Below, in pieces: positions 1 through 64,000 of a DNA stretch of 64,000 nucleotides. A program made the position numbers and the translations under genes. The notes beneath the pieces were generated by a model. That model saw only the letters and a program-made list of their open reading frames with translations, was not told the origin of the DNA and did not search any database. Every line of letters begins with the position of its first letter. Positions within the stretch are counted from its first letter, which is position 1. The DNA is from Tabrizicola sp. (GTDB taxonomy: Bacteria; Pseudomonadota; Alphaproteobacteria; Rhodobacterales; Rhodobacteraceae), in the NCBI RefSeq assembly GCF_030694085.1, contig NZ_JAUXZE010000085.1:1-64000 (forward strand), written 5' to 3'.

Positions 1-255
1 CTTCACATAGTCGGCGTGGCCGGGGCAGTCGACGTGCGCGTAGTGACGGTTCTCGGTCTCATACTCCACGTGCGCGGTCGAGATCGTGATCCCGCGAGCC
101 CGCTCTTCCGGCGCGCCGTCGATCTGGTCATAGGCCCGGAATTCGCCGAAATACTTGGTGATCGCCGCCGTCAGCGTCGTCTTGCCGTGGTCAACGTGGC
201 CGATCGTGCCAATGTTGACGTGCGGCTTGTTGCGTTCAAACTTTGCCTTGCCCAT
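1..255 (-). CDS. tuf: Elongation factor Tu, N-terminal part (runs off the window)
   Basis: EF-Tu delivers aminoacyl-tRNA to the ribosome as a GTPase in the cytoplasm. The 85 residues present start [20 protein letters not shown] and include the G1 P-loop GHVDHGKT, the switch I region with GITISTAH, and the G3 motif DCPGHADY. The remainder lies upstream of base 1. The start is the ATG at 253-255. The family is very highly conserved, so the identification is secure. It is transcribed away from the P450 gene; the roughly 155-base gap between them holds both promoters, in which I see no clear operator. Confidence 0.98.
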
Positions 256-411
256 TGCGAATTCCGCCCTTGTCCTGATCGGGCCGAAGCCGGGCCCGAG
301 ATTACACGGGCGGCGACTTAGCTTGGCGGGGCGGGAAATTCAAGCCTGATTGGCCGCCGGTCGGGGGGCACGCTTTGCCCCGGGGCCCGCGCGCCCTATG
401 TTTCAGGGATC

Positions 412-1770
412 ATGCTGGATACCCCGTCCCCCGTCCCCGCCCGCGTCGCCCTGCACACCGAGCCGATGGGCGTCTGGCAAAGCTTCCGCGCGGCCCAGCG
501 CAACGTGCTGGAACTGATCCCCGAAGTCGCGACGCGGGTGCCGATCCTGTCGGGCCGGACCGGCAAGCGCTGGCACATGCTGATGGACCCCGACGGTCTG
601 AAGCAGGTTCTGCGCGACCGTGTCGACGACTATCCGAAGTCCGTGGTCACCAAGCTGATCCTGGAACCCGCCATTGGCGACAGCCTGTTCGTGGCCGAGG
701 GCGCACACTGGATGTGGCAGCGGCGGACGGCCGCGCCGGTCTTCTCGCACCGCAACGTGTCGGCATTGGGTCCCGTGATGACAGCGGCAGCCGAGCGGTC
801 TGCCGCGCGTCTGGACCGCGCAGTCGACCGCGCAGCCGACCTCTTCGACGAGATGGTGACGGCGACATTCGAAGTGATCGCGGACGTCACCTTCTCGGAC
901 GGATCAGGCTTCGACCGCGAGTCGGTGCATGACGCCATCGAGCAGTACATCGGGGCAACGGCGAAGGTGTCCCTGCTGGACGTGCTGGGTGCCCCGCCTT
1001 GGGTACCCCGCCCCAACCGCCTGTTCACCGGATCGGCAATGCGTCAGACAAAGCGACTGGCCGACCGGGCGATCGAGGCGCGGAAGGCCGAGGGCGCGAA
1101 GGCACCGCCAGACCTGCTGGACCTCTTGATGGCCGGGTCCGACCCGGAAAGCGGGCGGCAGATGACGACGGCCGAGTTGCGCGACAACCTTCTGACCTTC
1201 ATCGTCGCGGGGCACGAAACCACGGCGCTGACCCTTAGCTGGGCGCTGTATCTGTGCGCCTTCGATCCCTCGGTGCAGGCCGCCGCGCGGACCGAGGCGC
1301 AGGCAGTGCTGGGCGACCGGGCGGCGACGGTGGCAGACCTGTCTGCCCTGCCTCTGGTGCGCCGGATCGTCGACGAGGCCTTGCGCATGTATCCTCCGGC
1401 GGCCTTCCTGTCGCGGACGGCGATGGCCTCCGATACCCTCTGCGGACGCGAAGTCCGTCCCGGCGACACCGTGATCCTGCCGATCTACGCACTGCACCGG
1501 CATCGGCTGTTGTGGGAGGATCCAGATGCCTTCCGCCCCGACCGTTTCGCCGATCAAAAGGCCATACCGCGTTTCCAGTATCTGCCCTTCGGCGACGGCC
1601 CGCGCATCTGCATCGGCGCGTCTTTCGCCCTGCAGGAGGCGGTTATCGTGCTTGCAACCCTGCTGGCGCGCTTCCGGTTCATGCCCATTCCGGGCAAGGA
1701 GCCGAAGCCGGTGATGATCCTGACGCTGCGGCCCCAGGGCGGGGTCTGGCTGAAGGTAGAGCGGGCGTGA
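412..1770 (+). CDS. Cytochrome P450
   Basis: A 452-residue soluble bacterial P450 monooxygenase without a membrane anchor. The I-helix oxygen-binding motif AGHETT lies near residues 266-271, the K-helix ExxR as EALR near 322-325, and the haem-binding loop FGDGPRICIG puts the axial cysteine at residue 400. The length is normal for class I/II enzymes. No ferredoxin or ferredoxin reductase gene is adjacent, so electrons must come from elsewhere. The ATG at 412 is preceded by CAGGGATC, a reasonable ribosome site. The substrate cannot be told from sequence; fatty acid or terpenoid hydroxylation are only possibilities. It sits alone between tuf and parC with no apparent operon partner. Confidence 0.93.
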   Translation: MLDTPSPVPARVALHTEPMGVWQSFRAAQRNVLELIPEVATRVPILSGRTGKRWHMLMDPDGLKQVLRDRVDDYPKSVVTKLILEPAIGDSLFVAEGAHWMWQRRTAAPVFSHRNVSALGPVMTAAAERSAARLDRAVDRAADLFDEMVTATFEVIADVTFSDGSGFDRESVHDAIEQYIGATAKVSLLDVLGAPPWVPRPNRLFTGSAMRQTKRLADRAIEARKAEGAKAPPDLLDLLMAGSDPESGRQMTTAELRDNLLTFIVAGHETTALTLSWALYLCAFDPSVQAAARTEAQAVLGDRAATVADLSALPLVRRIVDEALRMYPPAAFLSRTAMASDTLCGREVRPGDTVILPIYALHRHRLLWEDPDAFRPDRFADQKAIPRFQYLPFGDGPRICIGASFALQEAVIVLATLLARFRFMPIPGKEPKPVMILTLRPQGGVWLKVERA

Positions 1771-1824
1771 CGGGTTCGGGCGCTTGTTGAATTGAGCGCG
1801 TTCCGCGCCGGTCCTTTGTCTCGC

Positions 1825-1849
1825 CCCTGCGTGTGAAGAACACGCAGGG
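1825..1849. other. 10-bp perfect stem between convergent genes
   Basis: Arms CCCTGCGTGT and ACACGCAGGG around a 5-nt loop (GAAGA), in the 136-base gap between the P450 gene (+) and parC (-), which converge. Neither strand has a U-run after the stem, so it may be a bidirectional RNA 3'-end structure rather than a classical intrinsic terminator. Confidence 0.6.
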
Positions 1850-1906
1850 CCTCGGCAGTGCCTCCGGCGGGGATATTTGCGAACAGGTGAAGGGCGGGGC
1901 GGCCCG

Positions 1907-4222
1907 TCAGGTAAATCGGTTGTCCCGCGGAAAGCCGCGCGGGGCCATCTTGCCGGCGCTGGCGCGCGCGCCGGTCCATTCCAGAAGGTGGGTCTCGGTC
2001 CGGGTGCGCCCTGCCGGGTCCTTCCACGACAGGCCCTCGGCCCTGGTGAAGGTGATCGCGTCCGAGAGACCACCATCCTTGTACTTCTGCAGCCTGACTC
2101 CCTTGCCCTTGGCCATCTCCGGCAGTTCGGACAGCGGGAAAACCAACATCTTCCTGTTGTCGCCCACCACAGCAATGGTGTCGCCGACCACGGCCACGCA
2201 GACGGCGGTCTTGACCCCGTCGCGAGTGGTCAGAACGGCCTTCCCCGCCTTGGTCTGGGCCAGCAGTTCTTCGGACGGCACGATGAACCCGTCACCCGCA
2301 GAGGACGCCAGAAGGTACTTCTGACCCGACCGATAGATCAGCAGGTCGGTGATTCCGGTGTCATTCGGCATGTCCACCATCAGGCGCACCGGCTCACCCA
2401 TCCCGCGCCCGCCGGGAAGGTTCGCGCCCAGAAGCGTGTAGAACCGGCCGTTCTCGGCCACCAGCAGGATCTTGTCCGTCGTCTCGGCATGAAACGCAAA
2501 GCGGGGACCGTCGCCGTCCTTGAACTTCTGTTCCACCGCAAGGTCCACATGGCCCTTCATTGCCCGGATCCAGCCCATCTTCGAGCAGATGACCGTGATC
2601 GGCTCGCGGTCGATCATCGCCTCGTAGGGGATGTCCTCGACCTCGGTCGCGTCGGCGAAATGGGTCCGGCGGGCACCCAGAGCCGTGCCTTTGCCGTAAA
2701 GCTTGCGGACTTCGTCCAGCTCTTTGGCGATGCGCTTCCACTGGCGGCGCTCGCTGTCCAGAAGGTCGGCCAGGTCAGCGCGTTCCTTCATCAGGGCGTC
2801 GCGCTCTGCGTTGAGCTCCATCTCCTCAAGACGCCGCAAGGACCGCAGGCGCATGTTCAGGATAGCTTCGGCCTGGACCTCGTTCAGCTGGCCTTCGCCA
2901 CCCCGGGCCGGAGGTTTATAGTCCTTTTCCGACATCGCCCGGACGTGCGATTTCGACCAGTCCTCGGCCATCAAGGCGGCCTTGGGGTCGTTGTCATATC
3001 GGATAATGTCAATCACACGGTCGAGGTTCAGGTAGGCGATCAACAGGCCTTCCAGCACCTCAAGCCTTGCGTCGATCTTTTCGATGCGGTGCAGGGACCG
3101 CCGCCGCAGCACATCGCGGCGGTGGTCGAGGAAGGCGCGCAGCACCTCCTTCAAGGAGCAGACCTTCGGCACCTTGCCGTCGATCAGGACGTTCATGTTC
3201 AGCGAGAAGCGGACTTCGAGGTCCGAGTTCCTGAACAGGCTGCCCATCAGCACATCCGGGTCGACGTTCCGGGCGCGCGGTTCCAGAATCAGGCGGATAT
3301 CCTCGGCAGACTCGTCCCGGACATCGGCCAGCAGGGGAACCTTCTTGATCTGGATAAGCTCGGCCAGCTTTTCGATCAGCTTCGATTTCTGGACCTGGAA
3401 CGGGATTTCGGTGACGACGATCTGCCAGGTGCCGCGGCCCAGGTCCTCGACTTCCCACTTCGCTCGGGTGCGGAACGCGCCGCGGCCGGTCCTGTAGGCC
3501 TCCAGGATCGCATCGCGAGGTTCGACGATCACGCCGCCGGTGGGAAAATCGGGACCGGGGACCAGGGCCACCAGCGCCTCGTCGGTCAGGGCCGGATCGG
3601 CCAGCAGCGCCTGGCAGCCGTCGATAAGTTCATCCAGGTTGTGCGGCGGGATGTTCGTGGCCATGCCGACGGCAATGCCCGAGGAGCCGTTGGCCAGCAG
3701 GTTCGGAAAGGCGGCGGGCAGGACGACCGGCTCTTCCAGGCGGCCGTCATAGTTCGGGCGGAAGTCGACGGCGGTCTCGTCGATGCCCTCCATCAGCGCC
3801 TCGGCGGCGGCGGTCACGCGCGCCTCGGTATACCGACTGGCGGCAGGGTTATCGCCGTCGATGTTGCCGAAGTTGCCCTGCCCGTCGACCAGCGGGTAGC
3901 GCATGTTGAAGTCCTGCGCCAAGCGCGCCATCGCGTCATAGATCGCGGAATCGCCGTGAGGGTGGAAATCCCCCATCGTGTCGCCCGCGATCTTGGCCGA
4001 TTTCAGGAAGCCCCCCGTCGGCGTCAGCCGCAGCCGCCGCATGGCCCAGAGGATTCGGCGATGGACCGGCTTCAGCCCGTCGCGCGCGTCCGGCAGCGCC
4101 CGGTGCATGATGGTCGACAGCGCATAGGTCAGATACCGCTCTCCGATCGCGCGGGACAGCGGTTCAGAGGTGGTCAGGCCCTGCGGCCCCTCGATCTTGG
4201 GTTCGTCGTCGTCTGCGCTCAT
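1907..4222 (-). CDS. parC: DNA topoisomerase IV subunit A
   Basis: ParC (771 aa) forms the DNA breakage-reunion subunit of topoisomerase IV with ParE, decatenating daughter chromosomes. The N-terminal GyrA/ParC core carries [17 protein letters not shown], the quinolone-region stretch [13 protein letters not shown] near residues 85-97, and the catalytic tyrosine in AASRYTEAR at about residue 131. A C-terminal beta-propeller with degenerate repeats follows. ParC rather than GyrA is favoured by the length and by the [11 protein letters not shown] segment, and no GyrA-box (QRRGGKG) is visible. The ATG at 4220-4222 opens a protein beginning [12 protein letters not shown]. It is convergent with the P450 gene and divergent from the SH3 gene. 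Confidence 0.93.
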
Positions 4223-4366
4223 GGATGTTGTGTAGGGAAAACCCGGTCACGGGTCCAGATGGCAATCCGTGGAACAGGGAACCAACGTGGCGGTTGTGCA
4301 TTTTTCTTACACTCCCGCAAACCGGCTGTGCTAAGACCGCAGCCAACGACAGAAACGGATTCATTC

Positions 4367-4975
4367 ATGCTGCGCCTCACTTTGCTTCTTTGTATCGGCA
4401 TGTTCGCCGCCCTTATGATTGCCGGGGAAGACCGCGGGCAAATGCGCCCCGGACTGGCTGCAGCAGCCGCCCAGAAGGTGCTACCAGAGACGGTCGGTGG
4501 CGCCGAATCGCAGCCGATCGCGTCGCGCGCTGCGGCTGAGCCGGTGGCCGAACTGGCCGCCGTGGCCCCGTTGGACGACGAGCCCGCACCTGTCTTGGCC
4601 GCCCTAGAACCCGCAACCGCCCCCGATGTCGAACCCGCCGCCTATGTCGAACCGGAACGCAAGCTGGTGACGGCCATCGAAGAACCCGTGTTCTCGCTGT
4701 CCTCCGTCGGCAACGAAACCTCACCGTCCGCCCCCGAAGCGCCCCAGCCCGAAGTCGCCGCCGGGGGCGAGGGCACGATCTGGTACGTCAACGCCAGCTC
4801 GGTGAACGTGCGGGCCGAGCCGTCGACCCAGGCCGAAGTGGTGGGCAAGCTGGCCTCGGGCGAGGCGGCTTTGATGGTGCAGGCGGTCGACAGCGACTGG
4901 GCCCGCATCGTGATCCAGGGCGACGGGGTGGAAGGCTTTGTCGCGATGCGCTACCTCAGCGCCGAGGCTCCGTGA
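4367..4975 (+). CDS. Exported SH3-domain protein
   Basis: A 202-residue protein with an N-terminal hydrophobic segment (about residues 1-20, MLRLTLLLCIGMFAALMIAG) acting as signal peptide or anchor. An Ala/Pro/Glu-rich low-complexity linker of about 110 residues follows, then a bacterial SH3 domain (WYVNASSVNVRAEPSTQAEV to GFVAMRYL). Such SH3_3 domains usually bind peptidoglycan or protein ligands in the periplasm. The ATG at 4367 gives the hydrophobic start; the 1032-aa track ORF containing it is an antisense read-through of parC. It lies 25 bases before an SDR gene and may be cotranscribed with it. The specific function is unknown. Confidence 0.85.
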   Translation: MLRLTLLLCIGMFAALMIAGEDRGQMRPGLAAAAAQKVLPETVGGAESQPIASRAAAEPVAELAAVAPLDDEPAPVLAALEPATAPDVEPAAYVEPERKLVTAIEEPVFSLSSVGNETSPSAPEAPQPEVAAGGEGTIWYVNASSVNVRAEPSTQAEVVGKLASGEAALMVQAVDSDWARIVIQGDGVEGFVAMRYLSAEAP

Positions 4976-5000
4976 CGGGCCGCGCGCCCCGGAGCCACTG

Positions 5001-5831
5001 ATGACCCAACGTTCGATCCTGATCACCGGCTGCTCCTCTGGCATCGGGCTTGACGCTGCGCGGGGCCTGAAGGCGCGCGGCTGGCGGGTCTTCGCGACCT
5101 GCCGGCAGGAAGCCGATTGTGACCGGCTAAGGACCGAGGGACTGGAAAGCTTCCACCTGGATTACGCCGACGAGGCCAGCATCGAGGCGGCGGTGTCGGA
5201 AGCATTGGGCCGCACCGGGGGCACACTTGATGCGCTGTACAACAATGGCGCCTTCGCCTGCCCCGGCGCGGTCGAGGACCTGCCACGTGGCGCCCTGCGC
5301 GAAATCTTCGAGACGAACCTTTTCGGCTACCACGACCTTACGCGCCGGGTGATCCCGGCAATGCGGGCGCAAGGGCACGGGCGGATCGTCAACTGCTCTT
5401 CGGTTCTTGGCCTGGTCGGTGCCAAATGGCGCGGAGCTTACGTCGCCACCAAGTTCGCGATGGAGGGGCTGACCGATGTCCTGCGGATCGAGATGCGGGG
5501 AACGGGCATCGACATCATCCTGATCGAACCCGGCCCCATCGCCACCAAGATCCGCGCCAATGCGGTGCCGCATTTCGAAAGGTGGGTGGACTGGGAAAAC
5601 TCGGCCCGGCGTGATCAGTATGTCGCCTTGCGGGGGCGGCTCTACGACCAGAAGATCAAGAAGGACGTCTTCGAGCTTGGTCCCGAGGCGGTCACCGTCA
5701 AACTGATTCATGCGGTCGAGGCCAAGCGCCCGAAAGCGCGATATTATGTGACAACGCCGACCTATCTGATGGGGGCCTTGCGTCGGGTGTTGCCGACCCG
5801 GGCGTTGGACTGGCTGATCGCCAAGGGCTAA
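5001..5831 (+). CDS. Short-chain dehydrogenase/reductase
   Basis: A 276-residue classical SDR. The Rossmann motif is ITGCSSGIG near residues 7-15, the NNG-type segment reads YNNGAF, and the catalytic residues are the serine in NCSSVLGL and the YVATK pair Tyr/Lys. It ends in a hydrophobic stretch typical of retinol/oxidoreductase-like SDRs (cf. E. coli YbbO). The ATG at 5001 follows GGAGCC, so I prefer it to the upstream start in the track. The substrate is not predictable. It follows the SH3 gene at short distance on the same strand. Confidence 0.88.
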   Translation: MTQRSILITGCSSGIGLDAARGLKARGWRVFATCRQEADCDRLRTEGLESFHLDYADEASIEAAVSEALGRTGGTLDALYNNGAFACPGAVEDLPRGALREIFETNLFGYHDLTRRVIPAMRAQGHGRIVNCSSVLGLVGAKWRGAYVATKFAMEGLTDVLRIEMRGTGIDIILIEPGPIATKIRANAVPHFERWVDWENSARRDQYVALRGRLYDQKIKKDVFELGPEAVTVKLIHAVEAKRPKARYYVTTPTYLMGALRRVLPTRALDWLIAKG

Positions 5832-5834
5832 GGG

Positions 5835-5883
5835 CAAGAATTTTAAGTAAAATTCTTGACAAATTTCTTCCTCAAGAGATTTG
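5835..5883. repeat. Two tandem AT-rich 24-bp palindromes
   Basis: The first palindrome has arms CAAGAATTTT and AAAATTCTTG with a 4-nt spacer (5835-5858). One base later the second has arms CAAATTTCTT and AAGAGATTTG (one mismatch) with a 4-nt spacer (5860-5883). Both have 10-bp arms and identical geometry, in otherwise GC-rich DNA just after the SDR stop codon. The end of the first overlaps a TTGACA hexamer (5856-5861), so an operator/promoter role for the HIG1-cobalamin adenosyltransferase pair is possible, as is an RNA 3' end. Confidence 0.7.
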
Positions 5884-5935
5884 GCTTCGCTTTTGGCATC
5901 GGCGCGCCTAGATGAGGCTCAAAGGGAGTGCAGCC

Positions 5936-6139
5936 ATGTTTTCCGACCCACTTGTCATCTTTGCAGCCATTGCCTGCCTTCTGGTGCTGGCAATCCTTCT
6001 GTTCGGAATCGGCACCTTCGCCAAGGGCGGCGAGTTCAACAAGCGCAACGCCAACAAGATCATGCGCTGGCGGCTCGGGGTGCAGTTCGTCGCCGTGGTG
6101 GTCATCGCCGGCTTCGCATGGCTGCGGTCGAAAGGGTAA
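5936..6139 (+). CDS. HIG1-domain twin-transmembrane protein
   Basis: A 67-residue protein with two hydrophobic helices (about residues 5-27 and 47-63) joined by a basic loop containing GGEFNKRNANKIMRWRLG. That loop and topology match the HIG1 family, which in mitochondria associates with respiratory supercomplexes; the bacterial role is less clear. The ATG at 5936 is preceded by AAGGGAG and beats the in-frame upstream start at 5912. The gene ends 3 bases before the cobalamin adenosyltransferase gene, so the two are almost certainly cotranscribed. Confidence 0.82.
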   Translation: MFSDPLVIFAAIACLLVLAILLFGIGTFAKGGEFNKRNANKIMRWRLGVQFVAVVVIAGFAWLRSKG

Positions 6140-6142
6140 ATC

Positions 6143-6715
6143 ATGGTCGTCCTGTCGAAAATCTACACCAAGACCGGGGATGCCGGGGAAACCGCTCTGG
6201 GCAACGGCGCACGGGTGGCCAAGCACTCGGTGCGGGTCAGCGCCTATGGCACGGTGGATGAGACGAACGCCACCGTCGGCCTCGCCCGGCTGCACGCGAC
6301 CGGCGAAATGGCCGACGCCCTGAAGCGCATCTCGAACGACCTGTTCGACCTCGGGGCCGATCTCTGCACGCCTGATCGACACCTTGACCCGACGCTCAGC
6401 TACACGCCGCTGCGCATGATCGAGGGCCAGGTCGCGCGGCTGGAACGCGAGATCGACGCGATGAACGAGAAGCTGACACCCTTGCGCAGCTTCATCCTTC
6501 CCGGTGGCTCGGTGCTTGCCGCACAGCTCCACCTCTGCCGCACTGTCTGCCGCCGGGCCGAGCGTCTGGTGGTGGAAACCGCGACGATGGAGGACGTGAA
6601 TCCCGACGCCGTTCGCTACTTGAACCGCCTGTCGGACTGGTTCTTCGTCGCCGGCCGCATCGCCAACAACGATGGCAAGGACGACGTGCTCTGGGTCCCC
6701 GGCCTGACGCGCTGA
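6143..6715 (+). CDS. Cob(I)alamin adenosyltransferase, PduO/MMAB type
   Basis: This enzyme transfers adenosyl from ATP to cob(I)alamin, making coenzyme B12 for mutases. The 190-residue length is normal. The N-terminal nucleotide-binding signature is SKIYTKTGDAGETALGNG. Conserved features further on are AYGTVDETNA and the C-terminal YLNRLSDWFFV region. In this lineage the product would feed methylmalonyl-CoA and ethylmalonyl-CoA mutases; a probable methylsuccinyl-CoA dehydrogenase is encoded at 20396 and a cobinamide-phosphate synthase at 46608. The ATG is at 6143, directly after the HIG1 gene. Confidence 0.93.
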   Translation: MVVLSKIYTKTGDAGETALGNGARVAKHSVRVSAYGTVDETNATVGLARLHATGEMADALKRISNDLFDLGADLCTPDRHLDPTLSYTPLRMIEGQVARLEREIDAMNEKLTPLRSFILPGGSVLAAQLHLCRTVCRRAERLVVETATMEDVNPDAVRYLNRLSDWFFVAGRIANNDGKDDVLWVPGLTR

Positions 6716-6744
6716 CCAGGCAGACTTACCCAACCATGCCCGTC

Positions 6745-6798
6745 GTGAACTCCTCGCGGTCCTCAACGACGAGTGCACGAAGTGCTCGAGGAGTTTGC
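6745..6798 (+). repeat. CTCCTCG/CGAGGAG stem repeat, copy A
   Basis: Perfect 9-bp arms AACTCCTCG (6748-6756) and CGAGGAGTT (6787-6795) enclose a smaller hairpin GCAC-GAA-GTGC. It lies just downstream of the adenosyltransferase stop codon. It is the most diverged of three related copies (others near 37109 and 45969). Its position suggests an RNA 3'-end or terminator-like element. Confidence 0.65.
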
Positions 6799-6949
6799 CC
6801 CCACCTCACCTGATCGCCCCCCACGATCAAAACGCGGCGTCGCGTCGCGCCAACCTGTCGTATTTGCTCTGTTGCGACGTTCCCTGATCCGGTAACAGGC
6901 GGGCGAGAGCTTGTGCGCCCTTGCGGCGCGTCGGATGAGGAGTGCGGCC

Positions 6950-7711
6950 ATGAAGGTTCTGGTCCCGGTCAAGCGGGTGATCGACTACAACGTGAAGGTG
7001 CGGGTAAAGGCGGATGGGTCGGGGGTCGACCTGGCCAACGTCAAGATGTCGATGAACCCCTTCGACGAGATTGCCGTCGAAGAGGCGATCCGGCTGAAGG
7101 AAAAGGGCATCGCGACCGAGGTCGTCGTCGTCTCCATCGGCGTCAAGCAGTCCCAGGAAACGCTGCGCAACGCGCTGGCGATGGGCGCGGACCGGGCGAT
7201 CCTGATCGAGGCGACCGACAACGTCCATGTGGACATCGAGCCCTTGGCCGTGGCCAAACTGCTGGCCGCCGTGGTCAAGGAAGAGGCTCCGGGCCTGGTC
7301 CTCTGCGGCAAGCAGGCCATCGACAACGACATGAACGCGACCGGGCAGATGCTGGCCGCCCTTCTGGGCTGGAGCCAAGCGACCTTCGCCTCGGAAGTCG
7401 CGATCGAGGGCGACAGCGCAAAGGTCACGCGGGAAGTCGACGGCGGTCTGCAGACGATCACCGTCAAGATGCCGACGATCATCACCGTCGACCTGCGCCT
7501 GAACGAGCCGCGCTATGCCTCGCTGCCAAACATCATGAAGGCCAAGGCCAAGCCGCTGGCCGCGAAGACGCCCGCCGACTACGGCGTCGACGTCGCGCCC
7601 CGGCTGTCCGTCGTGAAGACCGTGGAACCGGCGGGCCGCAAGGCGGGCGTCAAGGTCGGCTCGGTGGCCGAACTCATTGCGAAACTCAAAGACGAAGCGG
7701 GGGTGCTGTAA
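6950..7711 (+). CDS. etfB: Electron transfer flavoprotein, beta subunit
   Basis: EtfB binds AMP and, with EtfA, carries electrons from acyl-CoA and other flavin dehydrogenases to ETF:quinone oxidoreductase. The 253 residues begin [20 protein letters not shown] and contain the family stretches [28 protein letters not shown] and [10 protein letters not shown]. The start is the ATG at 6950 after GAGGAG; the ORF-track start is upstream. It lies 1 base from etfA. A 234-base gap upstream carries the stem repeat and presumably the promoter. Confidence 0.97.
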
Positions 7712-7712
7712 G

Positions 7713-8639
7713 ATGGCCGTTCTTCTTCTTGCCGATGTTGTTGACGGAAAACTGGCGACTGACCAGGTCGCCAAGACCCTGACGGCGGTGAAATCGCTGG
7801 GCCCGGTGACGGTGCTGGTCGCGGGCACGGGTGGCGACGCCGCCGCGGCCGAAGCGGCGACGCTGGACGGCGTCAGCAAAGTGTTGTTCGCCGACGATCA
7901 CGCCTATTGCCACGGCATGTCCGAACCCACCGCCGCCCTCGTGGTGTCGCTTGCCGGGGATTACGAGCATATCGTTGCCGCCTCGGGTGCTTTGTCCAAG
8001 TCGGTCCTGCCGCGCGTGGCGGCTCTGCTCGACGTGATGGTGATTTCCGAGGTGCTGGCAGTGCATGACACCGCGACCTTCGACCGGCCGATCTATGCCG
8101 GGAACGCGATCCAGACGGTCAAGACCTCGGATGCGAAGAAGGTGATGACCATCCGCACCGCGACCTTCGATGCGGCGGGCAAGGGCGGTTCGGCTGCGGT
8201 CGAGAAAGTCTCGGCCTCGGTCGATGGCGGGATGTCGGCCTGGGTCGAGGACAGGGTTGCGTCGTCGGACCGGCCGGAACTGACTTCGGCGGGCATCGTC
8301 GTCTCGGGTGGCCGCGGCGTCGGCTCGCAGGCCGACTTCGCGCTGATCGAGAAGCTGGCGGACAAGCTGAACGCCGCTGTCGGCGCGTCGCGCGCGGCGG
8401 TCGATTCGGGTTATGCGCCGAACGACTGGCAGGTCGGCCAGACCGGCAAGGTCGTGGCGCCGGATCTGTATGTGGCCGTCGGCATCTCGGGCGCGATCCA
8501 GCACCTTGCCGGGATGAAGGATTCGAAGGTCATCGTCGCGATCAACAAGGACGAAGAGGCGCCGATCTTCCAGGTCGCCGACTATGGCCTTGTCGCAGAC
8601 CTGTTCACCGCGGTTCCCGAACTGATCGAAAAACTCTAA
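7713..8639 (+). CDS. etfA: Electron transfer flavoprotein, alpha subunit
   Basis: EtfA (308 aa) carries the FAD of the ETF heterodimer. It begins [14 protein letters not shown]. The C-terminal FAD-binding domain contains [10 protein letters not shown], the [20 protein letters not shown] segment, [15 protein letters not shown] and [20 protein letters not shown], all diagnostic. It is coupled to etfB with nearly no spacing and is followed by a repeat element and a strong intrinsic terminator. The nearby 3-hydroxybutyryl-CoA dehydrogenase fits the usual fatty-acid and butanoate neighbourhood of etf genes. Confidence 0.97.
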
Positions 8640-8644
8640 GGCAA

Positions 8645-8664
8645 GGTGGGCGGTATCGCCCACC
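8645..8664. repeat. REP-like element GGTGGGCG-GTAT-CGCCCACC, copy 1
   Basis: A perfect 8-bp stem with a GTAT loop, immediately followed by TACGCCTGCG. A second copy with the same core and a near-identical tail is at 53355-53374. Both copies lie between convergent gene pairs. Confidence 0.8.
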
Positions 8665-8679
8665 CTACGCCTGCGCCAG

Positions 8680-8703
8680 GGGCCGCCTTCGGGTGGCCCT
8701 TTT
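8680..8703 (+). terminator. Rho-independent terminator of etfBA
   Basis: Stem GGGCCGCC / GGTGGCCC (one G-U pair) closed by a TTCG tetraloop and followed by TTTT. It lies 40 bases after the etfA stop codon and its U-run overlaps the stop codon of the convergent DUF6473 gene. Confidence 0.85.
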
Positions 8704-9524
8704 CACATCAGCCGCTGCAGCGCCGGAACCAGTCGGTCCGCCACTTCGACATGCACCGCCGCACCGGGCAGGCAGGCGGCCTGGGCGGCCTCGGTCTCGG
8801 GGTAGGTCATGTCGAGGGGCTGCAGCGCCCGTGCGCGGGGGCTGGGCGTGGCGACAACCAGACCCGACACCTGGGGCATGAGCGCGTCAAGCAGCGGCTG
8901 GTCGATGAATGGCGGCGCGGGGTCCAGGGTTTCGGCCCGGTCAGGCGGCGGACCCTCGGCAAGCCACAACAGCAGTCGGCGGTCCGGCAACCGCGCCAGC
9001 AAAAGACGCATCCGGTCGAGCCAGGTCTGCTTCAATCCTGCCACCAGCCTGTCGTAGGCCGACGCATCGCTCCGCTCCAGCACCTGCATCAGGTGGCGGG
9101 TAAAGTGGATGTCGGTGAAATCGACCCGGGGGAACAGGTCGCGCAACGCAGGCGTTGCGGCCAGGAACCTGTCGTTCCGGCGGTGATGGACGCTGTAGTA
9201 CGCGTTCGTCATCGCCTCGGCCCCGGTCACCTGCACGACAGCCACCCGGGCGCGGGCTGCGATGTCCAGCGCGGCGGAGTCCTGCAAGTAGAAGTCGGGC
9301 CCCGCGTTCAGGGCACCAAGATTGGCGACCGGGCATCCCAGCGCCTGTTCGACCAGGGTCGCATAGGGCCGTGTCACGTATTTGCCAAAGGTGGCCGACC
9401 CGCCCAGCATCGCGAAATAGGGACGCGACAGGTCCCGCTGCGGCCCCCGGAACACGGCTTTCGACGCGCCATAATGGCACGGAAAGTAATCCAGCCCCCC
9501 CGCTTCCGCCGGAATCGACATCAT
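8703..9524 (-). CDS. DUF6473-type protein
   Basis: A 273-residue soluble protein that I associate with the DUF6473 family of Rhodobacterales. Recognisable stretches are GGLDYFPCHYGASKAVFRGP near the N-terminus, MLGGSATFGKYV, and PVANLGALNAGPDFYLQD. The GGS and GxxNAGxD pattern recalls SGNH hydrolase-like folds, but I see no complete catalytic set. Start choice: the adjacent ATGs at 9524 and 9521 follow GGTGGTGGG, which is better than the TTG used in the track. It is convergent with etfA and divergent from the hydroxybutyryl-CoA dehydrogenase gene. Function unknown. Confidence 0.7.
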   Translation of the reverse strand: MMSIPAEAGGLDYFPCHYGASKAVFRGPQRDLSRPYFAMLGGSATFGKYVTRPYATLVEQALGCPVANLGALNAGPDFYLQDSAALDIAARARVAVVQVTGAEAMTNAYYSVHHRRNDRFLAATPALRDLFPRVDFTDIHFTRHLMQVLERSDASAYDRLVAGLKQTWLDRMRLLLARLPDRRLLLWLAEGPPPDRAETLDPAPPFIDQPLLDALMPQVSGLVVATPSPRARALQPLDMTYPETEAAQAACLPGAAVHVEVADRLVPALQRLM

Positions 9525-9686
9525 CCCACCACCCGATTGCAATCTACCCGCCGCAAAGCCTGCCCGATGGTGGTTGCCGAATGGCTAAAATCGGGCGCAT
9601 CGCTAAAGGTCTAGGCATTTCCCCCCGCCTTGCGCGGGCGATACCCACGGGGCATAAGCGAAGGCGTCAGACGAGAGGTGCAGGCG

Positions 9687-10562
9687 ATGGAGATCAAGCT
9701 GGTGGGCGTCGTGGGCGCCGGGCAGATGGGCAACGGGATCGCCCATGTCTTCGCCCTGTCGGGCTATGACGTTCTGATGACCGACATCTCGGAAGAGGGT
9801 CTGGCGAAAGCGCTGGCGACCATCGAGCGGAACATCGAACGCCAGGTGTCGCGCGGGAAGGTCCTGGCTGCCGACAAGCGCGCGGCGATGGAGCGGATCA
9901 AGACCACGCTGAAGCTGTCGGACCTTGGACAGTGCGACCTGATCATCGAGGCCGCGACCGAACGCGAGACGGTCAAGCAGGCGATCTTCGAGGACCTGCT
10001 GCCGCACCTGAAGCCGACGACGATCCTGACCTCGAACACCTCGTCGATTTCGATCACCCGGCTTGCTTCCCGCACCGACCGGCCGGAAAAGTTCATGGGC
10101 TTCCACTTCATGAACCCCGTCCCGGTCATGCAACTGGTCGAACTGATCCGCGGCATCGCGACCGATCAGGAGACCTGGGAAAGCCTGCACGAGGTGGTGC
10201 GCAAGCTGGGCAAGACCGCCTCAAGCTCCGAGGACTTCCCGGCCTTCATCGTCAACCGCATCCTGATGCCGATGATCAACGAGGCGGTCTATACGCTGTA
10301 CGAAGGCGTCGGCTCGGTGAAGTCGATCGACGAGTCGCTGAAACTGGGCGCCAATCACCCGATGGGGCCGCTGGAACTGGCGGATTTCATCGGGCTGGAT
10401 ACCTGCCTCTCGATCATGAACGTGCTGCACGAGGGGCTGGCGGATACCAAATACCGGCCCTGCCCGTTGCTGACCAAGTATGTCGAGGCCGGGTGGCTAG
10501 GGCGGAAGACTCAGCGGGGGTTCTACGATTACCGGGGCGAGGTGCCGGTGCCGACAAGGTGA
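9687..10562 (+). CDS. hbdA: 3-hydroxybutyryl-CoA dehydrogenase
   Basis: NAD(P)-dependent oxidation of 3-hydroxybutyryl-CoA to acetoacetyl-CoA, in butanoate and polyhydroxyalkanoate-related metabolism. The 291 residues have the N-terminal Rossmann motif GVVGAGQMGNGIAHVFA, the NTSSISITRLA segment, the catalytic histidine in GFHFMNPVPVMQLVE, and the C-terminal domain with ANHPMGPLELADFIGLD. Length and motifs fit the single-function enzyme rather than the FadB fusion. The ATG at 9687 is preceded by GAGAGG. Position near etfBA is common in this group. Confidence 0.95.
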   Translation: MEIKLVGVVGAGQMGNGIAHVFALSGYDVLMTDISEEGLAKALATIERNIERQVSRGKVLAADKRAAMERIKTTLKLSDLGQCDLIIEAATERETVKQAIFEDLLPHLKPTTILTSNTSSISITRLASRTDRPEKFMGFHFMNPVPVMQLVELIRGIATDQETWESLHEVVRKLGKTASSSEDFPAFIVNRILMPMINEAVYTLYEGVGSVKSIDESLKLGANHPMGPLELADFIGLDTCLSIMNVLHEGLADTKYRPCPLLTKYVEAGWLGRKTQRGFYDYRGEVPVPTR

Positions 10563-10567
10563 GAGAA

Positions 10568-11032
10568 CTACTTTAAGTTGAGCTTGTCAGGAACGAGGCT
10601 CGGAACCCGGGACTTTCCGTTGTAGTTGAATACTGACCATCTAAAAGCATCGCGCCTCATCTCCAGAACGAGGTCATTTTGTGCTTTTGCGAGTGCCAAG
10701 AACTCTGGCGCAAGTGGTGGGCTCGAAGGCGTCAAGGCAGCGTTCGCTTCTTCATATTTCTGAAAGAGCACGCCCGAAGCTACTGCGACCGACTGGTCAG
10801 CGTAGAACAGAAGACTTGGAACGCGCTCCATCGCAGGACGAAGAGTCGCCATGAACTCCTCATCCTCAAGTCCCTTGTACGTGTCCTGAAGCGGTGGCAG
10901 AGCCTTCAGAAACTCCATGTAGTACTGGCGCTTCTCAGCTAATATTCGTTCAGATTCGGCATAAAAGCGGCCGATGATGAATCCCAAACTTGCGATGATC
11001 AGACTTCCAATAAACGCAAGAGCCGTAACCAC
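10568..11032 (-). CDS. Low-GC orphan with an N-terminal membrane helix
   Basis: About 154 residues, unrecognised. A hydrophobic helix at the N-terminus (ALAFIGSLIIASLGFIIG) is followed by a charged, probably helical region (AESERILAEKRQYYMEFLKA) and a soluble tail. I chose the GTG at 11032 because GGAGGG lies five to six bases upstream; the track start is a TTG 12 bases earlier. Base composition is clearly lower in GC than its neighbours, with codons such as TTA, AGA and CTT, suggesting recent acquisition. It is convergent with hbdA, 5 bases from its stop. Confidence 0.65.
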   Translation of the reverse strand: MVTALAFIGSLIIASLGFIIGRFYAESERILAEKRQYYMEFLKALPPLQDTYKGLEDEEFMATLRPAMERVPSLLFYADQSVAVASGVLFQKYEEANAALTPSSPPLAPEFLALAKAQNDLVLEMRRDAFRWSVFNYNGKSRVPSLVPDKLNLK

Positions 11033-11077
11033 TGAACCCTCCAAGCCGTCAAGCTAGACGTCTTCTGCTTGCACCGC

Positions 11078-11956
11078 CTACTTCCCCAACCCCAGCGTAT
11101 GCTCCCGCAACCAAGCCAGGAACCCCCTCGGGTTCCCCTCCCACTTCTTCAACTCCTCTGCCGGGATCGGTTCCCCGATCACCGGGCGGGTCGGCTTGAA
11201 CAGACACCGCTTGATCTCATACAGCAGCAACCCCTGCCGGACCGTGTCCGACACCTGGTTGGCGATCTGGAACAGGCGGGAGTTCTGGCCGGGGAAGTAG
11301 ATCGGCAGGATCGTCGCGCCCGAGGATTTGACGATCTTGTGGGTGAAGACGTTCCACTCACCCTCGACCGCCTCACCCCACCAGCCGGGGCTCATCGCGA
11401 CCTTCCCCGCGGGGAAGAGAATGATGACACCCCCGGCCTTCAGGTGCGCCATCGTCTCGTCGCGCATCTGCAGGCCGAGCTCACGCGCGTTGTCCTCGTG
11501 CGGGAAGGGGACGGGGATCATGAACTCCGCGACCTCGGGGATGCCGGTCAGCAGCGAGCGGGTCAGGATCCGGAAGTCGGACCGGACACGGTTGACCAAC
11601 TCGGCAAGGACCATGCCGTCCACGAGGCCCGAGGGGTGGTTCGAGACGACGACCAGCGGCCCGGTCGCCGGGATGCGGGCGATCTCTTCGGCCGGAGTGT
11701 CGATGCGGATACCCATGTGGCGGATCGCCTTGGGCCAGAACGGCGCGCCGTGGGGGGCGCCGGATTTTTCAAAGCTGCGGATCAGGCGCAGAAGCTGGAC
11801 CTTTGCGGTCAGCCATTCGATCACCCGGATCGAGCCAGCCTTCCACGGATTCTTGAACGTGCCTGCATAGGACAGCCGCCGCATGTCATACTGGCGGTCA
11901 GCCCGACCGGCCGCAGACGTCGGCGTCTCGGTGGCGATCTGGCTGTGGTCTGTCAC
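11078..11956 (-). CDS. PlsC-type acyltransferase
   Basis: A 292-residue lysophospholipid acyltransferase-like (hemolysin/OlsA-like) protein. The PlsC domain shows the NHxxxxD-type motif as VVSNHPSGLVDG near residue 110, followed by PFPHEDNAREL and the substrate-binding FPAGKVAMSP block. The C-terminus ends ...NPRGFLAWLREHTLGLGK. It may acylate lyso-ornithine lipid or lysophosphatidic acid; sequence alone does not decide. It is likely peripheral at the inner membrane. It follows ptsH by gene order on the same strand but with only a short gap, so shared transcription with the PTS block is possible. Confidence 0.85.
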   Translation of the reverse strand: MTDHSQIATETPTSAAGRADRQYDMRRLSYAGTFKNPWKAGSIRVIEWLTAKVQLLRLIRSFEKSGAPHGAPFWPKAIRHMGIRIDTPAEEIARIPATGPLVVVSNHPSGLVDGMVLAELVNRVRSDFRILTRSLLTGIPEVAEFMIPVPFPHEDNARELGLQMRDETMAHLKAGGVIILFPAGKVAMSPGWWGEAVEGEWNVFTHKIVKSSGATILPIYFPGQNSRLFQIANQVSDTVRQGLLLYEIKRCLFKPTRPVIGEPIPAEELKKWEGNPRGFLAWLREHTLGLGK

Positions 11957-12004
11957 TAAAAGGTGTTCCCCGGCAGATGCCCGGAACGAGTCAGGGCATC
12001 CGTC

Positions 12005-12274
12005 TCAATAATCCTCTCCGAAGCGGGCCGCAACAAGGGCCTCCAGAGCATCGGCGAGTTTCTCCGCATCATCCCCGCTGGTCGTGACGTCAATCGTGGT
12101 CCCGCGTGAGGCGCCCAGCATCAGAAGGCCCATGATGGAATCTCCCGAAACCTCCATCCCGTCCTTCGTCACGGTGGCACGGGCCTCGTGCGCCTCGACC
12201 ACTTCGACGAACTTGGCGCTGGCGCGGGCATGCAAGCCCTTTTCGTTGACGATTCGAAAGCTGCGGCTGGTCAT
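12005..12274 (-). CDS. ptsH: Phosphocarrier protein HPr
   Basis: An 89-residue HPr of the regulatory PTS. The phosphorylated histidine is in NEKGLHARASAKF and the regulatory serine region reads SGDSIMGLLMLGASRG, so both the EI-dependent His site and the HprK-dependent Ser site are present. Its partners EIIA-Man and HprK are encoded just upstream in the same operon. No sugar permease components are visible, in line with a regulatory phosphorelay. The start is the ATG at 12272-12274. Confidence 0.97.
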   Translation of the reverse strand: MTSRSFRIVNEKGLHARASAKFVEVVEAHEARATVTKDGMEVSGDSIMGLLMLGASRGTTIDVTTSGDDAEKLADALEALVAARFGEDY

Positions 12275-12283
12275 TGCTGTTCC

Positions 12284-12679
12284 TCAGGCCCCACCGCCGA
12301 GGTCGAGGCTGTTGATATACTTGCGCCCCGCGTCCAGTGCGGCCGCCACGGCCTCAGAAACACCCAGATCGCGCGACTTGGCAAGCTTGATCAGCATCGG
12401 CAGGTTCGCACCGTAAAGGATGCGACGTCCAGACGTGGCACAGGCGGGCAGCGACAGGTTCGAGGGCGATCCGCCGAACATGTCGGTCACCAGCACCACG
12501 CCATGCCCGGTATCGACGGCATCGGCGGCATCGCAGATTTCCGCCTGCTTGGCGTTGCGGTCGTGGTCGTCCTCGATCGCGATGGCGCGGACCCCGTCCT
12601 GACGACCGACGACATGCTCGACCGCAAGGAGATATTCCCGCGCGAGACCGCCATGTGCCACGATCACGATACCGATCAA
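12284..12679 (-). CDS. PTS EIIA component, mannose family
   Basis: A 131-residue EIIA-Man domain protein. It begins [17 protein letters not shown], with the phospho-accepting histidine in AHGGLA, and has the family motif [18 protein letters not shown]. It accepts phosphate from HPr; without EIIB/C it is thought to signal rather than transport. It overlaps the rapZ stop by 4 bases, indicating translational coupling, and lies 9 bases upstream of ptsH. Confidence 0.95.
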
Positions 12680-13590
12680 GCGCCTGCCACCTTCATTGCC
12701 TGGGGCTCATGGACCGCAGCCTTGCGTTCCAGCTCCCGGTGCCGTTTTGACACCGGCCAGCCCGCCTCTGCAAGCGCCTTACCGACCAATTCGGCCATCG
12801 CGACCGACCTGTGTTGCCCTCCGGTACAGCCAAAGCCGATGGCGAGATGGGCCTTGCCCTCGTCCAGATGGGCCGGAAGCAGAAAGACCAGAAGATCGCT
12901 CACCTTCTGGAAGAATTCCGCAAAGCGCGGGTCGGCGCGGACGAAGGCTTCGACCGCCGGATCGCGGCCATCCAGCGGGCGCAGGGCGGGCTGCCAGTGG
13001 GGATTCGCCAGGAACCTGCAGTCGAAGATCATGTCAACGCCGCGCGGCGTTCCCCGCTTGTAGCTGAAGGACTGAACCGAAACCGACAGCCGCCCCGACG
13101 GTGTAATGTCGAAGATCGCAGCCAGTTCGGCCTTGAGGTCGTGCTGCGTGAGGTCCGTCGTGTCGATCAGGTGATCGGCCCGGACCCGGATCGGGGCCAG
13201 CAGGTCGATCTCGCGCTCGATGCCTTGCGCTGGGGTCTCGTTCGGGGCCAGCGGATGACGGCGGCGCGTTTCGGAATAGCGCTGGATCAGGACACCGGGC
13301 GCGCAATCCAGGTACAGGACCTCCAGGTCGACCCGGGGATCGCGCGTCAGGCTGTCGATCAGCTCGATCAGTGCCGTCGCGTTGAAGTCGCGGTTGCGGA
13401 CGTCCAGGCCCAGCACGATGGGCCGGTCCAGCGGCGCGCCTTCGACCAGACGGGGGACCAGCGACAGGGGGATGTTGTCGATCCCCTCATACCCCAGATC
13501 CTCCAGCACGCGGATTGCGGTCGTCCGCCCGGCGCCCGAGGGGCCGGTGACGAAGACAAGACGGTGATCGGTCGCGGTATCGGGTGTCAT
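12676..13590 (-). CDS. rapZ: RNase adapter / nucleotide-binding protein RapZ
   Basis: A 304-residue RapZ/YvcJ family protein. The N-terminal P-loop reads [12 protein letters not shown], with arginine where many homologues have lysine, as I recall is common in alphaproteobacteria. The Walker B-like region lies near [24 protein letters not shown]. The C-terminal RNA/metabolite-binding domain has [19 protein letters not shown]. In enterobacteria RapZ controls GlmZ decay; the alphaproteobacterial role is not settled. It sits between hprK and the EIIA gene, the standard order in this group. Confidence 0.95.
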
Positions 13591-13606
13591 CTGTTGTCCG
13601 GCGCAG

Positions 13607-14029
13607 TCATGCCTGCCGTCCGTGGCGAAGATAGAGCATCAGCGCGTCGGGAAAATGGTCATTCTGCGGGTGCAGCACAAGGGAAAGCGGAATTCCCAGT
13701 ATCGTGACCGTGCGCGGGGCGGGCAGCCGTTCGGTCGCGGGCTGTCCCAGGTCGATGGCCAGGGTCAACGGCGCACTCTCGACCGACGGCGCGCGCAGGA
13801 TCCCAAGGCCCCGCGACTCGACCAGGCCTTGCAGCGCGGGGTTCGGGCAGCTTGCCTGCAGCACACCGTCTTGCGCGGTAACTCGGGTGCGGTCATCGGA
13901 CACCAGCTTGGCCCCCAGCGCGACCAGCCGGATCGCCAGAGCCGACTTTCCGGCCCCCGAAGGACCAAGGATCAGAAGCCCGCGCCCATCGACGGCGACA
14001 GAGCTTGCATGCAGGATGTCCGGGATCAC
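13607..14029 (-). CDS. hprK: Truncated-type HPr kinase/phosphorylase
   Basis: The 140-residue protein contains only the C-terminal catalytic domain of HprK, as in other alphaproteobacteria; the N-terminal domain of Firmicutes HprK is absent. The P-loop is [16 protein letters not shown] near residues 21-36, followed by LVSDDRTRV with the acidic pair. It phosphorylates the serine of HPr. It overlaps chvG by 4 bases, linking the PTS and the ChvGI system in one transcript. The start is the ATG at 14027-14029. Confidence 0.94.
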
Positions 14030-15720
14030 ACCGGCAGGCCGACGACGAACCGCGCACCCAGCGGTTCCGATGTCGGATCGGCGGCTGTGGGCCGGATGTT
14101 CTCGGCCCAGATCACCCCGCCATGCGCCTCGACGATCTGCTTGGAAATCGCCAGACCCAGGCCGGAGTGTTGGCCGAATTCGGCTTGCGGACGTTCCGAA
14201 TAGAACCGCTTGAACACCTTGGTCAGCGCCTGTTCCGGGATGCCTGGGCCGGTATCCTCGACCACGATCAGCACCCGGTTTTCACGGCGGCGCGCCCAGA
14301 CGCGGACCGCATCGCCGTCTTCGCAGAAGGAAATCGCGTTGGTCACCAGGTTCACGAAGACCTGTGCCAGCCGCGCCTCAAGCCCGTGGATGGCAATCGG
14401 GTCGGACGGCAGGTCGATGATGAAGTCCACCCCCTTCTCGCCCGCCTGCTGGCTTAGGTATTGGCAGAGGTTGGACAGCGTCTTGAGAAGGTTGAACTCT
14501 TCCTCGTCCTCCTTCACCAGCTCTGAATCCAGCCGCGAGGCGTTGGAGATGTCGCTGACCAGCCGGTCCAGACGCCGCACGTCATGCTCGATCACATCCA
14601 GAAGCTTGTCGCGGTGTTCATCCTTCTTGACGAACCGCAAGGACCCGACAGCCGACCGAAGGGACGCCAGCGGGTTCTTGATCTCGTGCGCCACGTCCGC
14701 CGCGAACTGTTCGTTGGCATCGATCCGGTCATACAGCGCCGACACCATCCCCCGCATCGCGACCGACAGACGTCCGATCTCGTCGGGACGGGCGGCAAGG
14801 TCGGGGATGCGGACCCGGCTTGGGGCCACCCGGCGCGAGTCGCGGTCGCGGCCCACTTCCGCCGCAGCCGCCAGGTCCGAGAGCGGGTTCGAGATGGTCG
14901 AGGCCAGCATCAGGCTAAGACTGATCGACAGGACCACAGCCAGCACGAACATCTGCAGGATCTGCTCGCGCTCATAGCGCACCAGACGGTCGATCTCCTG
15001 ACTGTTCGAGGTGACGGCAACCACGCCAACCAGGTCCCCGCCGATGCTGATCGGGGTGGCGACGGTGAAATAGTTGCTGCCCTCGCTGTTGCGGGTGACG
15101 CGGGTCACCACGTCGCCGCCACGCGCGCCCTCGAAGGCGGCGCGTGCATTGTCGGCGGGGTCTATCGTCTCGGTCCAGTCGGCCTGGCCCTGGCGGAAGA
15201 GCACCGTGACCAGGTTCCAGACGCCCTCCAGGAAATCGGTCAGGATCGTCGGCTGGTCCGGGTCGGTGACCAGCGTCCCGGTCCCCTGCCCCACCCGTGA
15301 CGCCAGAAGCGCACCCGTCGGGTCAAAGACGAAGACCTCCAGCACCGGGTCCAGTTCGATGTCCTGCAAGGGCGTGCGGAAGTCAAAGCCGGTATTGCCC
15401 GACCGCAGATGCGCCTCGTAGACCGCCGAGATCAGTTCGGCCTGGCGCACCATGCCCAGTTGCCGCTGCAAGGCCAGACTGTCACGGAAAGGGTTCATGA
15501 AAAGAACGCCCACAGCCAGCAGGACCAGCGCCATCAGGTTGAAGACGATGATCTTCCGCGCCAGGGGAGAGCGGTTCAGCCCGACGATGCTGCGGCCGCC
15601 GCGGCCTTCCTTCAGCCGCTCGACAGTGGCATCAGGCGATACCCAGTCCTCGCCCAAGAGAACGTCGCCCGACCTTTTCGGTCGGACGTCATCGGGGGCA
15701 ATCCTGGGGGCCGAGGACAT
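14026..15720 (-). CDS. chvG: Sensor histidine kinase ChvG (ExoS-like)
   Basis: A 564-residue membrane histidine kinase. After a cytoplasmic N-terminus there is a first transmembrane helix (IIVFNLMALVLLAVGVLFMN), a periplasmic domain of about 200 residues, a second helix (ILQMFVLAVVLSISLSLMLA), HAMP, HisKA with the phospho-histidine in DVAHEIKNPLASL, and HATPase_c with VVEDTGPGIPE and GLGLAISKQIVEAHGG. ChvG responds to acid and envelope stress in Rhizobiales; periplasmic ExoR control is known there but no exoR is visible here. It is translated just after chvI and overlaps hprK. Confidence 0.94.
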   Translation of the reverse strand: MSSAPRIAPDDVRPKRSGDVLLGEDWVSPDATVERLKEGRGGRSIVGLNRSPLARKIIVFNLMALVLLAVGVLFMNPFRDSLALQRQLGMVRQAELISAVYEAHLRSGNTGFDFRTPLQDIELDPVLEVFVFDPTGALLASRVGQGTGTLVTDPDQPTILTDFLEGVWNLVTVLFRQGQADWTETIDPADNARAAFEGARGGDVVTRVTRNSEGSNYFTVATPISIGGDLVGVVAVTSNSQEIDRLVRYEREQILQMFVLAVVLSISLSLMLASTISNPLSDLAAAAEVGRDRDSRRVAPSRVRIPDLAARPDEIGRLSVAMRGMVSALYDRIDANEQFAADVAHEIKNPLASLRSAVGSLRFVKKDEHRDKLLDVIEHDVRRLDRLVSDISNASRLDSELVKEDEEEFNLLKTLSNLCQYLSQQAGEKGVDFIIDLPSDPIAIHGLEARLAQVFVNLVTNAISFCEDGDAVRVWARRRENRVLIVVEDTGPGIPEQALTKVFKRFYSERPQAEFGQHSGLGLAISKQIVEAHGGVIWAENIRPTAADPTSEPLGARFVVGLPV

Positions 15721-15731
15721 GGCGGCGGCTG

Positions 15732-16433
15732 TTATTCTTCGTTGTAGCGGTAGCCGATGCCGTACAGCGTCTCGATCGCCGAGAAGGTATCGTCGACCGA
15801 GCGCATCTTCTTGCGCAGGCGTTTGATGTGACTGTCGATGGTGCGGTCGTCGACATAGACCTGATCGTCATAGGCCACGTCCATCAGCTGATCGCGCGAC
15901 TTGACGAAGCCGGGACGCTGGGCCAGCGCCTGCAACAGCAGGAACTCGGTCACGGTCAGCGCAACTTCCTTGCCTTTCCAGGTCACGGAATGGCGCAGCG
16001 GGTCCATCCGAAGGGCGCCCCGCTCCATCATCCGGGTTTCCTCGGTGGCAGCAGCCTCGCCCGTATTGATCGCCTCTTGCCGACGCAGAAGCGCACGGAT
16101 GCGTTCGACCAGAAGGCGCTGGCTGAAGGGCTTCTTGACGTAGTCGTCCGCCCCCATCCGCAGGCCCAGAACCTCGTCGATCTCGTCATCCTTCGAGGTC
16201 AGGAAGATCACCGGGATCGAGGTTTTCTGCCGCATGCGCTGCAGCAGATCCATCCCGTCCATCCTGGGCATCTTTATATCCAGGACCGCCATGTCCGGCA
16301 TCCGGCGACTGAACGCCTCGAACGCGGATTGGCCGTCGTTGTAGGTTTCCACCTCGAAGCCTTCGGCTTCTAGGGTCATGGCGACCGAGGTCAGGATGTT
16401 CCTGTCATCGTCGACAAGGGCGATGCGCGACAT
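15732..16433 (-). CDS. chvI: Response regulator ChvI (OmpR family)
   Basis: A 233-residue two-domain regulator. The receiver has the acidic pair VDDDRN, the phospho-aspartate in MAVLDIKMP, the threonine/serine in FLTSKDD and the lysine in YVKKPFS. The C-terminal winged-helix domain includes [25 protein letters not shown] and [17 protein letters not shown]. It is the first gene of the chvI-chvG-hprK-rapZ-EIIA-ptsH operon and is divergent from pckA, a known ChvI-linked gene in relatives. Confidence 0.96.
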
Positions 16434-16788
16434 CTTCGAGCCTCCCTTAACTGCTGCTGCCTGTTATTTATTTTGCCCGATTTTCGGGACTTGCATCGGG
16501 ATAATCAACAGAAAAGCGAATCACCTGTGAAACAATGCGGCCAAGGGTGACAATTTAGCCAATCATACCAACAATTCCCCACCCCGTCCGGCGCCGGTTC
16601 GCCGATGGTGGCGCTAACGGGGAAATGATTGCGCTAACTGTTTGAAATCACGCTATTCTCGTGCAAAAATCCCGTGCTATAGGCCGAGTGTGACCTGTCC
16701 TTGCACGGGCCTGTCACGGCATTCATTGGCCCGGATGCCGACCCTTCGGAACCGCCGCGCCAGATTTGCGGCAACGGGAGCTTGCAGG
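16434..16788. promoter_or_regulatory. Divergent chvI/pckA control region
   Basis: A 355-base gene-free stretch, noticeably AT-richer than its surroundings. It contains a direct repeat GCGCTAAC at 16611-16618 and 16631-16638, exactly 20 bp apart (two helical turns), followed by TTGAAA (16642-16647) and the short inverted repeat CACG-CTATTCT-CGTG. The pckA ATG at 16789 lies after GGGAG. No good -10 hexamer could be fixed. No RNA gene is apparent. Confidence 0.5.
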
Positions 16789-18387
<1,599 letters not shown>

Positions 18388-18400
18388 CCGGGGACACGGT

Positions 18401-18946
18401 TTGCCTCTGCTGGTTCCAGTTCAAGAACCGGTGCCAGCGGAGCCAGCCCTGCTCTCAACCCAGACCGTTCCCACAACCCCTTCGCCGCCTGCCCCGTTCC
18501 CGACCAGGGCGGCGCTGCTTCTTGGCACTGGCCTTGGCGGCTTTGTCGACGGGATTGTCCTGCACCAGATCCTGCAATGGGACCACAGCGCCTCATCGGC
18601 TGGGGTCCCCGTCGACACCGTCGAGGGGCTGAAACTGAACACCTTTCTTGACGGCCTCTTTCATGTTGCCACCTGGATCATGACCGTCGCCGGCATCGCG
18701 CTGGTCTGGCGCGGCGCAAGGCGCGGGGTGCGAAGTGTCCGGGGCAAGCTTGTCGGCGGCGTGCTGATGGGCTTTGGGCTGTTCAATCTGGTGGAAGGGC
18801 TGGTCAACCACCAGCTTCTGGGCCTGCATCATGTGAAGGAAACCGCCCCGCCCGATCGGTGGCTCGCCTGGGATCCGCGCCTCCTTGCATCGGGCCTGCT
18901 GCTTCTTGGCCTTGGCTGCGTGATCAGCCGAAAAGCGCCTGCCTGA
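18401..18946 (+). CDS. DUF2243 membrane protein
   Basis: About 181 residues with four hydrophobic segments. The DUF2243 hallmarks are GGFVDGIVLHQILQWDH, DGLFHVATWIMT, and FNLVEGLVNHQLLGLHHV; the repeated histidines may bind metal. Function unknown. The start is uncertain: TTG at 18401 follows GGGGACACGG, and no ATG occurs before the conserved domain. The 3' end overlaps the convergent TauE/SafE gene by 23 bases. Confidence 0.82.
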   Translation: MPLLVPVQEPVPAEPALLSTQTVPTTPSPPAPFPTRAALLLGTGLGGFVDGIVLHQILQWDHSASSAGVPVDTVEGLKLNTFLDGLFHVATWIMTVAGIALVWRGARRGVRSVRGKLVGGVLMGFGLFNLVEGLVNHQLLGLHHVKETAPPDRWLAWDPRLLASGLLLLGLGCVISRKAPA

Positions 18947-19697
18947 CCATGTTCAGTCCGGTTATGACCAGAAGGCCCTGGGTCCAGCGGCGGAAGCGGG
19001 CCTGGTCCAGCCGGTCTTGCACGGCATAGCCCAGGTAAAGCCCGACCAGCGCCGGCACGCACAACGCGGCCGAAAATCCCAGGCTTTGCGGATTTGCAAT
19101 CCCGGTCCCCAAATGCGACGCCAGCAGCGCCACCGCTCCGATCAGGAAGACTACCCCCTGCGCCCGGACCATCGTCACCTTGTCCGCACCGGTCGACAGC
19201 AGCAGCACCAGCAAGGGCGGCCCCCAGATGCCGGAAACTCCACCGTAGAGCCCTCCGATCACCCCCAGCCCCCACTCTGCCCGGTCGCGATGGTGAAGCT
19301 TGATCGCCAGACTGCGCCCCATCAGTTGCATGGCCGCAAAGGCGGTGATCGGGACGCCCAGCATCAGAAGATAGGCCACGCGCGGGATCACATCCGCAAA
19401 AGGGGCCGAGACCGCGATGCAGATCACCGTTGCAATCAGGAACCTGCGGTAGGTCCGCGCTGTCTGGACCGCCGCCGCCATGCCCTGCCGGAAAGCCTGG
19501 CTCAGGTTCGTCACCAGCGTCGGCAGGATCAGGCCCGCCAGCGCCAGGTCCTGCGGCAGGAAGACCGCAAAGGCCGAGACCAGGATCATCGGCATGGCAA
19601 AGCCCACCGCGCCCTTCACGAAGCCCGCAAACAGCGTCACTGCCAGCGCCGCGACGAAAGCGTTGCCGGAAAGCCCAGCCAAGACCAGATCGAACAT
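18924..19697 (-). CDS. TauE/SafE-type sulfite or organosulfur exporter
   Basis: A 257-residue polytopic membrane protein with about eight helices in two homologous halves. The TauE/SafE family signature is visible as FAGFVKGAVGFAMPMILVS in the first half and GLYGGVSGIWGPPLLVLLLS in the second. Such proteins export sulfite, sulfoacetate or similar anions; the true substrate here is unknown. The ATG at 19697 has a purine-rich upstream site (GGAAAGGGCAAG); the 366-aa track ORF extends past it without support. It is divergent from the DUF3859 gene. Confidence 0.88.
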   Translation of the reverse strand: MFDLVLAGLSGNAFVAALAVTLFAGFVKGAVGFAMPMILVSAFAVFLPQDLALAGLILPTLVTNLSQAFRQGMAAAVQTARTYRRFLIATVICIAVSAPFADVIPRVAYLLMLGVPITAFAAMQLMGRSLAIKLHHRDRAEWGLGVIGGLYGGVSGIWGPPLLVLLLSTGADKVTMVRAQGVVFLIGAVALLASHLGTGIANPQSLGFSAALCVPALVGLYLGYAVQDRLDQARFRRWTQGLLVITGLNMVRQALFG

Positions 19698-19767
19698 GAC
19701 TTGCCCTTTCCGCACCCTTGTGGCGCAATCAAAGGCCAGGCGAAAGGCGCTGACGGGTGAAAATCGA

Positions 19768-20283
19768 ATGTTGCGCGGATTGATCCTTGTTGTCTGGCTT
19801 GCCGCGCCCCTGCGGGCTGACCCTGCGCCGCCCGTGATCGGCCCCTCGGTCGCCGCGCTGAAAGTCGGCGTCTTCTGCGCTCTGCAGGAGATGAACCAGC
19901 GCCCCGCCCCCGGCACCCTGTCGGGCTGGATCCACGTCCCCGAGGGCGAGATCGACTTCCACTGGCCCGACGCCCGCGGCGTCCCCGCCCAGATCGGCCT
20001 GGCCTTCGGCGTCAAGTCCCGCATGGCCGCCGGGGTCTTTGCCTCGGGCGAAATGCGCGTCTACCGGCCCGGAAGCACCACCCCCGAAACCTGGAACTCC
20101 ACCTTTACCGACCTCTCAGACCAGTTCGGCTTCTTCCGCTTCGACCGCGAGGACGAGCTGATCACCGGCACCTGGCGATTCGAGGCCTGGGCGGGCGAAA
20201 CCCGGCTTTACACAGTCGACTTCGAGGTCGTCCCCACAGCAGCCCTGCCCCAGATCGCCCAGGCCTGCGGGGCGATCTCTTAA
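19768..20283 (+). CDS. Exported DUF3859-like protein
   Basis: A 171-residue protein with a short signal peptide (MLRGLILVVWLAAPLRA, cleavage likely after ADP or RA). The body resembles DUF3859 proteins: IGLAFGVKSRMA, FGFFRFDREDELITGTWRFE and a C-terminal strand-rich segment. Several Rhodobacterales encode such periplasmic proteins of unknown role. The ATG at 19768 opens directly on the signal peptide. It is divergent from the TauE gene by 70 bases and is followed by the control region of the acyl-CoA dehydrogenase gene. Confidence 0.72.
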   Translation: MLRGLILVVWLAAPLRADPAPPVIGPSVAALKVGVFCALQEMNQRPAPGTLSGWIHVPEGEIDFHWPDARGVPAQIGLAFGVKSRMAAGVFASGEMRVYRPGSTTPETWNSTFTDLSDQFGFFRFDREDELITGTWRFEAWAGETRLYTVDFEVVPTAALPQIAQACGAIS

Positions 20284-20345
20284 AATCGGCTGCGACATTT
20301 TCATTCGCACCAATGATCCGGGTTGAAATCTTGTTGCTCTGCGGA

Positions 20346-20368
20346 TGCGAAGACGCTACCTCTTCGCA
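20346..20368. promoter_or_regulatory. 8-bp inverted repeat upstream of the acyl-CoA dehydrogenase
   Basis: Perfect arms TGCGAAGA and TCTTCGCA with a 7-nt spacer (CGCTACC), ending 27 bases before the ATG at 20396. The spacing suits a dimeric repressor or activator; an RNA stem is also possible. Confidence 0.5.
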
Positions 20369-20395
20369 GGTGCAGAATCTCGCCGGAGCCGACCC

Positions 20396-22057
20396 ATGCC
20401 TGACGGACAAGTCATGACCCAGACCCCGATCCTTGCCGACCTTCAGGTCCTGACCGCAGCCGCCCTTCCCGAGGTCGAGGCGCTGTTCGCCACGGCGCGC
20501 GACGGGCTCAAGGCGCAGGTCTCGACCAGCGGAAAGGTGTCGAACCAGGCGCTTGAGGCGCGGCAGTACCAGGCGCATGCCCTGGCCTGGCTTGCCACCT
20601 ATGTCGAGGCGCTGCGCCAGCTTGACGCCTGGGCCGTGCGGCTGAAGACCGCCGGGCAGTTCGGCGAGATGGAAGCGCTGATCCTTCAAATTGGCTTCGG
20701 CGAATACCTGACCCAGATCGCCGGCGGCATCCCGATGAGCCAGACCGAATTCGTCCGTCTCACCGACCTCGGCCTGAGCTGGACCCCTGGCGCGGCGGCC
20801 ACAAGGCTGATGACGCAGGGCAACTCGCCCGAGGCGCGGCACGCCCTTGTCGCCCGGATGCGCGACAACCACGGGCGGGCGACTTTTGGCGCGACCGGCC
20901 TTGACGAAGAGCTGGAGATGATCCGCGACCAGTTCCGCCGTTATGCCGACGAAAAGGTCATTCCGCGTGCCCACGACTGGCACTTGAAGGACGAGTTGAT
21001 CCCGATGGAGGTGATCACCGAGCTTGCCGAGATGGGCGTCTTCGGCCTGACCATCCCGGAAGCCTATGGCGGCTTCGGGCTGTCCAAGGCGTCGATGGTC
21101 GTCGTCTCGGAAGAACTCTCGCGCGGCTATATCGGCGTTGGCTCGCTTGGCACCCGGTCCGAGATCGCCGCCGAGCTGATCCTTTGCGGCGGGACGGAAG
21201 AGCAGAAGGCGAAATGGCTGCCCGGCCTTGCCAGCGGGGAAATCCTGCCGACCGCCGTCTTCACCGAGCCGAACACCGGGTCCGACCTCGGGTCGCTGCG
21301 CACCCGGGCGAAAAAGGACGGCGACGACTGGATCATCACCGGCAACAAGACCTGGATCACCCACGCCGCCCGGACCCATGTGATGACCGTGCTGGCGCGG
21401 TCGGTCGAAGGCACCTCCGACTATCGCGGCCTGTCGATGTTCCTGGCCGAAAAGACCCCCGGCACCGACGAGACGCCCTTCGTCGACCCTGGCCTGTCCG
21501 GCGGCGAGATCGAGGTCCTCGGCTATCGTGGCATGAAGGAATACACCGTCAACTTCGACGACTTCGCGGTAAAGGGCGAGAACCTTCTGGGCGGCGTCGA
21601 GGGGCAAGGCTTCAAGCAGTTGATGCAGACCTTCGAATCCGCCCGCATCCAGACCGGCGCGCGGGCCATCGGCGTCGCGCAGTCGGCGCTGGAAACCGGG
21701 ATGCAATATGCCGAGGACCGCAAGCAGTTCGGCCGCTCGCTGATCGAGTTCCCCCGCATCGAATCGAAGCTGGCGATGATGGCGGTGGAAATCATGATCG
21801 CCCGGCAGCTGACCTACTTCTCGGCCTGGCAGAAGGACCACGACAAGCGCTGCGACCTGGAAGCAGGGATGGCCAAGCTTCTTGGCGCCCGCGTCGCCTG
21901 GGCCTCGGCCGACAACGCGCTGCAGATTCACGGCGGCAACGGCTTTGCGCTGGAATACCGGATCAGCCGCATCCTGTGCGACGCGCGCATCCTGAACATC
22001 TTCGAGGGTGCCGCCGAGATCCAGGCCCAGGTGATCGCGCGACGCTTGCTGGAGTGA
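20396..22057 (+). CDS. mcd: Acyl-CoA dehydrogenase, probably (2S)-methylsuccinyl-CoA dehydrogenase
   Basis: A 553-residue FAD enzyme. Residues about 1-170 form an extension absent from ordinary acyl-CoA dehydrogenases (SNQALEARQYQAHALAWLAT and on), then the canonical fold: PEAYGGFGLSKASM, FTEPNTGSDLGSLRT, GNKTWITHAARTHVM, and the C-terminal ALQIHGGNGFALEYRISRIL. The extension plus length match Mcd of the ethylmalonyl-CoA pathway for acetate assimilation. The catalytic glutamate was not positioned with certainty. The ATG at 20396 follows GGAG by seven bases. It probably passes electrons to EtfAB. No ccr, ecm or mcl genes are adjacent. Confidence 0.82.
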   Translation: MPDGQVMTQTPILADLQVLTAAALPEVEALFATARDGLKAQVSTSGKVSNQALEARQYQAHALAWLATYVEALRQLDAWAVRLKTAGQFGEMEALILQIGFGEYLTQIAGGIPMSQTEFVRLTDLGLSWTPGAAATRLMTQGNSPEARHALVARMRDNHGRATFGATGLDEELEMIRDQFRRYADEKVIPRAHDWHLKDELIPMEVITELAEMGVFGLTIPEAYGGFGLSKASMVVVSEELSRGYIGVGSLGTRSEIAAELILCGGTEEQKAKWLPGLASGEILPTAVFTEPNTGSDLGSLRTRAKKDGDDWIITGNKTWITHAARTHVMTVLARSVEGTSDYRGLSMFLAEKTPGTDETPFVDPGLSGGEIEVLGYRGMKEYTVNFDDFAVKGENLLGGVEGQGFKQLMQTFESARIQTGARAIGVAQSALETGMQYAEDRKQFGRSLIEFPRIESKLAMMAVEIMIARQLTYFSAWQKDHDKRCDLEAGMAKLLGARVAWASADNALQIHGGNGFALEYRISRILCDARILNIFEGAAEIQAQVIARRLLE

Positions 22058-22116
22058 CCGCTTGATTTGCTGGATGGCCGCCCTAATCCTGTAAGCAGGG
22101 CAAGGGAGAGTCTGGC

Positions 22117-23127
22117 ATGGAAACGGTGCTTCTGACCGGGGTCTCCGGCTTCATCGCCAAGCACATCGCTTTGAAGCTTCTGAACGCGGGCTACGCGGTC
22201 CGCGGCACCTTGCGCCGCATGGACCGCGCGGATGAGGTCCGCGCCGCGCTTGCCCCCTATCTGACCGAACAGGCTGGCACCTTGACCTTCGTCCAGGCCG
22301 ACCTCGAATCCGACGCAGGCTGGGCTGACGCGATGGTCGGTGTCTCGGCCCTGGTCCACAGCGCCTCGCCCTTTCCCATCGCCCAGCCGAAGGACCCCGC
22401 AACGGTGATCCGCCCCGCCGTCGAAGGCACCGAGCGCGTGTTGAAGGCCGCCGCAGCCGCAGGGGTGACGCGCGTGGTCCTGACCTCGTCGACCGTGGCG
22501 GTGATCAACGAAAGCAAGCAGGACACGCTTCTGGACGAGGCCGACTGGTGCGATGTCCACCTGCCGACGACCACGCCCTATGCCAAGTCGAAAACCCTTG
22601 CCGAACGCGCGGCGTGGGAGATCGCCAAGGCCCGTGGGCTGAAGCTTACCACGATCAACCCCGGCCTCGTGCTGGGGCCGCCGCTGGATGAACACTACGG
22701 TTCCTCCCTGGGCCTCGTGGAACGTTTCCTGAAGGGCAAGGACCCGATGCTGCCGCCCTTGGGCTTCCCGATCGTCGATGTCCGCGACGTGGCCGAGATG
22801 CATCTCCGCGCACTTCAGCGCCCCGAGACCGAGGGGCGACGTTATATTGCCTCGTCGGGGTCGATGGCCTTTGTCGACATGGGCCGCACCCTCAAGGCCG
22901 CCTACCCGACCCGCCGCATCCCGACGCGCGAGGCACCCAAGGCCATCGTGAGGTTCCTGTCCCTGTTCGACCCGCAGATCAAGTCGATCCTGCCCAAGCT
23001 TGGCCACCTGGAACGCGTCTCGAACGCCCGCGCGGTCAAGGAGATGGAGATGGAGTTCATCGCACCCAAGGCGGCGCTTCTGGCTGCCGCCGACTGGCTG
23101 GTCAGGCACGGCAGGATCTGGGCCTAG
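22117..23127 (+). CDS. NAD(P)-dependent epimerase/dihydroflavonol-reductase-type protein
   Basis: A 336-residue extended SDR. The Rossmann motif is VLLTGVSGFIAKHIALKLL, the SSTVAVI segment carries the catalytic serine, and YAKSK is the YxxxK pair. The PGLVLGPPLD segment is typical of the dihydroflavonol 4-reductase/cinnamoyl-CoA reductase branch. The substrate is unknown, probably an aldehyde or ketone. It begins 59 bases after mcd on the same strand; the ATG follows AAGGGAGAG. It overlaps the convergent MFS gene by 4 bases. Confidence 0.87.
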   Translation: METVLLTGVSGFIAKHIALKLLNAGYAVRGTLRRMDRADEVRAALAPYLTEQAGTLTFVQADLESDAGWADAMVGVSALVHSASPFPIAQPKDPATVIRPAVEGTERVLKAAAAAGVTRVVLTSSTVAVINESKQDTLLDEADWCDVHLPTTTPYAKSKTLAERAAWEIAKARGLKLTTINPGLVLGPPLDEHYGSSLGLVERFLKGKDPMLPPLGFPIVDVRDVAEMHLRALQRPETEGRRYIASSGSMAFVDMGRTLKAAYPTRRIPTREAPKAIVRFLSLFDPQIKSILPKLGHLERVSNARAVKEMEMEFIAPKAALLAAADWLVRHGRIWA

Positions 23128-24347
23128 GCGACCACGCCCCCCCGCGACGGACGCTGCACCCCAAGTCGGGGATGCAGCCGCCCGGCAATCGACCAGGACG
23201 CAATCAGCCCCACCCCGGCGGCAATGAAGATCCCCGGCAGCGGCGCCACCCACAGCACCAGCCAGGCCGCCCCCGGCGTCACGATCGACGACACGTCGCG
23301 GAAGCTGGAATAGACCGCCGACATCTCGGTCCTCTCGCTGGGCTTGACCGACATCAGGAAGGGCAGCCCCCCCACGACGTCCAGCGTCACCAGAAAGATC
23401 GAGGCCGCCATGATCAGCGCCACGCTGGCCCAGGGCAGGAAGGACAGAAGACCCGCCGACAGGAACAGCACCCCGCAGGCCCCGAACGCAAAGCGCACCG
23501 ACCGGCGCACCGACAGACGCCGGGCCAGCCGGTTCAGGGCGGGCGCGGCAAAGAGCGAGGCGTTGGTGATCGACAGGGCGATGCCGCCGACCTTGTCGCC
23601 AAGGCCCGCCTCGATGCAGAAGATCGGCAGGTAGACGACATAGACCCACCAGCCGCAGGACCGCATCACCGCGAACATCCAGCCCGCGATCAGCCGGGGC
23701 TGGGTGAAGAACCGGCCCAGATAGCCCAGCGGGTTCACTGCCGGCCGCTTGGCACGGGCGATCTGCTTGCCGTTGCCCAGCCGCAGGACCCAGAAGCTGA
23801 CCATCAGGATCAGGGCAAAGACCCCCGACGCAATGAAGGGCAGCGCGTGCCACTGGTGGTAAAGCCAAACCCCCGCCATCGGCCCGATCGCCCATGGCGC
23901 CGCGGCATAGACCATCTGCGTCGACTGGCTGCGGCCCAGGTTCGCCCGGTCCACGTAATCCAGCACATAGGCGTTCAGGCAGACGAAGATCGTCACCGTC
24001 GCCATCGCGTTGCAGATCAGCGCCATCGGCACCGACCAGACCGTCCCGATGGCTCCCAGCGCATTGCCGACCAGATAGAGGCCGACGCCCCCGGTATAGG
24101 TCCAGCGCCGGGGGATCAGCCGGGCGGCCCAGGGCACCATCAGCCCCCAGACCAGCGCCACGATCCCCGAGATGAAGAACGCCACCGACGTCGCCTGCGC
24201 ATCCCCCAGCGCGTCATAGACCACCAGCGGCATGGTCGAGATCAGCATGCCCCGGATCGAGGCATCCAGCCCGGACAGCAGCGCGAAATGCTCGATCCGG
24301 GGGGTGGGGCTGTGTCGCAGCGCCAGCGGAATGTAACGGTTGGCCAT
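23124..24347 (-). CDS. MFS transporter
   Basis: A 407-residue major facilitator protein with about 12 predicted helices, for example FISGIVALVWGLMVPWAARL and MALICNAMATVTIFVCLNAYVL. The N-terminal half has the loop RRWTYTGGVGLYLVGNALG and the second half resembles drug or metabolite exporters (LSVRRSVRFAFGACGVLFLS). The substrate cannot be predicted. The ATG at 24345-24347 gives MANRYIPLALRHSPTPR, a short cytoplasmic N-terminus. It lies 50 bases downstream of recO on the same strand. Confidence 0.87.
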   Translation of the reverse strand: MANRYIPLALRHSPTPRIEHFALLSGLDASIRGMLISTMPLVVYDALGDAQATSVAFFISGIVALVWGLMVPWAARLIPRRWTYTGGVGLYLVGNALGAIGTVWSVPMALICNAMATVTIFVCLNAYVLDYVDRANLGRSQSTQMVYAAAPWAIGPMAGVWLYHQWHALPFIASGVFALILMVSFWVLRLGNGKQIARAKRPAVNPLGYLGRFFTQPRLIAGWMFAVMRSCGWWVYVVYLPIFCIEAGLGDKVGGIALSITNASLFAAPALNRLARRLSVRRSVRFAFGACGVLFLSAGLLSFLPWASVALIMAASIFLVTLDVVGGLPFLMSVKPSERTEMSAVYSSFRDVSSIVTPGAAWLVLWVAPLPGIFIAAGVGLIASWSIAGRLHPRLGVQRPSRGGVVA

Positions 24348-24397
24348 TGCGTCACTTGGACGGCGGGTCCCTGGTTCCGTCTGTCACAAAGCCGACA

Positions 24398-25129
24398 TCA
24401 GTCGTCGTTTCGGGCTGGCCGCCCCAAGAGGTCGACCAACCGCGACCGCGCTTCGGGCAACGGTCGGTCGTGCAGCACCGGCCGCAGTTCGCGGTCCAGG
24501 AAGAAGCCGGTCAGTCGCAGCCCCATAAGCACCGCTTCAAGAGCAAGTGGGCCGTCTCTGTCCAGCCCCTCGGGCAAGGGGATCAGGCGGTCGGCCCAGT
24601 CTCCCGCGCCTTTCGCTGTCACCGCCCGCCCGGTTTTCGGGCTGACATAGGCCAGCCCCTTTGTCGCCCCGGTGACCGCACAGGCCGACAGATCCAGCCC
24701 GAAGCCAAGCTCTTCCAGCAAGCACAGTTCCCACCGCACATAAGCCGCTGTCCAGCCGGTGTCCCCCAGCACATCCATCAGCGCCAGCGTCTTGCGCCAC
24801 AGCGCCGGATGCGGCTCGCGCTCGGGCAGCGCCTCATGAAGAAGCGCGCAAACCGACATGAGCCCCGCCAAGGCCAGCCGGTCCGCCAGAAGATGCGCGC
24901 GGGATTTCACCGGCTCGACCGTGAAGCTGCCGATGTGGTCGTCCAGCCGCGCCCGCCAGTCCAGCGTCAGACTGGTGCCAGGCTGCAATGCCGCTGCCAT
25001 CTTGCGCGAGGCCCCACCCCGCACCACACCCATGTGCCGCCCATGTGAACCCGTCAGGACCTCGACAATCGCCGAGGTCTCGCCATGCGGTCGCATGGAT
25101 AGAAGGATACCTTCGTCGCGCCATTCCAT
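24398..25129 (-). CDS. recO: DNA repair protein RecO
   Basis: RecO loads RecA on SSB-coated DNA in the RecFOR pathway. The 243-residue protein has the N-terminal OB fold (MEWRDEGILLSMRPHGETSA, VVRGGASRK) and the helical C-terminal domain (LLEELGFGLDLSACAVTGAT). The zinc-cysteine pattern of some RecO proteins is incomplete here. The ATG at 25129 is chosen over the longer start because it opens the conserved domain. It is the last gene of the rnc-era-DUF1491-recO block. Confidence 0.93.
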   Translation of the reverse strand: MEWRDEGILLSMRPHGETSAIVEVLTGSHGRHMGVVRGGASRKMAAALQPGTSLTLDWRARLDDHIGSFTVEPVKSRAHLLADRLALAGLMSVCALLHEALPEREPHPALWRKTLALMDVLGDTGWTAAYVRWELCLLEELGFGLDLSACAVTGATKGLAYVSPKTGRAVTAKGAGDWADRLIPLPEGLDRDGPLALEAVLMGLRLTGFFLDRELRPVLHDRPLPEARSRLVDLLGRPARNDD

Positions 25130-25181
25130 GCGCCGGACTATCGGGGGGTCAAGGGTTCGGCGCAACCCCGCCCCAGACGCC

Positions 25182-26504
25182 TCAATCCGCCAGGCCGTCT
25201 TCCTCCAGCAAGGTCCGCCCCTGCCGATCCTCCAGCTCGATCACCCAGAGGTCGGGGTCACGGCCCCTGGTGCGCGAGACAAGCGCATCCACCTCCGCCT
25301 CCGACCCCTCGGCCAGCAGGATCCAGGCCCGCGCCCCGGTCATCAGGTCCGACCGACGCTCGTAGGCCCGCGCGGTGCCGTCCAGGAGCGCCACCTTCAC
25401 CACCACCGCGCCCGCTTCCGCATCGCCCTTGGCTGTCACATAGGTCGGAATATCCGCCAGCCGCAGCCGGGTCAGATAAGCCGCGACCCAGATGCCCGAG
25501 GCAAGCCGAGGCGTCATCGCACCACGCCCGGGCCGGGACCAAATTCCTTCGAAGGAATTTGCCCGAACTCTTCGAAGAATTCGGGGCCGCGCCCACGCAT
25601 CGCCATCCTTGAAATCCAGACCCATCTCGGAATAGCGCTCGGCTTCTTCAAGCCAGTTCGGCCGCACCTTCACCTGCAGGAACAGGTGCACCGTCCGGCC
25701 CAGGAATTCCGAGATATCCGCCCGCGCCGCCTGACCGATGGCCTTGATCGTCTCGCCCCGGTTGCCCAGCACGATCCCCTTGTGGCCGTCCCGCGCGACA
25801 TAGACGATCTGGTCGATCCGGGTCGTCCCGTCGGGCTTGTCCTCCCACTTTTCGGTTTCCACGGTCAGCTGGTAGGGCAGTTCCTCGTGCAGCCGCAGGG
25901 TCAGCTTTTCGCGCGTCATCTCGGCCGCGATCATCCGCATCGGCAGGTCGGCAATCTGGTCCTCCGGGTAGAACCACGGGCCCTCGGGCACTTCGGCCGC
26001 CAGCCATTCGCGCAGGTCGGCGACGCCGTACCCTTTCTCGGCGCTGATCATGAAGGTCTTGGCGAAGGGAAATGCCTCATTCGCCTCTTCGGCCAGAGCC
26101 AGCAGCGTCTCGGCTTTCACCCGGTCCAGCTTGTTGATGGCAAGCGCCACCGACTTGCCCCTCGGCATCTCGTCGCGCAGCCGGTCGATGATCGCCTTGG
26201 CACCTTCGGTCAGCCCGCGCTGCGCCTCGATCAAGAGGACGATGATATCGGCGTCCGAAGCCCCGCCCCAGGCCGCCTTGACCATGCTTCGGTCCAGCCG
26301 CCGCCGGGGCCGGAAGATGCCGGGCGTGTCCACAAAGACGATCTGGCTTTGTCCCTCCATGCAGACCCCCCGGATGCGGGTCCGAGTCGTCTGCACCTTG
26401 TGCGTGACGATACTGACCTTCGCCCCCACCATCCGGTTCAGAAGCGTGGACTTGCCCGCGTTGGGCTCTCCGATCAGGGCGACGAAGCCCGCGCGCGTGG
26501 TCAT
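25182..26504 (-). CDS. era: GTPase Era fused in frame to a DUF1491 protein
   Basis: The 440-residue ORF combines two proteins. Residues 1 to about 304 are Era, which binds 16S rRNA during 30S maturation: P-loop ALIGEPNAGKSTLLNRM, G3 FVDTPGIF, G4 NKLD, and a KH domain with GNRGETIKAIGQAAR ending ERYSEMGLDFKDG. About 25 arginine-rich residues follow, encoded by a pair of AT-rich palindromes, then 111 residues (MTPRLASGIWVAAYL onward) that match DUF1491. These are normally separate adjacent genes. The internal ATG at 25517 lacks a clear ribosome site, so the product could be a true fusion, or DUF1491 could be made by coupled re-initiation. Confidence 0.9.
   Translation of the reverse strand: MTTRAGFVALIGEPNAGKSTLLNRMVGAKVSIVTHKVQTTRTRIRGVCMEGQSQIVFVDTPGIFRPRRRLDRSMVKAAWGGASDADIIVLLIEAQRGLTEGAKAIIDRLRDEMPRGKSVALAINKLDRVKAETLLALAEEANEAFPFAKTFMISAEKGYGVADLREWLAAEVPEGPWFYPEDQIADLPMRMIAAEMTREKLTLRLHEELPYQLTVETEKWEDKPDGTTRIDQIVYVARDGHKGIVLGNRGETIKAIGQAARADISEFLGRTVHLFLQVKVRPNWLEEAERYSEMGLDFKDGDAWARPRILRRVRANSFEGIWSRPGRGAMTPRLASGIWVAAYLTRLRLADIPTYVTAKGDAEAGAVVVKVALLDGTARAYERRSDLMTGARAWILLAEGSEAEVDALVSRTRGRDPDLWVIELEDRQGRTLLEEDGLAD
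25540..25585. repeat. Two tandem palindromes at the era/DUF1491 junction
   Basis: First palindrome 25540-25561: CAAATTCCTTC and GAAGGAATTTG, a perfect 22-bp dyad. Directly after it, 25562-25585: CCCGAACTCTTC and GAAGAATTCGGG with one mismatch. They resemble the paired AT-rich palindromes at 5835-5883 in layout and in the CAAATT/GAATT motifs, and lie inside the coding frame between Era and DUF1491. Confidence 0.85.
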
Positions 26505-26622
26505 GGGGTGCAGCGATCCTTTGTTGATCTACGCCAGATACGCGACAGACGCGGAAAATGCCAGTTGGCATCGGCAAACCCGCGGATCATCCTTGCTTTG
26601 CTGAACAGACGAGTCGCGTGGC

Positions 26623-27165
26623 ATGGGACTTTTACGTCGCCTCCTCCGGGCCTTCACCCGGTCCAGCCGACCGAAAGCGGTTTTTGTCCGGCGTCAGACC
26701 ACGATCGAGAGAGATTACCAGAACCGGCCCCCGCGCGTCGTTGTCCACCAACGGACCGAGATCCGGGTCGTTGAGGTCACAGAGCTTCGTGGTCGCGCCT
26801 GGGTCATCGATGGCGATACGCTCGACATCGCTGGAACGCGCGTCCGCCTTGCTGGCGTGGATGCCCCCGAGATCGACCACCCCTACGGCCAGAGCGCCAA
26901 GTGGACGCTGGTCAATCTGTGCAAGGGGCAAGAGGTGCGGGCCGTGTTCGACGGGGACTTGTCGCATGACCGGACTGTCGCGACCTGCTATCTGCCCGAC
27001 GGGCGCGATCTGTCTGCCGAGATGGTGAAGGCAGGACTGGCGATCGACTGGCCCAAGTTTTCACGCGGGAAGTATGCGACGATGGAGGTCCCCGGCATCC
27101 GCCGGAAGCTTTGGCGCTGCGACGCGCGGCAAAAGGGGCTGATGCCGCCAAGCCTGCCCGACTAG
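26623..27165 (+). CDS. Thermonuclease-family protein
   Basis: A 180-residue protein with a staphylococcal nuclease-like (SNase) domain in the C-terminal two thirds: [26 protein letters not shown] is the classic N-terminal SNase block with the metal aspartates, and [18 protein letters not shown] the C-terminal one. The basic N-terminus ([20 protein letters not shown]) is not an obvious signal peptide. Degradation of nucleic acids with calcium is likely but unproven. It overlaps the convergent rnc stop by 4 bases and is divergent from era. Confidence 0.86.
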
Positions 27166-27851
27166 GCTTCGCCCGTCTCCATCCGTTGCAAGAGCGTCCG
27201 CGCCGCCGCCTGTTCCGCCACCCGCTTCGACCCGGCTTCGGCTTCAGCTGTCGCGCCATTGGCCAGCGTCACCCGCACCGTAAACAAGGGGGCATGGTCG
27301 GGCCCGCTACGCCCGGCTTCCTCATAGCTGGGCGGTGCCATGCCACGCGCCTGCGCCCATTCCTGCAAACTGGTCTTTGCGTCCCGCGCGTCCGGTTCCA
27401 CCGCCGCGATCCGGTCGCGCCACAGCCGCAGGACCAGAGCCCGTGCCGCCTCAAACCCCGCGTCCTGGTAGACGGCGGCGATCACTGCCTCCATCGCGTC
27501 GCCCAGAAGCGCCTCTTTCCGCCGGCCTCCGGTCAGCATCTCGCTGCGACCCAGCTTCAGCACATCGCCCAGGCCCACCTCGCGCGCGACGTCGGCGCAG
27601 GTCTCCTTGCGGACCAGCGCGTTGAACCGCGGGGCCAGCTGGCCCTCGCGCGCGGCTTCGTCGGCGGAGAGCAGAGCCTCGGCCATCACCAGCCCAAGAA
27701 CCCGGTCGCCCAGGAATTCCAGCCGTTGGTTGTCCGGCCGCGTGGCGGTGCCGATCGAGGCATGCGTCACCGCGCGTACCAGCAGATCGGGCTTGCGAAA
27801 GGTGTGCCCGAGGCGGCCCTGGAAAGCCAGCAGGTCCGCCGCCAACCTCAC
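27162..27851 (-). CDS. rnc: Ribonuclease III
   Basis: Cleaves double-stranded RNA, including rRNA precursors. The 229 residues carry the catalytic signature [15 protein letters not shown], the second acidic site [17 protein letters not shown], and a C-terminal double-stranded RNA-binding domain ([20 protein letters not shown] ...). The start is a GTG at 27849-27851. It lies between lepB and era, the classic lepB-rnc-era order, with a 10-base gap to lepB. Confidence 0.97.
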
Positions 27852-27861
27852 GCGATCACCC

Positions 27862-28665
27862 TCACTCGATAGCCTTGAAGAAGCGTTCGGCGCGCCAGGT
27901 CCAGAAGTAGAACAGGCTCCGCCCGGCCGACGAGAACATGATCCGGTCCGCCCGGCCGATCAGGAACTCGGCTGGCAGGAAGCCCACGCCGCCCACCGAC
28001 TGCGGGAAGCGGCTGTCGGTCGAGTTGTCGCGGTTGTCACCCATCACGAAGTAATGGCCCGCAGGCACGGTGAAGATGTCGGTGTTGTCGCCCGCGCCGT
28101 CCGTGTCGATGTTCAGCACATGGTGCTGGCGACCCTCTGGCAAAGTCTCGATGAACCGGCTCTTGGTGCAGATACCACCCTCGCCCACCGCGCCGTTCTC
28201 GCAGCGCGGGCGGTTGCGCATCGGGCCTTGCGCCTCCATCATCTCTTCGAAGACGCCGTCCGGGGTCTGCGGCGCCGCAACGCCGTTGATGTAAAGGAGG
28301 CCGTCCCGCATCTGCATCTTGTCGCCCGGCAGACCGACCAGCCGCTTGATATAGTCGGACCCCGCCGTGGGATGACGGAACACGACCACGTCGCCCCGCT
28401 CGGGGTCCGATCCCAGCACCCGGCCCGAGACCGGGCAGAGGCTGATCGTGGTGAACGGGATTTCGCAGGAATAGCGCGAATAGCCGTAGGCCATCTTGTT
28501 GACGAAGAGGAAGTCGCCGATCAGCAGCGTGTCCTTCATCGACTCGGACGGAATCCAGAACGGCTGGAACAGGATCGACCGGAACGCGATAGCGATCACC
28601 AGCGCCCAGAAGACCGTCTTGATCGTCTCGACGATGCCGCCATCGCCCTTGTTGCCGCTCGCCAT
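27862..28665 (-). CDS. lepB: Signal peptidase I
   Basis: Removes signal peptides of Sec and Tat substrates at the outer face of the inner membrane. The 267-residue protein has an N-terminal transmembrane helix ([17 protein letters not shown]), the serine box [10 protein letters not shown], the lysine box [13 protein letters not shown] and the third box [17 protein letters not shown]. Start: ATG at 28665 ([10 protein letters not shown]); the 337-aa track ORF adds an unsupported N-terminus. It is upstream of rnc and downstream of a hypothetical membrane protein gene. Confidence 0.96.
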
Positions 28666-28720
28666 GCCTGTCCTGCCTCTTCTCGGTTTGCCGCTTCTTG
28701 CGCGCAAGCACGGGGCGAAG

Positions 28721-29434
28721 TCAAGGCAACCGGCTCTTGCCGCGCGGCCGGTCGGTCGGCACCACCACCTCGGCGCGGAAGTCGGGACCCTTCGTCGGCG
28801 CGGCAGCGACCAGCGTCCAGAAGCGCCCGACCGGAGGGATGTTGCTGGCGACCACCTTGCGCATCCCCGGCACATGCACTGTCATGCGGTGACGACTGCC
28901 CGTCCCCGGCAGGATGCCGCTTGGCACCGGCTCGGGTCCCACCGAGGCGGGCAGGTCAAAGCGGAACGGCAGGCCCTGTGTGGCGTCCGTCTCGGCCGCC
29001 GCTGTCCTTTCGCCAGTCCAGACCGGAAAATTCGAGGTCTTGAATTCGCCGTTGTCTTCGAACTGGTGCACGTCGAAACAGGTCAGCACCAGCCGGAACG
29101 GTCCCGTCGCTGCAACCGGCTTTTGCACCCGCAAATGACCGGCGAAGGGCCCGCCAAGGCGCAGATACCCCGGAGGGCCGATCTCCAGAACCGTATCCCC
29201 GAAGGCCCGATGCCGCATCTCGTTGCGGGCCGCCTTTACGCCGAACCAGCCCGCCACCCCAAGCAGCCCCAGGATCATGATCGAGAACGGATTGACGAAA
29301 TCGGGATCGTTCGGGTCGAAGCTGTCGGGCCAGCCGATCATCCAGCCCAGCCACCCGGCCCCGCCCAGCGCCGCCACCGAAATTCCCGCCGCAGCCAGCG
29401 CCTCGATCCGGGGCGAGAACTGTGGCTGGGACAT
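28721..29434 (-). CDS. Hypothetical membrane protein between acpS and lepB
   Basis: Not recognised. The 237 residues have two N-terminal hydrophobic helices (AALAAAGISVAALGGAGWLGWMIG-like, and PFSIMILGLLGVAGWFGVKAA), then a soluble domain of roughly 170 residues rich in beta-type segments (GPFRLVLTCFDVHQFEDNG, FRFDLPASVGPEPVPSGILP, ending RPRGKSRLP). The domain resembles DUF3592-like arrangements only loosely. It starts 3 bases after acpS and ends before lepB, so it belongs to that transcription unit and may serve the envelope. Confidence 0.78.
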   Translation of the reverse strand: MSQPQFSPRIEALAAAGISVAALGGAGWLGWMIGWPDSFDPNDPDFVNPFSIMILGLLGVAGWFGVKAARNEMRHRAFGDTVLEIGPPGYLRLGGPFAGHLRVQKPVAATGPFRLVLTCFDVHQFEDNGEFKTSNFPVWTGERTAAAETDATQGLPFRFDLPASVGPEPVPSGILPGTGSRHRMTVHVPGMRKVVASNIPPVGRFWTLVAAAPTKGPDFRAEVVVPTDRPRGKSRLP

Positions 29435-29437
29435 CGG

Positions 29438-29851
29438 TCACCCCTTTGCAGCGATGGGCCTTGCTTCGATCACCACGAAAGCTTGCGCCCAAGGGTGGTC
29501 ATCGGTCAAGGTGACATGGATCACCGCCTCGTGCCCCGCAGGCGTCATCGCGCGCAGCCGTTCCGCCGCCCAGCCCGTCACATGCATCACTGGCTGGCCT
29601 GACCGCAGGTTCGTCACTGCCATGTCTTTCCAGGAAATTCCCATCCGCAGTCCCGTGCCCAGCGCCTTGGAACAGGCCTCCTTCGCCGCCCAGCGTTTCG
29701 CATAGGTGGCCGCAATGGCACGCTTGCGGCTTTCGGCCTTGAGCTGCTCGATCTCGGTGAAGACCCGCATCTTGAAGCGGTCGCCGTGGCGGGTCAGCGT
29801 CGCCTCGATCCGCTCGATGTTGGCAAGGTCGGTGCCGATGCCCAGGATCAT
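29438..29851 (-). CDS. acpS: Holo-[acyl-carrier-protein] synthase
   Basis: Transfers phosphopantetheine from CoA to ACP. The 137-residue protein begins [19 protein letters not shown], containing the magnesium-binding aspartate, and has [19 protein letters not shown], containing the catalytic glutamate and the WAAKEA signature. C-terminal [19 protein letters not shown] is typical. The ATG is at 29849-29851. In relatives pdxJ directly precedes acpS; here the MarR gene and a divergent exported-protein gene lie between. Confidence 0.96.
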
Positions 29852-29882
29852 GACGCTTTCCCCCACCGTAGCCCGCAGGTGA

Positions 29883-30419
29883 TCAGCCTGCCTCGGCAAA
29901 CTCATGGCAGAGTTGCCCGGCCTCTTCCAGCGCCAGCGTGATCTGCAGAAGGCCGCAGGTGCGGGTGCCCCCCGGTCCGATCGAATGGTGGCGGCAGTCC
30001 CGGCACATGCCAAAGCTCTTGCCCCCCGCCGAGGCGATCAGGCTGCGCAGCAGGGTCCGGGCGGCCTGCACCGCCTCGGCCGTCTCTGCCTTGGCCGTGC
30101 TGGCCAACCAGCCCTCGACCAGCGTCCGCCCGCCTTCGGTCAGGGCATAGCGCCGCTGCCGCCGGTCACCCTCGGTCGCTTCCTCGGTGATCAGCCCCTT
30201 TTCGGCCAGGGACTTGAGCGTCTGGGATGCCGTGCCGCGCGTCGTCGCCAGATAGTCCGCGATGACCGACGGGCTGCGCGAGAAGCGGTTCGCCCGCGCC
30301 AGATATTCCAGCGTCGCGCATTGCGCATCGGTCAGCGTGACCGCGCGGCGTCGCGCTGCATGCAGGCGCGCGATCCGGTCCAGAAGCAGCATGACCTCGG
30401 TCTGGGGCATCATCGCCAT
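29883..30419 (-). CDS. MarR-family regulator with a cysteine/histidine-rich C-terminus
   Basis: A 178-residue protein. The winged helix of MarR proteins spans about residues 25-110 ([54 protein letters not shown]). Beyond the usual dimerisation helices the C-terminus carries [20 protein letters not shown] and a later CHEF: four cysteines with histidines that could bind zinc or an iron-sulfur centre. Several ATGs are possible (30419, 30413, 30410). It is divergent from an exported protein gene; their 62-base gap holds direct repeats likely to be its operator. Metal or redox sensing is an inference. Confidence 0.82.
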
Positions 30420-30430
30420 ATCGTATGGAC

Positions 30431-30467
30431 TCGCTATCAGTTTTGCAATAGTTTCGATTCGCTATCA
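30431..30467. promoter_or_regulatory. Direct repeats TCGCTATCA between marR and the exported-protein gene
   Basis: Identical 9-mers TCGCTATCA at 30431-30439 and 30459-30467, 28 bp apart, within the 62-base divergent gap. They flank or overlap where both promoters must be, so they are good candidates for autoregulation by the MarR protein. Confidence 0.55.
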
Positions 30468-30481
30468 TATGGAGCCAAGCC

Positions 30482-31186
30482 ATGAAACCTCTCTGCTTCC
30501 TCGCCATCCTGCTTGCACCGGGCCTTGCCCTGGCCGATGTCACCTCGCCCGCCGACGCCGGCAGGGTGGCCAGCTTCGACATCCTTTCGGCCAAGGTAAC
30601 CCGCACTGACGCCACGCTGACCTTCCGCATGGCGACCGCCGGGACGGCCGGGGTCGATACACCGGCCCCGATCGGCGCGCTCGCGGGCGCGCCGGTCCAC
30701 GCCTATGTCTGGCCGACCAGCCTTGACCCGGCCACGGTCGGGTTCGAACCCGCGACCGGCATCCTCGCCCTCGCGGCGACCAGCCACCCGGACTTCGACG
30801 ACACGCCGCTATACGACGAAAACGGTGACGGCGACCCGGCCAACGACGGGCTGGACTGGCACAGCCACTGGGTCGTCCTGGTCCCGTCCGAAGACTGCGG
30901 ACCCGGCGCCCTGGCCGTGCGGGACATCCCGGAAGGCGCGACGCCACGACTGCCGAAAACCTGGCCGGGCCTGCCGCTTTTCATCGACAGCCCCGACGTG
31001 ACGCCGGTGTTCGATGGCCCCGTGGTCAGCGTCGCAATCGAAGTCCAGGGGGCCGAGGGCGCATCCTTCGACGGCGTGACCTCTGCCCTGCGCGTCAATG
31101 CGAACCTGCACGCGCCGCTTCTGTGCGTGACCGACGTCTTCGACATCGCCTCGGGTGATCTGTCCCTGCCCGGCCGGATCGACTGA
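30482..31186 (+). CDS. Exported protein of unknown function
   Basis: Unrecognised. The 234 residues begin with a clear signal peptide (MKPLCFLAILLAPGLALADV, cleavage after ALA). The mature part is acidic, beta-rich and contains a DENGDGDPANDG stretch that looks calcium-binding, plus HSHWVVLVPSEDC. Two to three cysteines could form a disulfide in the periplasm. The ATG at 30482 follows GGAGCCAAGCC. It is transcribed divergently from the MarR gene and may be its target. It ends 21 bases from the convergent pdxJ stop. Confidence 0.75.
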   Translation: MKPLCFLAILLAPGLALADVTSPADAGRVASFDILSAKVTRTDATLTFRMATAGTAGVDTPAPIGALAGAPVHAYVWPTSLDPATVGFEPATGILALAATSHPDFDDTPLYDENGDGDPANDGLDWHSHWVVLVPSEDCGPGALAVRDIPEGATPRLPKTWPGLPLFIDSPDVTPVFDGPVVSVAIEVQGAEGASFDGVTSALRVNANLHAPLLCVTDVFDIASGDLSLPGRID

Positions 31187-31206
31187 ACCAGTGCCCCTGG
31201 CGCGTG

Positions 31207-31968
31207 TCAGCCGCGCGCCAGGTCCATCCGGCGGCGCATCTCCTCGATTGCAGGTTCCAGCCCCCGGAAGATCGCCTCGCCGATCAGGAAATGTCCGATG
31301 TTCAACTCGGTCAGTTCGGGGATCGCGGCGATGGGTTCCACGTTGTCATAGGTCAGCCCGTGACCGGCATGGACCTCCAGCCCAAGGCTCGCGGCATACT
31401 CCGCCCCGGCCTGAAGCGAGAGAAGTTCCCGCTCGGCCAGACTTCCGTGACCGTCCGCCAGCAGTTCCGAATATAGCCCGGTGTGCAGTTCCACCACCGC
31501 TGCGCCGATCCGGGCGCTGGCTTCGATCTGACGGGGGTCGTGGCTGATGAACATGCTGACCCGACACCCGGCCTCACGCAGAGGCGTGATGAAATCCGCC
31601 AGCCGGTTCTGGTCCGATGCGACGTCAAGCCCACCTTCGGTCGTCCTCTCCTCGCGCTTTTCCGGCACAAGGCAGATGGCGTGCGGCTTGTGGTGCAAGG
31701 CGATGGCCTGCATCTCGGCCGTGGCGGCACATTCGAAGTTCAGCGGTATGGCGATCCCCGCCATCAGGGCCTCGATGTCGGCGTCGCGGATGTGGCGGCG
31801 GTCCTCGCGCAGGTGTGCGGTGATCCCGTCGGCCCCCGCCGTTTCGGCCAGCAGCGCCGCGCGCAGCGGATCGGGCCAGGCGCTGCCGCGGGCATTGCGC
31901 ACCGTGGCCACGTGGTCGATGTTCACCCCAAGCCGAAGCTTGCCGGGCTTTTGCAGTGCTTGGTTCAT
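31207..31968 (-). CDS. pdxJ: Pyridoxine 5'-phosphate synthase
   Basis: Condenses 1-deoxyxylulose 5-phosphate with 3-amino-2-oxopropyl phosphate, closing the pyridoxine ring in B6 synthesis. The 253-residue protein has [18 protein letters not shown] at the N-terminus, [12 protein letters not shown], the NFECAAT segment and the phosphate loop near [11 protein letters not shown], with [18 protein letters not shown] at the end. Length is typical. It lies downstream of the DUF2062 gene in the rpoZ-rsh-DUF2062-pdxJ order. Confidence 0.97.
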
Positions 31969-31995
31969 TCCGGTCTTCCCGCGTTTTCCGACAGT

Positions 31996-32700
31996 CTAGG
32001 GCGTTCCCGGGCTGTCGTCACTGTCCTCGCCGCCTTTTTCGCTGCGCAGCTTCAGTTTGGCCGCCGCCTCGGCCAGCTTGGCCCGCATCTTCTTCCGCCG
32101 CTCGGCCCGTTCATGCGCGGTTGCGGCACGCGCCTTCTGATAGGCTTCGACCAGCGGGATGGTAAGGTAATAGGCAATGGTGCTGATGACCACGGCCGGC
32201 CCCAGTGCCCCGATCAGATAGGGCACATAGATTTCGTGCCAGAACTGGATCAGCCCGTCCCATTGCGTCTTCTGCGGCCCGAACATCGCCAGAATATTGA
32301 ACCACAGGTCATGTCCGGCGTCAGCGAAGGCGCGACCGATGTAATGAGCGTTCAGCGGTGCCTCGATCCCCATGATCCAGTGACCGAGCGTCATCGCCAG
32401 CACGGCGAAGAAGGGCGTCGTCACCGGGTTGGTGTTGAAGGTCCCCAGAAGGGCTGCCAGCACATTGCCGCGGACCAGGCGCGCCGCGCCCCAGGCCGCA
32501 AGGAACTGCAGCCCCGGCAATGGCAGGAACCCGATGAAGAACCCGGCAAAGACCCCGCGCGCCACCCGGTGCGGCTGGTCCGGCAGCCGTCGCATCCGGT
32601 AGACGACATAACGTGTCGCCCGCTTGAAGCCCGAGCGCGGATAGACCTGCTCGCGCAGCCAAGCGCCCCAGCCCAACTTGTCCCTACGCCTGAAAACCAA
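31996..32700 (-). CDS. DUF2062 membrane protein
   Basis: A 234-residue protein with a basic N-terminus and three to four helices. The DUF2062 signature is ARGVFAGFFIGFLPLPGLQF followed by FNTNPVTTPFFAVLAM; a second helix pair follows (LIGALGPAVVISTIAYYLTI). The C-terminal 45 residues are highly charged and lysine-rich (RAERRKKMRAKLAEAAAKLK). The start is TTG at 32700 after AGAGAGGCGACG; no ATG precedes the domain. It sits between rsh and pdxJ, the usual alphaproteobacterial context. Function unknown. Confidence 0.83.
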   Translation of the reverse strand: MVFRRRDKLGWGAWLREQVYPRSGFKRATRYVVYRMRRLPDQPHRVARGVFAGFFIGFLPLPGLQFLAAWGAARLVRGNVLAALLGTFNTNPVTTPFFAVLAMTLGHWIMGIEAPLNAHYIGRAFADAGHDLWFNILAMFGPQKTQWDGLIQFWHEIYVPYLIGALGPAVVISTIAYYLTIPLVEAYQKARAATAHERAERRKKMRAKLAEAAAKLKLRSEKGGEDSDDSPGTP

Positions 32701-32739
32701 CGTCGCCTCTCTGCCGGGCCCTACCCCCGCTGTCCGACC

Positions 32740-34857
32740 CTATGGCCGGCGTGTCAAATCCCGATGACGCGATATCTGCGCCACATCTGTCTCGGCTTCC
32801 AGCGCCGTCATGACCATGTGCAGATGTTCGACGTCGCGCAAGTCCACGTCAATGATAACGCGATAGAAATCGGGTTTCCGATCGGTGAACCGCAGGTCCG
32901 AGATGTTCGCTTTCTGCTCTCCGACCAGGGTGCAGATGCGTCCAAGTACCCCGGCATCGTTCGAAATCGTAAGATCCAGGCTGACGGTGAACACGGGCTT
33001 GTGACGGCCCGAGTGCCAGTGCAGGTCCACCCAGCGCGAGGTCTGGTCCTCGAACTCTTCCAGCGCAGGGCAGTCGATGGCGTGGACCACGACGCCCTGC
33101 CCGCGATAGGTGATGCCCACGATCCTCTCGCCGGGGACAGGCTGGCAGCACTGCGCGCGGCGGAAGGTCTGGTCGGCGGTCAGCCCCACGACCGGGCGCT
33201 TGCTGTCGACTTCCTCTGCCACCGCCTGCGCCAGTTCGGGATACAGCGTCTCCACCACCCGCCGGGCCGGCAATTCCGCCGATCCAAGCCGCGCCAGAAG
33301 GTCGTTCTCGTCCGCCAAGCCCAGCATCTTCGCCGCCGTCCGCAGCGCCTTGTCGCTGGCTTTCTTGCCCACATGGTCGAACGCCGCCCGCGCCAGTTCC
33401 TGCCCCAGCTTGACGAACCGCCCCCGGTCCTCCTCGCGCAAGCTCCGCCGGATCGCCGCTTTCGCCCGGCCCGTCGTCACGATGTCGATCCAGCTGGACT
33501 GCGGGCGCTGCCCTTCCGCCGTGATGATCTCGATCGACTGGCCGTTCTTCAGCCGCGTCCACAACGGCACCCGGATGCCGTCGATCTTGGCCGACACGCA
33601 GGAATTCCCGATCCGCGTATGGATCGCATAGGCGAAGTCCAGCGGCGTCGCCCCGCGCGGCATCTGGATCACGTCGCCCTTCGGCGTGAAGCAGAACACC
33701 TGGTCCGAATACATCTCAAGCTTCACATGTTCGAGGAACTCGTCCGTGTCGCCCTCGTCCAGCCGTTCGGTCAGCGTCGCAATCCACTTGGCCGGATCGA
33801 CCGCAAACGGGTTCACCGCCCGCACGCCCTCACGATAGGACCAATGCGCTGCGACCCCGGCCTCGGCGACCTCGTGCATCTCGCGCGTGCGGATCTGCAC
33901 CTCGACCCGCTTGCCATCCCGGCCAGACACAGTCGTGTGGATCGACCGATAGCCGTTGTTCTTCGGCTGGCTGATGTAATCCTTGAACCGCCCCGGCACC
34001 GCGCGCCATCTTTGGTGGATCACGCCCAGAATCCGGTAGCAATCCGCGACGGAACTGCAGATCACCCGAAAGCCGTAGATGTCCGACAGGCGCGAAAACG
34101 CCAGGTCCTTCTCCTGCATCTTCCGCCAGATCGAGAACGGCTTCTTCGCCCGACCGAACACATCGGCGTCGATCTGCGCCTTATCCAGCTCGTGCAGGAT
34201 GTCCGCCGTGATCTTGTGGACGACGTCGCCCGATTCCTTCTGCAAGGTCAGAAACCGTCGCAGGATCGAATTACGCGCCTCGGGATTCAGGACCTTGAAG
34301 GACAGATCCTCCAGCTCCTCGCGCATCCACTGCATGCCCATCCGCCCGGCCAACGGAGCAAAGATCTCCATCGTTTCGCGCGCCTTCTGGGCCTGCTTTT
34401 CCGGCTTCATGCTCTTGATTGTCCGCATGTTGTGCAGACGGTCGGCCAGCTTGACCAGAATGACCCGCAGGTCCCGGCTCATCGCCATGAACAGCTTGCG
34501 GAAGTTCTCGGCCTGCTGATTTTCGGTGCTGGACAGCTGAAGGTTGGTCAGCTTGGTGACGCCGTCGACCAGCTCGGCCACTTCCGCGCCGAACATCGCT
34601 GCCACGTCGGCATAGGTCGACCGCGTGTCCTCGATCGTGTCGTGCAGCAGGGCGGTCACGATTGTTGCATCGTCCAGCCGCTGTTCGGTCAGGATCGCGG
34701 CCACGGCAACGGGATGGGTGAAATACGGCTCGCCCGACTTCCGCATCTGGCCTTCATGCATCTTCAACCCGTAGGCATAAGCCCGGCGGATCAGGTCAGA
34801 GTTGCAGCGCGGATTGTAATTGCGAACCAGGGCGATGAGGTCTTCGACGTCGATCAT
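32740..34857 (-). CDS. rsh: Bifunctional (p)ppGpp synthetase/hydrolase (RelA/SpoT homologue)
   Basis: Single stringent-response enzyme of alphaproteobacteria, about 705 aa. The HD hydrolase domain is intact (TALLHDTIEDTRSTY; LVKLADRLHNMRTI), so it should degrade (p)ppGpp. The synthetase domain follows (SDIYGFRVICSS, QPKNNGYRSIHTTVSG, VEVQIRTREMHEVAE), then TGS (FTPKGDVIQMPRGATPLDFA) and a C-terminal ACT domain (VSLDLTISNDAGVLGRICTL). The ATG at 34857 is preferred to the GTG one codon upstream. It is 28 bases downstream of rpoZ. Confidence 0.96.
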   Translation of the reverse strand: MIDVEDLIALVRNYNPRCNSDLIRRAYAYGLKMHEGQMRKSGEPYFTHPVAVAAILTEQRLDDATIVTALLHDTIEDTRSTYADVAAMFGAEVAELVDGVTKLTNLQLSSTENQQAENFRKLFMAMSRDLRVILVKLADRLHNMRTIKSMKPEKQAQKARETMEIFAPLAGRMGMQWMREELEDLSFKVLNPEARNSILRRFLTLQKESGDVVHKITADILHELDKAQIDADVFGRAKKPFSIWRKMQEKDLAFSRLSDIYGFRVICSSVADCYRILGVIHQRWRAVPGRFKDYISQPKNNGYRSIHTTVSGRDGKRVEVQIRTREMHEVAEAGVAAHWSYREGVRAVNPFAVDPAKWIATLTERLDEGDTDEFLEHVKLEMYSDQVFCFTPKGDVIQMPRGATPLDFAYAIHTRIGNSCVSAKIDGIRVPLWTRLKNGQSIEIITAEGQRPQSSWIDIVTTGRAKAAIRRSLREEDRGRFVKLGQELARAAFDHVGKKASDKALRTAAKMLGLADENDLLARLGSAELPARRVVETLYPELAQAVAEEVDSKRPVVGLTADQTFRRAQCCQPVPGERIVGITYRGQGVVVHAIDCPALEEFEDQTSRWVDLHWHSGRHKPVFTVSLDLTISNDAGVLGRICTLVGEQKANISDLRFTDRKPDFYRVIIDVDLRDVEHLHMVMTALEAETDVAQISRHRDLTRRP

Positions 34858-34885
34858 CACCGCCCCTTTGCGGGTCTTGTCCCCG

Positions 34886-35239
34886 TCAGAACTCGCCCTG
34901 GGCTTCCATCAAGGCGCGCAGCAGCTTTTCTTCCGACATGTCGTCGACCATCGGACGATCCATCTCGCCGCCCATCAGAAGCGCCATCTGGTCATCTTCG
35001 GGCTCGTCGACCTCGATCTGGGTCTGATAGCTTTCGATCATCCGCTCGCGCAGGACTTCGGCCTGCTGCGCCTCGTCCGCGATCTCGCGCAGGGCGACAA
35101 CGGGGTTCTTGTCGTTGTCACGGTCCACCGTGACGGGCGAGCCCGCCTGGATCTCTCGCGCCCGATGGGCGGCAAGCATCACCAGCTCGAACCGGTTCGG
35201 GACCTTGTCAACGCAATCTTCGACCGTCACGCGGGCCAT
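34886..35239 (-). CDS. rpoZ: RNA polymerase omega subunit
   Basis: A 117-residue omega subunit that helps assemble RNA polymerase and binds ppGpp in many bacteria. It begins [20 protein letters not shown], followed by [13 protein letters not shown] and [13 protein letters not shown], all family hallmarks; the acidic C-terminal tail is typical of this group. The ATG at 35239 is the conserved start, four codons inside the track ORF. Cotranscription with rsh links polymerase assembly and ppGpp synthesis. Confidence 0.96.
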
Positions 35240-35275
35240 GGGATACTCCAATCGGAAGCTTCGCTGGAAGTGGCC

Positions 35276-35304
35276 TATTTATGCCGGTCGGACAGGCTTG
35301 ACAA
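35276..35304 (-). promoter_or_regulatory. Sigma-70-type promoter of rpoZ
   Basis: On the minus strand TTGTCA (-35, 35299-35304) and TAAATA (-10, 35276-35281) are separated by 17 bp and lie 37 bases before the rpoZ start codon. This is the best-matching promoter seen for the rpoZ-rsh operon. Confidence 0.65.
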
Positions 35305-35322
35305 GCGGCAAATCGGGCAAAA

Positions 35323-35901
35323 TCAAAGTGGTTTCACGGCCGCGCGTTCCGCTTCGGGCAAGGCCGCCAGCATCTCCGCCACGCTTTTGCCCGTGCGGGG
35401 ATGCATCCAGTCCGGGGCGACATCGGCCAGCGGCACAAGGACGAAGGCACGGTCCTGCAGCCGTGGATGCGGCAGGATCAGCCGGTCGGGCTCTGCCTTC
35501 ACCTGAGCCTCCGGCGGCAGCGCCCGCCAGAAATCCTGCGTCGCCGCATCAGGCGCCACCGAATCGCCCAGCGCCAAGAGATCAATGTCCAAAGTGCGCA
35601 TTCCCCAGCGTTTGTTGCGAACCCGGCCAAAACGCTCTTCCACAACGTGTAGGGCCTCCAAGAGTGACGTTGCGTCACTTTGCTCGCCGACAGCGAGAAC
35701 GGCCGCCGCATTCACATAATCCGGCCCAGTCCCGGCCGGAAAGCAGGGTGTTGCGTAGAACCGGCTAACCGCAAGAACTGAAAGGCCTTCTTTTGCAAGC
35801 GCTTTCAACGCCTGCCGAAGCGTCTCGGCCGGGGCCTCGCCCTCAAATGGCAAGTTTGCGCCAAGTGCAACCAAGGCGGGCGCACCTATCCTTTCATGCA
35901 T
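35323..35901 (-). CDS. folK: 2-amino-4-hydroxy-6-hydroxymethyldihydropteridine pyrophosphokinase
   Basis: HPPK transfers pyrophosphate from ATP to the pterin in folate synthesis. The 192-residue protein has VALGANLPFEGEAP at the N-terminus, SRFYATPCFPAGTGPDYVNA, and the signature RVRNKRWGMRTLDIDLLALGD, followed by LPHPRLQDRAFVLVPLADVAP. The start lies at 35899-35901 (MHERIGAPALVALG). It is upstream of rpoZ in transcription direction. Folate is also used by the GcvT-type enzymes of the methylated-amine locus, though the genes are far apart. Confidence 0.95.
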   Translation of the reverse strand: MHERIGAPALVALGANLPFEGEAPAETLRQALKALAKEGLSVLAVSRFYATPCFPAGTGPDYVNAAAVLAVGEQSDATSLLEALHVVEERFGRVRNKRWGMRTLDIDLLALGDSVAPDAATQDFWRALPPEAQVKAEPDRLILPHPRLQDRAFVLVPLADVAPDWMHPRTGKSVAEMLAALPEAERAAVKPL

Positions 35902-36034
35902 CGGTTTTATCCTTTAGTTCTCTTGTGTGTAGCCGCGTCCGGCTGTTATTTACTGCGGGTTGGCCGTTGGATTTCCTGATTGCGTCTTTGGACTGACAAG
36001 GTTTCATCTGACGGCGACTTTGAGGGGACACAGA

Positions 36035-36610
36035 ATGTTTTACAAAGACGAACGGCTTGCGCTGTTCATCGATGGATCCAACCTTTACGCCGCGGCCAAG
36101 GCACTGGGGTTCGACATCGACTACAAGCTCCTGCGAATGGAGTTCATGCGCCGGGGAAAGCTCTTGCGCGCCTTCTACTATACGGCGCTTCTGGAAAACG
36201 ATGACTATTCTCCGATCCGGCCGCTGGTGGACTGGCTGCATTACAACGGCTTCACCATGCGCACCAAGCCCGCGAAAGAATACACCGACAGCCAGGGACG
36301 GCGGAAGGTGAAAGGCAACATGGACATCGAGCTTACCGTCGATGCGATGGAGCTTGCCGCACGGGTCGATCACATCGTGCTGTTCTCGGGCGACGGGGAC
36401 TTCCGCCCGCTGGTGGAAAGCCTGCAGCGTCAGGGGGTTCGCGTGTCGGTCGTTTCGACCATTCGCAGCCAGCCGCCGATGATCGCCGACGAACTGCGCC
36501 GTCAGGCCGACAACTTCATCGAACTGGACGAGTTGCGCGAAGTCATCGGCCGTCCGCCGCGTGAACCGCGTCCCGTGACCAGCGAAGAGGCTGTGGTCGA
36601 CGCGAAGTGA
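36035..36610 (+). CDS. NYN-domain (LabA/DUF88) protein
   Basis: A 191-residue protein of the NYN/PIN-like nuclease fold. The first acidic residue is in LFIDGSNLYAAAKALG and the second acidic cluster in VLFSGDGDFRPLVESL, with the intervening MDIELTVDAMELA carrying the third. These aspartates coordinate metal in NYN RNases, so RNA cleavage is plausible but not proven. Start: ATG at 36035 after TGAGGGG. It is divergent from folK and is followed within 40 bases by the VTT-type membrane gene; a strong stem spans that junction. Confidence 0.86.
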   Translation: MFYKDERLALFIDGSNLYAAAKALGFDIDYKLLRMEFMRRGKLLRAFYYTALLENDDYSPIRPLVDWLHYNGFTMRTKPAKEYTDSQGRRKVKGNMDIELTVDAMELAARVDHIVLFSGDGDFRPLVESLQRQGVRVSVVSTIRSQPPMIADELRRQADNFIELDELREVIGRPPREPRPVTSEEAVVDAK

Positions 36611-36621
36611 GCCTTGCAACC

Positions 36622-36655
36622 ATCATGACCGGGGCACGGGGGCCCTGGTCATGAT
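36622..36655 (+). other. Stem spanning the NYN gene end and the next start codon
   Basis: Arms ATCATGACC (36622-36630) and GGTCATGAT (36647-36655), extendable inward by GGGC/GCCC with one G-U pair. The second arm contains the ATG (36651) of the downstream gene, so the RNA could sequester that start or act as a 3'-end signal for the NYN gene. Confidence 0.6.
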
Positions 36656-37079
36656 CGCTCTTGCAGGCCTGTTTCTTGCGGCCTTCCTGGCGGCGACGCC
36701 GGTGCCTTTCCAGTCCGAACTGGTCTTCCTGGGTCTGCAAGCCGCAGGATCGGACACCTTTGCCCTGATCCTCGTGGCATCGATCGGCAATACGCTGGGG
36801 TCTTGCGTCACTTATGTCCTTGGCCGCTGGCTTTCTGAACAGCGCGATCACCGCTGGTTTCCGCTGCGGCCCGTGCAGATGGCCCGGGCCGAGGGTTGGT
36901 TCCGGCGCTGGGGTCTGTGGCTTCTGCTGCTGTCCTGGGCACCTTTCGGTGACATGATCGTCGCGGTGTCGGGCGTACTGCGGGTGCCGTTCCCGGTGTT
37001 CCTTGTGCTGGTCGCGCTGGCCAAGACCGGGCGCTACATCGTGCTGGGCTGGCTCGGATCGGCGGCGTTCGAGGTCTAG
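36651..37079 (+). CDS. YqaA-type membrane protein (VTT/SNARE-associated family)
   Basis: A 142-residue protein with four hydrophobic segments. The features of the YqaA branch are [14 protein letters not shown] near the start, the [19 protein letters not shown] segment and [21 protein letters not shown]. Related VTT (DedA-like) proteins act in lipid or ion homeostasis; the role here is unknown. The ATG at 36651 lies within an RNA stem and has a poor ribosome site, so expression may be translationally controlled. Confidence 0.84.
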
Positions 37080-37106
37080 ACCGAAGGCTGGCCGATCCAT
37101 TTCTGG

Positions 37107-37162
37107 CTCTCCTCGCGGCGGCGGCTCCGACGAGAAGACGCAGTCGCACGAGGAGGTTTTTG
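37107..37162 (+). repeat. CTCCTCG/CGAGGAG stem repeat, copy B
   Basis: CTCCTCG at 37109-37115 and CGAGGAG at 37149-37155, followed by GTTTTT. It starts about 30 bases after the yqaA stop codon. A 37-base part shares all but two positions with copy C at 45969-46026. The T-run after the stem gives it the look of an intrinsic terminator. Confidence 0.75.
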
Positions 37163-37293
37163 GTCAACACATCCTGAACGACCACGCCCAACTCGTTGAA
37201 TTCGTTCAGCACACCAAGCCTGCCCTGCGTGGACACTGGACGCCTGCCCCCGCAGCCCTTAAGTCTGTCCCAACCGCCCTGCCGGAGCCCGCG

Positions 37294-38262
37294 ATGCCCC
37301 CCAATCTGCCCCGCGTCCTGCCCCCCCTCACTCTTTACCTCGCCGCCCCCCGCGGCTTCTGTGCCGGGGTGGACCGCGCGATCAAGATCGTCGAGATGGC
37401 GATCCAGAAATGGGGCGCGCCCGTTTACGTCCGCCACGAGATCGTCCACAACAAATTCGTCGTCGACGCCCTGAAGGCCCAGGGCGCGATCTTCGTCGAG
37501 GAACTGGACGACTGCCCCACCGACCGCCCCGTCGTCTTTTCCGCCCACGGCGTCCCGAAGTCCGTCCCCGCCGAAGCCAGCCGCCGCCAGATGATCGCCG
37601 TCGACGCCACCTGCCCCCTCGTCACCAAGGTCCACAACGAAGCCGCCCGCCACCATGAAGCCGGCACCCAGATGATCTACATCGGCCACGACGGCCACCC
37701 CGAGACGGTGGGCACGATGGGCCAGCTTCCCCCCGGTGAGGTCCTCCTTGTGGAAACCGTCGCCGACGTCGCTACCCTGCAAGTCCGCGACCCCGCGAAG
37801 CTGGCCTTCATCACCCAGACCACCCTTTCCGTCGACGACACGGCCGAGATCGCCGCCGCCCTGAAGGCCCGCTTCCCCCTGATCCACGCCCCCGCCCACG
37901 ACGACATCTGCTATGCCACCACGAACCGCCAGGCCGCCGTCAAGGCCGTCGCCCCCAGGATCGACGCCCTGCTCGTCATCGGCGCGCCCAACTCCTCGAA
38001 CTCCAAGCGCCTTGTCGAGGTCGGCACGGCAGCGGGCTGCCCCTATTCCATGCTGATCCAGCGCGCGACCGACATCGACTGGCGCGCCCTGGAAGGCGTC
38101 CGCGCCGTAGGCCTCACCGCCGGGGCCAGCGCGCCCGAGGTTCTGGTCAACGAAGTCGTCGACGCCTTCCGCGCCCGCTACACCGTCACGGTAGACCTCG
38201 TCGAGACCGCCGTCGAAGACATCGAATTCAAGGTCCCCCGCATCCTGCGTGAGCCGGCATGA
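37294..38262 (+). CDS. ispH: 4-hydroxy-3-methylbut-2-enyl diphosphate reductase
   Basis: The last enzyme of the MEP isoprenoid pathway, with an oxygen-sensitive iron-sulfur cluster. The 322-residue protein has [20 protein letters not shown] (first cluster cysteine), [15 protein letters not shown] (second) and the C-terminal [10 protein letters not shown] region with GAPNSSNS. The ATG at 37294 follows GGAG by six bases; the track ORF begins inside yqaA. The coding region shows a strong preference for C-ending codons. It overlaps the next gene by 4 bases, starting a run of short coupled genes. Confidence 0.97.
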
Positions 38263-38708
38263 CCGATTGGGTCGCCTTCGAAGGTCGGGTTGAACCCCTG
38301 ATCTGGGGGCGGGCGACCTACACCATCCTGCGTCTTCCCGAAGCCGCCCTGGACGCCCTCGGGCCCTGTCGCCGCGTCGAAGGCGAGATCGCGGAGCATC
38401 CGGTGAACCTCGCCCTCTCCCGCGCGCCGGGGGTGGAGGGGGTATTCCTCTGGACAGGGCAAAGTCTTCTGCACCGTATCGGTCTCCAACCGGGCGAGCC
38501 GGTCGATATTCGCCTGCGCCCCGCCCCGGACGACAACGTCGATCCTGACCCTGATGTCGAAGCCGCGCTGCGTTCGGGCGGGGTGCTGGAAGCCTGGGAG
38601 GCGCTTACGCCCGGCAAAAGGCGCGGGCTGCTCTATCAGATCGCGACAGCCAAGACCGACACGACCCGACAGAAACGTATCCAACGCCTTGTCGAGGACC
38701 TTACATGA
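38259..38708 (+). CDS. YdeI/DUF1905-type protein
   Basis: A 149-residue soluble protein. The N-terminal half fits the DUF1905 beta fold ([38 protein letters not shown]), and the C-terminal half has the YdeI signature [23 protein letters not shown] with [13 protein letters not shown]. The family is of unknown or bacteriocin-transport-associated function. It is translationally coupled to ispH and to the exported protein that follows (4-base overlaps at both ends). Confidence 0.85.
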
Positions 38709-39181
38709 CCCGCCTTCTGCCGCTCGCTGCCCTGCTGTTGTCGATTGTCCCGGCTCAGGCCCAGGAGGCCCAGGAGGCCCAGGCCCTTGCGGAATACTGG
38801 ACCAACAACGGCAGCCTGCCGCCGGAATATGCCTGGGAGACTACAATCACGATCGGGGACGACGGTCGGCTGATCCTCAAGCACTGCAAGGGGTACCAGA
38901 CCGACGGCTGCAAGACCCGCCGCGCCAAGGTCACGCCAGAGGCGCTGGTGGCCATCCGGTCCGCAGCTATTGCCAGCGGCCTTGCAGACAAACCCGCGCG
39001 CGACACCGAGATGCCAATCGTGGGCAGCGGGCTGACAGGTGGGGTCGTCTACCTGGACGGCGTCAAGATCATCCTTCTTGAACAGCCCGCCGACCCCGAT
39101 GTTCCGCGGGTGGGCAAGGTGCTGGACGCCATAGCGGCGGCCATCCCGGCACGGTTCGACCGCTTCCTAAACGCAGAGTGA
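38705..39181 (+). CDS. Small exported protein of unknown function
   Basis: Unrecognised. It has 158 residues, starting with a signal peptide ([19 protein letters not shown]) and a short EAQEAQEAQA repeat. The mature domain contains DGRLILKHCKGYQTDGCKTRRAKVT, a CxxxxxxxxC pair that could form a disulfide, and ends ...AIPARFDRFLNAE. The ATGA overlap with the upstream gene shows coupling. No enzyme motif is evident. Confidence 0.75.
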   Translation: MTRLLPLAALLLSIVPAQAQEAQEAQALAEYWTNNGSLPPEYAWETTITIGDDGRLILKHCKGYQTDGCKTRRAKVTPEALVAIRSAAIASGLADKPARDTEMPIVGSGLTGGVVYLDGVKIILLEQPADPDVPRVGKVLDAIAAAIPARFDRFLNAE

Positions 39182-39220
39182 CCACTGGTCTTGGGCTGCC
39201 GCTCAGGCTAGATCAGCCAG

Positions 39221-39682
39221 ATGACCGATGATGCCCGCATCCCGCGACCTGCCCTTCTTCTTGGCCTTGCCGGGCTGATCCCCTTCCTTTGGTCGGCGGC
39301 CACGCATCTTTCGCCCGCCCTCTCGGCCTGGGCCGGTCAGTTCCTTCAGCCCATGTTCCTGGGCGCCTATGTCGGCCTGACCTATGGCACCGTCATCCTG
39401 TCCTTCATGTCCGGCGTCCTCTGGGGCTTTGCGACCAGGGCCGAGGGCCGCGAGGCCGCCATAGCCTATACCCTGTCGGTCATTCCGGCACTTTGGGCCT
39501 TCCTCATGGTCTCTGACGCCTCGGACACCTCGACGATCTTCCTGGCTGCGGGCTTCGTCGGCCTTCTTTTCATCGACGCGATGTTCCAGGCCTGGGGCCT
39601 TGCCCCGCGCTGGTGGCTGAGGCTGCGGGTCATGCTGACCGTGGTCGTCCTTGGCTGCCTTGCCATCCCGTTGCAGGCCTGA
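39221..39682 (+). CDS. DUF3429 membrane protein
   Basis: A 153-residue protein with four or five hydrophobic helices. The DUF3429 signature is visible as [19 protein letters not shown] and in the helix pair [25 protein letters not shown]. Function unknown. Its ATG at 39221 comes about 40 bases after the exported protein gene, and its stop is 5 bases from rnhA, so it is probably cotranscribed with the downstream genes. Confidence 0.83.
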
Positions 39683-39686
39683 CCCC

Positions 39687-40145
39687 ATGCCCGAGCTTTT
39701 CGCCTATACTGATGGTGCCTGTTCCGGGAATCCCGGCCCCGGCGGCTGGGGTGTGCTGATGGTCGCGCGCGAGAACGGCGTCGTCGTAAAGGAACGCACC
39801 CTGCAGGGCGGCGAACCCCTGACCACCAACAACCGGATGGAACTTCTTGCCGCCATCTCGGCGCTGGAGGCGCTGACCCGACCGACCGAACTGACGATCG
39901 TCACCGACAGCGCCTATGTGAAGAACGGGATCACCGAGTGGATCTCGGGCTGGAAGCGCAAGGGCTGGCGGACAGCCGGAGGCAGCCCGGTCAAGAATGT
40001 CGAGCTTTGGCAAAGGCTTGAAGCCGCCGCCGCGACGCACAAGATCACCTGGCGCTGGATCAAGGGCCACGCCGGCCACGCCGAGAACGAGCGCGCGGAT
40101 GAGCTGGCCCGTGCGGGCATGGCCCCATTCAAGGCCTCGGCATGA
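39687..40145 (+). CDS. rnhA: Ribonuclease HI
   Basis: Degrades RNA in RNA-DNA hybrids. The 152-residue protein has the catalytic acidic residues in [32 protein letters not shown] and [12 protein letters not shown], with [21 protein letters not shown] supplying the fourth. Length and order match the E. coli enzyme. Start: ATG at 39687 ([10 protein letters not shown]). It overlaps the TRIC-type gene by 4 bases. Confidence 0.97.
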
Positions 40146-40777
40146 CGATGCTGGATGCCCTCGATTACGCCTCGGTGCTGGTTTTCGCCCTGACCGGGGC
40201 GCTGGCTGCCAGCCGGTCGCAGCTGGATATCGTCGGCTTCATCTTCATCGCATGCCTCACCGCTGTTGGCGGCGGCACGCTGCGCGATGCGATCCTGAAC
40301 CGTGAAGTCTTCTGGGTTGCCGACCCCCTGACCCTGGGAGTCGCCGCGCTGGCCGCCGTGCTGGTCTTCTTTACCGCTCACCTGCTGGAAAGTCGCTACC
40401 GCGCGCTGCTTTGGTTCGACGCCGCGGCCCTTGCCATCGCTGTGCCCGCCGGGGTCGCGGTGGCTTTGGCAGAAGCTCAGGCCTGGCCCATCGTCCTGGT
40501 CATGGGGATGATCACCGGCTGTCTGGGCGGCCTGATGCGCGACGTGGTTTGCAACGAGGTCCCGCTGGTCCTGAAACAGGGCGAGCTTTACGCGACCTGC
40601 GCCCTTGCCGGATCGCTGGGTGCGGTCCTGTCGCGAATTGCGGGCCTGGGCGACGGCCTGTCGCTTCTGATCTGCGCTGCCATCGTCTTTACGCTGCGGG
40701 CCGGCAGCATCGCGCTTGGCTGGCGCCTGCCGGTCTACAAGTCGCAACCCCCCAGTCCCGGTGCGCCCAAACGCTGA
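40142..40777 (+). CDS. TRIC/UPF0126-type cation channel protein
   Basis: A 211-residue membrane protein with seven helices. The first repeat has [20 protein letters not shown] and [21 protein letters not shown], the second [21 protein letters not shown], giving the paired GGGTxRD-like and GGxxRD signature of bacterial TRIC proteins (YicG/YadS family). Bacterial TRIC channels conduct potassium. Coupled to rnhA by overlap. Confidence 0.9.
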
Positions 40778-40816
40778 GGCTTGTCAGGTGAACGAACATT
40801 CGGTTAGCCTTCCCCG

Positions 40817-41317
40817 ATGCCACGCACCCGCACCATTCCCGATGCTCAGGTCTTCGCCGTCATTCAGCGTCTGCTGGAACAGGGAGGCGAGAAAGCGGTC
40901 TCCTTCGGCTCGGTTGCAAAAGCCACCGGGCTGGCACCGCCGACACTGGTGCAGCGTTATGGTAGCGTCGAGGGGATGATCCGCGCCGCGCGTCATGCCG
41001 CCTGGGACGCGCTGGAGCATCGCACCGTCCAAGCCATTGCGACAACGGCGGACAAGGGGCCGCAGGGGTTGCTCAAGGCCATCGGGCCGTTCGACGCCAG
41101 GTCCATCGCAACGGACATGCGCCACCCGGACCTGGCGCAGCGCGCGAATGGCTGGCGCATGGGGGTCGAGAAAGCCCTGGCCATGCGTCTTGGTGCAGGT
41201 GTCAAAGCCCGCGAAAGTGCGGCGCTGCTGTTCGCCGCCTGGCAGGGTCAGGGGCTGTGGGGCACTGCGGGCGAGTCGGCCTTTCGGCTGAAAGACGCCG
41301 TGAAACGGCTTACTTAG
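40817..41317 (+). CDS. TetR-like transcriptional regulator
   Basis: A 166-residue protein with an N-terminal helix-turn-helix (AVIQRLLEQGGEKAVSFGSV followed by AKATGLAPPTLVQRYGS), similar to the TetR family, and a variable C-terminal helical domain (MGVEKALAMRLGAGVKARES). The N-terminal MPRTRTIPDAQVFAVIQ is usual. No effector can be inferred. It overlaps the convergent GlsB-like gene by 8 bases. Confidence 0.83.
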   Translation: MPRTRTIPDAQVFAVIQRLLEQGGEKAVSFGSVAKATGLAPPTLVQRYGSVEGMIRAARHAAWDALEHRTVQAIATTADKGPQGLLKAIGPFDARSIATDMRHPDLAQRANGWRMGVEKALAMRLGAGVKARESAALLFAAWQGQGLWGTAGESAFRLKDAVKRLT

Positions 41318-41543
41318 CGTAGGTCTTCCAGGCCCAGATCAACACCAGCGCGCCCAAGAGCGCGCCGACGAAACCTGCCCCGATCCCGGCAAGCATCACC
41401 AGCCCGCGCAGCACCAGACTGCCGATCAACGCGCCCAGTACGCCCAGCGCGATGGTGGACGGCGTATCCATGTTCACCTTGAGGATCCGTGAGGCGAGAA
41501 AGCCCACGGCAACCCCGACGATCAGAAGTGCAACAAGCGGCAT
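41310..41543 (-). CDS. GlsB/YeaQ/YmgE-type small membrane protein
   Basis: A 77-residue protein made of three hydrophobic helices with glycine-rich repeats (ALLIVGVAVGFLASRIL, ALGVLGALIGSLVLRGL, FVGALLGALVLIWAW). The pattern resembles the transglycosylase-associated protein family found in stress regulons. Its ATG is at 41541-41543. It stands alone between a TetR gene and fmt. Confidence 0.84.
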   Translation of the reverse strand: MPLVALLIVGVAVGFLASRILKVNMDTPSTIALGVLGALIGSLVLRGLVMLAGIGAGFVGALLGALVLIWAWKTYAK

Positions 41544-41595
41544 GGCGTCCCTCCCATTCCTGTCTGCCGAATATGGGAACTCTTTGCCCCCTGCG

Positions 41596-42489
41596 CTATA
41601 GTGTCTCAGGCAGAATCAGACCGCGCAGGATCTCGGTCGTCGGCATGGTCCGTTTGCCTTCGCGCTGCGCCTCGGTGATCTCGACGGCACCAGATCCGCA
41701 TGCGACGGTGAAGCCATGCAGAACCTGTCCGGGCGCGCCCTGACCCTGGACAAGGCGCGACCGCAGAAGTTTCACGCGCTCTCCCTCCACTGCTGTCCAG
41801 GCACCCGGAAAGGGCGACAGCCCACGGATTAGACGGTCTACCTCGACTGCCGGGCGGGACCAGTCCACTCGGGCCTCGGCCTTGTCGATCTTTGCCGCGT
41901 AGGTCACGCCCTCCGCTGGTTGCGGTTCCGCACGCAACTGCGGCAGGCGCTCCAACGCATCGACGATAAGCCGCGCACCCAGGATGCTCAGTCGGTCATG
42001 CAGCTCTGCCGTCGTCTCTTCGGTCCCGATCGTCACGGTTGAACAGAGCAAGACTGGTCCGGTGTCCAGTCCCGCCTCCATCTGCATGATGCAGACCCCG
42101 GTCTCGGCGTCTCCCGCCATGATTGCCCGGTGGATCGGGGCCGCCCCCCGCCAGCGCGGAAGCAGCGAGGCATGGATATTCAGGCAGCCGAAGCGGGGGG
42201 CGTCCAGCACTGCCTGCGGCAAGATCAGCCCGTAGGCCACCACGACCGCCACATCCGCACCCAAGGCAGCGAACTCTGCGGCAGCGGCTTGGCTGCGCAG
42301 CGAAACCGGGTGGCGGACTGTCAGCCCCAGTTCTTCGGCCCGGACCTGCACCGGGCTGGGCCGGTCCGCCTTCCCCCGTCCCGCCGGGCGCGGGGGCTGG
42401 CAATAGACGGCCACGACTTCGTGCGCCTTGTGCACCGCGTCAAGCACCGGGACGGAGAACCCCGGCGTACCCATGAAAACTACTTTCAT
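41596..42489 (-). CDS. fmt: Methionyl-tRNA formyltransferase
   Basis: Formylates initiator Met-tRNA using 10-formyl-tetrahydrofolate. The 297-residue protein has [19 protein letters not shown] at the N-terminus, the folate site [29 protein letters not shown] with catalytic Asn and His, and a C-terminal OB domain ([25 protein letters not shown]). Its start overlaps the stop of the deformylase-like gene by 4 bases, so fmt and three deformylase genes are read as one cluster. Confidence 0.97.
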
Positions 42490-42989
42490 CTGTTCCGGCC
42501 CAGCTTTTCCGCCTTGGCGATCAGCATCTTCCGCTTCAAGGGCGACAGGCGGTCGAAGTACATTTTCCCGGCAAGGTGGTCGATCTGGTGCTGGACGCTC
42601 GTCGCCCAGAGGCCGACGAAATCACGGTCCTCGACCTTTCCGTCCGAATTCAGGAAGCGCACCGTGACCGCCCGCGGGCGTTGGATGACTGCCGACACAC
42701 CCGGCAGATTGGGACTGGCCTCCTCATGTTCCCGCAGTTGGACGCTGGCGTGCAGAACCTCGGGATTGGCCATCCGCACCGCTTGCCCACGCGCCTCCGA
42801 ACAGTCGACAACGGCCAGCCGCAAGGGCACCCCGATCTGCACCGCAGCCAGCCCATATCCCGGCATCGCGTCCATCGTGTCGATCATGTCGGCCCAGATC
42901 ATGCGCACCTCCTCGGTGATCGCGGCGACATCGGCAGCTTGCGCCCGCAGTACAGGGTTTGGCCAGGGCAGGCACCTGAGGACCGTCAT
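42486..42989 (-). CDS. Degenerate peptide deformylase-like protein
   Basis: A 167-residue member of the deformylase family. Motif I is kept in part (GYGLAAVQ), but motif II reads EASPN where active enzymes have EGCLS, so the metal-binding cysteine is lost, and motif III reads QHQIDH, with glutamine in place of the catalytic glutamate of QHExDH. Both histidines remain. It should not deformylate; a regulatory or binding role is possible. The frame is intact, with no stop or frameshift. It overlaps both fmt and the next deformylase by 4 bases. Confidence 0.88.
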
Positions 42990-43471
42990 GCCAGCACCTC
43001 TGCCTCAGCCACTGATCGCGCCTCGGGCGACAGGCGGTCCAGAGTCAGGATGCCGTTCAGATGATCGAACTCGTGCTGGATGCAGATCGCCGCAAAGCCG
43101 TCGAACGTCGCATCCTGCGCGCCGCCATCCAGATCGGTCCACCGCAGCCGCACCTGGTCATTCCGCTCGACGTCGGTCACCGGACCCGGGATCGAGAGGC
43201 ACCCTTCTGGCCCAAGGATGCGGTCGCCCAAAAGCTCCAGCTCGGGGTTCACGAAGACCATCGGCGCGGGCTCCCCGGTCTTCCACCCGACATCCATGAC
43301 GAACATCCGCACAAGTCGCCCGACCTGCGGTGCCGCCAACCCTCGTCCCGGGGCGGCATACATCGTCTCCAGCATATCTTTCGCAAGGCTTCGCAGATCA
43401 GCGTCCAGCACAGCCGGGGCGCAGGATTGCGAAAGGCGGGGGTCGGGCCAACGCAGGATTGGCAGCAGCAT
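42986..43471 (-). CDS. def: Peptide deformylase, second copy
   Basis: A 161-residue deformylase that removes the formyl group from nascent proteins. All three motifs are present: GRGLAAPQV, GPEGCLSIPG (metal cysteine) and IQHEFDHLNG (two metal histidines and the catalytic glutamate). The substitution of arginine for the usual isoleucine/valine in GxGLAAPQ is unusual. It lies in the middle of the cluster and is coupled to the degenerate copy by a 4-base overlap. The ATG is at 43469-43471. Confidence 0.92.
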   Translation of the reverse strand: MLLPILRWPDPRLSQSCAPAVLDADLRSLAKDMLETMYAAPGRGLAAPQVGRLVRMFVMDVGWKTGEPAPMVFVNPELELLGDRILGPEGCLSIPGPVTDVERNDQVRLRWTDLDGGAQDATFDGFAAICIQHEFDHLNGILTLDRLSPEARSVAEAEVLA

Positions 43472-43536
43472 CGGGATTCCCTTCGGATGTCAGCGCCCGC
43501 GCATAACCGCTTGGCGCGGAAAAGTCACCCCGGGGC

Positions 43537-44058
43537 TTAACCCCGCGCCCGCTCGCGCTTCAGCTTTTCCATCTTCCGCGTGATCATCTGGCGCTTCAGC
43601 GGCCCGAGGTAATCGATGAAGAGCTTGCCATCCAGGTGGTCGATCTCGTGCTGCACACAGGTTGCCCAAAGACCCGCAAACTGCCGTTCCTGCACCTCGC
43701 CATCCAGTCCCAGCCAGCGCACCTTCACTTCGGCCGGCCGCTTTACGTCGGCATATTGGTCGGGGATCGAAAGGCACCCTTCCTCATAGGTGGACAGGTC
43801 TTCGGAAGCCCAGATCACCTCGGGGTTGACCAGTGCCATCGGCTCTGGCTCGCCGTCCTTGATGCAGTCCATCACGATGATCCGCTTCGTTACTCCGACC
43901 TGCGGCGCGGCAAGGCCGATGCCAGGGGCATCGTACATCGTCTCCAGCATGTCGGCGGCAAGCTGCCGGATCTCGGGCGTGATTTCGGCCACGGGATCGC
44001 AGAGCTTCTTGAGGCGCGGGTCAGGATGGATAAGGATAGGGCGGATCATGTCAGCCAT
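43537..44058 (-). CDS. def: Peptide deformylase, principal copy
   Basis: A 173-residue deformylase of the housekeeping type. Motifs: GIGLAAPQV, YEEGCLSIPD, and VQHEIDHLDGKLFIDYL; the N-terminal IRPILIHPDPRLKKLCDPV is standard. The highly charged C-terminus (QMITRKMEKLKRERARG) is typical. The start may be 44058 (MADM) or 44049 (MIRP); neither has a strong ribosome site. It heads the def-def-def-like-fmt cluster and is divergent from the PatB gene. Confidence 0.96.
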   Translation of the reverse strand: MADMIRPILIHPDPRLKKLCDPVAEITPEIRQLAADMLETMYDAPGIGLAAPQVGVTKRIIVMDCIKDGEPEPMALVNPEVIWASEDLSTYEEGCLSIPDQYADVKRPAEVKVRWLGLDGEVQERQFAGLWATCVQHEIDHLDGKLFIDYLGPLKRQMITRKMEKLKRERARG

Positions 44059-44224
44059 CTACGAAAGCGGCCCCGTCATGGCAAGAGGAACGCGGTGATG
44101 TCAAAGCGGAACGATCGGTAAAATCCGAAAGAACCCAGTCCCGCCATTCTGTTTTCGTGTGGGACAGAGTTCTGAATATACGATGATAAAAGGGATGACT
44201 TCCCGACAATGATGGAATAATCGG

Positions 44225-45427
44225 ATGAACATCCCAACCAACAGGCCGACCGACATGACCTTCGATACCCCCATCTCCCGTGCCGGGTCCCACTGCGTCA
44301 AGTGGGACATGCTGGAACCGCTTTATGGCTTCAAGGCTGACGAGGGCCTTGCCATGTGGGTCGCGGACATGGAATTCCGCCCCCCGCAAGTCGTGCAGGA
44401 CGCACTGCAGAAGATGCTCGACCACGGGGTCTATGGCTATTTCGGCGACGACCGCGCCTATCTTGACGCGATCCGCTGGTGGATGGCCAACCGCCACGGC
44501 TGGGAGGTGCAGCCCGACTGGATCTTCACCACCCACGGCCTTGTCAACGGCACCGCGCTTTGCATCCAAAGCTACACCCAGCCGGGCGATGCGGTGATCC
44601 TGATGACCCCCGTCTACCACGCTTTTGCACGCGTCATCAAAGCCGCCGGACGTGACGTGCTGGAATGTCCCCTGCTCCTGCAGGACGGCCTTGCGCAGCT
44701 GGACATCGCGGGATGGGAGGCACGCCTGACAGGGCGGGAAAAGATGCTGATCCTCTGCTCGCCGCACAACCCCGGCGGTCGGGTCTGGACGGGCGATGAA
44801 CTACGCCAGATCGCTGGTTTCTGCGTCAGGCACGACCTGATCCTGGTCTCGGACGAGATCCACCACGACCTCGTCTTCCCCGGCCAGACGCATACCGTCA
44901 TGGCGCTCGCCGCGCCCCAGATCGCCGACCGGCTGGTGATGATGACGGCCACGACCAAGACCTTCAACATCGCCGGCGCGCATATCGGCAACGTCATCAT
45001 CGCCGACCCCGCCCTGCGCAAGACCTTCGCCGGGACAATCAACGCGCTTGGCATCTCGCCCAACTCCTTCGGCATGCACATGGCGACGGCTGCCTACTCG
45101 CCCGAAGGGGCGGCCTGGGTCGACGCGCTGATGCGCTATCTCGACGGCAACCGGAAGCTCTTCGACGAGGGCATCGCAAGGATCCCCGGCCTGACGTCGA
45201 CCCCGCTGGAGGCGACCTATCTGGCCTGGGTCGATTTCTCGGGCACCGGCATGGCCCCGGCCGAGTTCATCGACAGGGTCGAGAAGCAGGCCAAGATCGC
45301 CACCAACCACGGCGCGGCCTTCGGGACCGGCGGCGAGACCTTCCTCCGCTTCAACCTTGCCTGTCCGCGCGTTCAGGTGGTCGAGGCGGTCTCTCGGCTG
45401 GAAAGGGCCTTCGCCGACCTTCAATGA
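44225..45427 (+). CDS. patB: PatB/MalY-family cystathionine beta-lyase or aminotransferase
   Basis: A 400-residue fold type I PLP enzyme. The N-terminal region carries LAMWVADMEFRPPQVVQDAL and GVYGYFGDDRAYLDAI, hallmarks of the MalY/PatB branch. The PLP-contacting segments are LCSPHNPGGRVW and LVSDEIHHDLVFPG; the Schiff-base lysine is in TATTKTFNIAGAHIG. Likely C-S lyase activity on cystathionine or other cysteine conjugates. The start could be 44225 or the ATG at 44255; I keep the longer. It overlaps the transpeptidase gene by 4 bases. Confidence 0.9.
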   Translation: MNIPTNRPTDMTFDTPISRAGSHCVKWDMLEPLYGFKADEGLAMWVADMEFRPPQVVQDALQKMLDHGVYGYFGDDRAYLDAIRWWMANRHGWEVQPDWIFTTHGLVNGTALCIQSYTQPGDAVILMTPVYHAFARVIKAAGRDVLECPLLLQDGLAQLDIAGWEARLTGREKMLILCSPHNPGGRVWTGDELRQIAGFCVRHDLILVSDEIHHDLVFPGQTHTVMALAAPQIADRLVMMTATTKTFNIAGAHIGNVIIADPALRKTFAGTINALGISPNSFGMHMATAAYSPEGAAWVDALMRYLDGNRKLFDEGIARIPGLTSTPLEATYLAWVDFSGTGMAPAEFIDRVEKQAKIATNHGAAFGTGGETFLRFNLACPRVQVVEAVSRLERAFADLQ

Positions 45428-45957
45428 CCCGGCTCCTGCGGCTTCTGCTTTATCTCTGTCTGCTGATCGGTCTGGGCTTCATTGCGGCCTCGCTCTACAG
45501 CCCGATGCGTCCGCTTCCGCCGCCGCCACCCTTGACGGGTCAGGTAGACCATATCGTGATCGAAAAGGCCGCACGCCGGATGCAGCTCTTTCAGGGCGGT
45601 GAGCCCGTCCGCACCTACCGCATCGCGCTAGGCTTCACCCCCGACGGCGACAAGGAACGGCAGGGCGACGGCAAGACACCCGAAGGCGAATTCACCGTCG
45701 ACCGCCGGAATTCTGAAAGCGCTTTTCATCTGTCTATCGGCCTGGACTATCCGCGCCCAGCGGACGTCAGGCAAGCCTCAATGGGCGGCTACTCCCCCGG
45801 CGGCGACATCTTCATCCACGGCCAACCGAACGCGCTGCCGGACGGGCTGAAGATCAAGGGCGACTGGACAGCCGGGTGCATCGCCGTGACCAATGCCGAA
45901 ATCCGGGAAATCTGGGCCGTCACCCCCGTCGGCACCAAGGTCGTAATTCGCCCCTGA
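45424..45957 (+). CDS. L,D-transpeptidase (YkuD family)
   Basis: A 177-residue protein with an N-terminal membrane anchor or signal peptide (LLRLLLYLCLLIGLGFIAASL). The YkuD domain starts at DHIVIEKAARRMQLFQGGE, and the active-site block is IFIHGQPN ... GDWTAGCIAVTN with the catalytic cysteine, histidine and glycine typical of the family. It cross-links or anchors peptidoglycan in the periplasm. The ATGA overlap couples it to patB; no functional link is obvious. Confidence 0.93.
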   Translation: MTRLLRLLLYLCLLIGLGFIAASLYSPMRPLPPPPPLTGQVDHIVIEKAARRMQLFQGGEPVRTYRIALGFTPDGDKERQGDGKTPEGEFTVDRRNSESAFHLSIGLDYPRPADVRQASMGGYSPGGDIFIHGQPNALPDGLKIKGDWTAGCIAVTNAEIREIWAVTPVGTKVVIRP

Positions 45958-45968
45958 GGGCTCGTCGA

Positions 45969-46026
45969 ATGACTTCGTCACTCCTCGCTGGCTCCGACGA
46001 GAAGACGAAGTCGCACAAGGAGGTTT
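45969..46026 (+). repeat. CTCCTCG/CGAGGAG stem repeat, copy C
   Basis: Begins 12 bases after the transpeptidase stop codon. An outer stem GACTTCGTC (45971-45979) / GACGAAGTC surrounds CTCCTCG and CGACGAG; the distal part matches copy B over 37 bases with two differences and ends AAGGAGGTTT. The second-arm CGAGGAG is degenerate (CAAGGAG). Confidence 0.75.
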
Positions 46027-46030
46027 AGGC

Positions 46031-46384
46031 TTATGCCTTGGGCAGATAGCCTACCGGCGCGTTTTCGTCGCGCCAGAAGTCCAGGGGCGCACGGTCCGAC
46101 ACGGCCGTAGCGCGCTTGAAGTCACAGACCAGTTCGCCGTTGTCGATGCTCGAGGCCATAATCAGGCACTGGAAGACGTGCCGCGACCCGTCATAGACAT
46201 CGACCAGCCCCCGGAGCTTTCCGGGCGAGAAATCCGCATCCAGCGCAAAGCCGTTGTCCCAGAAACGCAGCACCGGATAGACCGCGTCACCGACCTGCAC
46301 CCGCAGACGCGACTTGCGCTTCATATCCCGCTTCCGCGCGGCCTCAAGCCCTTCGCGCACATATGTTGGCAGAAATTCAAGCAT
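46031..46384 (-). CDS. Small protein with possible PilZ-like fold
   Basis: A 117-residue protein without a signal peptide. Basic segment AARKRDMKRKSRLRVQVGD precedes a strand-rich region (YPVLRFWDNGFALDADFSPGK, VDVYDGSRHVFQCLIM). The order recalls PilZ proteins, but the RxxxR and D/NxSxxG motifs are absent, so cyclic-di-GMP binding cannot be claimed. It is convergent with the transpeptidase gene and divergent from cbiB. Function unknown. Confidence 0.7.
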   Translation of the reverse strand: MLEFLPTYVREGLEAARKRDMKRKSRLRVQVGDAVYPVLRFWDNGFALDADFSPGKLRGLVDVYDGSRHVFQCLIMASSIDNGELVCDFKRATAVSDRAPLDFWRDENAPVGYLPKA

Positions 46385-46607
46385 GGCAGCCTCGACCTCT
46401 CCCCAAGCTCAATTCTGGAGTGGACCCGCAGAAAAGCAAGCTGCCACAAGGGTATTACCTGAATGTGAACCCGGTATGTCGGCCGGGACACGGATTTGCG
46501 CAACCCCAAGTTGATCCCGCGGGCGGCGAGCCATGCTGCGCAGCGAAATCGCAGCAAGTTGCGGGAACGACTTGCGAATCACCGGCGGCCTGCCGATAGC
46601 CCTTCGC

Positions 46608-47507
46608 ATGATCCTGATCTTCGCCCTCCTGCTTGATGCTGCCTTTGGCGAGCCGCGGTGGCTCTGGGACCGTCTGCCCCATCCCGCCGTCCTGATGGGC
46701 CGCCTGGTCGGCTGGTGCGACCAACGCTTCAACCGCGACGGCGAGTTGAAGCTGAAGGGCACCGTTGTGGCTGCGGGCCTTGCGCTGACCGGCCTCATTG
46801 TGGGTTGGCTTATCCAGCTAATCCCTGACCACGGCCTCGTCGAGGCGATCGCAGTTGCGATCCTTGTTGCACAGAAGAGCCTTGTCGAACACGTCCGCGC
46901 CGTCGCCACCGCCCTTCGCCGCTCGATCCCCGAGGGTCGCCAGGCCGTTGCCATGATTGTCGGGCGCGACACCGCTCAGATGACCGGCCCCGACATCTCC
47001 CGCGCCGCCATCGAAAGTGCGGCCGAAAACCTGTCCGACGGCGTCGTGGCCCCGGTCTTCTGGTACCTGGTCCTGGGCCTGCCCGGCATCCTTGCCTACA
47101 AGCTGGTCAACACCGCCGACAGCATGATCGGCCACCTGACGCCCCGCTACAAGGATTTCGGCTGGGCCTCCGCGCGCCTCGACGATGTCCTGAACCTCAT
47201 TCCGGCCCGCTTGACGGCCCTGCTCATCGCGCTGTCGCACGGCTGGCTTGATCCCTCACCCATCCTTCGGGACGCGCCAAAGCACCGCAGCCCCAATGCG
47301 GGCTGGCCCGAAAGCGCGCTTGCCCCGGTCCTGAACGTCGCCCTATCGGGTCCCCGCAGCTACAACGGCGCCCGCAAGGACTACCCCTGGGTCTGGCCCG
47401 AAGGCCGCCGCGATCCGGGTGCCGACGACATCGACGCCGCCGCCGATGCGCTGTGGCGGGTTTGGGCTGCCGTCCTTGCGGTTGCCGTTCTGGTAGCGCT
47501 CACCTAA
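46608..47507 (+). CDS. cbiB: Adenosylcobinamide-phosphate synthase
   Basis: Attaches aminopropanol phosphate to cobyric acid in B12 biosynthesis (CbiB/CobD). The 299-residue membrane protein has LLLDAAFGEPRWLWDRLPHP at the N-terminus, VGRDTAQMTGPDISRAAIES with ENLSDGVVAPVFWY, and RYKDFGWASARLDDVLNLIPARLTA, all strongly conserved. The ATG at 46608 gives the expected start (MILIFALLL); the track start is 25 codons upstream. No cobalamin riboswitch could be recognised in the 223-base region upstream. Linked by pathway to the adenosyltransferase at 6143. Confidence 0.95.
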   Translation: MILIFALLLDAAFGEPRWLWDRLPHPAVLMGRLVGWCDQRFNRDGELKLKGTVVAAGLALTGLIVGWLIQLIPDHGLVEAIAVAILVAQKSLVEHVRAVATALRRSIPEGRQAVAMIVGRDTAQMTGPDISRAAIESAAENLSDGVVAPVFWYLVLGLPGILAYKLVNTADSMIGHLTPRYKDFGWASARLDDVLNLIPARLTALLIALSHGWLDPSPILRDAPKHRSPNAGWPESALAPVLNVALSGPRSYNGARKDYPWVWPEGRRDPGADDIDAAADALWRVWAAVLAVAVLVALT

Positions 47508-47532
47508 CTTCTCCGAAACACCCGGAGACCCG

Positions 47533-48690
47533 ATGCGCGCCGCCGTTCTTGCCCTGCTCATGACCAGCCCCGCCGCCGCGGCCCCCTGTGGCGGCGACTT
47601 TGACACCTTCCTGCAGGCAATGGAGGCCGAGGCGGTTGCCGCCGGTGTCCCCGCCGACAAGGCCGCCGAATTCTTCGCAGGAGCGCGCCCGGACCCCAAA
47701 GTGCTTAAGGCCGACCGCTCCCAAGGTGTCTTCCGCAAGACCTTTCTCGACTTCTCGCAGTCGCTGATCTCCAAGCAGCGCCTGTCGACCGCCCGGTCAA
47801 AGTCCGAGGCGCTGAACGAAATCTTCACCCGCGCTGAAACCGACTACGGCGTCTCACGCGGCATCCTCCTGGCCTTTTGGGCCTTCGAGACCGACTTCGG
47901 ACAAGTGCAGGGCGATTTCAACACCCGCAACGCCCTTCTTACCCTTGCGCATGACTGCCGCAGGCCCGAACTGTTCCAGCCGCAGGTCTTGGCAGCCGCC
48001 CAGCTTCATGCGCTGGACGAATTCGACCTGAACACGACCGGCGCCTGGGCGGGCGAGATCGGCATGGTCCAGATGCTGCCGAAAGACATTCTTGAGCGTG
48101 GCATCGACGGCGACGGCGACGGGTTGATCCTGCTCAAGACCTCGCAGGCCGACGCGATCCTGTCGGGCGCGCGGATGCTGCAACATCACGGCTGGCGCGC
48201 GGGCGAGCCCTGGCTGGTCGAAGTCACCCTGCCCGAAAGCTTCGACTGGTCGCAAACCGGCCTCGATACCGAAAAGCCCATTCAGGACTGGGAGGCCCTT
48301 GGCGTAACCTCGCGCAACGGGCCGCTAACCTCTGGCCTCTCTGCCTCGATCCTGCTCCCCCAGGGCCGCAAAGGTCCGGCCTTCCTGGCCTATCCGAACT
48401 ACCGCGTGCTTTTCGAATGGAACAAGAGCTTCGTCTACGTCACCACCGCCGCCTACTTCGCCACTCGGATCGAGGGAGCCAAGCCCTACGTGGCGGGCAA
48501 CCCAGACCCGGCGCTGGAACTGGAACAGATGAAGGCGCTGCAAGAGAAACTTGCGGCGCTTGGCCATGATGTCGGCCAGATCGACGGCATCCTGGGCGCG
48601 GGCACCCGCACTGCCGTGCAGAAGGAACAGTCTCGCCTTGGCCTGCCCGCCGATGGTTGGCCCAACCGCGCCCTTCTGGATGCGCTCTGA
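47533..48690 (+). CDS. MltB-type lytic murein transglycosylase
   Basis: A 385-residue periplasmic protein with a short signal peptide (MRAAVLALLMTSPAAA). The catalytic domain has ILLAFWAFETDFGQVQGDF, with the essential glutamate, and AGEIGMVQMLPKDIL, an MltB-type block. The C-terminal 60 residues form a peptidoglycan-binding domain (LQEKLAALGHDVGQIDGILG ... GTRTAV). It cleaves the glycan strand with formation of anhydromuramic acid. It ends where the glycosyltransferase gene begins (TGATG). Confidence 0.92.
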   Translation: MRAAVLALLMTSPAAAAPCGGDFDTFLQAMEAEAVAAGVPADKAAEFFAGARPDPKVLKADRSQGVFRKTFLDFSQSLISKQRLSTARSKSEALNEIFTRAETDYGVSRGILLAFWAFETDFGQVQGDFNTRNALLTLAHDCRRPELFQPQVLAAAQLHALDEFDLNTTGAWAGEIGMVQMLPKDILERGIDGDGDGLILLKTSQADAILSGARMLQHHGWRAGEPWLVEVTLPESFDWSQTGLDTEKPIQDWEALGVTSRNGPLTSGLSASILLPQGRKGPAFLAYPNYRVLFEWNKSFVYVTTAAYFATRIEGAKPYVAGNPDPALELEQMKALQEKLAALGHDVGQIDGILGAGTRTAVQKEQSRLGLPADGWPNRALLDAL

Positions 48691-49604
48691 TGGCCACGTG
48701 GAGCCTTGTCGCCACCGTCAAGGCCCCCGAGGAGAAGGTCCTTGCCTTCGCCGCGCATCACCTGTTGCTGGGGGCCGAGCATCTTTGGCTTTTCTTCGAC
48801 GATCCCACCCAGCCGGTCCCCGAACCACTGGCCCGGCACCCCCGCGTCACCGTGACCCTCTGCGATGAGGACCACTGGCTTCGCACCAGCAAGAAGCGCC
48901 CGCCGCAGCATCAGAACCGCCAGACCCAGAACGCGCGCCTGACCTACCGCGAGCTGGTCACCTCGGACTGGATCGTCCACATCGACGTCGACGAGTTTCT
49001 GCTGACCCCGCGCCCCATCGCCGCGATCCTGGATGACACCCCCGCAGATACCATCGCCATGCGGCTGGAACCGTACGAGGCGATGCACGACCCGCTCTTG
49101 CCAGACGACATCTACACCGCGCGCGAATTTCGCGGGGCGCTGCGCCACGAACACTGGCCGCGCCGCCGCGCCGCACTTGGCCCCTATCGCAAGATCATCC
49201 GGGACGGCATCCTGTCGCACAGCGTCGGCAAGGCGATGTACCGCACTCGCGTCCCCGGCCTTCTGCCGAGGCTGCACGCCGTGATGGTGAACAAGGAAAT
49301 CGTCTCCCCCGCGAACTGGCAGCCCGAGATCAAGCTTCTGCACTTCCACGCCCAGGACAAGGCCGCCTGGCTGGCCGCCGTGCCCTTTCGCATAAGCAAG
49401 GGGGCCTATCAGTTCCGCCCCGAATTGCAGGCCTTCCTCGCCGAGGCAACGCCCGAGGACATCGACCGCTTCTACCGCCGCACCCAGGTCCTGTCGGTCG
49501 ATGTCCGCGACGACCTTGTGGCCGTGGGTCGCGTGATTCTCGCCGACCTCGGCCTGCGCCCGAAGGTGAAGGCCTTGCGAGACGGGCTGCTCCAGGACCT
49601 CTGA
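48690..49604 (+). CDS. Glycosyltransferase, family 2-like
   Basis: A 304-residue protein. The N-terminal WSLVATVKAPEEKVLAFAAH and LLLGAEHLWLFFDD blocks and the metal site IVHIDVDEFLL match the Glyco_tranf_2_4 type of small glycosyltransferases found in Rhodobacterales. Position and length suggest polysaccharide or cell-surface modification. Its ATG at 48690 overlaps the stop of the transglycosylase gene by one base, so expression is coupled. The sugar donor is unknown. Confidence 0.85.
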   Translation: MATWSLVATVKAPEEKVLAFAAHHLLLGAEHLWLFFDDPTQPVPEPLARHPRVTVTLCDEDHWLRTSKKRPPQHQNRQTQNARLTYRELVTSDWIVHIDVDEFLLTPRPIAAILDDTPADTIAMRLEPYEAMHDPLLPDDIYTAREFRGALRHEHWPRRRAALGPYRKIIRDGILSHSVGKAMYRTRVPGLLPRLHAVMVNKEIVSPANWQPEIKLLHFHAQDKAAWLAAVPFRISKGAYQFRPELQAFLAEATPEDIDRFYRRTQVLSVDVRDDLVAVGRVILADLGLRPKVKALRDGLLQDL

Positions 49605-49606
49605 CC

Positions 49607-49990
49607 CTAGATTGTGTTCACCAGCATCAGCGCGGCGCGGCGGAAGGTCGCCATGATCTCCTCGCGTTCCTTCTGGGCAACCTCGGTCTCGACCATCGCC
49701 CGCTGCATCACCGCCAGCCAATCCTCGGCGTCCTGACGCCGGATCTCCACATGCGCGTGGATCTCGCGCAGGTTCATGTGGCCGTGCAGTTCGTGGTAAT
49801 AGCGCCGTCCACCGAAGAAACCGCAAAGGAAGTTGAACTGTTCCGGCCGGACATGGGACAACCCGTGCCCCTTCTGGTGCATCTCCATGATCCTGCTGCC
49901 CTGCGGCAGCGTCTCGATCAGGTCGTAGAAGTGGTTCACCAGCAGATGAACCTGACCTTCGCCACCAATCCGGTTGATCATCGGCTCCAT
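49607..49990 (-). CDS. Truncated haemoglobin, group II-like
   Basis: A 127-residue 2-over-2 globin. The fold is shown by IGGEGQVHLLVNHFYDLIETLP, then FNFLCGFFGGRRYYHELHG and NLREIHAHVEI, which carries the proximal histidine. It probably binds O2 or NO. The stop codon of tdm is only 4 bases upstream of its ATG (49990), so the two genes are almost certainly cotranscribed. A partner reductase was not seen. Function within methylamine oxidation is inferred: oxygen supply or protection against reactive nitrogen. Confidence 0.9.
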   Translation of the reverse strand: MEPMINRIGGEGQVHLLVNHFYDLIETLPQGSRIMEMHQKGHGLSHVRPEQFNFLCGFFGGRRYYHELHGHMNLREIHAHVEIRRQDAEDWLAVMQRAMVETEVAQKEREEIMATFRRAALMLVNTI

Positions 49991-49994
49991 GGCA

Positions 49995-52364
49995 TCAGCT
50001 CTGCGGTCGGGTCTTCTTGGGGTCGTAGTGCGACAGGGGCACGATCACCGCTGGCAGCCGTTTCTGCTGGCCGTCCAGCTTGCCCACCTCAAGCGCCGTG
50101 CCCACCTCGGCATGCGCCACATCCACCCGCGCCAGCGCGATGTTCTTGCCCAAGGTGGGCGAGCGGACCGAAGAGGTCACCTCCCCCACCTGCGCGCGGC
50201 CCACATGCAGGCAATCGCCATGCCCCACATCGACATTGGCGTCGATTTCCAGCCCGACGAACTTGCGCGACGGATGCTCTTTCCGCCGGATCAGAGCCTC
50301 ACGCCCGATGAAATCATCCGTCTTCGACTTCAAGGGCACGGTAAAGCCGATCCCGGCCTCGAACGGGTCGGTCTGGTCACTGAAATCATAGCCCGCGAAG
50401 ATCAGCCCCGCTTCGATCCGCACCATGTCCAGCGCCTGCAACCCCATCGGCCGCAGGCCCAGATCCTCACCATTGGCCCAGACCGCATCATAGACCGCGC
50501 TGCCGTCCTTGGGGTGGCAGAAGATCTCGAACCCCAGTTCCCCGGTATAGCCGGTCCGTGACACCACCACCGGCGCGCCCGACAGCCCGCCCAACCGGCC
50601 CACGGTAAAGCGGAACCACCCCAGTTCCTCAATCGTCGGCTGGTGCGGCGCGGTCCAGATCATCCGCTTGATGATCTCGCGGCTGTTCGGGCCTTGAACA
50701 GCAAGGTTGTGCAACTGGTCGGTCGAGGACCGCACCATCGCCTGCAAGCCCAGCTTTTCCGCCTGCTCGCGGATCCACACGCCGCCATAATCGTCACCGC
50801 CGATCCAGCGGAACTGGTCGCGGCCCAGCCGGAACGCCGTGCCGTCGTCGATCATACCGCCGTGGTCATAGCACATGGCGGAATAGACCACCTGACCCTG
50901 GCTCAGCTTCTTCATGTCGCGCGTAAGCACCCAGTTCATCAGGGCTTCCGCATCCGGCCCGGTCACCTCGAACTTGCGCAAGGGCGACAGGTCCAGCACC
51001 ACAGCCGCCTGACGGCAGGCCCAGTATTCCTCCAGCGCGCCGTTCTGCGAATAGGCCTGCGCCAGCCAGTAGCCTTTGTATTCCACCACATTGCGGGTCT
51101 TCTGGCTGATCCGGTCGTGGAAGGCGGTTTCCTTGGTCATCTTCGGCTCCGAAGCGGGCGTGGGGCGATAGGCGATGGAACGGGAGAACTTCTCCGCGCC
51201 CGAATAGGTGCGGACGTGGATATCGCTGAGATACCAGCCATTCGCGGGCGAGGTGTCGTCGGGACAGGCCGAATTGACGCAGACGATATCGGTCAGCGCC
51301 CGGAACAGCACATAGTCGCCCGGCCGCGACCAGGGTTCGTCGCTGATCAGAACCCCATGTGAATCGATGTTCGTATTGAAGAACAGGTTCACCGCCATCC
51401 AGCCCGGGCGCGGGTCGACCCCATGCTGCGCCAGCGCCTTGTTGAAGTTGTCCGAGCAGTTCACATGCCCCGGATAGCCGATATCGTCGTAGTATTTCGA
51501 CGCGCAGGCCATCGCGAAGGCATCATGCCGCCCTACGGTATCCTGCACCACCTCGACCAATGGCACCCAGTCCTGGTCGAAGTATTTCGAATGGAGGCCG
51601 GGCATCGAATAGGCGTGCCCCATCAGCGTCCGGCTGGTCGTCACGTCCAGCGCGTGCTGCAAACCCTTGTCCAGCTTGCGCGCGTCGAAGCACTGGAAAT
51701 CGGTGCATTGCCGACCATCGACGTCAAGGATCTGGATATAGTCGCCAGCCTTTACGAAATAGCTCTCCGCCGTCGCCGACTTGACCCGCAGGTCAAGGAT
51801 CGGATCAGCCAGCGGATCCGGCAAGTCATAATTTCCGACCATCCGCGGCTTCGCCCGCTGCACCAGCAGCGTCACCTGCGTCGCCGTATCCTGCGCCTCG
51901 GGCGCCATCGGCAGACCCGGCGCGCAGACGACCAGCCAACCCTCGTCCAGAGCCACCAGCTCGGCCCGCGTTCCCGCCGGGGTCTCGGCACCGAACAACC
52001 GTAGCGCGGACGGCTTCGTCAGGTCGATGCGACGTACGTCCAGCCCCTTGCGCAGCCGCCTCAGACTTTCGTCACCCTGGGCCAACATCGCCTTCAGCCC
52101 CTCGGCCAAGGAGTTCGACGCCTGCCCCAGGATCGCCGCATCGATGCGCCCGTCCTTCGCTGCAGCAACCAGTTCCACCGGCTGACCGCCCTCGTCGTTC
52201 ACCAGGGTCAGCCGATCGCCCGCCATCAACTGCAACAGGACCGCGCCACCACCGGGCACCACGTGTCGCTCTTGCCCATGATGACGCGAGAACCCTTGCG
52301 GTGTCAGAATCCTCGACGGTCGCGGTGGTCCCGGAGGAACCGAAGGATAAATCAGGTCAAGCAT
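49995..52364 (-). CDS. tdm: Trimethylamine-N-oxide demethylase (Tdm)
   Basis: Splits TMAO to dimethylamine and formaldehyde. The 789-residue protein joins two modules: a DUF1989 module (about residues 30-405) with cysteines in DVDGRQCTDFQC (220, 225) and VCVNSACPDDT (362, 367), and a GcvT-type tetrahydrofolate-binding module (about 410-789) with GYTGELGFEIFCHP and LGLRPMGLQALDMVRIEAGL. This DUF1989-GcvT architecture is diagnostic for Tdm. The start is the ATG at 52364 (MLDLIYPSV), because the track ORF adds 45 unsupported residues. It precedes the truncated haemoglobin gene. Confidence 0.93.
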   Translation of the reverse strand: MLDLIYPSVPPGPPRPSRILTPQGFSRHHGQERHVVPGGGAVLLQLMAGDRLTLVNDEGGQPVELVAAAKDGRIDAAILGQASNSLAEGLKAMLAQGDESLRRLRKGLDVRRIDLTKPSALRLFGAETPAGTRAELVALDEGWLVVCAPGLPMAPEAQDTATQVTLLVQRAKPRMVGNYDLPDPLADPILDLRVKSATAESYFVKAGDYIQILDVDGRQCTDFQCFDARKLDKGLQHALDVTTSRTLMGHAYSMPGLHSKYFDQDWVPLVEVVQDTVGRHDAFAMACASKYYDDIGYPGHVNCSDNFNKALAQHGVDPRPGWMAVNLFFNTNIDSHGVLISDEPWSRPGDYVLFRALTDIVCVNSACPDDTSPANGWYLSDIHVRTYSGAEKFSRSIAYRPTPASEPKMTKETAFHDRISQKTRNVVEYKGYWLAQAYSQNGALEEYWACRQAAVVLDLSPLRKFEVTGPDAEALMNWVLTRDMKKLSQGQVVYSAMCYDHGGMIDDGTAFRLGRDQFRWIGGDDYGGVWIREQAEKLGLQAMVRSSTDQLHNLAVQGPNSREIIKRMIWTAPHQPTIEELGWFRFTVGRLGGLSGAPVVVSRTGYTGELGFEIFCHPKDGSAVYDAVWANGEDLGLRPMGLQALDMVRIEAGLIFAGYDFSDQTDPFEAGIGFTVPLKSKTDDFIGREALIRRKEHPSRKFVGLEIDANVDVGHGDCLHVGRAQVGEVTSSVRSPTLGKNIALARVDVAHAEVGTALEVGKLDGQQKRLPAVIVPLSHYDPKKTRPQS

Positions 52365-52489
52365 GACGCCCCCCGCAGCGATTCGGCTGTTGCTGCCGCA
52401 CCAGTTTAATGAGGATAAAACTTGTTCATCCACAAGAATAGCGACAGGGTAAGCCTGACACAAGCTTGGGGTTAGGGAAAAGCGCGGAA

Positions 52490-53350
52490 ATGCTGGCATT
52501 AAGCTTCGGACTCTGTGCCGCGCTCCTTTGGGCGGTGCACGATCTTCTGGCGCGGAAACTCAGCCAGGGCGCGGCACTTCTGCCGATCCTGCTTTTGGTG
52601 CTGGCGTCCGGGACAGTCGGCCTGCTGCCTGTCGCCCTGCTGACGGGCGGTTGGCAGGCGATGACCGGCGCCGCTTGGGCGGTGGCCGCTCTGTCCGGCC
52701 TTGCCTTCGCGGTGGCGATCGGCGGGCTTTACAGGGCATTCAGCCTGGCGCCGGTCCGCCTCGTGTCGCCCGTCGTCGGGGCCTATCCGCTTTTGATCCT
52801 GCTCATCGCCGTGGCCCAGGGCCGCCCCGTGTCGGGCGCAGACTGGCTCGCTGTCCTGGCCATCGTCATCGGGATCACCATCGTTGCCGTCGCCGCACGG
52901 GACGATGCACCGGACGGCTACGCCTCCAGTCCCGGCGTGGCGATGGGCTGGGCGGCAATTTCTGCCGCTGGCTTCGCCACCACCTTCGCGCTGGCGCAAG
53001 AGGCAACGCGGCTGGGGTCCGAGCTTCCGGTGATGCTGGCCGGACGGGGTGTCGCCCTGCTTGCCATCCTGGGCATGATGCTGTGGCACCGGGGCTCGCT
53101 TGCACCGCAGCGGGGACATTTCGGCGTGCTGGGTCTGATGGGCCTTCTGGACGCGCTGGCGCTGGGTCTCGTCACGGCTTCAGGTGGCCTGCCTCGGGCG
53201 GAATACGCGTCGGTCGCCTCATCGCTGTTCGGGGTCCTGACGGTTCTGCTTGCCGCCTGGTTCCTCAAGGAAAGGGTGCGACCCGTGCAATGGTCCGGCA
53301 TCGCCTGCGTCTTCGGAGGCATCGCCGTGCTTGGACTGCTGGGGGCATGA
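52490..53350 (+). CDS. EamA/DMT-superfamily transporter
   Basis: A 286-residue membrane protein with ten predicted helices in two EamA repeats (LSFGLCAALLWAVHDLLARK; MGWAAISAAGFATTFALAQE). The first repeat includes YRAFSLAPVRLVSPVVGAYPLLI. DMT carriers often export amines or metabolites. The ATG at 52490 follows AGGGAAAAGCGCGGAA; the TTG in the track is 24 bases upstream. It is divergent from tdm with a 125-base shared control region, so a role in moving methylated amines or a pathway product is likely but not shown. Confidence 0.87.
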   Translation: MLALSFGLCAALLWAVHDLLARKLSQGAALLPILLLVLASGTVGLLPVALLTGGWQAMTGAAWAVAALSGLAFAVAIGGLYRAFSLAPVRLVSPVVGAYPLLILLIAVAQGRPVSGADWLAVLAIVIGITIVAVAARDDAPDGYASSPGVAMGWAAISAAGFATTFALAQEATRLGSELPVMLAGRGVALLAILGMMLWHRGSLAPQRGHFGVLGLMGLLDALALGLVTASGGLPRAEYASVASSLFGVLTVLLAAWFLKERVRPVQWSGIACVFGGIAVLGLLGA

Positions 53351-53354
53351 GTAG

Positions 53355-53374
53355 GGTGGGCGGTATCGCCCACC
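53355..53374. repeat. REP-like element GGTGGGCG-GTAT-CGCCCACC, copy 2
   Basis: Same 8-bp stem and GTAT loop as the copy at 8645-8664, followed by TTACGCTTGCG. It lies between the eamA stop and the stop of the convergent AraC-type regulator gene. Confidence 0.8.
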
Positions 53375-53387
53375 TTACGCTTGCGTT

Positions 53388-54392
53388 CTATTCCGCCGCC
53401 TCCACCCGGACCGGAGCGCGGCGCATGGTCTGGGTCAACCGCCGTTCATGGCGGGGCGAGACGCCGAAGAACTCGGTATAGTGCCGGATCATCGGGCTTG
53501 AGGTCATGTAGCCGACCGACGCCGCGATCTCGCGCAGGCTGTCGTTGGAATACAGCACCCGCTGCCGCGCCTTCATCAGCCGCAGGTGGTGGTAATAGCG
53601 CAAGGGGCTCTGCCCGGTCTCGCGCTTGAACATCCGTTCGAAATGGCGGCCCGACAGGCCCACCGCCGCCGCCACGTCGGGGATGCGCAGGGGGTCCTCG
53701 ACATGGGTCTCGAACAGTCGGATCGCATCGCGGATCGTCGCTGGAAGGTTGTCGGTCGTGCCACCTGCCCGCGCTACGGGAACCTTCTGCGACGCATCGG
53801 CATCGCGGACGAAGGGATGCTGGAACCAGCACGCCACTTCGGTCATGCAATCGCGCCCCAGACGTTCCTCGATCAGCCGCAGCATCAGATCGAACACCGC
53901 CCCGGCGCCCGAGGCCGTGATCCGCCGCCCCTCGCGCAGGATGGTCACCTCCCGCGCTTCGATCCCCGGAAAATCGGCCTTGAACGCCGCCTCATAGCAC
54001 CAGTGGACCGAGCAAGGTTTTCCCTCCATCAGCCCCGCCCGCGCCAGCGGGAAGATCCCGCCCGAGAACGCCCCCAGCGTCACCCCTGTCCGGTCCAGCC
54101 AGCGCAGTTTCGCCGGGCTTCGGCGCGGATCGGCGAACTCGGCCGTGGGAGGCGAGATCAGGTACAGATGGTCGACCGCCTCCAGGTCCTGCAGTGTCAC
54201 GTCGGGATCGAACCCGATCTCGGCCGACGAGCGCACTGGCGTGGGCGCTTCGGCCACCAGTTTCCAGACGAACTCCTGCCGTCCGGTGATCTCGTTTGCT
54301 GCGCGCAGGGGTTCGATCGCCGAGGTGAGGCAGGCCATCGGAAAGCCGGGGAACAGCTGGAACCCCAGCCGGAGGGGACCGCGCTCAGTCAT
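53388..54392 (-). CDS. GlxA-type transcriptional regulator (AraC family, DJ-1/PfpI-like domain)
   Basis: A 334-residue protein. Residues about 1-190 form a DJ-1/PfpI-like domain (LGFQLFPGFPMACLTSAIEPL, LGAFSGGIFPLARAGL, ITASGAGAVFDLML) in which the usual nucleophile cysteine is replaced: the elbow reads FSGG. The C-terminal AraC helix-turn-helix pair spans RIPDVAAAVGLSGRHFERMFK and SLREIAASVGYMTSSPMIRHY. The ATG at 54392 overlaps the dmmC stop by 8 bases, so it is the last gene of the dmmDABC unit. It likely regulates this unit; the ligand is probably a methylated amine or amino-acid derivative. Confidence 0.9.
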   Translation of the reverse strand: MTERGPLRLGFQLFPGFPMACLTSAIEPLRAANEITGRQEFVWKLVAEAPTPVRSSAEIGFDPDVTLQDLEAVDHLYLISPPTAEFADPRRSPAKLRWLDRTGVTLGAFSGGIFPLARAGLMEGKPCSVHWCYEAAFKADFPGIEAREVTILREGRRITASGAGAVFDLMLRLIEERLGRDCMTEVACWFQHPFVRDADASQKVPVARAGGTTDNLPATIRDAIRLFETHVEDPLRIPDVAAAVGLSGRHFERMFKRETGQSPLRYYHHLRLMKARQRVLYSNDSLREIAASVGYMTSSPMIRHYTEFFGVSPRHERRLTQTMRRAPVRVEAAE

Positions 54393-55455
54393 CGGGCCAC
54401 CACCCGGGCGAGGTCGGCGCCCCGTCATCGTATTTCGACAACCACTCCACCATGGCGGGGCGGTTGCGGATGAACCCCTTGTAGGTCGCCAGTTCCTCCG
54501 GCAGGTCGCGGATCACCCGGTGCAGGCGGCGCGCCCATTTCGGGACGGTGACGATCTGGTCGAAGCTGCACAGGTAGCAGCGGATGTCGAAGGCGATCGC
54601 GTTCGACCGGGGAAGTCGATACAGGGTCTGCAACTCGACGCGCAAGTGCTGCTTCTGGCCCAGGTTTTCGGGCGTGATCGTCGCCTTCATCGGGCCCCAT
54701 TTGGGGTAAGTCTCGGGCGCGGTGTCCAGCAGCGGGTTGACCGTCATCGTCCAGTTGAACCGCCGGACCGGCGCGCCATGCTGCAACTTCAGCAGGAATT
54801 TCAGCGCCCGGTCGAAGACCCCCTTCTCATGCGCCAGCGGGACCGGAGCATGCCATTCGTGGAAGTTCATGCCCACGTCAAAGTCTACCGACCAGTCGGC
54901 CTGGGAAGTCGCGATGCCTGCGTCCATCCACAAGGTCCCGTCGCGTTCGTCCTGCAGCGTCCAGTCGCCTTGCGTCTGTCGCATGATGTATTCGAACGGC
55001 GGATACGGCAGCGTCGATTCGTCCAGGAATGTGAACGACTGTTCGATACCCAACGGCCGGTTCACCCAGTGCCAGCGATTGCCATCCTTGGTCAGGGAAA
55101 ACCACTGCGGATAGTCCCGGGCCTTGGCCTCCATGATCAATTCCAGCACGTCCCATCCGGCCAAGGTCATGTGCGGCAAAGATTGGCAACGCAGCGGGTC
55201 CTCGGCCAGGACCTTGGCGCGGTCGATCATCTCGGCGATGTAGTGTTCGTCGACATCGAAGACGTGCTCGAAGGCCGTCCCCGGACGTCCCGGAACATGC
55301 GGCTCCATGTTGACCGAATACATATAGTCGTCGCGGTCGAAGGGAAACGGGAACCGCCGTGGATTGCTGTTGGTGTAGGTGAAGGTCTCACGGAAGGTCT
55401 CGTCCCGGAAGAACCCACCGAAATCGTCGGGCGCAAACTTGAAATCAAGGCTCAT
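54385..55455 (-). CDS. dmmC: Dimethylamine monooxygenase subunit, DUF3445/haem oxidative N-demethylase alpha type
   Basis: A 356-residue soluble protein of the DUF3445 (haem-dependent oxidative N-demethylase alpha) family, the probable oxygen-activating subunit of dimethylamine monooxygenase. Signatures are RRFPFPFDRDDYMYSVNMEP near the N-terminus, CQSLPHMTLAGWDVLELIME, and WNIN/NWTMTVNPLLDTAPETY followed by RVELQTLYRLPRSNAIAFDI. The gene order here (GcvT-like, zinc-ribbon protein, reductase, DUF3445) matches my recollection of the published dmmDABC order; symbols are assigned on that basis. It ends overlapping the regulator gene. Confidence 0.85.
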   Translation of the reverse strand: MSLDFKFAPDDFGGFFRDETFRETFTYTNSNPRRFPFPFDRDDYMYSVNMEPHVPGRPGTAFEHVFDVDEHYIAEMIDRAKVLAEDPLRCQSLPHMTLAGWDVLELIMEAKARDYPQWFSLTKDGNRWHWVNRPLGIEQSFTFLDESTLPYPPFEYIMRQTQGDWTLQDERDGTLWMDAGIATSQADWSVDFDVGMNFHEWHAPVPLAHEKGVFDRALKFLLKLQHGAPVRRFNWTMTVNPLLDTAPETYPKWGPMKATITPENLGQKQHLRVELQTLYRLPRSNAIAFDIRCYLCSFDQIVTVPKWARRLHRVIRDLPEELATYKGFIRNRPAMVEWLSKYDDGAPTSPGWWPDD

Positions 55456-55464
55456 CGTCGTCTC

Positions 55465-56427
55465 CTATCGGTCGATGACGAGGGTCTTGCCCTCGAAGCG
55501 GCTCACGCAGGGCATGATCTTCTGGTTGGAAGCCTGCTCTTCCGGCGACAACCAGTGGTCGCGGTGCAGGATTGTGCCTTCGCATTTGTGAACGGACGTT
55601 TCACATTGCCCGCAGGCCCCGCCACGGCAAAGATAGGGCGCATCGACCCCGGCGGCCTCCATCGCCTCCAGCAGACTTTGCGTGGTGCCCACGGTGATGG
55701 TCTTGCCGCTGGCCGCCAGTTCCACCTGGAAAGGCAGGCCGGTGCCGGGGGCCAGGAATTCTTCGTGGTGCAATGCCTGCTTCGGCCAGCCCATGCCTTC
55801 GGCGGTCGACAACACCCAGTTGATCATGCCCTTCGGCCCGCAGACATACAGGTGCGTGCCAATCGGCTGATTTTCCAGGACCTTCTTCAGATCGATCATC
55901 TGCTTCTGGTCGTCGAAGTAGCAATGCACCCTGTCAGGATGCGCCGCCGTCAGCCGGTCCATGTAGGCACCAAGCGGCCTTGACCGGGCCGAATAGTGCA
56001 GCTCGAACTTGCCGCCGAAATGGGTGATCTGGGCGATCTGGGCCAGGAACGGCGTGATGCCGATCCCCCCTGCGATCATCAGGTGCTTCTTCGCCCGGTT
56101 GTCCAACGGGAACAGGTTCACCGGGTACGAGAGCGTCATCTCCATCCCCGGCACCACGTGCCGATGCATGTAAAGCGACCCGCCCCGCCCGACATCGTCA
56201 CGCCGGACGCTGATCTCGTAGCCTGTCCGATCCTCGGGGTCGGACATAAGTGAATAAGGGTTCAGCCTTCGCGTGCCGTGATCGTCCATCTCGACCACCG
56301 TATGCGCGCCGCCGGAAAAGGCAGGCAGGTCAGACCCGTCGCGGCTGACAAAGCGGAACCGCTTGATCAGGTTGTTGACCTCGACCACCTCGGCCACTCG
56401 AACCTGAAGTTTCGCACCCCCGCTCAT
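55465..56427 (-). CDS. dmmB: Dimethylamine monooxygenase reductase subunit
   Basis: A 320-residue phthalate-dioxygenase-reductase-like protein. The flavin domain has RRLNPYSLMS near residues 53-62, the NAD domain AGGIGITPFLAQ near 119-130, and a C-terminal plant-type [2Fe-2S] domain with ligands C267, C272, C275 (YLCRGGACGQCETS) and C307. It passes electrons from NAD(P)H to the oxygenase. Start: ATG at 56427 (MSGGAKLQ), which overlaps the dmmA stop as ATGA; the 379-aa track ORF reads upstream of it. Confidence 0.93.
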   Translation of the reverse strand: MSGGAKLQVRVAEVVEVNNLIKRFRFVSRDGSDLPAFSGGAHTVVEMDDHGTRRLNPYSLMSDPEDRTGYEISVRRDDVGRGGSLYMHRHVVPGMEMTLSYPVNLFPLDNRAKKHLMIAGGIGITPFLAQIAQITHFGGKFELHYSARSRPLGAYMDRLTAAHPDRVHCYFDDQKQMIDLKKVLENQPIGTHLYVCGPKGMINWVLSTAEGMGWPKQALHHEEFLAPGTGLPFQVELAASGKTITVGTTQSLLEAMEAAGVDAPYLCRGGACGQCETSVHKCEGTILHRDHWLSPEEQASNQKIMPCVSRFEGKTLVIDR

Positions 56428-57050
56428 TTGAACCTCACCACGCTTTCCGGGACCAGCCCGGGGTCTTCGGCGTCGATGTTCACGCCCTGGAAGGCGGCCA
56501 TCCGACGCGAATAATGATCGCGGACGAACAGGCTCAGCCCGCAATGGCTGCACTTGAACGGGTCCGTCGCCACGTTCTCGGTGATCCCCTTGCAGTGCAC
56601 GCATTGCACCCGCCGCAGGGTCGATCCGCGCTGTTCCTTCTGGATCGAGGCGAAGGGAAAGCCGGTGTTCATGATTTCGCGCTCTGCCTGACCGATCAGG
56701 CTTTCGGTGCCCGCAAGGTAGAACTGAGTTCCCATATGGGCGTCCGACAGCACCCGTACAAGCCTTGGCATCAGCGCCGGGATGGTCGGCGCGCGGAAAA
56801 ACTGTGCCGCGCCCAAGGCTTCCAGCTTCGCCGATCCGTCGGTCCCCGTCGGACCGGGACAGTACATCACGTGGATGGCCGAAAGCATTTCCGAACGGTT
56901 GTTCGCTTTGACCAGCATGTCGGCCACAGCATCCGCACCGGCATCGTCAGCGACGATCACATGCAGCTTTCCCGCACGCGGTTCCAGCGGCGCATAGACC
57001 GGGCGCGACTTGATCGAAGGGGCGTCGATGGGGGTCAGGTCAGTCTTCAA
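56424..57050 (-). CDS. dmmA: Dimethylamine monooxygenase subunit DmmA-like, with C-terminal zinc ribbon
   Basis: A 208-residue protein. The N-terminal part (about residues 1-145) has Rossmann-like features such as KLHVIVADDAGADAVADMLV and MGTQFYLAGTESLIGQAERE; the C-terminal part contains two CxxC pairs (C150, C153, C167, C170; VQCVHCKGITENV and FKCSHCGLS), a zinc-ribbon or rubredoxin-like site. This combination fits the DmmA family. Its ATG is 54 bases downstream of dmmD. It is linked by an ATGA overlap to the reductase gene. Confidence 0.82.
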   Translation of the reverse strand: MKTDLTPIDAPSIKSRPVYAPLEPRAGKLHVIVADDAGADAVADMLVKANNRSEMLSAIHVMYCPGPTGTDGSAKLEALGAAQFFRAPTIPALMPRLVRVLSDAHMGTQFYLAGTESLIGQAEREIMNTGFPFASIQKEQRGSTLRRVQCVHCKGITENVATDPFKCSHCGLSLFVRDHYSRRMAAFQGVNIDAEDPGLVPESVVRFK

Positions 57051-57104
57051 AGGTCCGATTCCTAGAAGTGGGGACCCGCTTTGGCAGCGGGTCCCGAACG
57101 CGGT

Positions 57105-58241
57105 TCAGTCCTTGGCGGTACGGCGCTTCTTCTCGACGTCGTAGAAGGGCAGCGAGTGGGTCACGGCCTTGATCGGGCCATGCGTCCCGCAGCGCACTTC
57201 CACCTCCACGCCGTTCACCGCGCAATCGACCGGCAGACGCGCAATCGCCACGACCCAGTCGTTCAGCGGCGAGTACATCGGCTGCGTCACCACGCCGATC
57301 TTCTTGCCATCCTTGTAGACCGGGGCATTGCCGGGGACGTTCTTGCCCTCCAGCTTCAGGCCCCAGATCTTGAACCGCTCCTTGCCTTGCAGCCGATAGT
57401 GCTCCTCGGCCCCGCGGAAGCCGGTCTTGCCCTTGGTGACCGTCCAGTCGAGGCCCAGCTCCCACAAGGTATCTCCCGGCCCCTCGTTCTCGAACGGATA
57501 CATTTCCGAGTTGTCGAAGGGGAAGAACAGCAGGTAGCTTTCGGCCCGCAGCATATCCAGCGTCGTAAAGCGGCAGGGGATGATCCCCATGCTGGCGCCT
57601 TCCTCCAGTATGCGGTCCCAGATTTCGCCCGCGTCCTGGCCACGACAGAAGATCTCGTACCCGCGCTCGCCGGTATAGCCGGTGCGCGACAGGGTGATCG
57701 GCTTGCCGAACAGCATCGCCGGCATGTGGCCCATATAGGCCAGCTGGCGCACGGCTGGAATGTGCTTTTCAAGATAGTCCACCGCCAGCGGGCCTTGCAG
57801 CGAAAGGTCATGCAGGTTGTCGTCGAACCGGATCGAGACATCGCGCCCGGTCGCGGCCATGGTCAGTTGCTCATGCCCCTGACCCGAGCCATGCACCACG
57901 GTATAGCTGTTCGGCCCCATCCGGTAGATGATGCAGTCGTCGATGAATTTCCCTGCGTCGTTCAGCATGCAGCCGTAAACCGACTTGCCGGGGGCAACCT
58001 TTTCCGGGTCGCGGGTTGTCGCGCGGTCGATCACGTGGCTCGCCGCATGGCCGGTGATATGGACCTTCTTCAGGCCAGACACATCCATCAGACCCGCCTT
58101 TGTGCGGATCGCCATGTATTCGGCATCCGGGTCGCCCTTGGAATAGGACCATGCGGTTCCCATCCCGCTCCAGTCCTCAAGGTTGGACCCCAGCGCGCGG
58201 TGGCGGTCCATCAGCGCCGAAAAACGCCAGGAATTCGTCAT
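57105..58241 (-). CDS. dmmD: GcvT-family aminomethyltransferase-like protein DmmD
   Basis: A 378-residue single GcvT fold. Recognisable parts are SGLKKVHITGHAASHVIDRA, LNDAGKFIDDCIIYRMG, LSRTGYTGERGYEIFCRGQD and FTTLDMLRAESYLLFFPFDN. It is expected to bind tetrahydrofolate and could receive the one-carbon unit released by dimethylamine demethylation. It is the first gene of the dmmDABC-glxA unit; a GGGAGGGA ribosome site precedes the ATG. It is a second GcvT besides the module in Tdm. Confidence 0.88.
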   Translation of the reverse strand: MTNSWRFSALMDRHRALGSNLEDWSGMGTAWSYSKGDPDAEYMAIRTKAGLMDVSGLKKVHITGHAASHVIDRATTRDPEKVAPGKSVYGCMLNDAGKFIDDCIIYRMGPNSYTVVHGSGQGHEQLTMAATGRDVSIRFDDNLHDLSLQGPLAVDYLEKHIPAVRQLAYMGHMPAMLFGKPITLSRTGYTGERGYEIFCRGQDAGEIWDRILEEGASMGIIPCRFTTLDMLRAESYLLFFPFDNSEMYPFENEGPGDTLWELGLDWTVTKGKTGFRGAEEHYRLQGKERFKIWGLKLEGKNVPGNAPVYKDGKKIGVVTQPMYSPLNDWVVAIARLPVDCAVNGVEVEVRCGTHGPIKAVTHSLPFYDVEKKRRTAKD

Positions 58242-58350
58242 GAGCAGTCCCTCCCAGTGGGCTTTGATTTTCGACGAGTGTCAGGCGATTCCCGCCAGAA
58301 AGCAATAATGAAGTGCAACAATCTTTCTTACCAGAAAACATCCGCCCAAG

Positions 58351-58380
58351 AAAAAGGCCGCCCCGAAGGACGGCCTTTCC
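58351..58380 (-). terminator. Rho-independent terminator of the APC permease gene
   Basis: Arms CGGCCTTT / AAAGGCCG with an inner CC-TTCG-GG pairing, followed on the minus strand by a T-run (GGCCTTTTTC). It lies about 20 bases after the permease stop and upstream of the dmmD promoter region. Confidence 0.88.
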
Positions 58381-58399
58381 CAAAGCGGTTTGCGTAGGC

Positions 58400-60154
58400 T
58401 CAGGCGGGCAGGACAAAGAACCAGTTGGCCCAAAGCACTACCGCAGCGCCCAGAATCAGCGCCAGGTAGGGCAGCATCCCGGCCTTGCGCGCGCCCAGCT
58501 CGCCATAGGGCAGACCCAGGTCGTCATAGGCCTCTTTCGGGAACTTGCCGCCGTCCTGGAAATAGTGGCGATACCAGAACACCGGGACGATGAAGGCCGC
58601 GAAGATCAGGCCAGACCAAAGCGCGTTCTCATAGCCCCAGACCTTTGCGCCCGCGCCCAGGAACAGTGCGTTGACGAAGGCCAGCAGCGTGTTCAGCCCG
58701 ATCAGCCAGGTCGGGGCCTTCCAGGGCCGCTCCATGTGGGCGCTGTCGATGCGGTGGATCCAGCCGGCATTCAGGTTCAGGAAGTTGAACAGGATGTAGC
58801 CGACGTTCGAGATCGCAAGCACGTAGAAATACCCTCCGGCGTCCGATGCCAGCGCCAAGAGGAAGATGTTGAACGCAACGTCGGTCCACATCGCGTTGCG
58901 CGGCGCGCCGTGGGTGTTGACCTCGCCCAGGTACTTCGGCAGCCAGCCATCGCGCGACCCCTGGTACAGCGTGCGCGACGATCCGGCCATTGCGGTCATG
59001 ATCGCCAGGAACAGCGCGATGATCATCAGGATCACGAAGATCTGGGTGATCACCGGACCGCCGCCGATCATGTTGCCCAGTGCCTCGCCTACGCCCGTCC
59101 CTTCGACGATGCTCGCCTCGGTCATCCCGTCCTGGCCAAGGTAGCCCTGGAACGAGAACGGGATCAGGAAGAAGAACACCATGCACAGAAGGCCCGAATA
59201 GAAGATCGCGCGGAAGGTGTCGCGCTTGGGGTCCTTCAGTTCGCGGGTGTAGCAGACCGCCGTTTCGAAACCATAGGTGGACCAGGCCGCGATATACATG
59301 CCGCCAAGGAACAGCGTCCAGCCGCCGATGTTCCACGACCCGTCCGCATCAGCATTGGGCGGGGTCAGGCTGGTGACGTTCATCCAGTCGATCGACCCGG
59401 TCAGGATCGGCACCAGACCGACAAGGAACAGCGGGATCAGCACGATCAGCGCCAGCCACTTCTGTGCCGAAGCGGTCGAGGCGATGCCGCGTTCCTGAAT
59501 CATCAGGATGATCAGCATCAACACAACGCCGATGATGAAGGTCGAGTTGAAGTGCAGCGTTCCCAGGCCCGGAATGGTGATCGTGAAGGCCTCATAGACC
59601 CGGAACCAGGGCGTCAAAGCCTCGACCCCGGCACTACCGGCGACGGCCTGGATTGCCTGTTCGACCGTCACGCCCGCGTTTGCGGCCATATAGGCCACGA
59701 CCGCCTCGCTGTCGGCGGTGAAGCTGCCGATGTTGGCCGACACCCAATCCACGACCATCTGGCTTTCCGCCAGCGGGATCGGGAACAGCGCATTCAGGAT
59801 ATATCCCGCGGCAATGGCACAGCCCAAGGACAGCACTGGCGACCAGGCGAACCAGTTGCACCAGACCGACAAGGGCGCGATCAGCTTGGAATAGCGCAGC
59901 CAGGCGGTCGCGCCGTAGACCGAGGTGCCGCCTGACTTGTTGCCGAACATCCCGGCCATTTCGGCATAGGTGAAGCTTTGCGAGAACCCCATCAGCATGG
60001 ACAGGATCCAGACCACGAAGGCATATTGTCCCACGGTCCCCGCGATCCCGCCGATCGAGAACAGCACCAGGGGCGGCACACCAGCCGCAACCCAGAAGGC
60101 GCCCTTCCAGCTTAAAGCACGGACCATCTGGCCCGATCCAGTTTCAGTCGTCAT
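58400..60154 (-). CDS. APC-superfamily permease
   Basis: A 584-residue transporter with 12 or more helices. Core helix 1 shows VLFSIGGIAGTVGQYAFVVW; AWSTYGFETAVCYTRELKDPKRD and AGSSRTLYQGSRDGWLPKYLGE are typical for amino acid/polyamine carriers. A roughly 60-residue loop (about residues 130-200) is longer than usual. Because the gene lies between amt and dmmDABC and is closed by its own terminator, it is a good candidate for uptake of a methylated amine. No such substrate has been shown from sequence. Confidence 0.88.
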   Translation of the reverse strand: MTTETGSGQMVRALSWKGAFWVAAGVPPLVLFSIGGIAGTVGQYAFVVWILSMLMGFSQSFTYAEMAGMFGNKSGGTSVYGATAWLRYSKLIAPLSVWCNWFAWSPVLSLGCAIAAGYILNALFPIPLAESQMVVDWVSANIGSFTADSEAVVAYMAANAGVTVEQAIQAVAGSAGVEALTPWFRVYEAFTITIPGLGTLHFNSTFIIGVVLMLIILMIQERGIASTASAQKWLALIVLIPLFLVGLVPILTGSIDWMNVTSLTPPNADADGSWNIGGWTLFLGGMYIAAWSTYGFETAVCYTRELKDPKRDTFRAIFYSGLLCMVFFFLIPFSFQGYLGQDGMTEASIVEGTGVGEALGNMIGGGPVITQIFVILMIIALFLAIMTAMAGSSRTLYQGSRDGWLPKYLGEVNTHGAPRNAMWTDVAFNIFLLALASDAGGYFYVLAISNVGYILFNFLNLNAGWIHRIDSAHMERPWKAPTWLIGLNTLLAFVNALFLGAGAKVWGYENALWSGLIFAAFIVPVFWYRHYFQDGGKFPKEAYDDLGLPYGELGARKAGMLPYLALILGAAVVLWANWFFVLPA

Positions 60155-60510
60155 TCCCTCTCTCCTGTCAGACGGACAGTGCGGCCTTGGGCTTATCGTC
60201 TGCCCTTCTTGCCGGATGTCCTGTTGGGTGTTCGCGTCGGATCGTCGTGAGGTGTGGTCCGCTCCTCAGCCTTTCGCCATCCGGCGCAGAATCGTCTCAG
60301 GCAGGCGTGCCCTGCGGCCTGATGTCGCGAAGAAAGCACGGTCTTGCACGCAAGGCGAGAAGAATTTCATCTAGGCGAATATTTGTTTCCCAAAAAGTCT
60401 GGCCAAGCCGCTGGTGCCCATAGGCAGCCAAAAGGTGCGCGGACCGGGGGGCATCCCCGGTCCGCACACTCGACCCGAAGCTGGGTCGATCCGTCAAAGC
60501 GGCGCTGGTG
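60155..60510. promoter_or_regulatory. Leader region of the APC permease and 3' end of the amt unit
   Basis: A 356-base gene-free stretch. It contains the terminator of the amt unit (60431-60465) and the permease leader. An AT-rich block around 60370-60405 (minus-strand TTTTTGGGAAACAAATATTCG) marks the likely promoter. I could not place a sigma-54 or sigma-70 box with confidence. No RNA gene is recognised. Confidence 0.45.
60431..60465 (-). terminator. Rho-independent terminator after the amt unit
   Basis: 11-bp stem GCGGACCGGGG / CCCCGGTCCGC with a 5-nt loop (60439-60465), followed on the minus strand by GCACCTTTTGG. It lies about 45 bases downstream of the small membrane-peptide gene. Confidence 0.82.
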
Positions 60511-60675
60511 TCAGCGAGCCTTCCTGTAGGCAGCGCTTTCGTGCCGTGACCCTGCTACAAGGACGACGATGCACAGCAGCAACGACAGGCCCAGCCAGAT
60601 CGCCTCGGTCCCCTGTCCGGCGTAATAGGCGCCTTCCACGGTGCTCCAGTCGGTGATGTTGGTTCCGATCAACAT
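60511..60675 (-). CDS. Small membrane peptide cotranscribed with amt
   Basis: A 54-residue protein, unrecognised. It has an N-terminal hydrophilic part (MLIGTNITDWSTVEGAYYAG), a single transmembrane helix (IWLGLSLLLCIVVLVAG) and a short basic tail. The ATG at 60675 has a GGAGAGAGA ribosome site; the track ORF starts upstream inside the amt 3' end. It is separated from amt by 13 bases and is followed by a terminator, so both form one unit. It could be an accessory subunit of the channel. Confidence 0.78.
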   Translation of the reverse strand: MLIGTNITDWSTVEGAYYAGQGTEAIWLGLSLLLCIVVLVAGSRHESAAYRKAR

Positions 60676-60688
60676 TCTCTCTCTCCTA

Positions 60689-62077
60689 TCATTCGGCAGG
60701 GGTGGCAGGCGCAGGTCTTGCGCCCAGGAACTCGGGATAGGCCTCGACCGGAACCTTGACCTTGTCCAGGCCCAGGATCTCGGCCGCTTCGGGTACGCGC
60801 AGCAGGCCAAGCTTCTTCAGGGCAAGCGAGACGAGGTAGCCCGGAATGAACCCCAGCGCCGCCATCACCAGCGCGCCCACCACCTGGCCATACAGCGTGA
60901 TGACCGGAGCCCCCTCGGCCGTCAGCGCCGGATAGCCGCTGGCAAAGATGCCCACCGCGATGACGCCCCACAGCCCCACGACCCCATGCAGCGCCACCGC
61001 GCCCACCGCGTCGTCGATCCGCAGCTTTTCGACATAGCCCGCGACAAGCGGCATGATCGCCCCGCCGATCATCGCAATGACGAAGGCCATCGGCGGCCAG
61101 TAAAGGTCCAGCCCCGCCGCGACCGAGATGATCCCGCCCAGCGCGCCCGACATCATCCAGAACGGGTCATGCGTCATCACCCAGGCCGCAATCGCGCCCC
61201 CGGCAAAGCCCATCAGGATGTTGAAGGTCATTGCCGACAGCGTCACCGGCGTGCCGTAGATCGTGTGGAAGATGCCGGTGCCCCAGCTCCACGGTTCTCC
61301 CGGGAAGATCACGCAGCCCATCAGGAACCCCCAGAAGCCCGCGATGATCAGCATGAGGCCGACCAGCGCCGCCGGCATCGAATGGCCCGCGATGGCATTG
61401 GCGCTGCCGTCCGGGTTGAACTTGCCGATCCGGGCGCCAAGGTTGATCAGCACGCCCAGCGTGAAGAACCCGGCAATCGCGTGGACGACGCCCGAGGCGC
61501 CGAAGTCATGGTAGCCGAAAGCCGTGACCAGCCAGCCGTCCGCATGCCACCCCCAGGCCGCGCCCAAAATCCAGACGAAGCTGCCCAGCACGATGGCCAG
61601 GATGGTGAAGCCGACGATGCGGATGCGCTCGATCAGCGACCCGGACATGATGCTGGCCGTCGTCGCCGCGAACATGGCGAAGGCGCCGAAGAACACCCCC
61701 GTCGCACTGTCGGCCACGTTCGGACCCATCGCCGTACCAACCGGGCTTGCAACCGCAACCGCATAGTCCCAGCCCGAGGTCCCTATCGGTCCCGGGGTCA
61801 TGCTGAACCCCGTCGGGAAGGCCCAGTAGATGAACCAGCCCGCGTAATAGAAGGTCGGGATGATGAAGGCGAAGGCCAGGATGTTCTTGATCCCCGAGGC
61901 CAGCGCATTCTTCGCGCGGCTGGCCCCCATCTCGTAGGACAGGAACCCGGCGTGGATCAGCACCATCAGCGGGATGGTCAGCCAGTAGAAGGTTTCCGCT
62001 GTCGTACGGTTCAGTCCAGCCAGACTGTCCTTCAGGACGGCAAGCTCTGCGGTCAATGCCGCGATCTGTTCTTCCAT
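60689..62077 (-). CDS. amt: Ammonium/methylammonium transporter (Amt family)
   Basis: A 462-residue Amt channel. The twin pore histidines are present: FGASGVVHAIAGF (H199) and AVALHGVVGLWG (H364). It has the usual 11 helices after an unusual N-terminal soluble segment of about 30 residues (MEEQIAALTAELAVLKDSLA), which looks like a short coiled coil. The ATG at 62077 follows GGGGAGACGATC; the track ORF extends upstream without support. No glnK is adjacent, unlike the common glnK-amtB pair. In this locus it may take up ammonium or methylammonium, or recover ammonia. Confidence 0.94.
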   Translation of the reverse strand: MEEQIAALTAELAVLKDSLAGLNRTTAETFYWLTIPLMVLIHAGFLSYEMGASRAKNALASGIKNILAFAFIIPTFYYAGWFIYWAFPTGFSMTPGPIGTSGWDYAVAVASPVGTAMGPNVADSATGVFFGAFAMFAATTASIMSGSLIERIRIVGFTILAIVLGSFVWILGAAWGWHADGWLVTAFGYHDFGASGVVHAIAGFFTLGVLINLGARIGKFNPDGSANAIAGHSMPAALVGLMLIIAGFWGFLMGCVIFPGEPWSWGTGIFHTIYGTPVTLSAMTFNILMGFAGGAIAAWVMTHDPFWMMSGALGGIISVAAGLDLYWPPMAFVIAMIGGAIMPLVAGYVEKLRIDDAVGAVALHGVVGLWGVIAVGIFASGYPALTAEGAPVITLYGQVVGALVMAALGFIPGYLVSLALKKLGLLRVPEAAEILGLDKVKVPVEAYPEFLGARPAPATPAE

Positions 62078-62274
62078 GATCGTCTCCCCGTTTGTCGCTG
62101 CCGCTGTTTGCATGCCGGGCAGCTGGCAGGGAAAGTTAACCACGGGTCGGCAGCCGCCCTTCATCCAGGGCAAAAGTGTTTCCCGCCAGAGTGACGCCCC
62201 TGGCTTGATCCGCCCAATGGAAGGCCGGACTGCGGGCGACTGCACGGAAATCCGGCAGAAGTGAATCCCAAAGC

Positions 62275-62304
62275 AAAAGGCCCCGGACGATACCGGGGCC
62301 TTTT
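62275..62304 (-). terminator. Rho-independent terminator of tmm
   Basis: Perfect 12-bp stem AAAAGGCCCCGG / CCGGGGCCTTTT with a 6-nt loop, 18 bases after the tmm stop. The symmetric A and T runs make it bidirectional. It isolates tmm from amt. Confidence 0.9.
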
Positions 62305-62322
62305 CCTCTGGTGACACCTGCC

Positions 62323-63666
62323 TCAGTTGCGCAGGTAGCTTTCCATCGAATCCTCCAGCGCATCCTTCCACGGCGTGTGGTGGACCGGGGCCATCGTGCC
62401 GGTGATGACCGACTTGTAGGCGTTGTTGCGGAAGGCCATGATGTCCTTCTTCTTGTGCTCTTTCCACTCGAAGAAGGCCTCGCAGGCGCCGTCGACGTCA
62501 AAGGACGGATAGTCCGTCTCGGCGATCAGTTCCTTGACGTAGTCGCCCTGATAATGGATCGCGTCGTGGGCATCCTTGCCCTCATCCTCGTGGCGAACCC
62601 GGTCCTCGACATCCTTCATCAGAACGGCCTTGTCCGTCGGGATCTGGATCTTGCCCATGATCGCGTCGCGGACCCACCACGCCTGCGCGTCGAACATGTT
62701 GAAGGTGAACCACTGGTCCTGCATGCCGACATAGAACAGCTTCGGATTGTGGACCCAGGCCACGCCTTTATACAGGTCCGCCGTCGCCAGCCGGTTCGCC
62801 GTCTTCAGCCGCAGATCGTCCGGCAGGAAGGGGAAGTGGTGCTTGTAGCCGGTGCACAGGATGATCGCGTCGATCTTCTTGGATGTCCCGTCCGCGAAGT
62901 AGGCCGTGGTCTCGTCCACATGGCTTAGCTTCGGGACTTCCTTCCAGTTGTCCGGCCAGTTGAACCCCATCGGAGCATTGCGATAGGCGACCGTGATCGA
63001 CTTCGCGCCGTACTTCCAGCACTGCGATCCGATGTCTTCGGCCGAATAGGACGACCCCAGCAGAAGCAGGTCCTTGCCCGCAAACTCCCGCGCGTCGCGG
63101 AAGTCGTGGGCGTGCAGCACGCGGCCGTTGAACTTGTCGAAGCCGGGGTATTCCGGCACGTTCGGCACGCTGAAGTGGCCAGAGGCAACGATGACATTGT
63201 CGAAGTCCTCGGAATACATCCGGTCGGCCTTCAGGTCATGCACCGTGACGGTGAAGTTGCCCTTGTCCTCGTTGTACTTGACCATCCGCACCGTGGTGCA
63301 GAACCGGATCCAGTCGCGAACGCCCGCCTTCTTCACCCGGCCCTCGATATAGTCGAACAGCACGGCGCGCGGCGGATAGCTGGCGATCTGCTTGCCGAAA
63401 TGTTCCTCAAACGAATAATCGGCAAACTCCAGACCCTCCTTGGGGCCGTTCGACCAGAGATAGCGGTACATGCTGCAATGCACCGGCTCGCCGTGTTCAT
63501 CCAGACCCGTGCGCCAGGTGTAGTTCCACAACCCGCCCCAGTTCGACTGCTTTTCAAAGCAGACGACTTCGGGAATATCCTCGCCCTTTGCCTTGGCCGA
63601 CTGGAACGCGCGCAGCTGCGCAAGGCCGGACGGCCCCGCTCCAATGACGGCAACTCTCTTCTTCAT
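62323..63666 (-). CDS. tmm: Trimethylamine monooxygenase (flavin-containing monooxygenase)
   Basis: Oxidises trimethylamine to TMAO with NADPH and O2. The 447-residue protein has the FAD motif [15 protein letters not shown], the flavoprotein signature [11 protein letters not shown] (FxGxxxHxxxF), and the NADPH motif [14 protein letters not shown]. The [20 protein letters not shown] and [14 protein letters not shown] segments match bacterial Tmm. The ATG at 63666 is preferred to the TTG six bases upstream because GGAGG lies six bases before it. It has its own promoter and terminator. Other FMOs are possible but unlikely in this context. Confidence 0.95.
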
Positions 63667-63723
63667 GGTCAACCTCCGGATGGTGAGTCTTTTATCACGC
63701 GTCGGGCGCGCTGGTTTTGGGCT

Positions 63724-63753
63724 AGCCTAGTGACAAAGTTGCGCCTGTGTCAA
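63724..63753 (-). promoter_or_regulatory. Promoter of tmm
   Basis: On the minus strand TTGACA (-35, 63748-63753) and TAGGCT (-10, 63724-63729), 18 bp apart, about 57 bases upstream of the tmm start codon. The -35 is a perfect consensus match. Confidence 0.6.
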
Positions 63754-63776
63754 ATCTTCTTCCTGTTGGTAAACAG

Positions 63777-63815
63777 ACCGCCCCCGGGATCACATGTCCA
63801 GTGGGGGCGGCCTTA
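63777..63815 (-). terminator. Possible terminator after the universal stress protein gene
   Basis: 8-bp stem CCGCCCCC / GGGGGCGG with a long loop of about 17 nt, followed on the minus strand by TCTGTTT. The U-run is weak, so function is uncertain. Confidence 0.45.
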
Positions 63816-63848
63816 CAACTTCTGCAAGAAAGTTAAGCGCAAGCTGAC

Positions 63849-64000
63849 CTAACGGGCAATGGTCACGGTGCAATGTGCGCGCGTTGCCACTTCGCTGGCG
63901 ACCGACCCCAGGACCAGCCGCTGCAACCCGCGCTTGTCGCCGGTTCCCATGACGATATGGGTATAACCATTCTGCTCGGCATAAGCGATGATCGCAGGGG
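63849..64000 (-). CDS. Universal stress protein family, C-terminal part (runs off the window)
   Basis: Translation from the window edge reads PAIIAYAEQNGYTHIVMGTG, then DKRGLQRLVLGSVASEVATR and AHCTVTIAR before a TAG stop. The GTGDKRGLQRLVLGSVAS block is the GxxGxxxxxxGS nucleotide-binding motif at the end of UspA domains. The N-terminal part lies beyond base 64000. The ORF is too incomplete to be in the track. It is upstream of and codirectional with tmm, with a possible terminator between. Confidence 0.85.
   Translation of the reverse strand, partial: PAIIAYAEQNGYTHIVMGTGDKRGLQRLVLGSVASEVATRAHCTVTIAR

Follow-up and report, generated by a model that had tools for sequence, protein, structure and literature searches.

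Many bacteria cannot live without the ribosome-assembly GTPase Era, which is hardly ever fused to another protein. DUF1491 proteins have solved structures and, to our knowledge, no known role. In Rickettsia, the Rickettsia palindromic elements (RPE) are described as insertions within genes, their palindromic repeat being read in frame in proteins. A review (PMC10582724) describes fusions of Era as extremely rare and as subject to steric constraints; in the available part it names YbeY-Era, the RNase III-Era of some Rickettsia and a few others, leaves open how they function, and does not include DUF1491 among the partners. We found no literature on DUF1491, or on repeats of the kind described below in Rhodobacteraceae.

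Here we describe what appears, from its sequence and those of its relatives, to be a one-genome instance of a familiar event, the fusion of two genes through loss of a stop, here with a clean join provided by a stop-free repeat. As in the known natural fusions, Era and a second gene's product would form one polypeptide, and as in RNase III-Era the partner is a usual operon neighbour; here, in contrast, the partner is DUF1491, it lies C-terminal to the KH domain, and the fusion is found in one genome only, is evidently recent and has a repeat-derived linker. The repeat resembles REP and BIME sequences, being made of many short palindromes, usually paired, that closely follow stop codons or separate convergent genes and whose stems covary, but it differs from them in its TTCGAA centre with purine-tract and pyrimidine-tract arms and in the lack of a detected Y1_Tnp/RAYT gene. 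With RPE it shares the in-frame reading of a palindromic repeat inside proteins, but it normally sits outside the gene, being translated only where the stop codon follows it.

The window, the whole stretch of 64,000 nucleotides that was analysed, is part of a Tabrizicola genome (Rhodobacteraceae), several of its closest matches being titled Tabrizicola. On its minus strand an open reading frame of 440 codons runs from ATG to TGA without an internal stop (25182..26504), comprising Era (residues 1-303), an arginine-rich linker (304-329) and DUF1491 (330-440). The era part (25596..26504, minus strand; 303 codons) encodes GTPase and KH domains (NF000908, TIGR00436, PF01926, PF07650) and ends in KDGDA, at the same codon as its orthologues. 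In profile searches it was assigned to Era by a full-length match to NF000908 (residues 3-295; 370 bits against a cut-off of 237) and by the KH_2 domain (62.8 bits). The DUF1491 part (25182..25517, minus strand; 111 codons) has kept its own ATG at 25517 and matches PF07372 with 106 bits over residues 334-434, covering positions 1-104 of the 104 in the model. Modelled alone, DUF1491 has an AlphaFold pLDDT of 90, and Foldseek matches it to PDB entry 4GOQ (E about 1e-8, TM about 0.8) and also to 2N6E and 2KNR. The genes of the region are arranged, all on the minus strand, as lepB-like (a label that we take from the sequence and the usual gene order), rnc for RNase III (27162..27851), era, DUF1491 and recO (24398..25165), with a plus-strand gene for an SNase-domain protein between rnc and era.

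Between the two domains lie 78 nt of former intergenic spacer (25518..25595, minus strand), now read as the linker WARPRILRRVRANSFEGIWSRPGRGA, in which 8 of 26 residues are arginine; the spacer measures 75 nt in the relatives G020, G014, G016 and G026. It contains a near-perfect palindrome of 22 nt (CCGAATTCTTCGAAGAGTTCGG on the minus strand; 25563..25584), which starts 8 nt after the position of the era stop codon, and, after a gap of 1 nt, a perfect one of 22 nt (CAAATTCCTTCGAAGGAATTTG; 25540..25561), the inner 20 nt of which have 12 exact copies in the genome. The pair is more than chance would give: the junction RNA folds with z = -2.9, and the covariation of the stems and the recurrence of the pattern in the genome, both described below, point the same way. 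The original prediction, that Era normally ends near GLDFKDG (followed, as we find, by DA) and that here the frame runs on through two palindromes encoding an arginine-rich linker into DUF1491, thus agrees with the stop-free frame, the domain matches and the end of Era in relatives. A model of the fusion was built on a joint alignment in which the relatives' TGA was read as Trp. Its pLDDT is below 50 at residues 274-334 and its KH domain is poorly modelled; the sole feature we take from it is that the linker is predicted to be disordered.

We translated the 3' ends of era from the 29 congeners that yielded the junction and from the 80 best matches in a second collection. Wherever the motif was recovered, which includes dozens of Rhodobacteraceae besides these congeners, Era terminates as KDGDA-stop, or as KDGD-stop, KDGN-stop and the like. 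At the ancestral stop position (25593..25595, minus strand) the window has TGG (Trp304) where relatives have TGA or TAG: it reads GCG TGG against GCG TGA, and is alone with TGG among the junctions recovered. The palindrome pair is nevertheless present at the junction in at least 19 of the 29 congeners. One element-bearing relative (L007) reads TGA GGCGGCC AAAAGTC... and the window TGG GCGCGGCCC CGAATTC.... A differently centred pair of the TTCTGCGAA type occupies the site in three loci (L030, L031, L033), and a genome of another genus (G053) has the same kind of pair there, in an untranslated spacer that would read GGRILRRIRANSFEGIW. A further motif, GCCTCCGGCGGGAGTATTT, recurs 5' of DUF1491 in the spacers of many relatives and is absent from that of the window. 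Among the genus and family genomes with a matched junction, the window is the only one that aligns over it without a stop, and 16 further family genomes with long open frames gave no fusion among their readable junctions. The comparison of close relatives proposed in the original prediction therefore returns separate genes, many with the palindrome pair, around an intact stop.

With the element lying behind an intact stop in congeners and TGG found in the window only, the fusion is very probably a lineage-specific loss of the era stop, most simply by an A to G change, in front of an ancestral element. Such a loss yields a long frame because the spacer is already a multiple of three in most congeners (23/29, the other six being out of frame) and because copies of the element almost never contain a stop in any of the six frames. 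The simplest path would combine the A to G change with the gain or loss of 3 nt within the G+C-rich stretch, a path that is not unique and does not fix the order of the two events.

We propose that era, ending in TGA, and DUF1491 were ancestrally separate genes in this genus. Between them would have lain a spacer, about 75-130 nt long, in which most congeners have a TTCGAA palindrome pair. Along the branch leading to this genome, TGG would then have replaced the era stop, and the in-frame, stop-free spacer would let ribosomes read the palindrome pair into DUF1491, giving a protein of 440 residues. The palindromes, a genus-wide 3'-end repeat, would on this account have supplied the linker and not caused the fusion. 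The fusion is probably made in cells; if the base is right, only unusual frameshifting would keep ribosomes from making it. Values of dN/dS against congeners (0.07-0.09 for Era, 0.08-0.16 for DUF1491) indicate purifying selection on both domains, and among the matches listed the fusion query found only weak GTPase hits elsewhere in its own genome. Both domains seem to be intact and present once each in the genome, and the product, whether fused or cleaved, is therefore presumably functional: Era may remain active either carrying a flexible tail or once the disordered linker has been cut, and part of the DUF1491 may continue to be initiated from its own ATG. There is as yet nothing to indicate a new function for the fusion.

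The palindromes had been predicted to belong to a repetitive element, and this is borne out by the genome, where the pattern TTCGAA-N12-24-TTCGAA occurs 34 times against six for the reversed control. The same pattern numbers 3 to 47 per congener and is lower in most of the family, though occasionally high. The element statistics cover some 1.2 Mb of this genome plus 20 loci from a second one (G003), in which genes were called by a simple finder that we wrote on the basis of codon usage. About 30 copies are found in this genome, mostly directly after gene ends. Among 35 classified intergenic pairs, 20 are co-directional, 14 convergent and one divergent, compared with 424, 93 and 154 for intergenic regions 40 nt or longer; these pairs usually lie within about 30 nt 3' of a stop codon. 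The element thus has the many intergenic palindromic copies 3' of genes that characterise REP sequences, but we call it REP-like and not REP, since a search of the genome (about 96% complete) for a Y1_Tnp/RAYT transposase (PF01797) gave no match at E 0.001 while the controls were positive. Two other repeats were seen in passing. One is another type of tandem hairpin, whose loops are not palindromic, in G000 on contigs C11 (about 552085, and 253934), C80 (about 79735, and 230402) and C68 (about 132986); in some cases the loops of the two hairpins appear complementary (TGAG/CTCA, GAAG/CTTC). The other is GTAGGGTGGGCGATATCGCCCACCCTAC, a perfect palindrome of 28 nt that occurs repeatedly (G000 C11 at 182793 and 235746, C80 at 109115).

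No stop is present in any of the six frames in 37 of 38 copies of the TTCGAA element, against 5.6% of palindrome-preserving shuffles, the copies being related and not 38 independent observations. The TA step is absent from all 38, which follow a pattern of purine tract and pyrimidine tract; the copies are stop-free because arms built in this way around a CG centre contain no TA. The element is also translated elsewhere. In a molybdopterin oxidoreductase of 951 aa from this genome (L142, 10193-13048, minus strand) the last codons are encoded by a TTCGAA pair, giving the tail QNSSKNFAKSFRKLL, which is open and kept in most genomes of the genus with a match; its variants include 3-nt longer palindromes and, in some, the TTCTGCGAA variant. 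In G003, PhnJ (L243, 2060-2983, minus strand) has a C-terminal tail from the same element that contains QKSSKTFANSFEGIW; the peptide ANSFEGIW is common to this tail and the Era linker. Translation of the element therefore has precedent in the genus. A wider reading, which we put forward tentatively, is that the TTCGAA pair acts as a stop-free bridge, so that wherever a stop is lost the pair becomes a tail or linker, giving new C-termini in the oxidoreductase and PhnJ and a fusion in Era; the purine tract, the pyrimidine tract, the CG centre and their mirror arrangement would exclude TA steps and nearly all stops in every frame.

An alternative, close to the second possibility of the original prediction, that the stems control separate synthesis of DUF1491, is that they serve in this operon as a terminator or RNA switch, so that DUF1491 is expressed on its own and the long frame is rarely completed. 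In its favour, the stem base pairs covary at the junction and copies of the element lie directly after gene ends, often between convergent genes. Across 18 distinct sequences of the genus, pairing is kept in 94.8% of stem cells, and double changes are seen at 14 of the 18 stem pairs, against a shuffled mean of 5.4 and at most 7 in slid controls. This covariation indicates maintained palindromicity and not a particular function, because variants of the element could be swapped as blocks. No site with the G+C-rich stem and U tract of an intrinsic terminator was found at 25540-25584, the junction matched no Rfam family, and a scan of it for promoter-like sequences found nothing. Since, moreover, the stems lie inside the translated frame in the window and the element lies in the oxidoreductase coding frame across most of the genus, we regard such a role as unlikely to explain the junction.

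It is also improbable, in our estimation, that the fusion is a consensus or assembly error and that the true genome has TGA and separate genes as in its relatives. The case for an error is that the fusion comes from a single genome, represented by one assembly (102 contigs, 95.7% complete), that Era fusions are described as extremely rare (PMC10582724, in the part available), and that the stop of nearby recO is altered as well, CGA at 24410-24412 replacing the TGA of relatives and adding four codons. In lengths of orthologues compared with G020, 36 of 41 differ by at most one residue, and only era (+137) and recO (+4) are longer here by three residues or more, giving two stop changes within 1.2 kb. 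Stop loss is uncommon but natural; two in one operon are slightly suspicious and might hint at a local consensus problem. Against an error, the other genes of the window are colinear and uninterrupted compared with four congeners and show neither frameshifts nor premature stops; errors are thus not widespread in the local assembly, and general sequencing damage was rejected as a cause. A priori, natural turnover of stops between species is far commoner than an erroneous substitution that happens to hit a stop codon, and the spacer also has a natural-looking 3-nt length change relative to relatives.

Conserved programmed readthrough of the era TGA into DUF1491, become constitutive in the window, would fit the in-frame spacer of 23 of the 29 congeners, usually behind TGA, but we consider it very improbable: the spacer is out of frame in six, some in-frame spacers have a second stop, some congeners end era in TAG, and alignment in one frame occurs in about 55 of 397 family genomes, no more than chance. 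The original prediction was right that the era stop has been lost in frame, but its proposed cause, insertion of the palindromes, is hardly credible even for an element that is repetitive (34 pairs) and sits at the era 3' end, since the window departs from relatives by TGA to TGG in the stop codon, which precedes the first palindrome by 8 nt, and since in at least 19 of the 29 congeners the element follows an intact TGA or TAG at that very codon; this refutes the insertion unless the window's element is an independent re-insertion.

Loss of the era stop before an ancestral element, the reading we prefer, would be revealed in protein by the peptide ANSFEGIWSRPGR, or any peptide across KDGDAWAR, which would be diagnostic of the fused form. 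If made, a C-terminal Era fusion would be a natural test of how far the Era C-terminus tolerates an addition on the nascent 30S subunit, and the joining of DUF1491 to Era may offer a hint about the role of DUF1491. More generally, a stop-free repeat at the 3' ends of genes may turn a simple stop loss into a clean extension or fusion.
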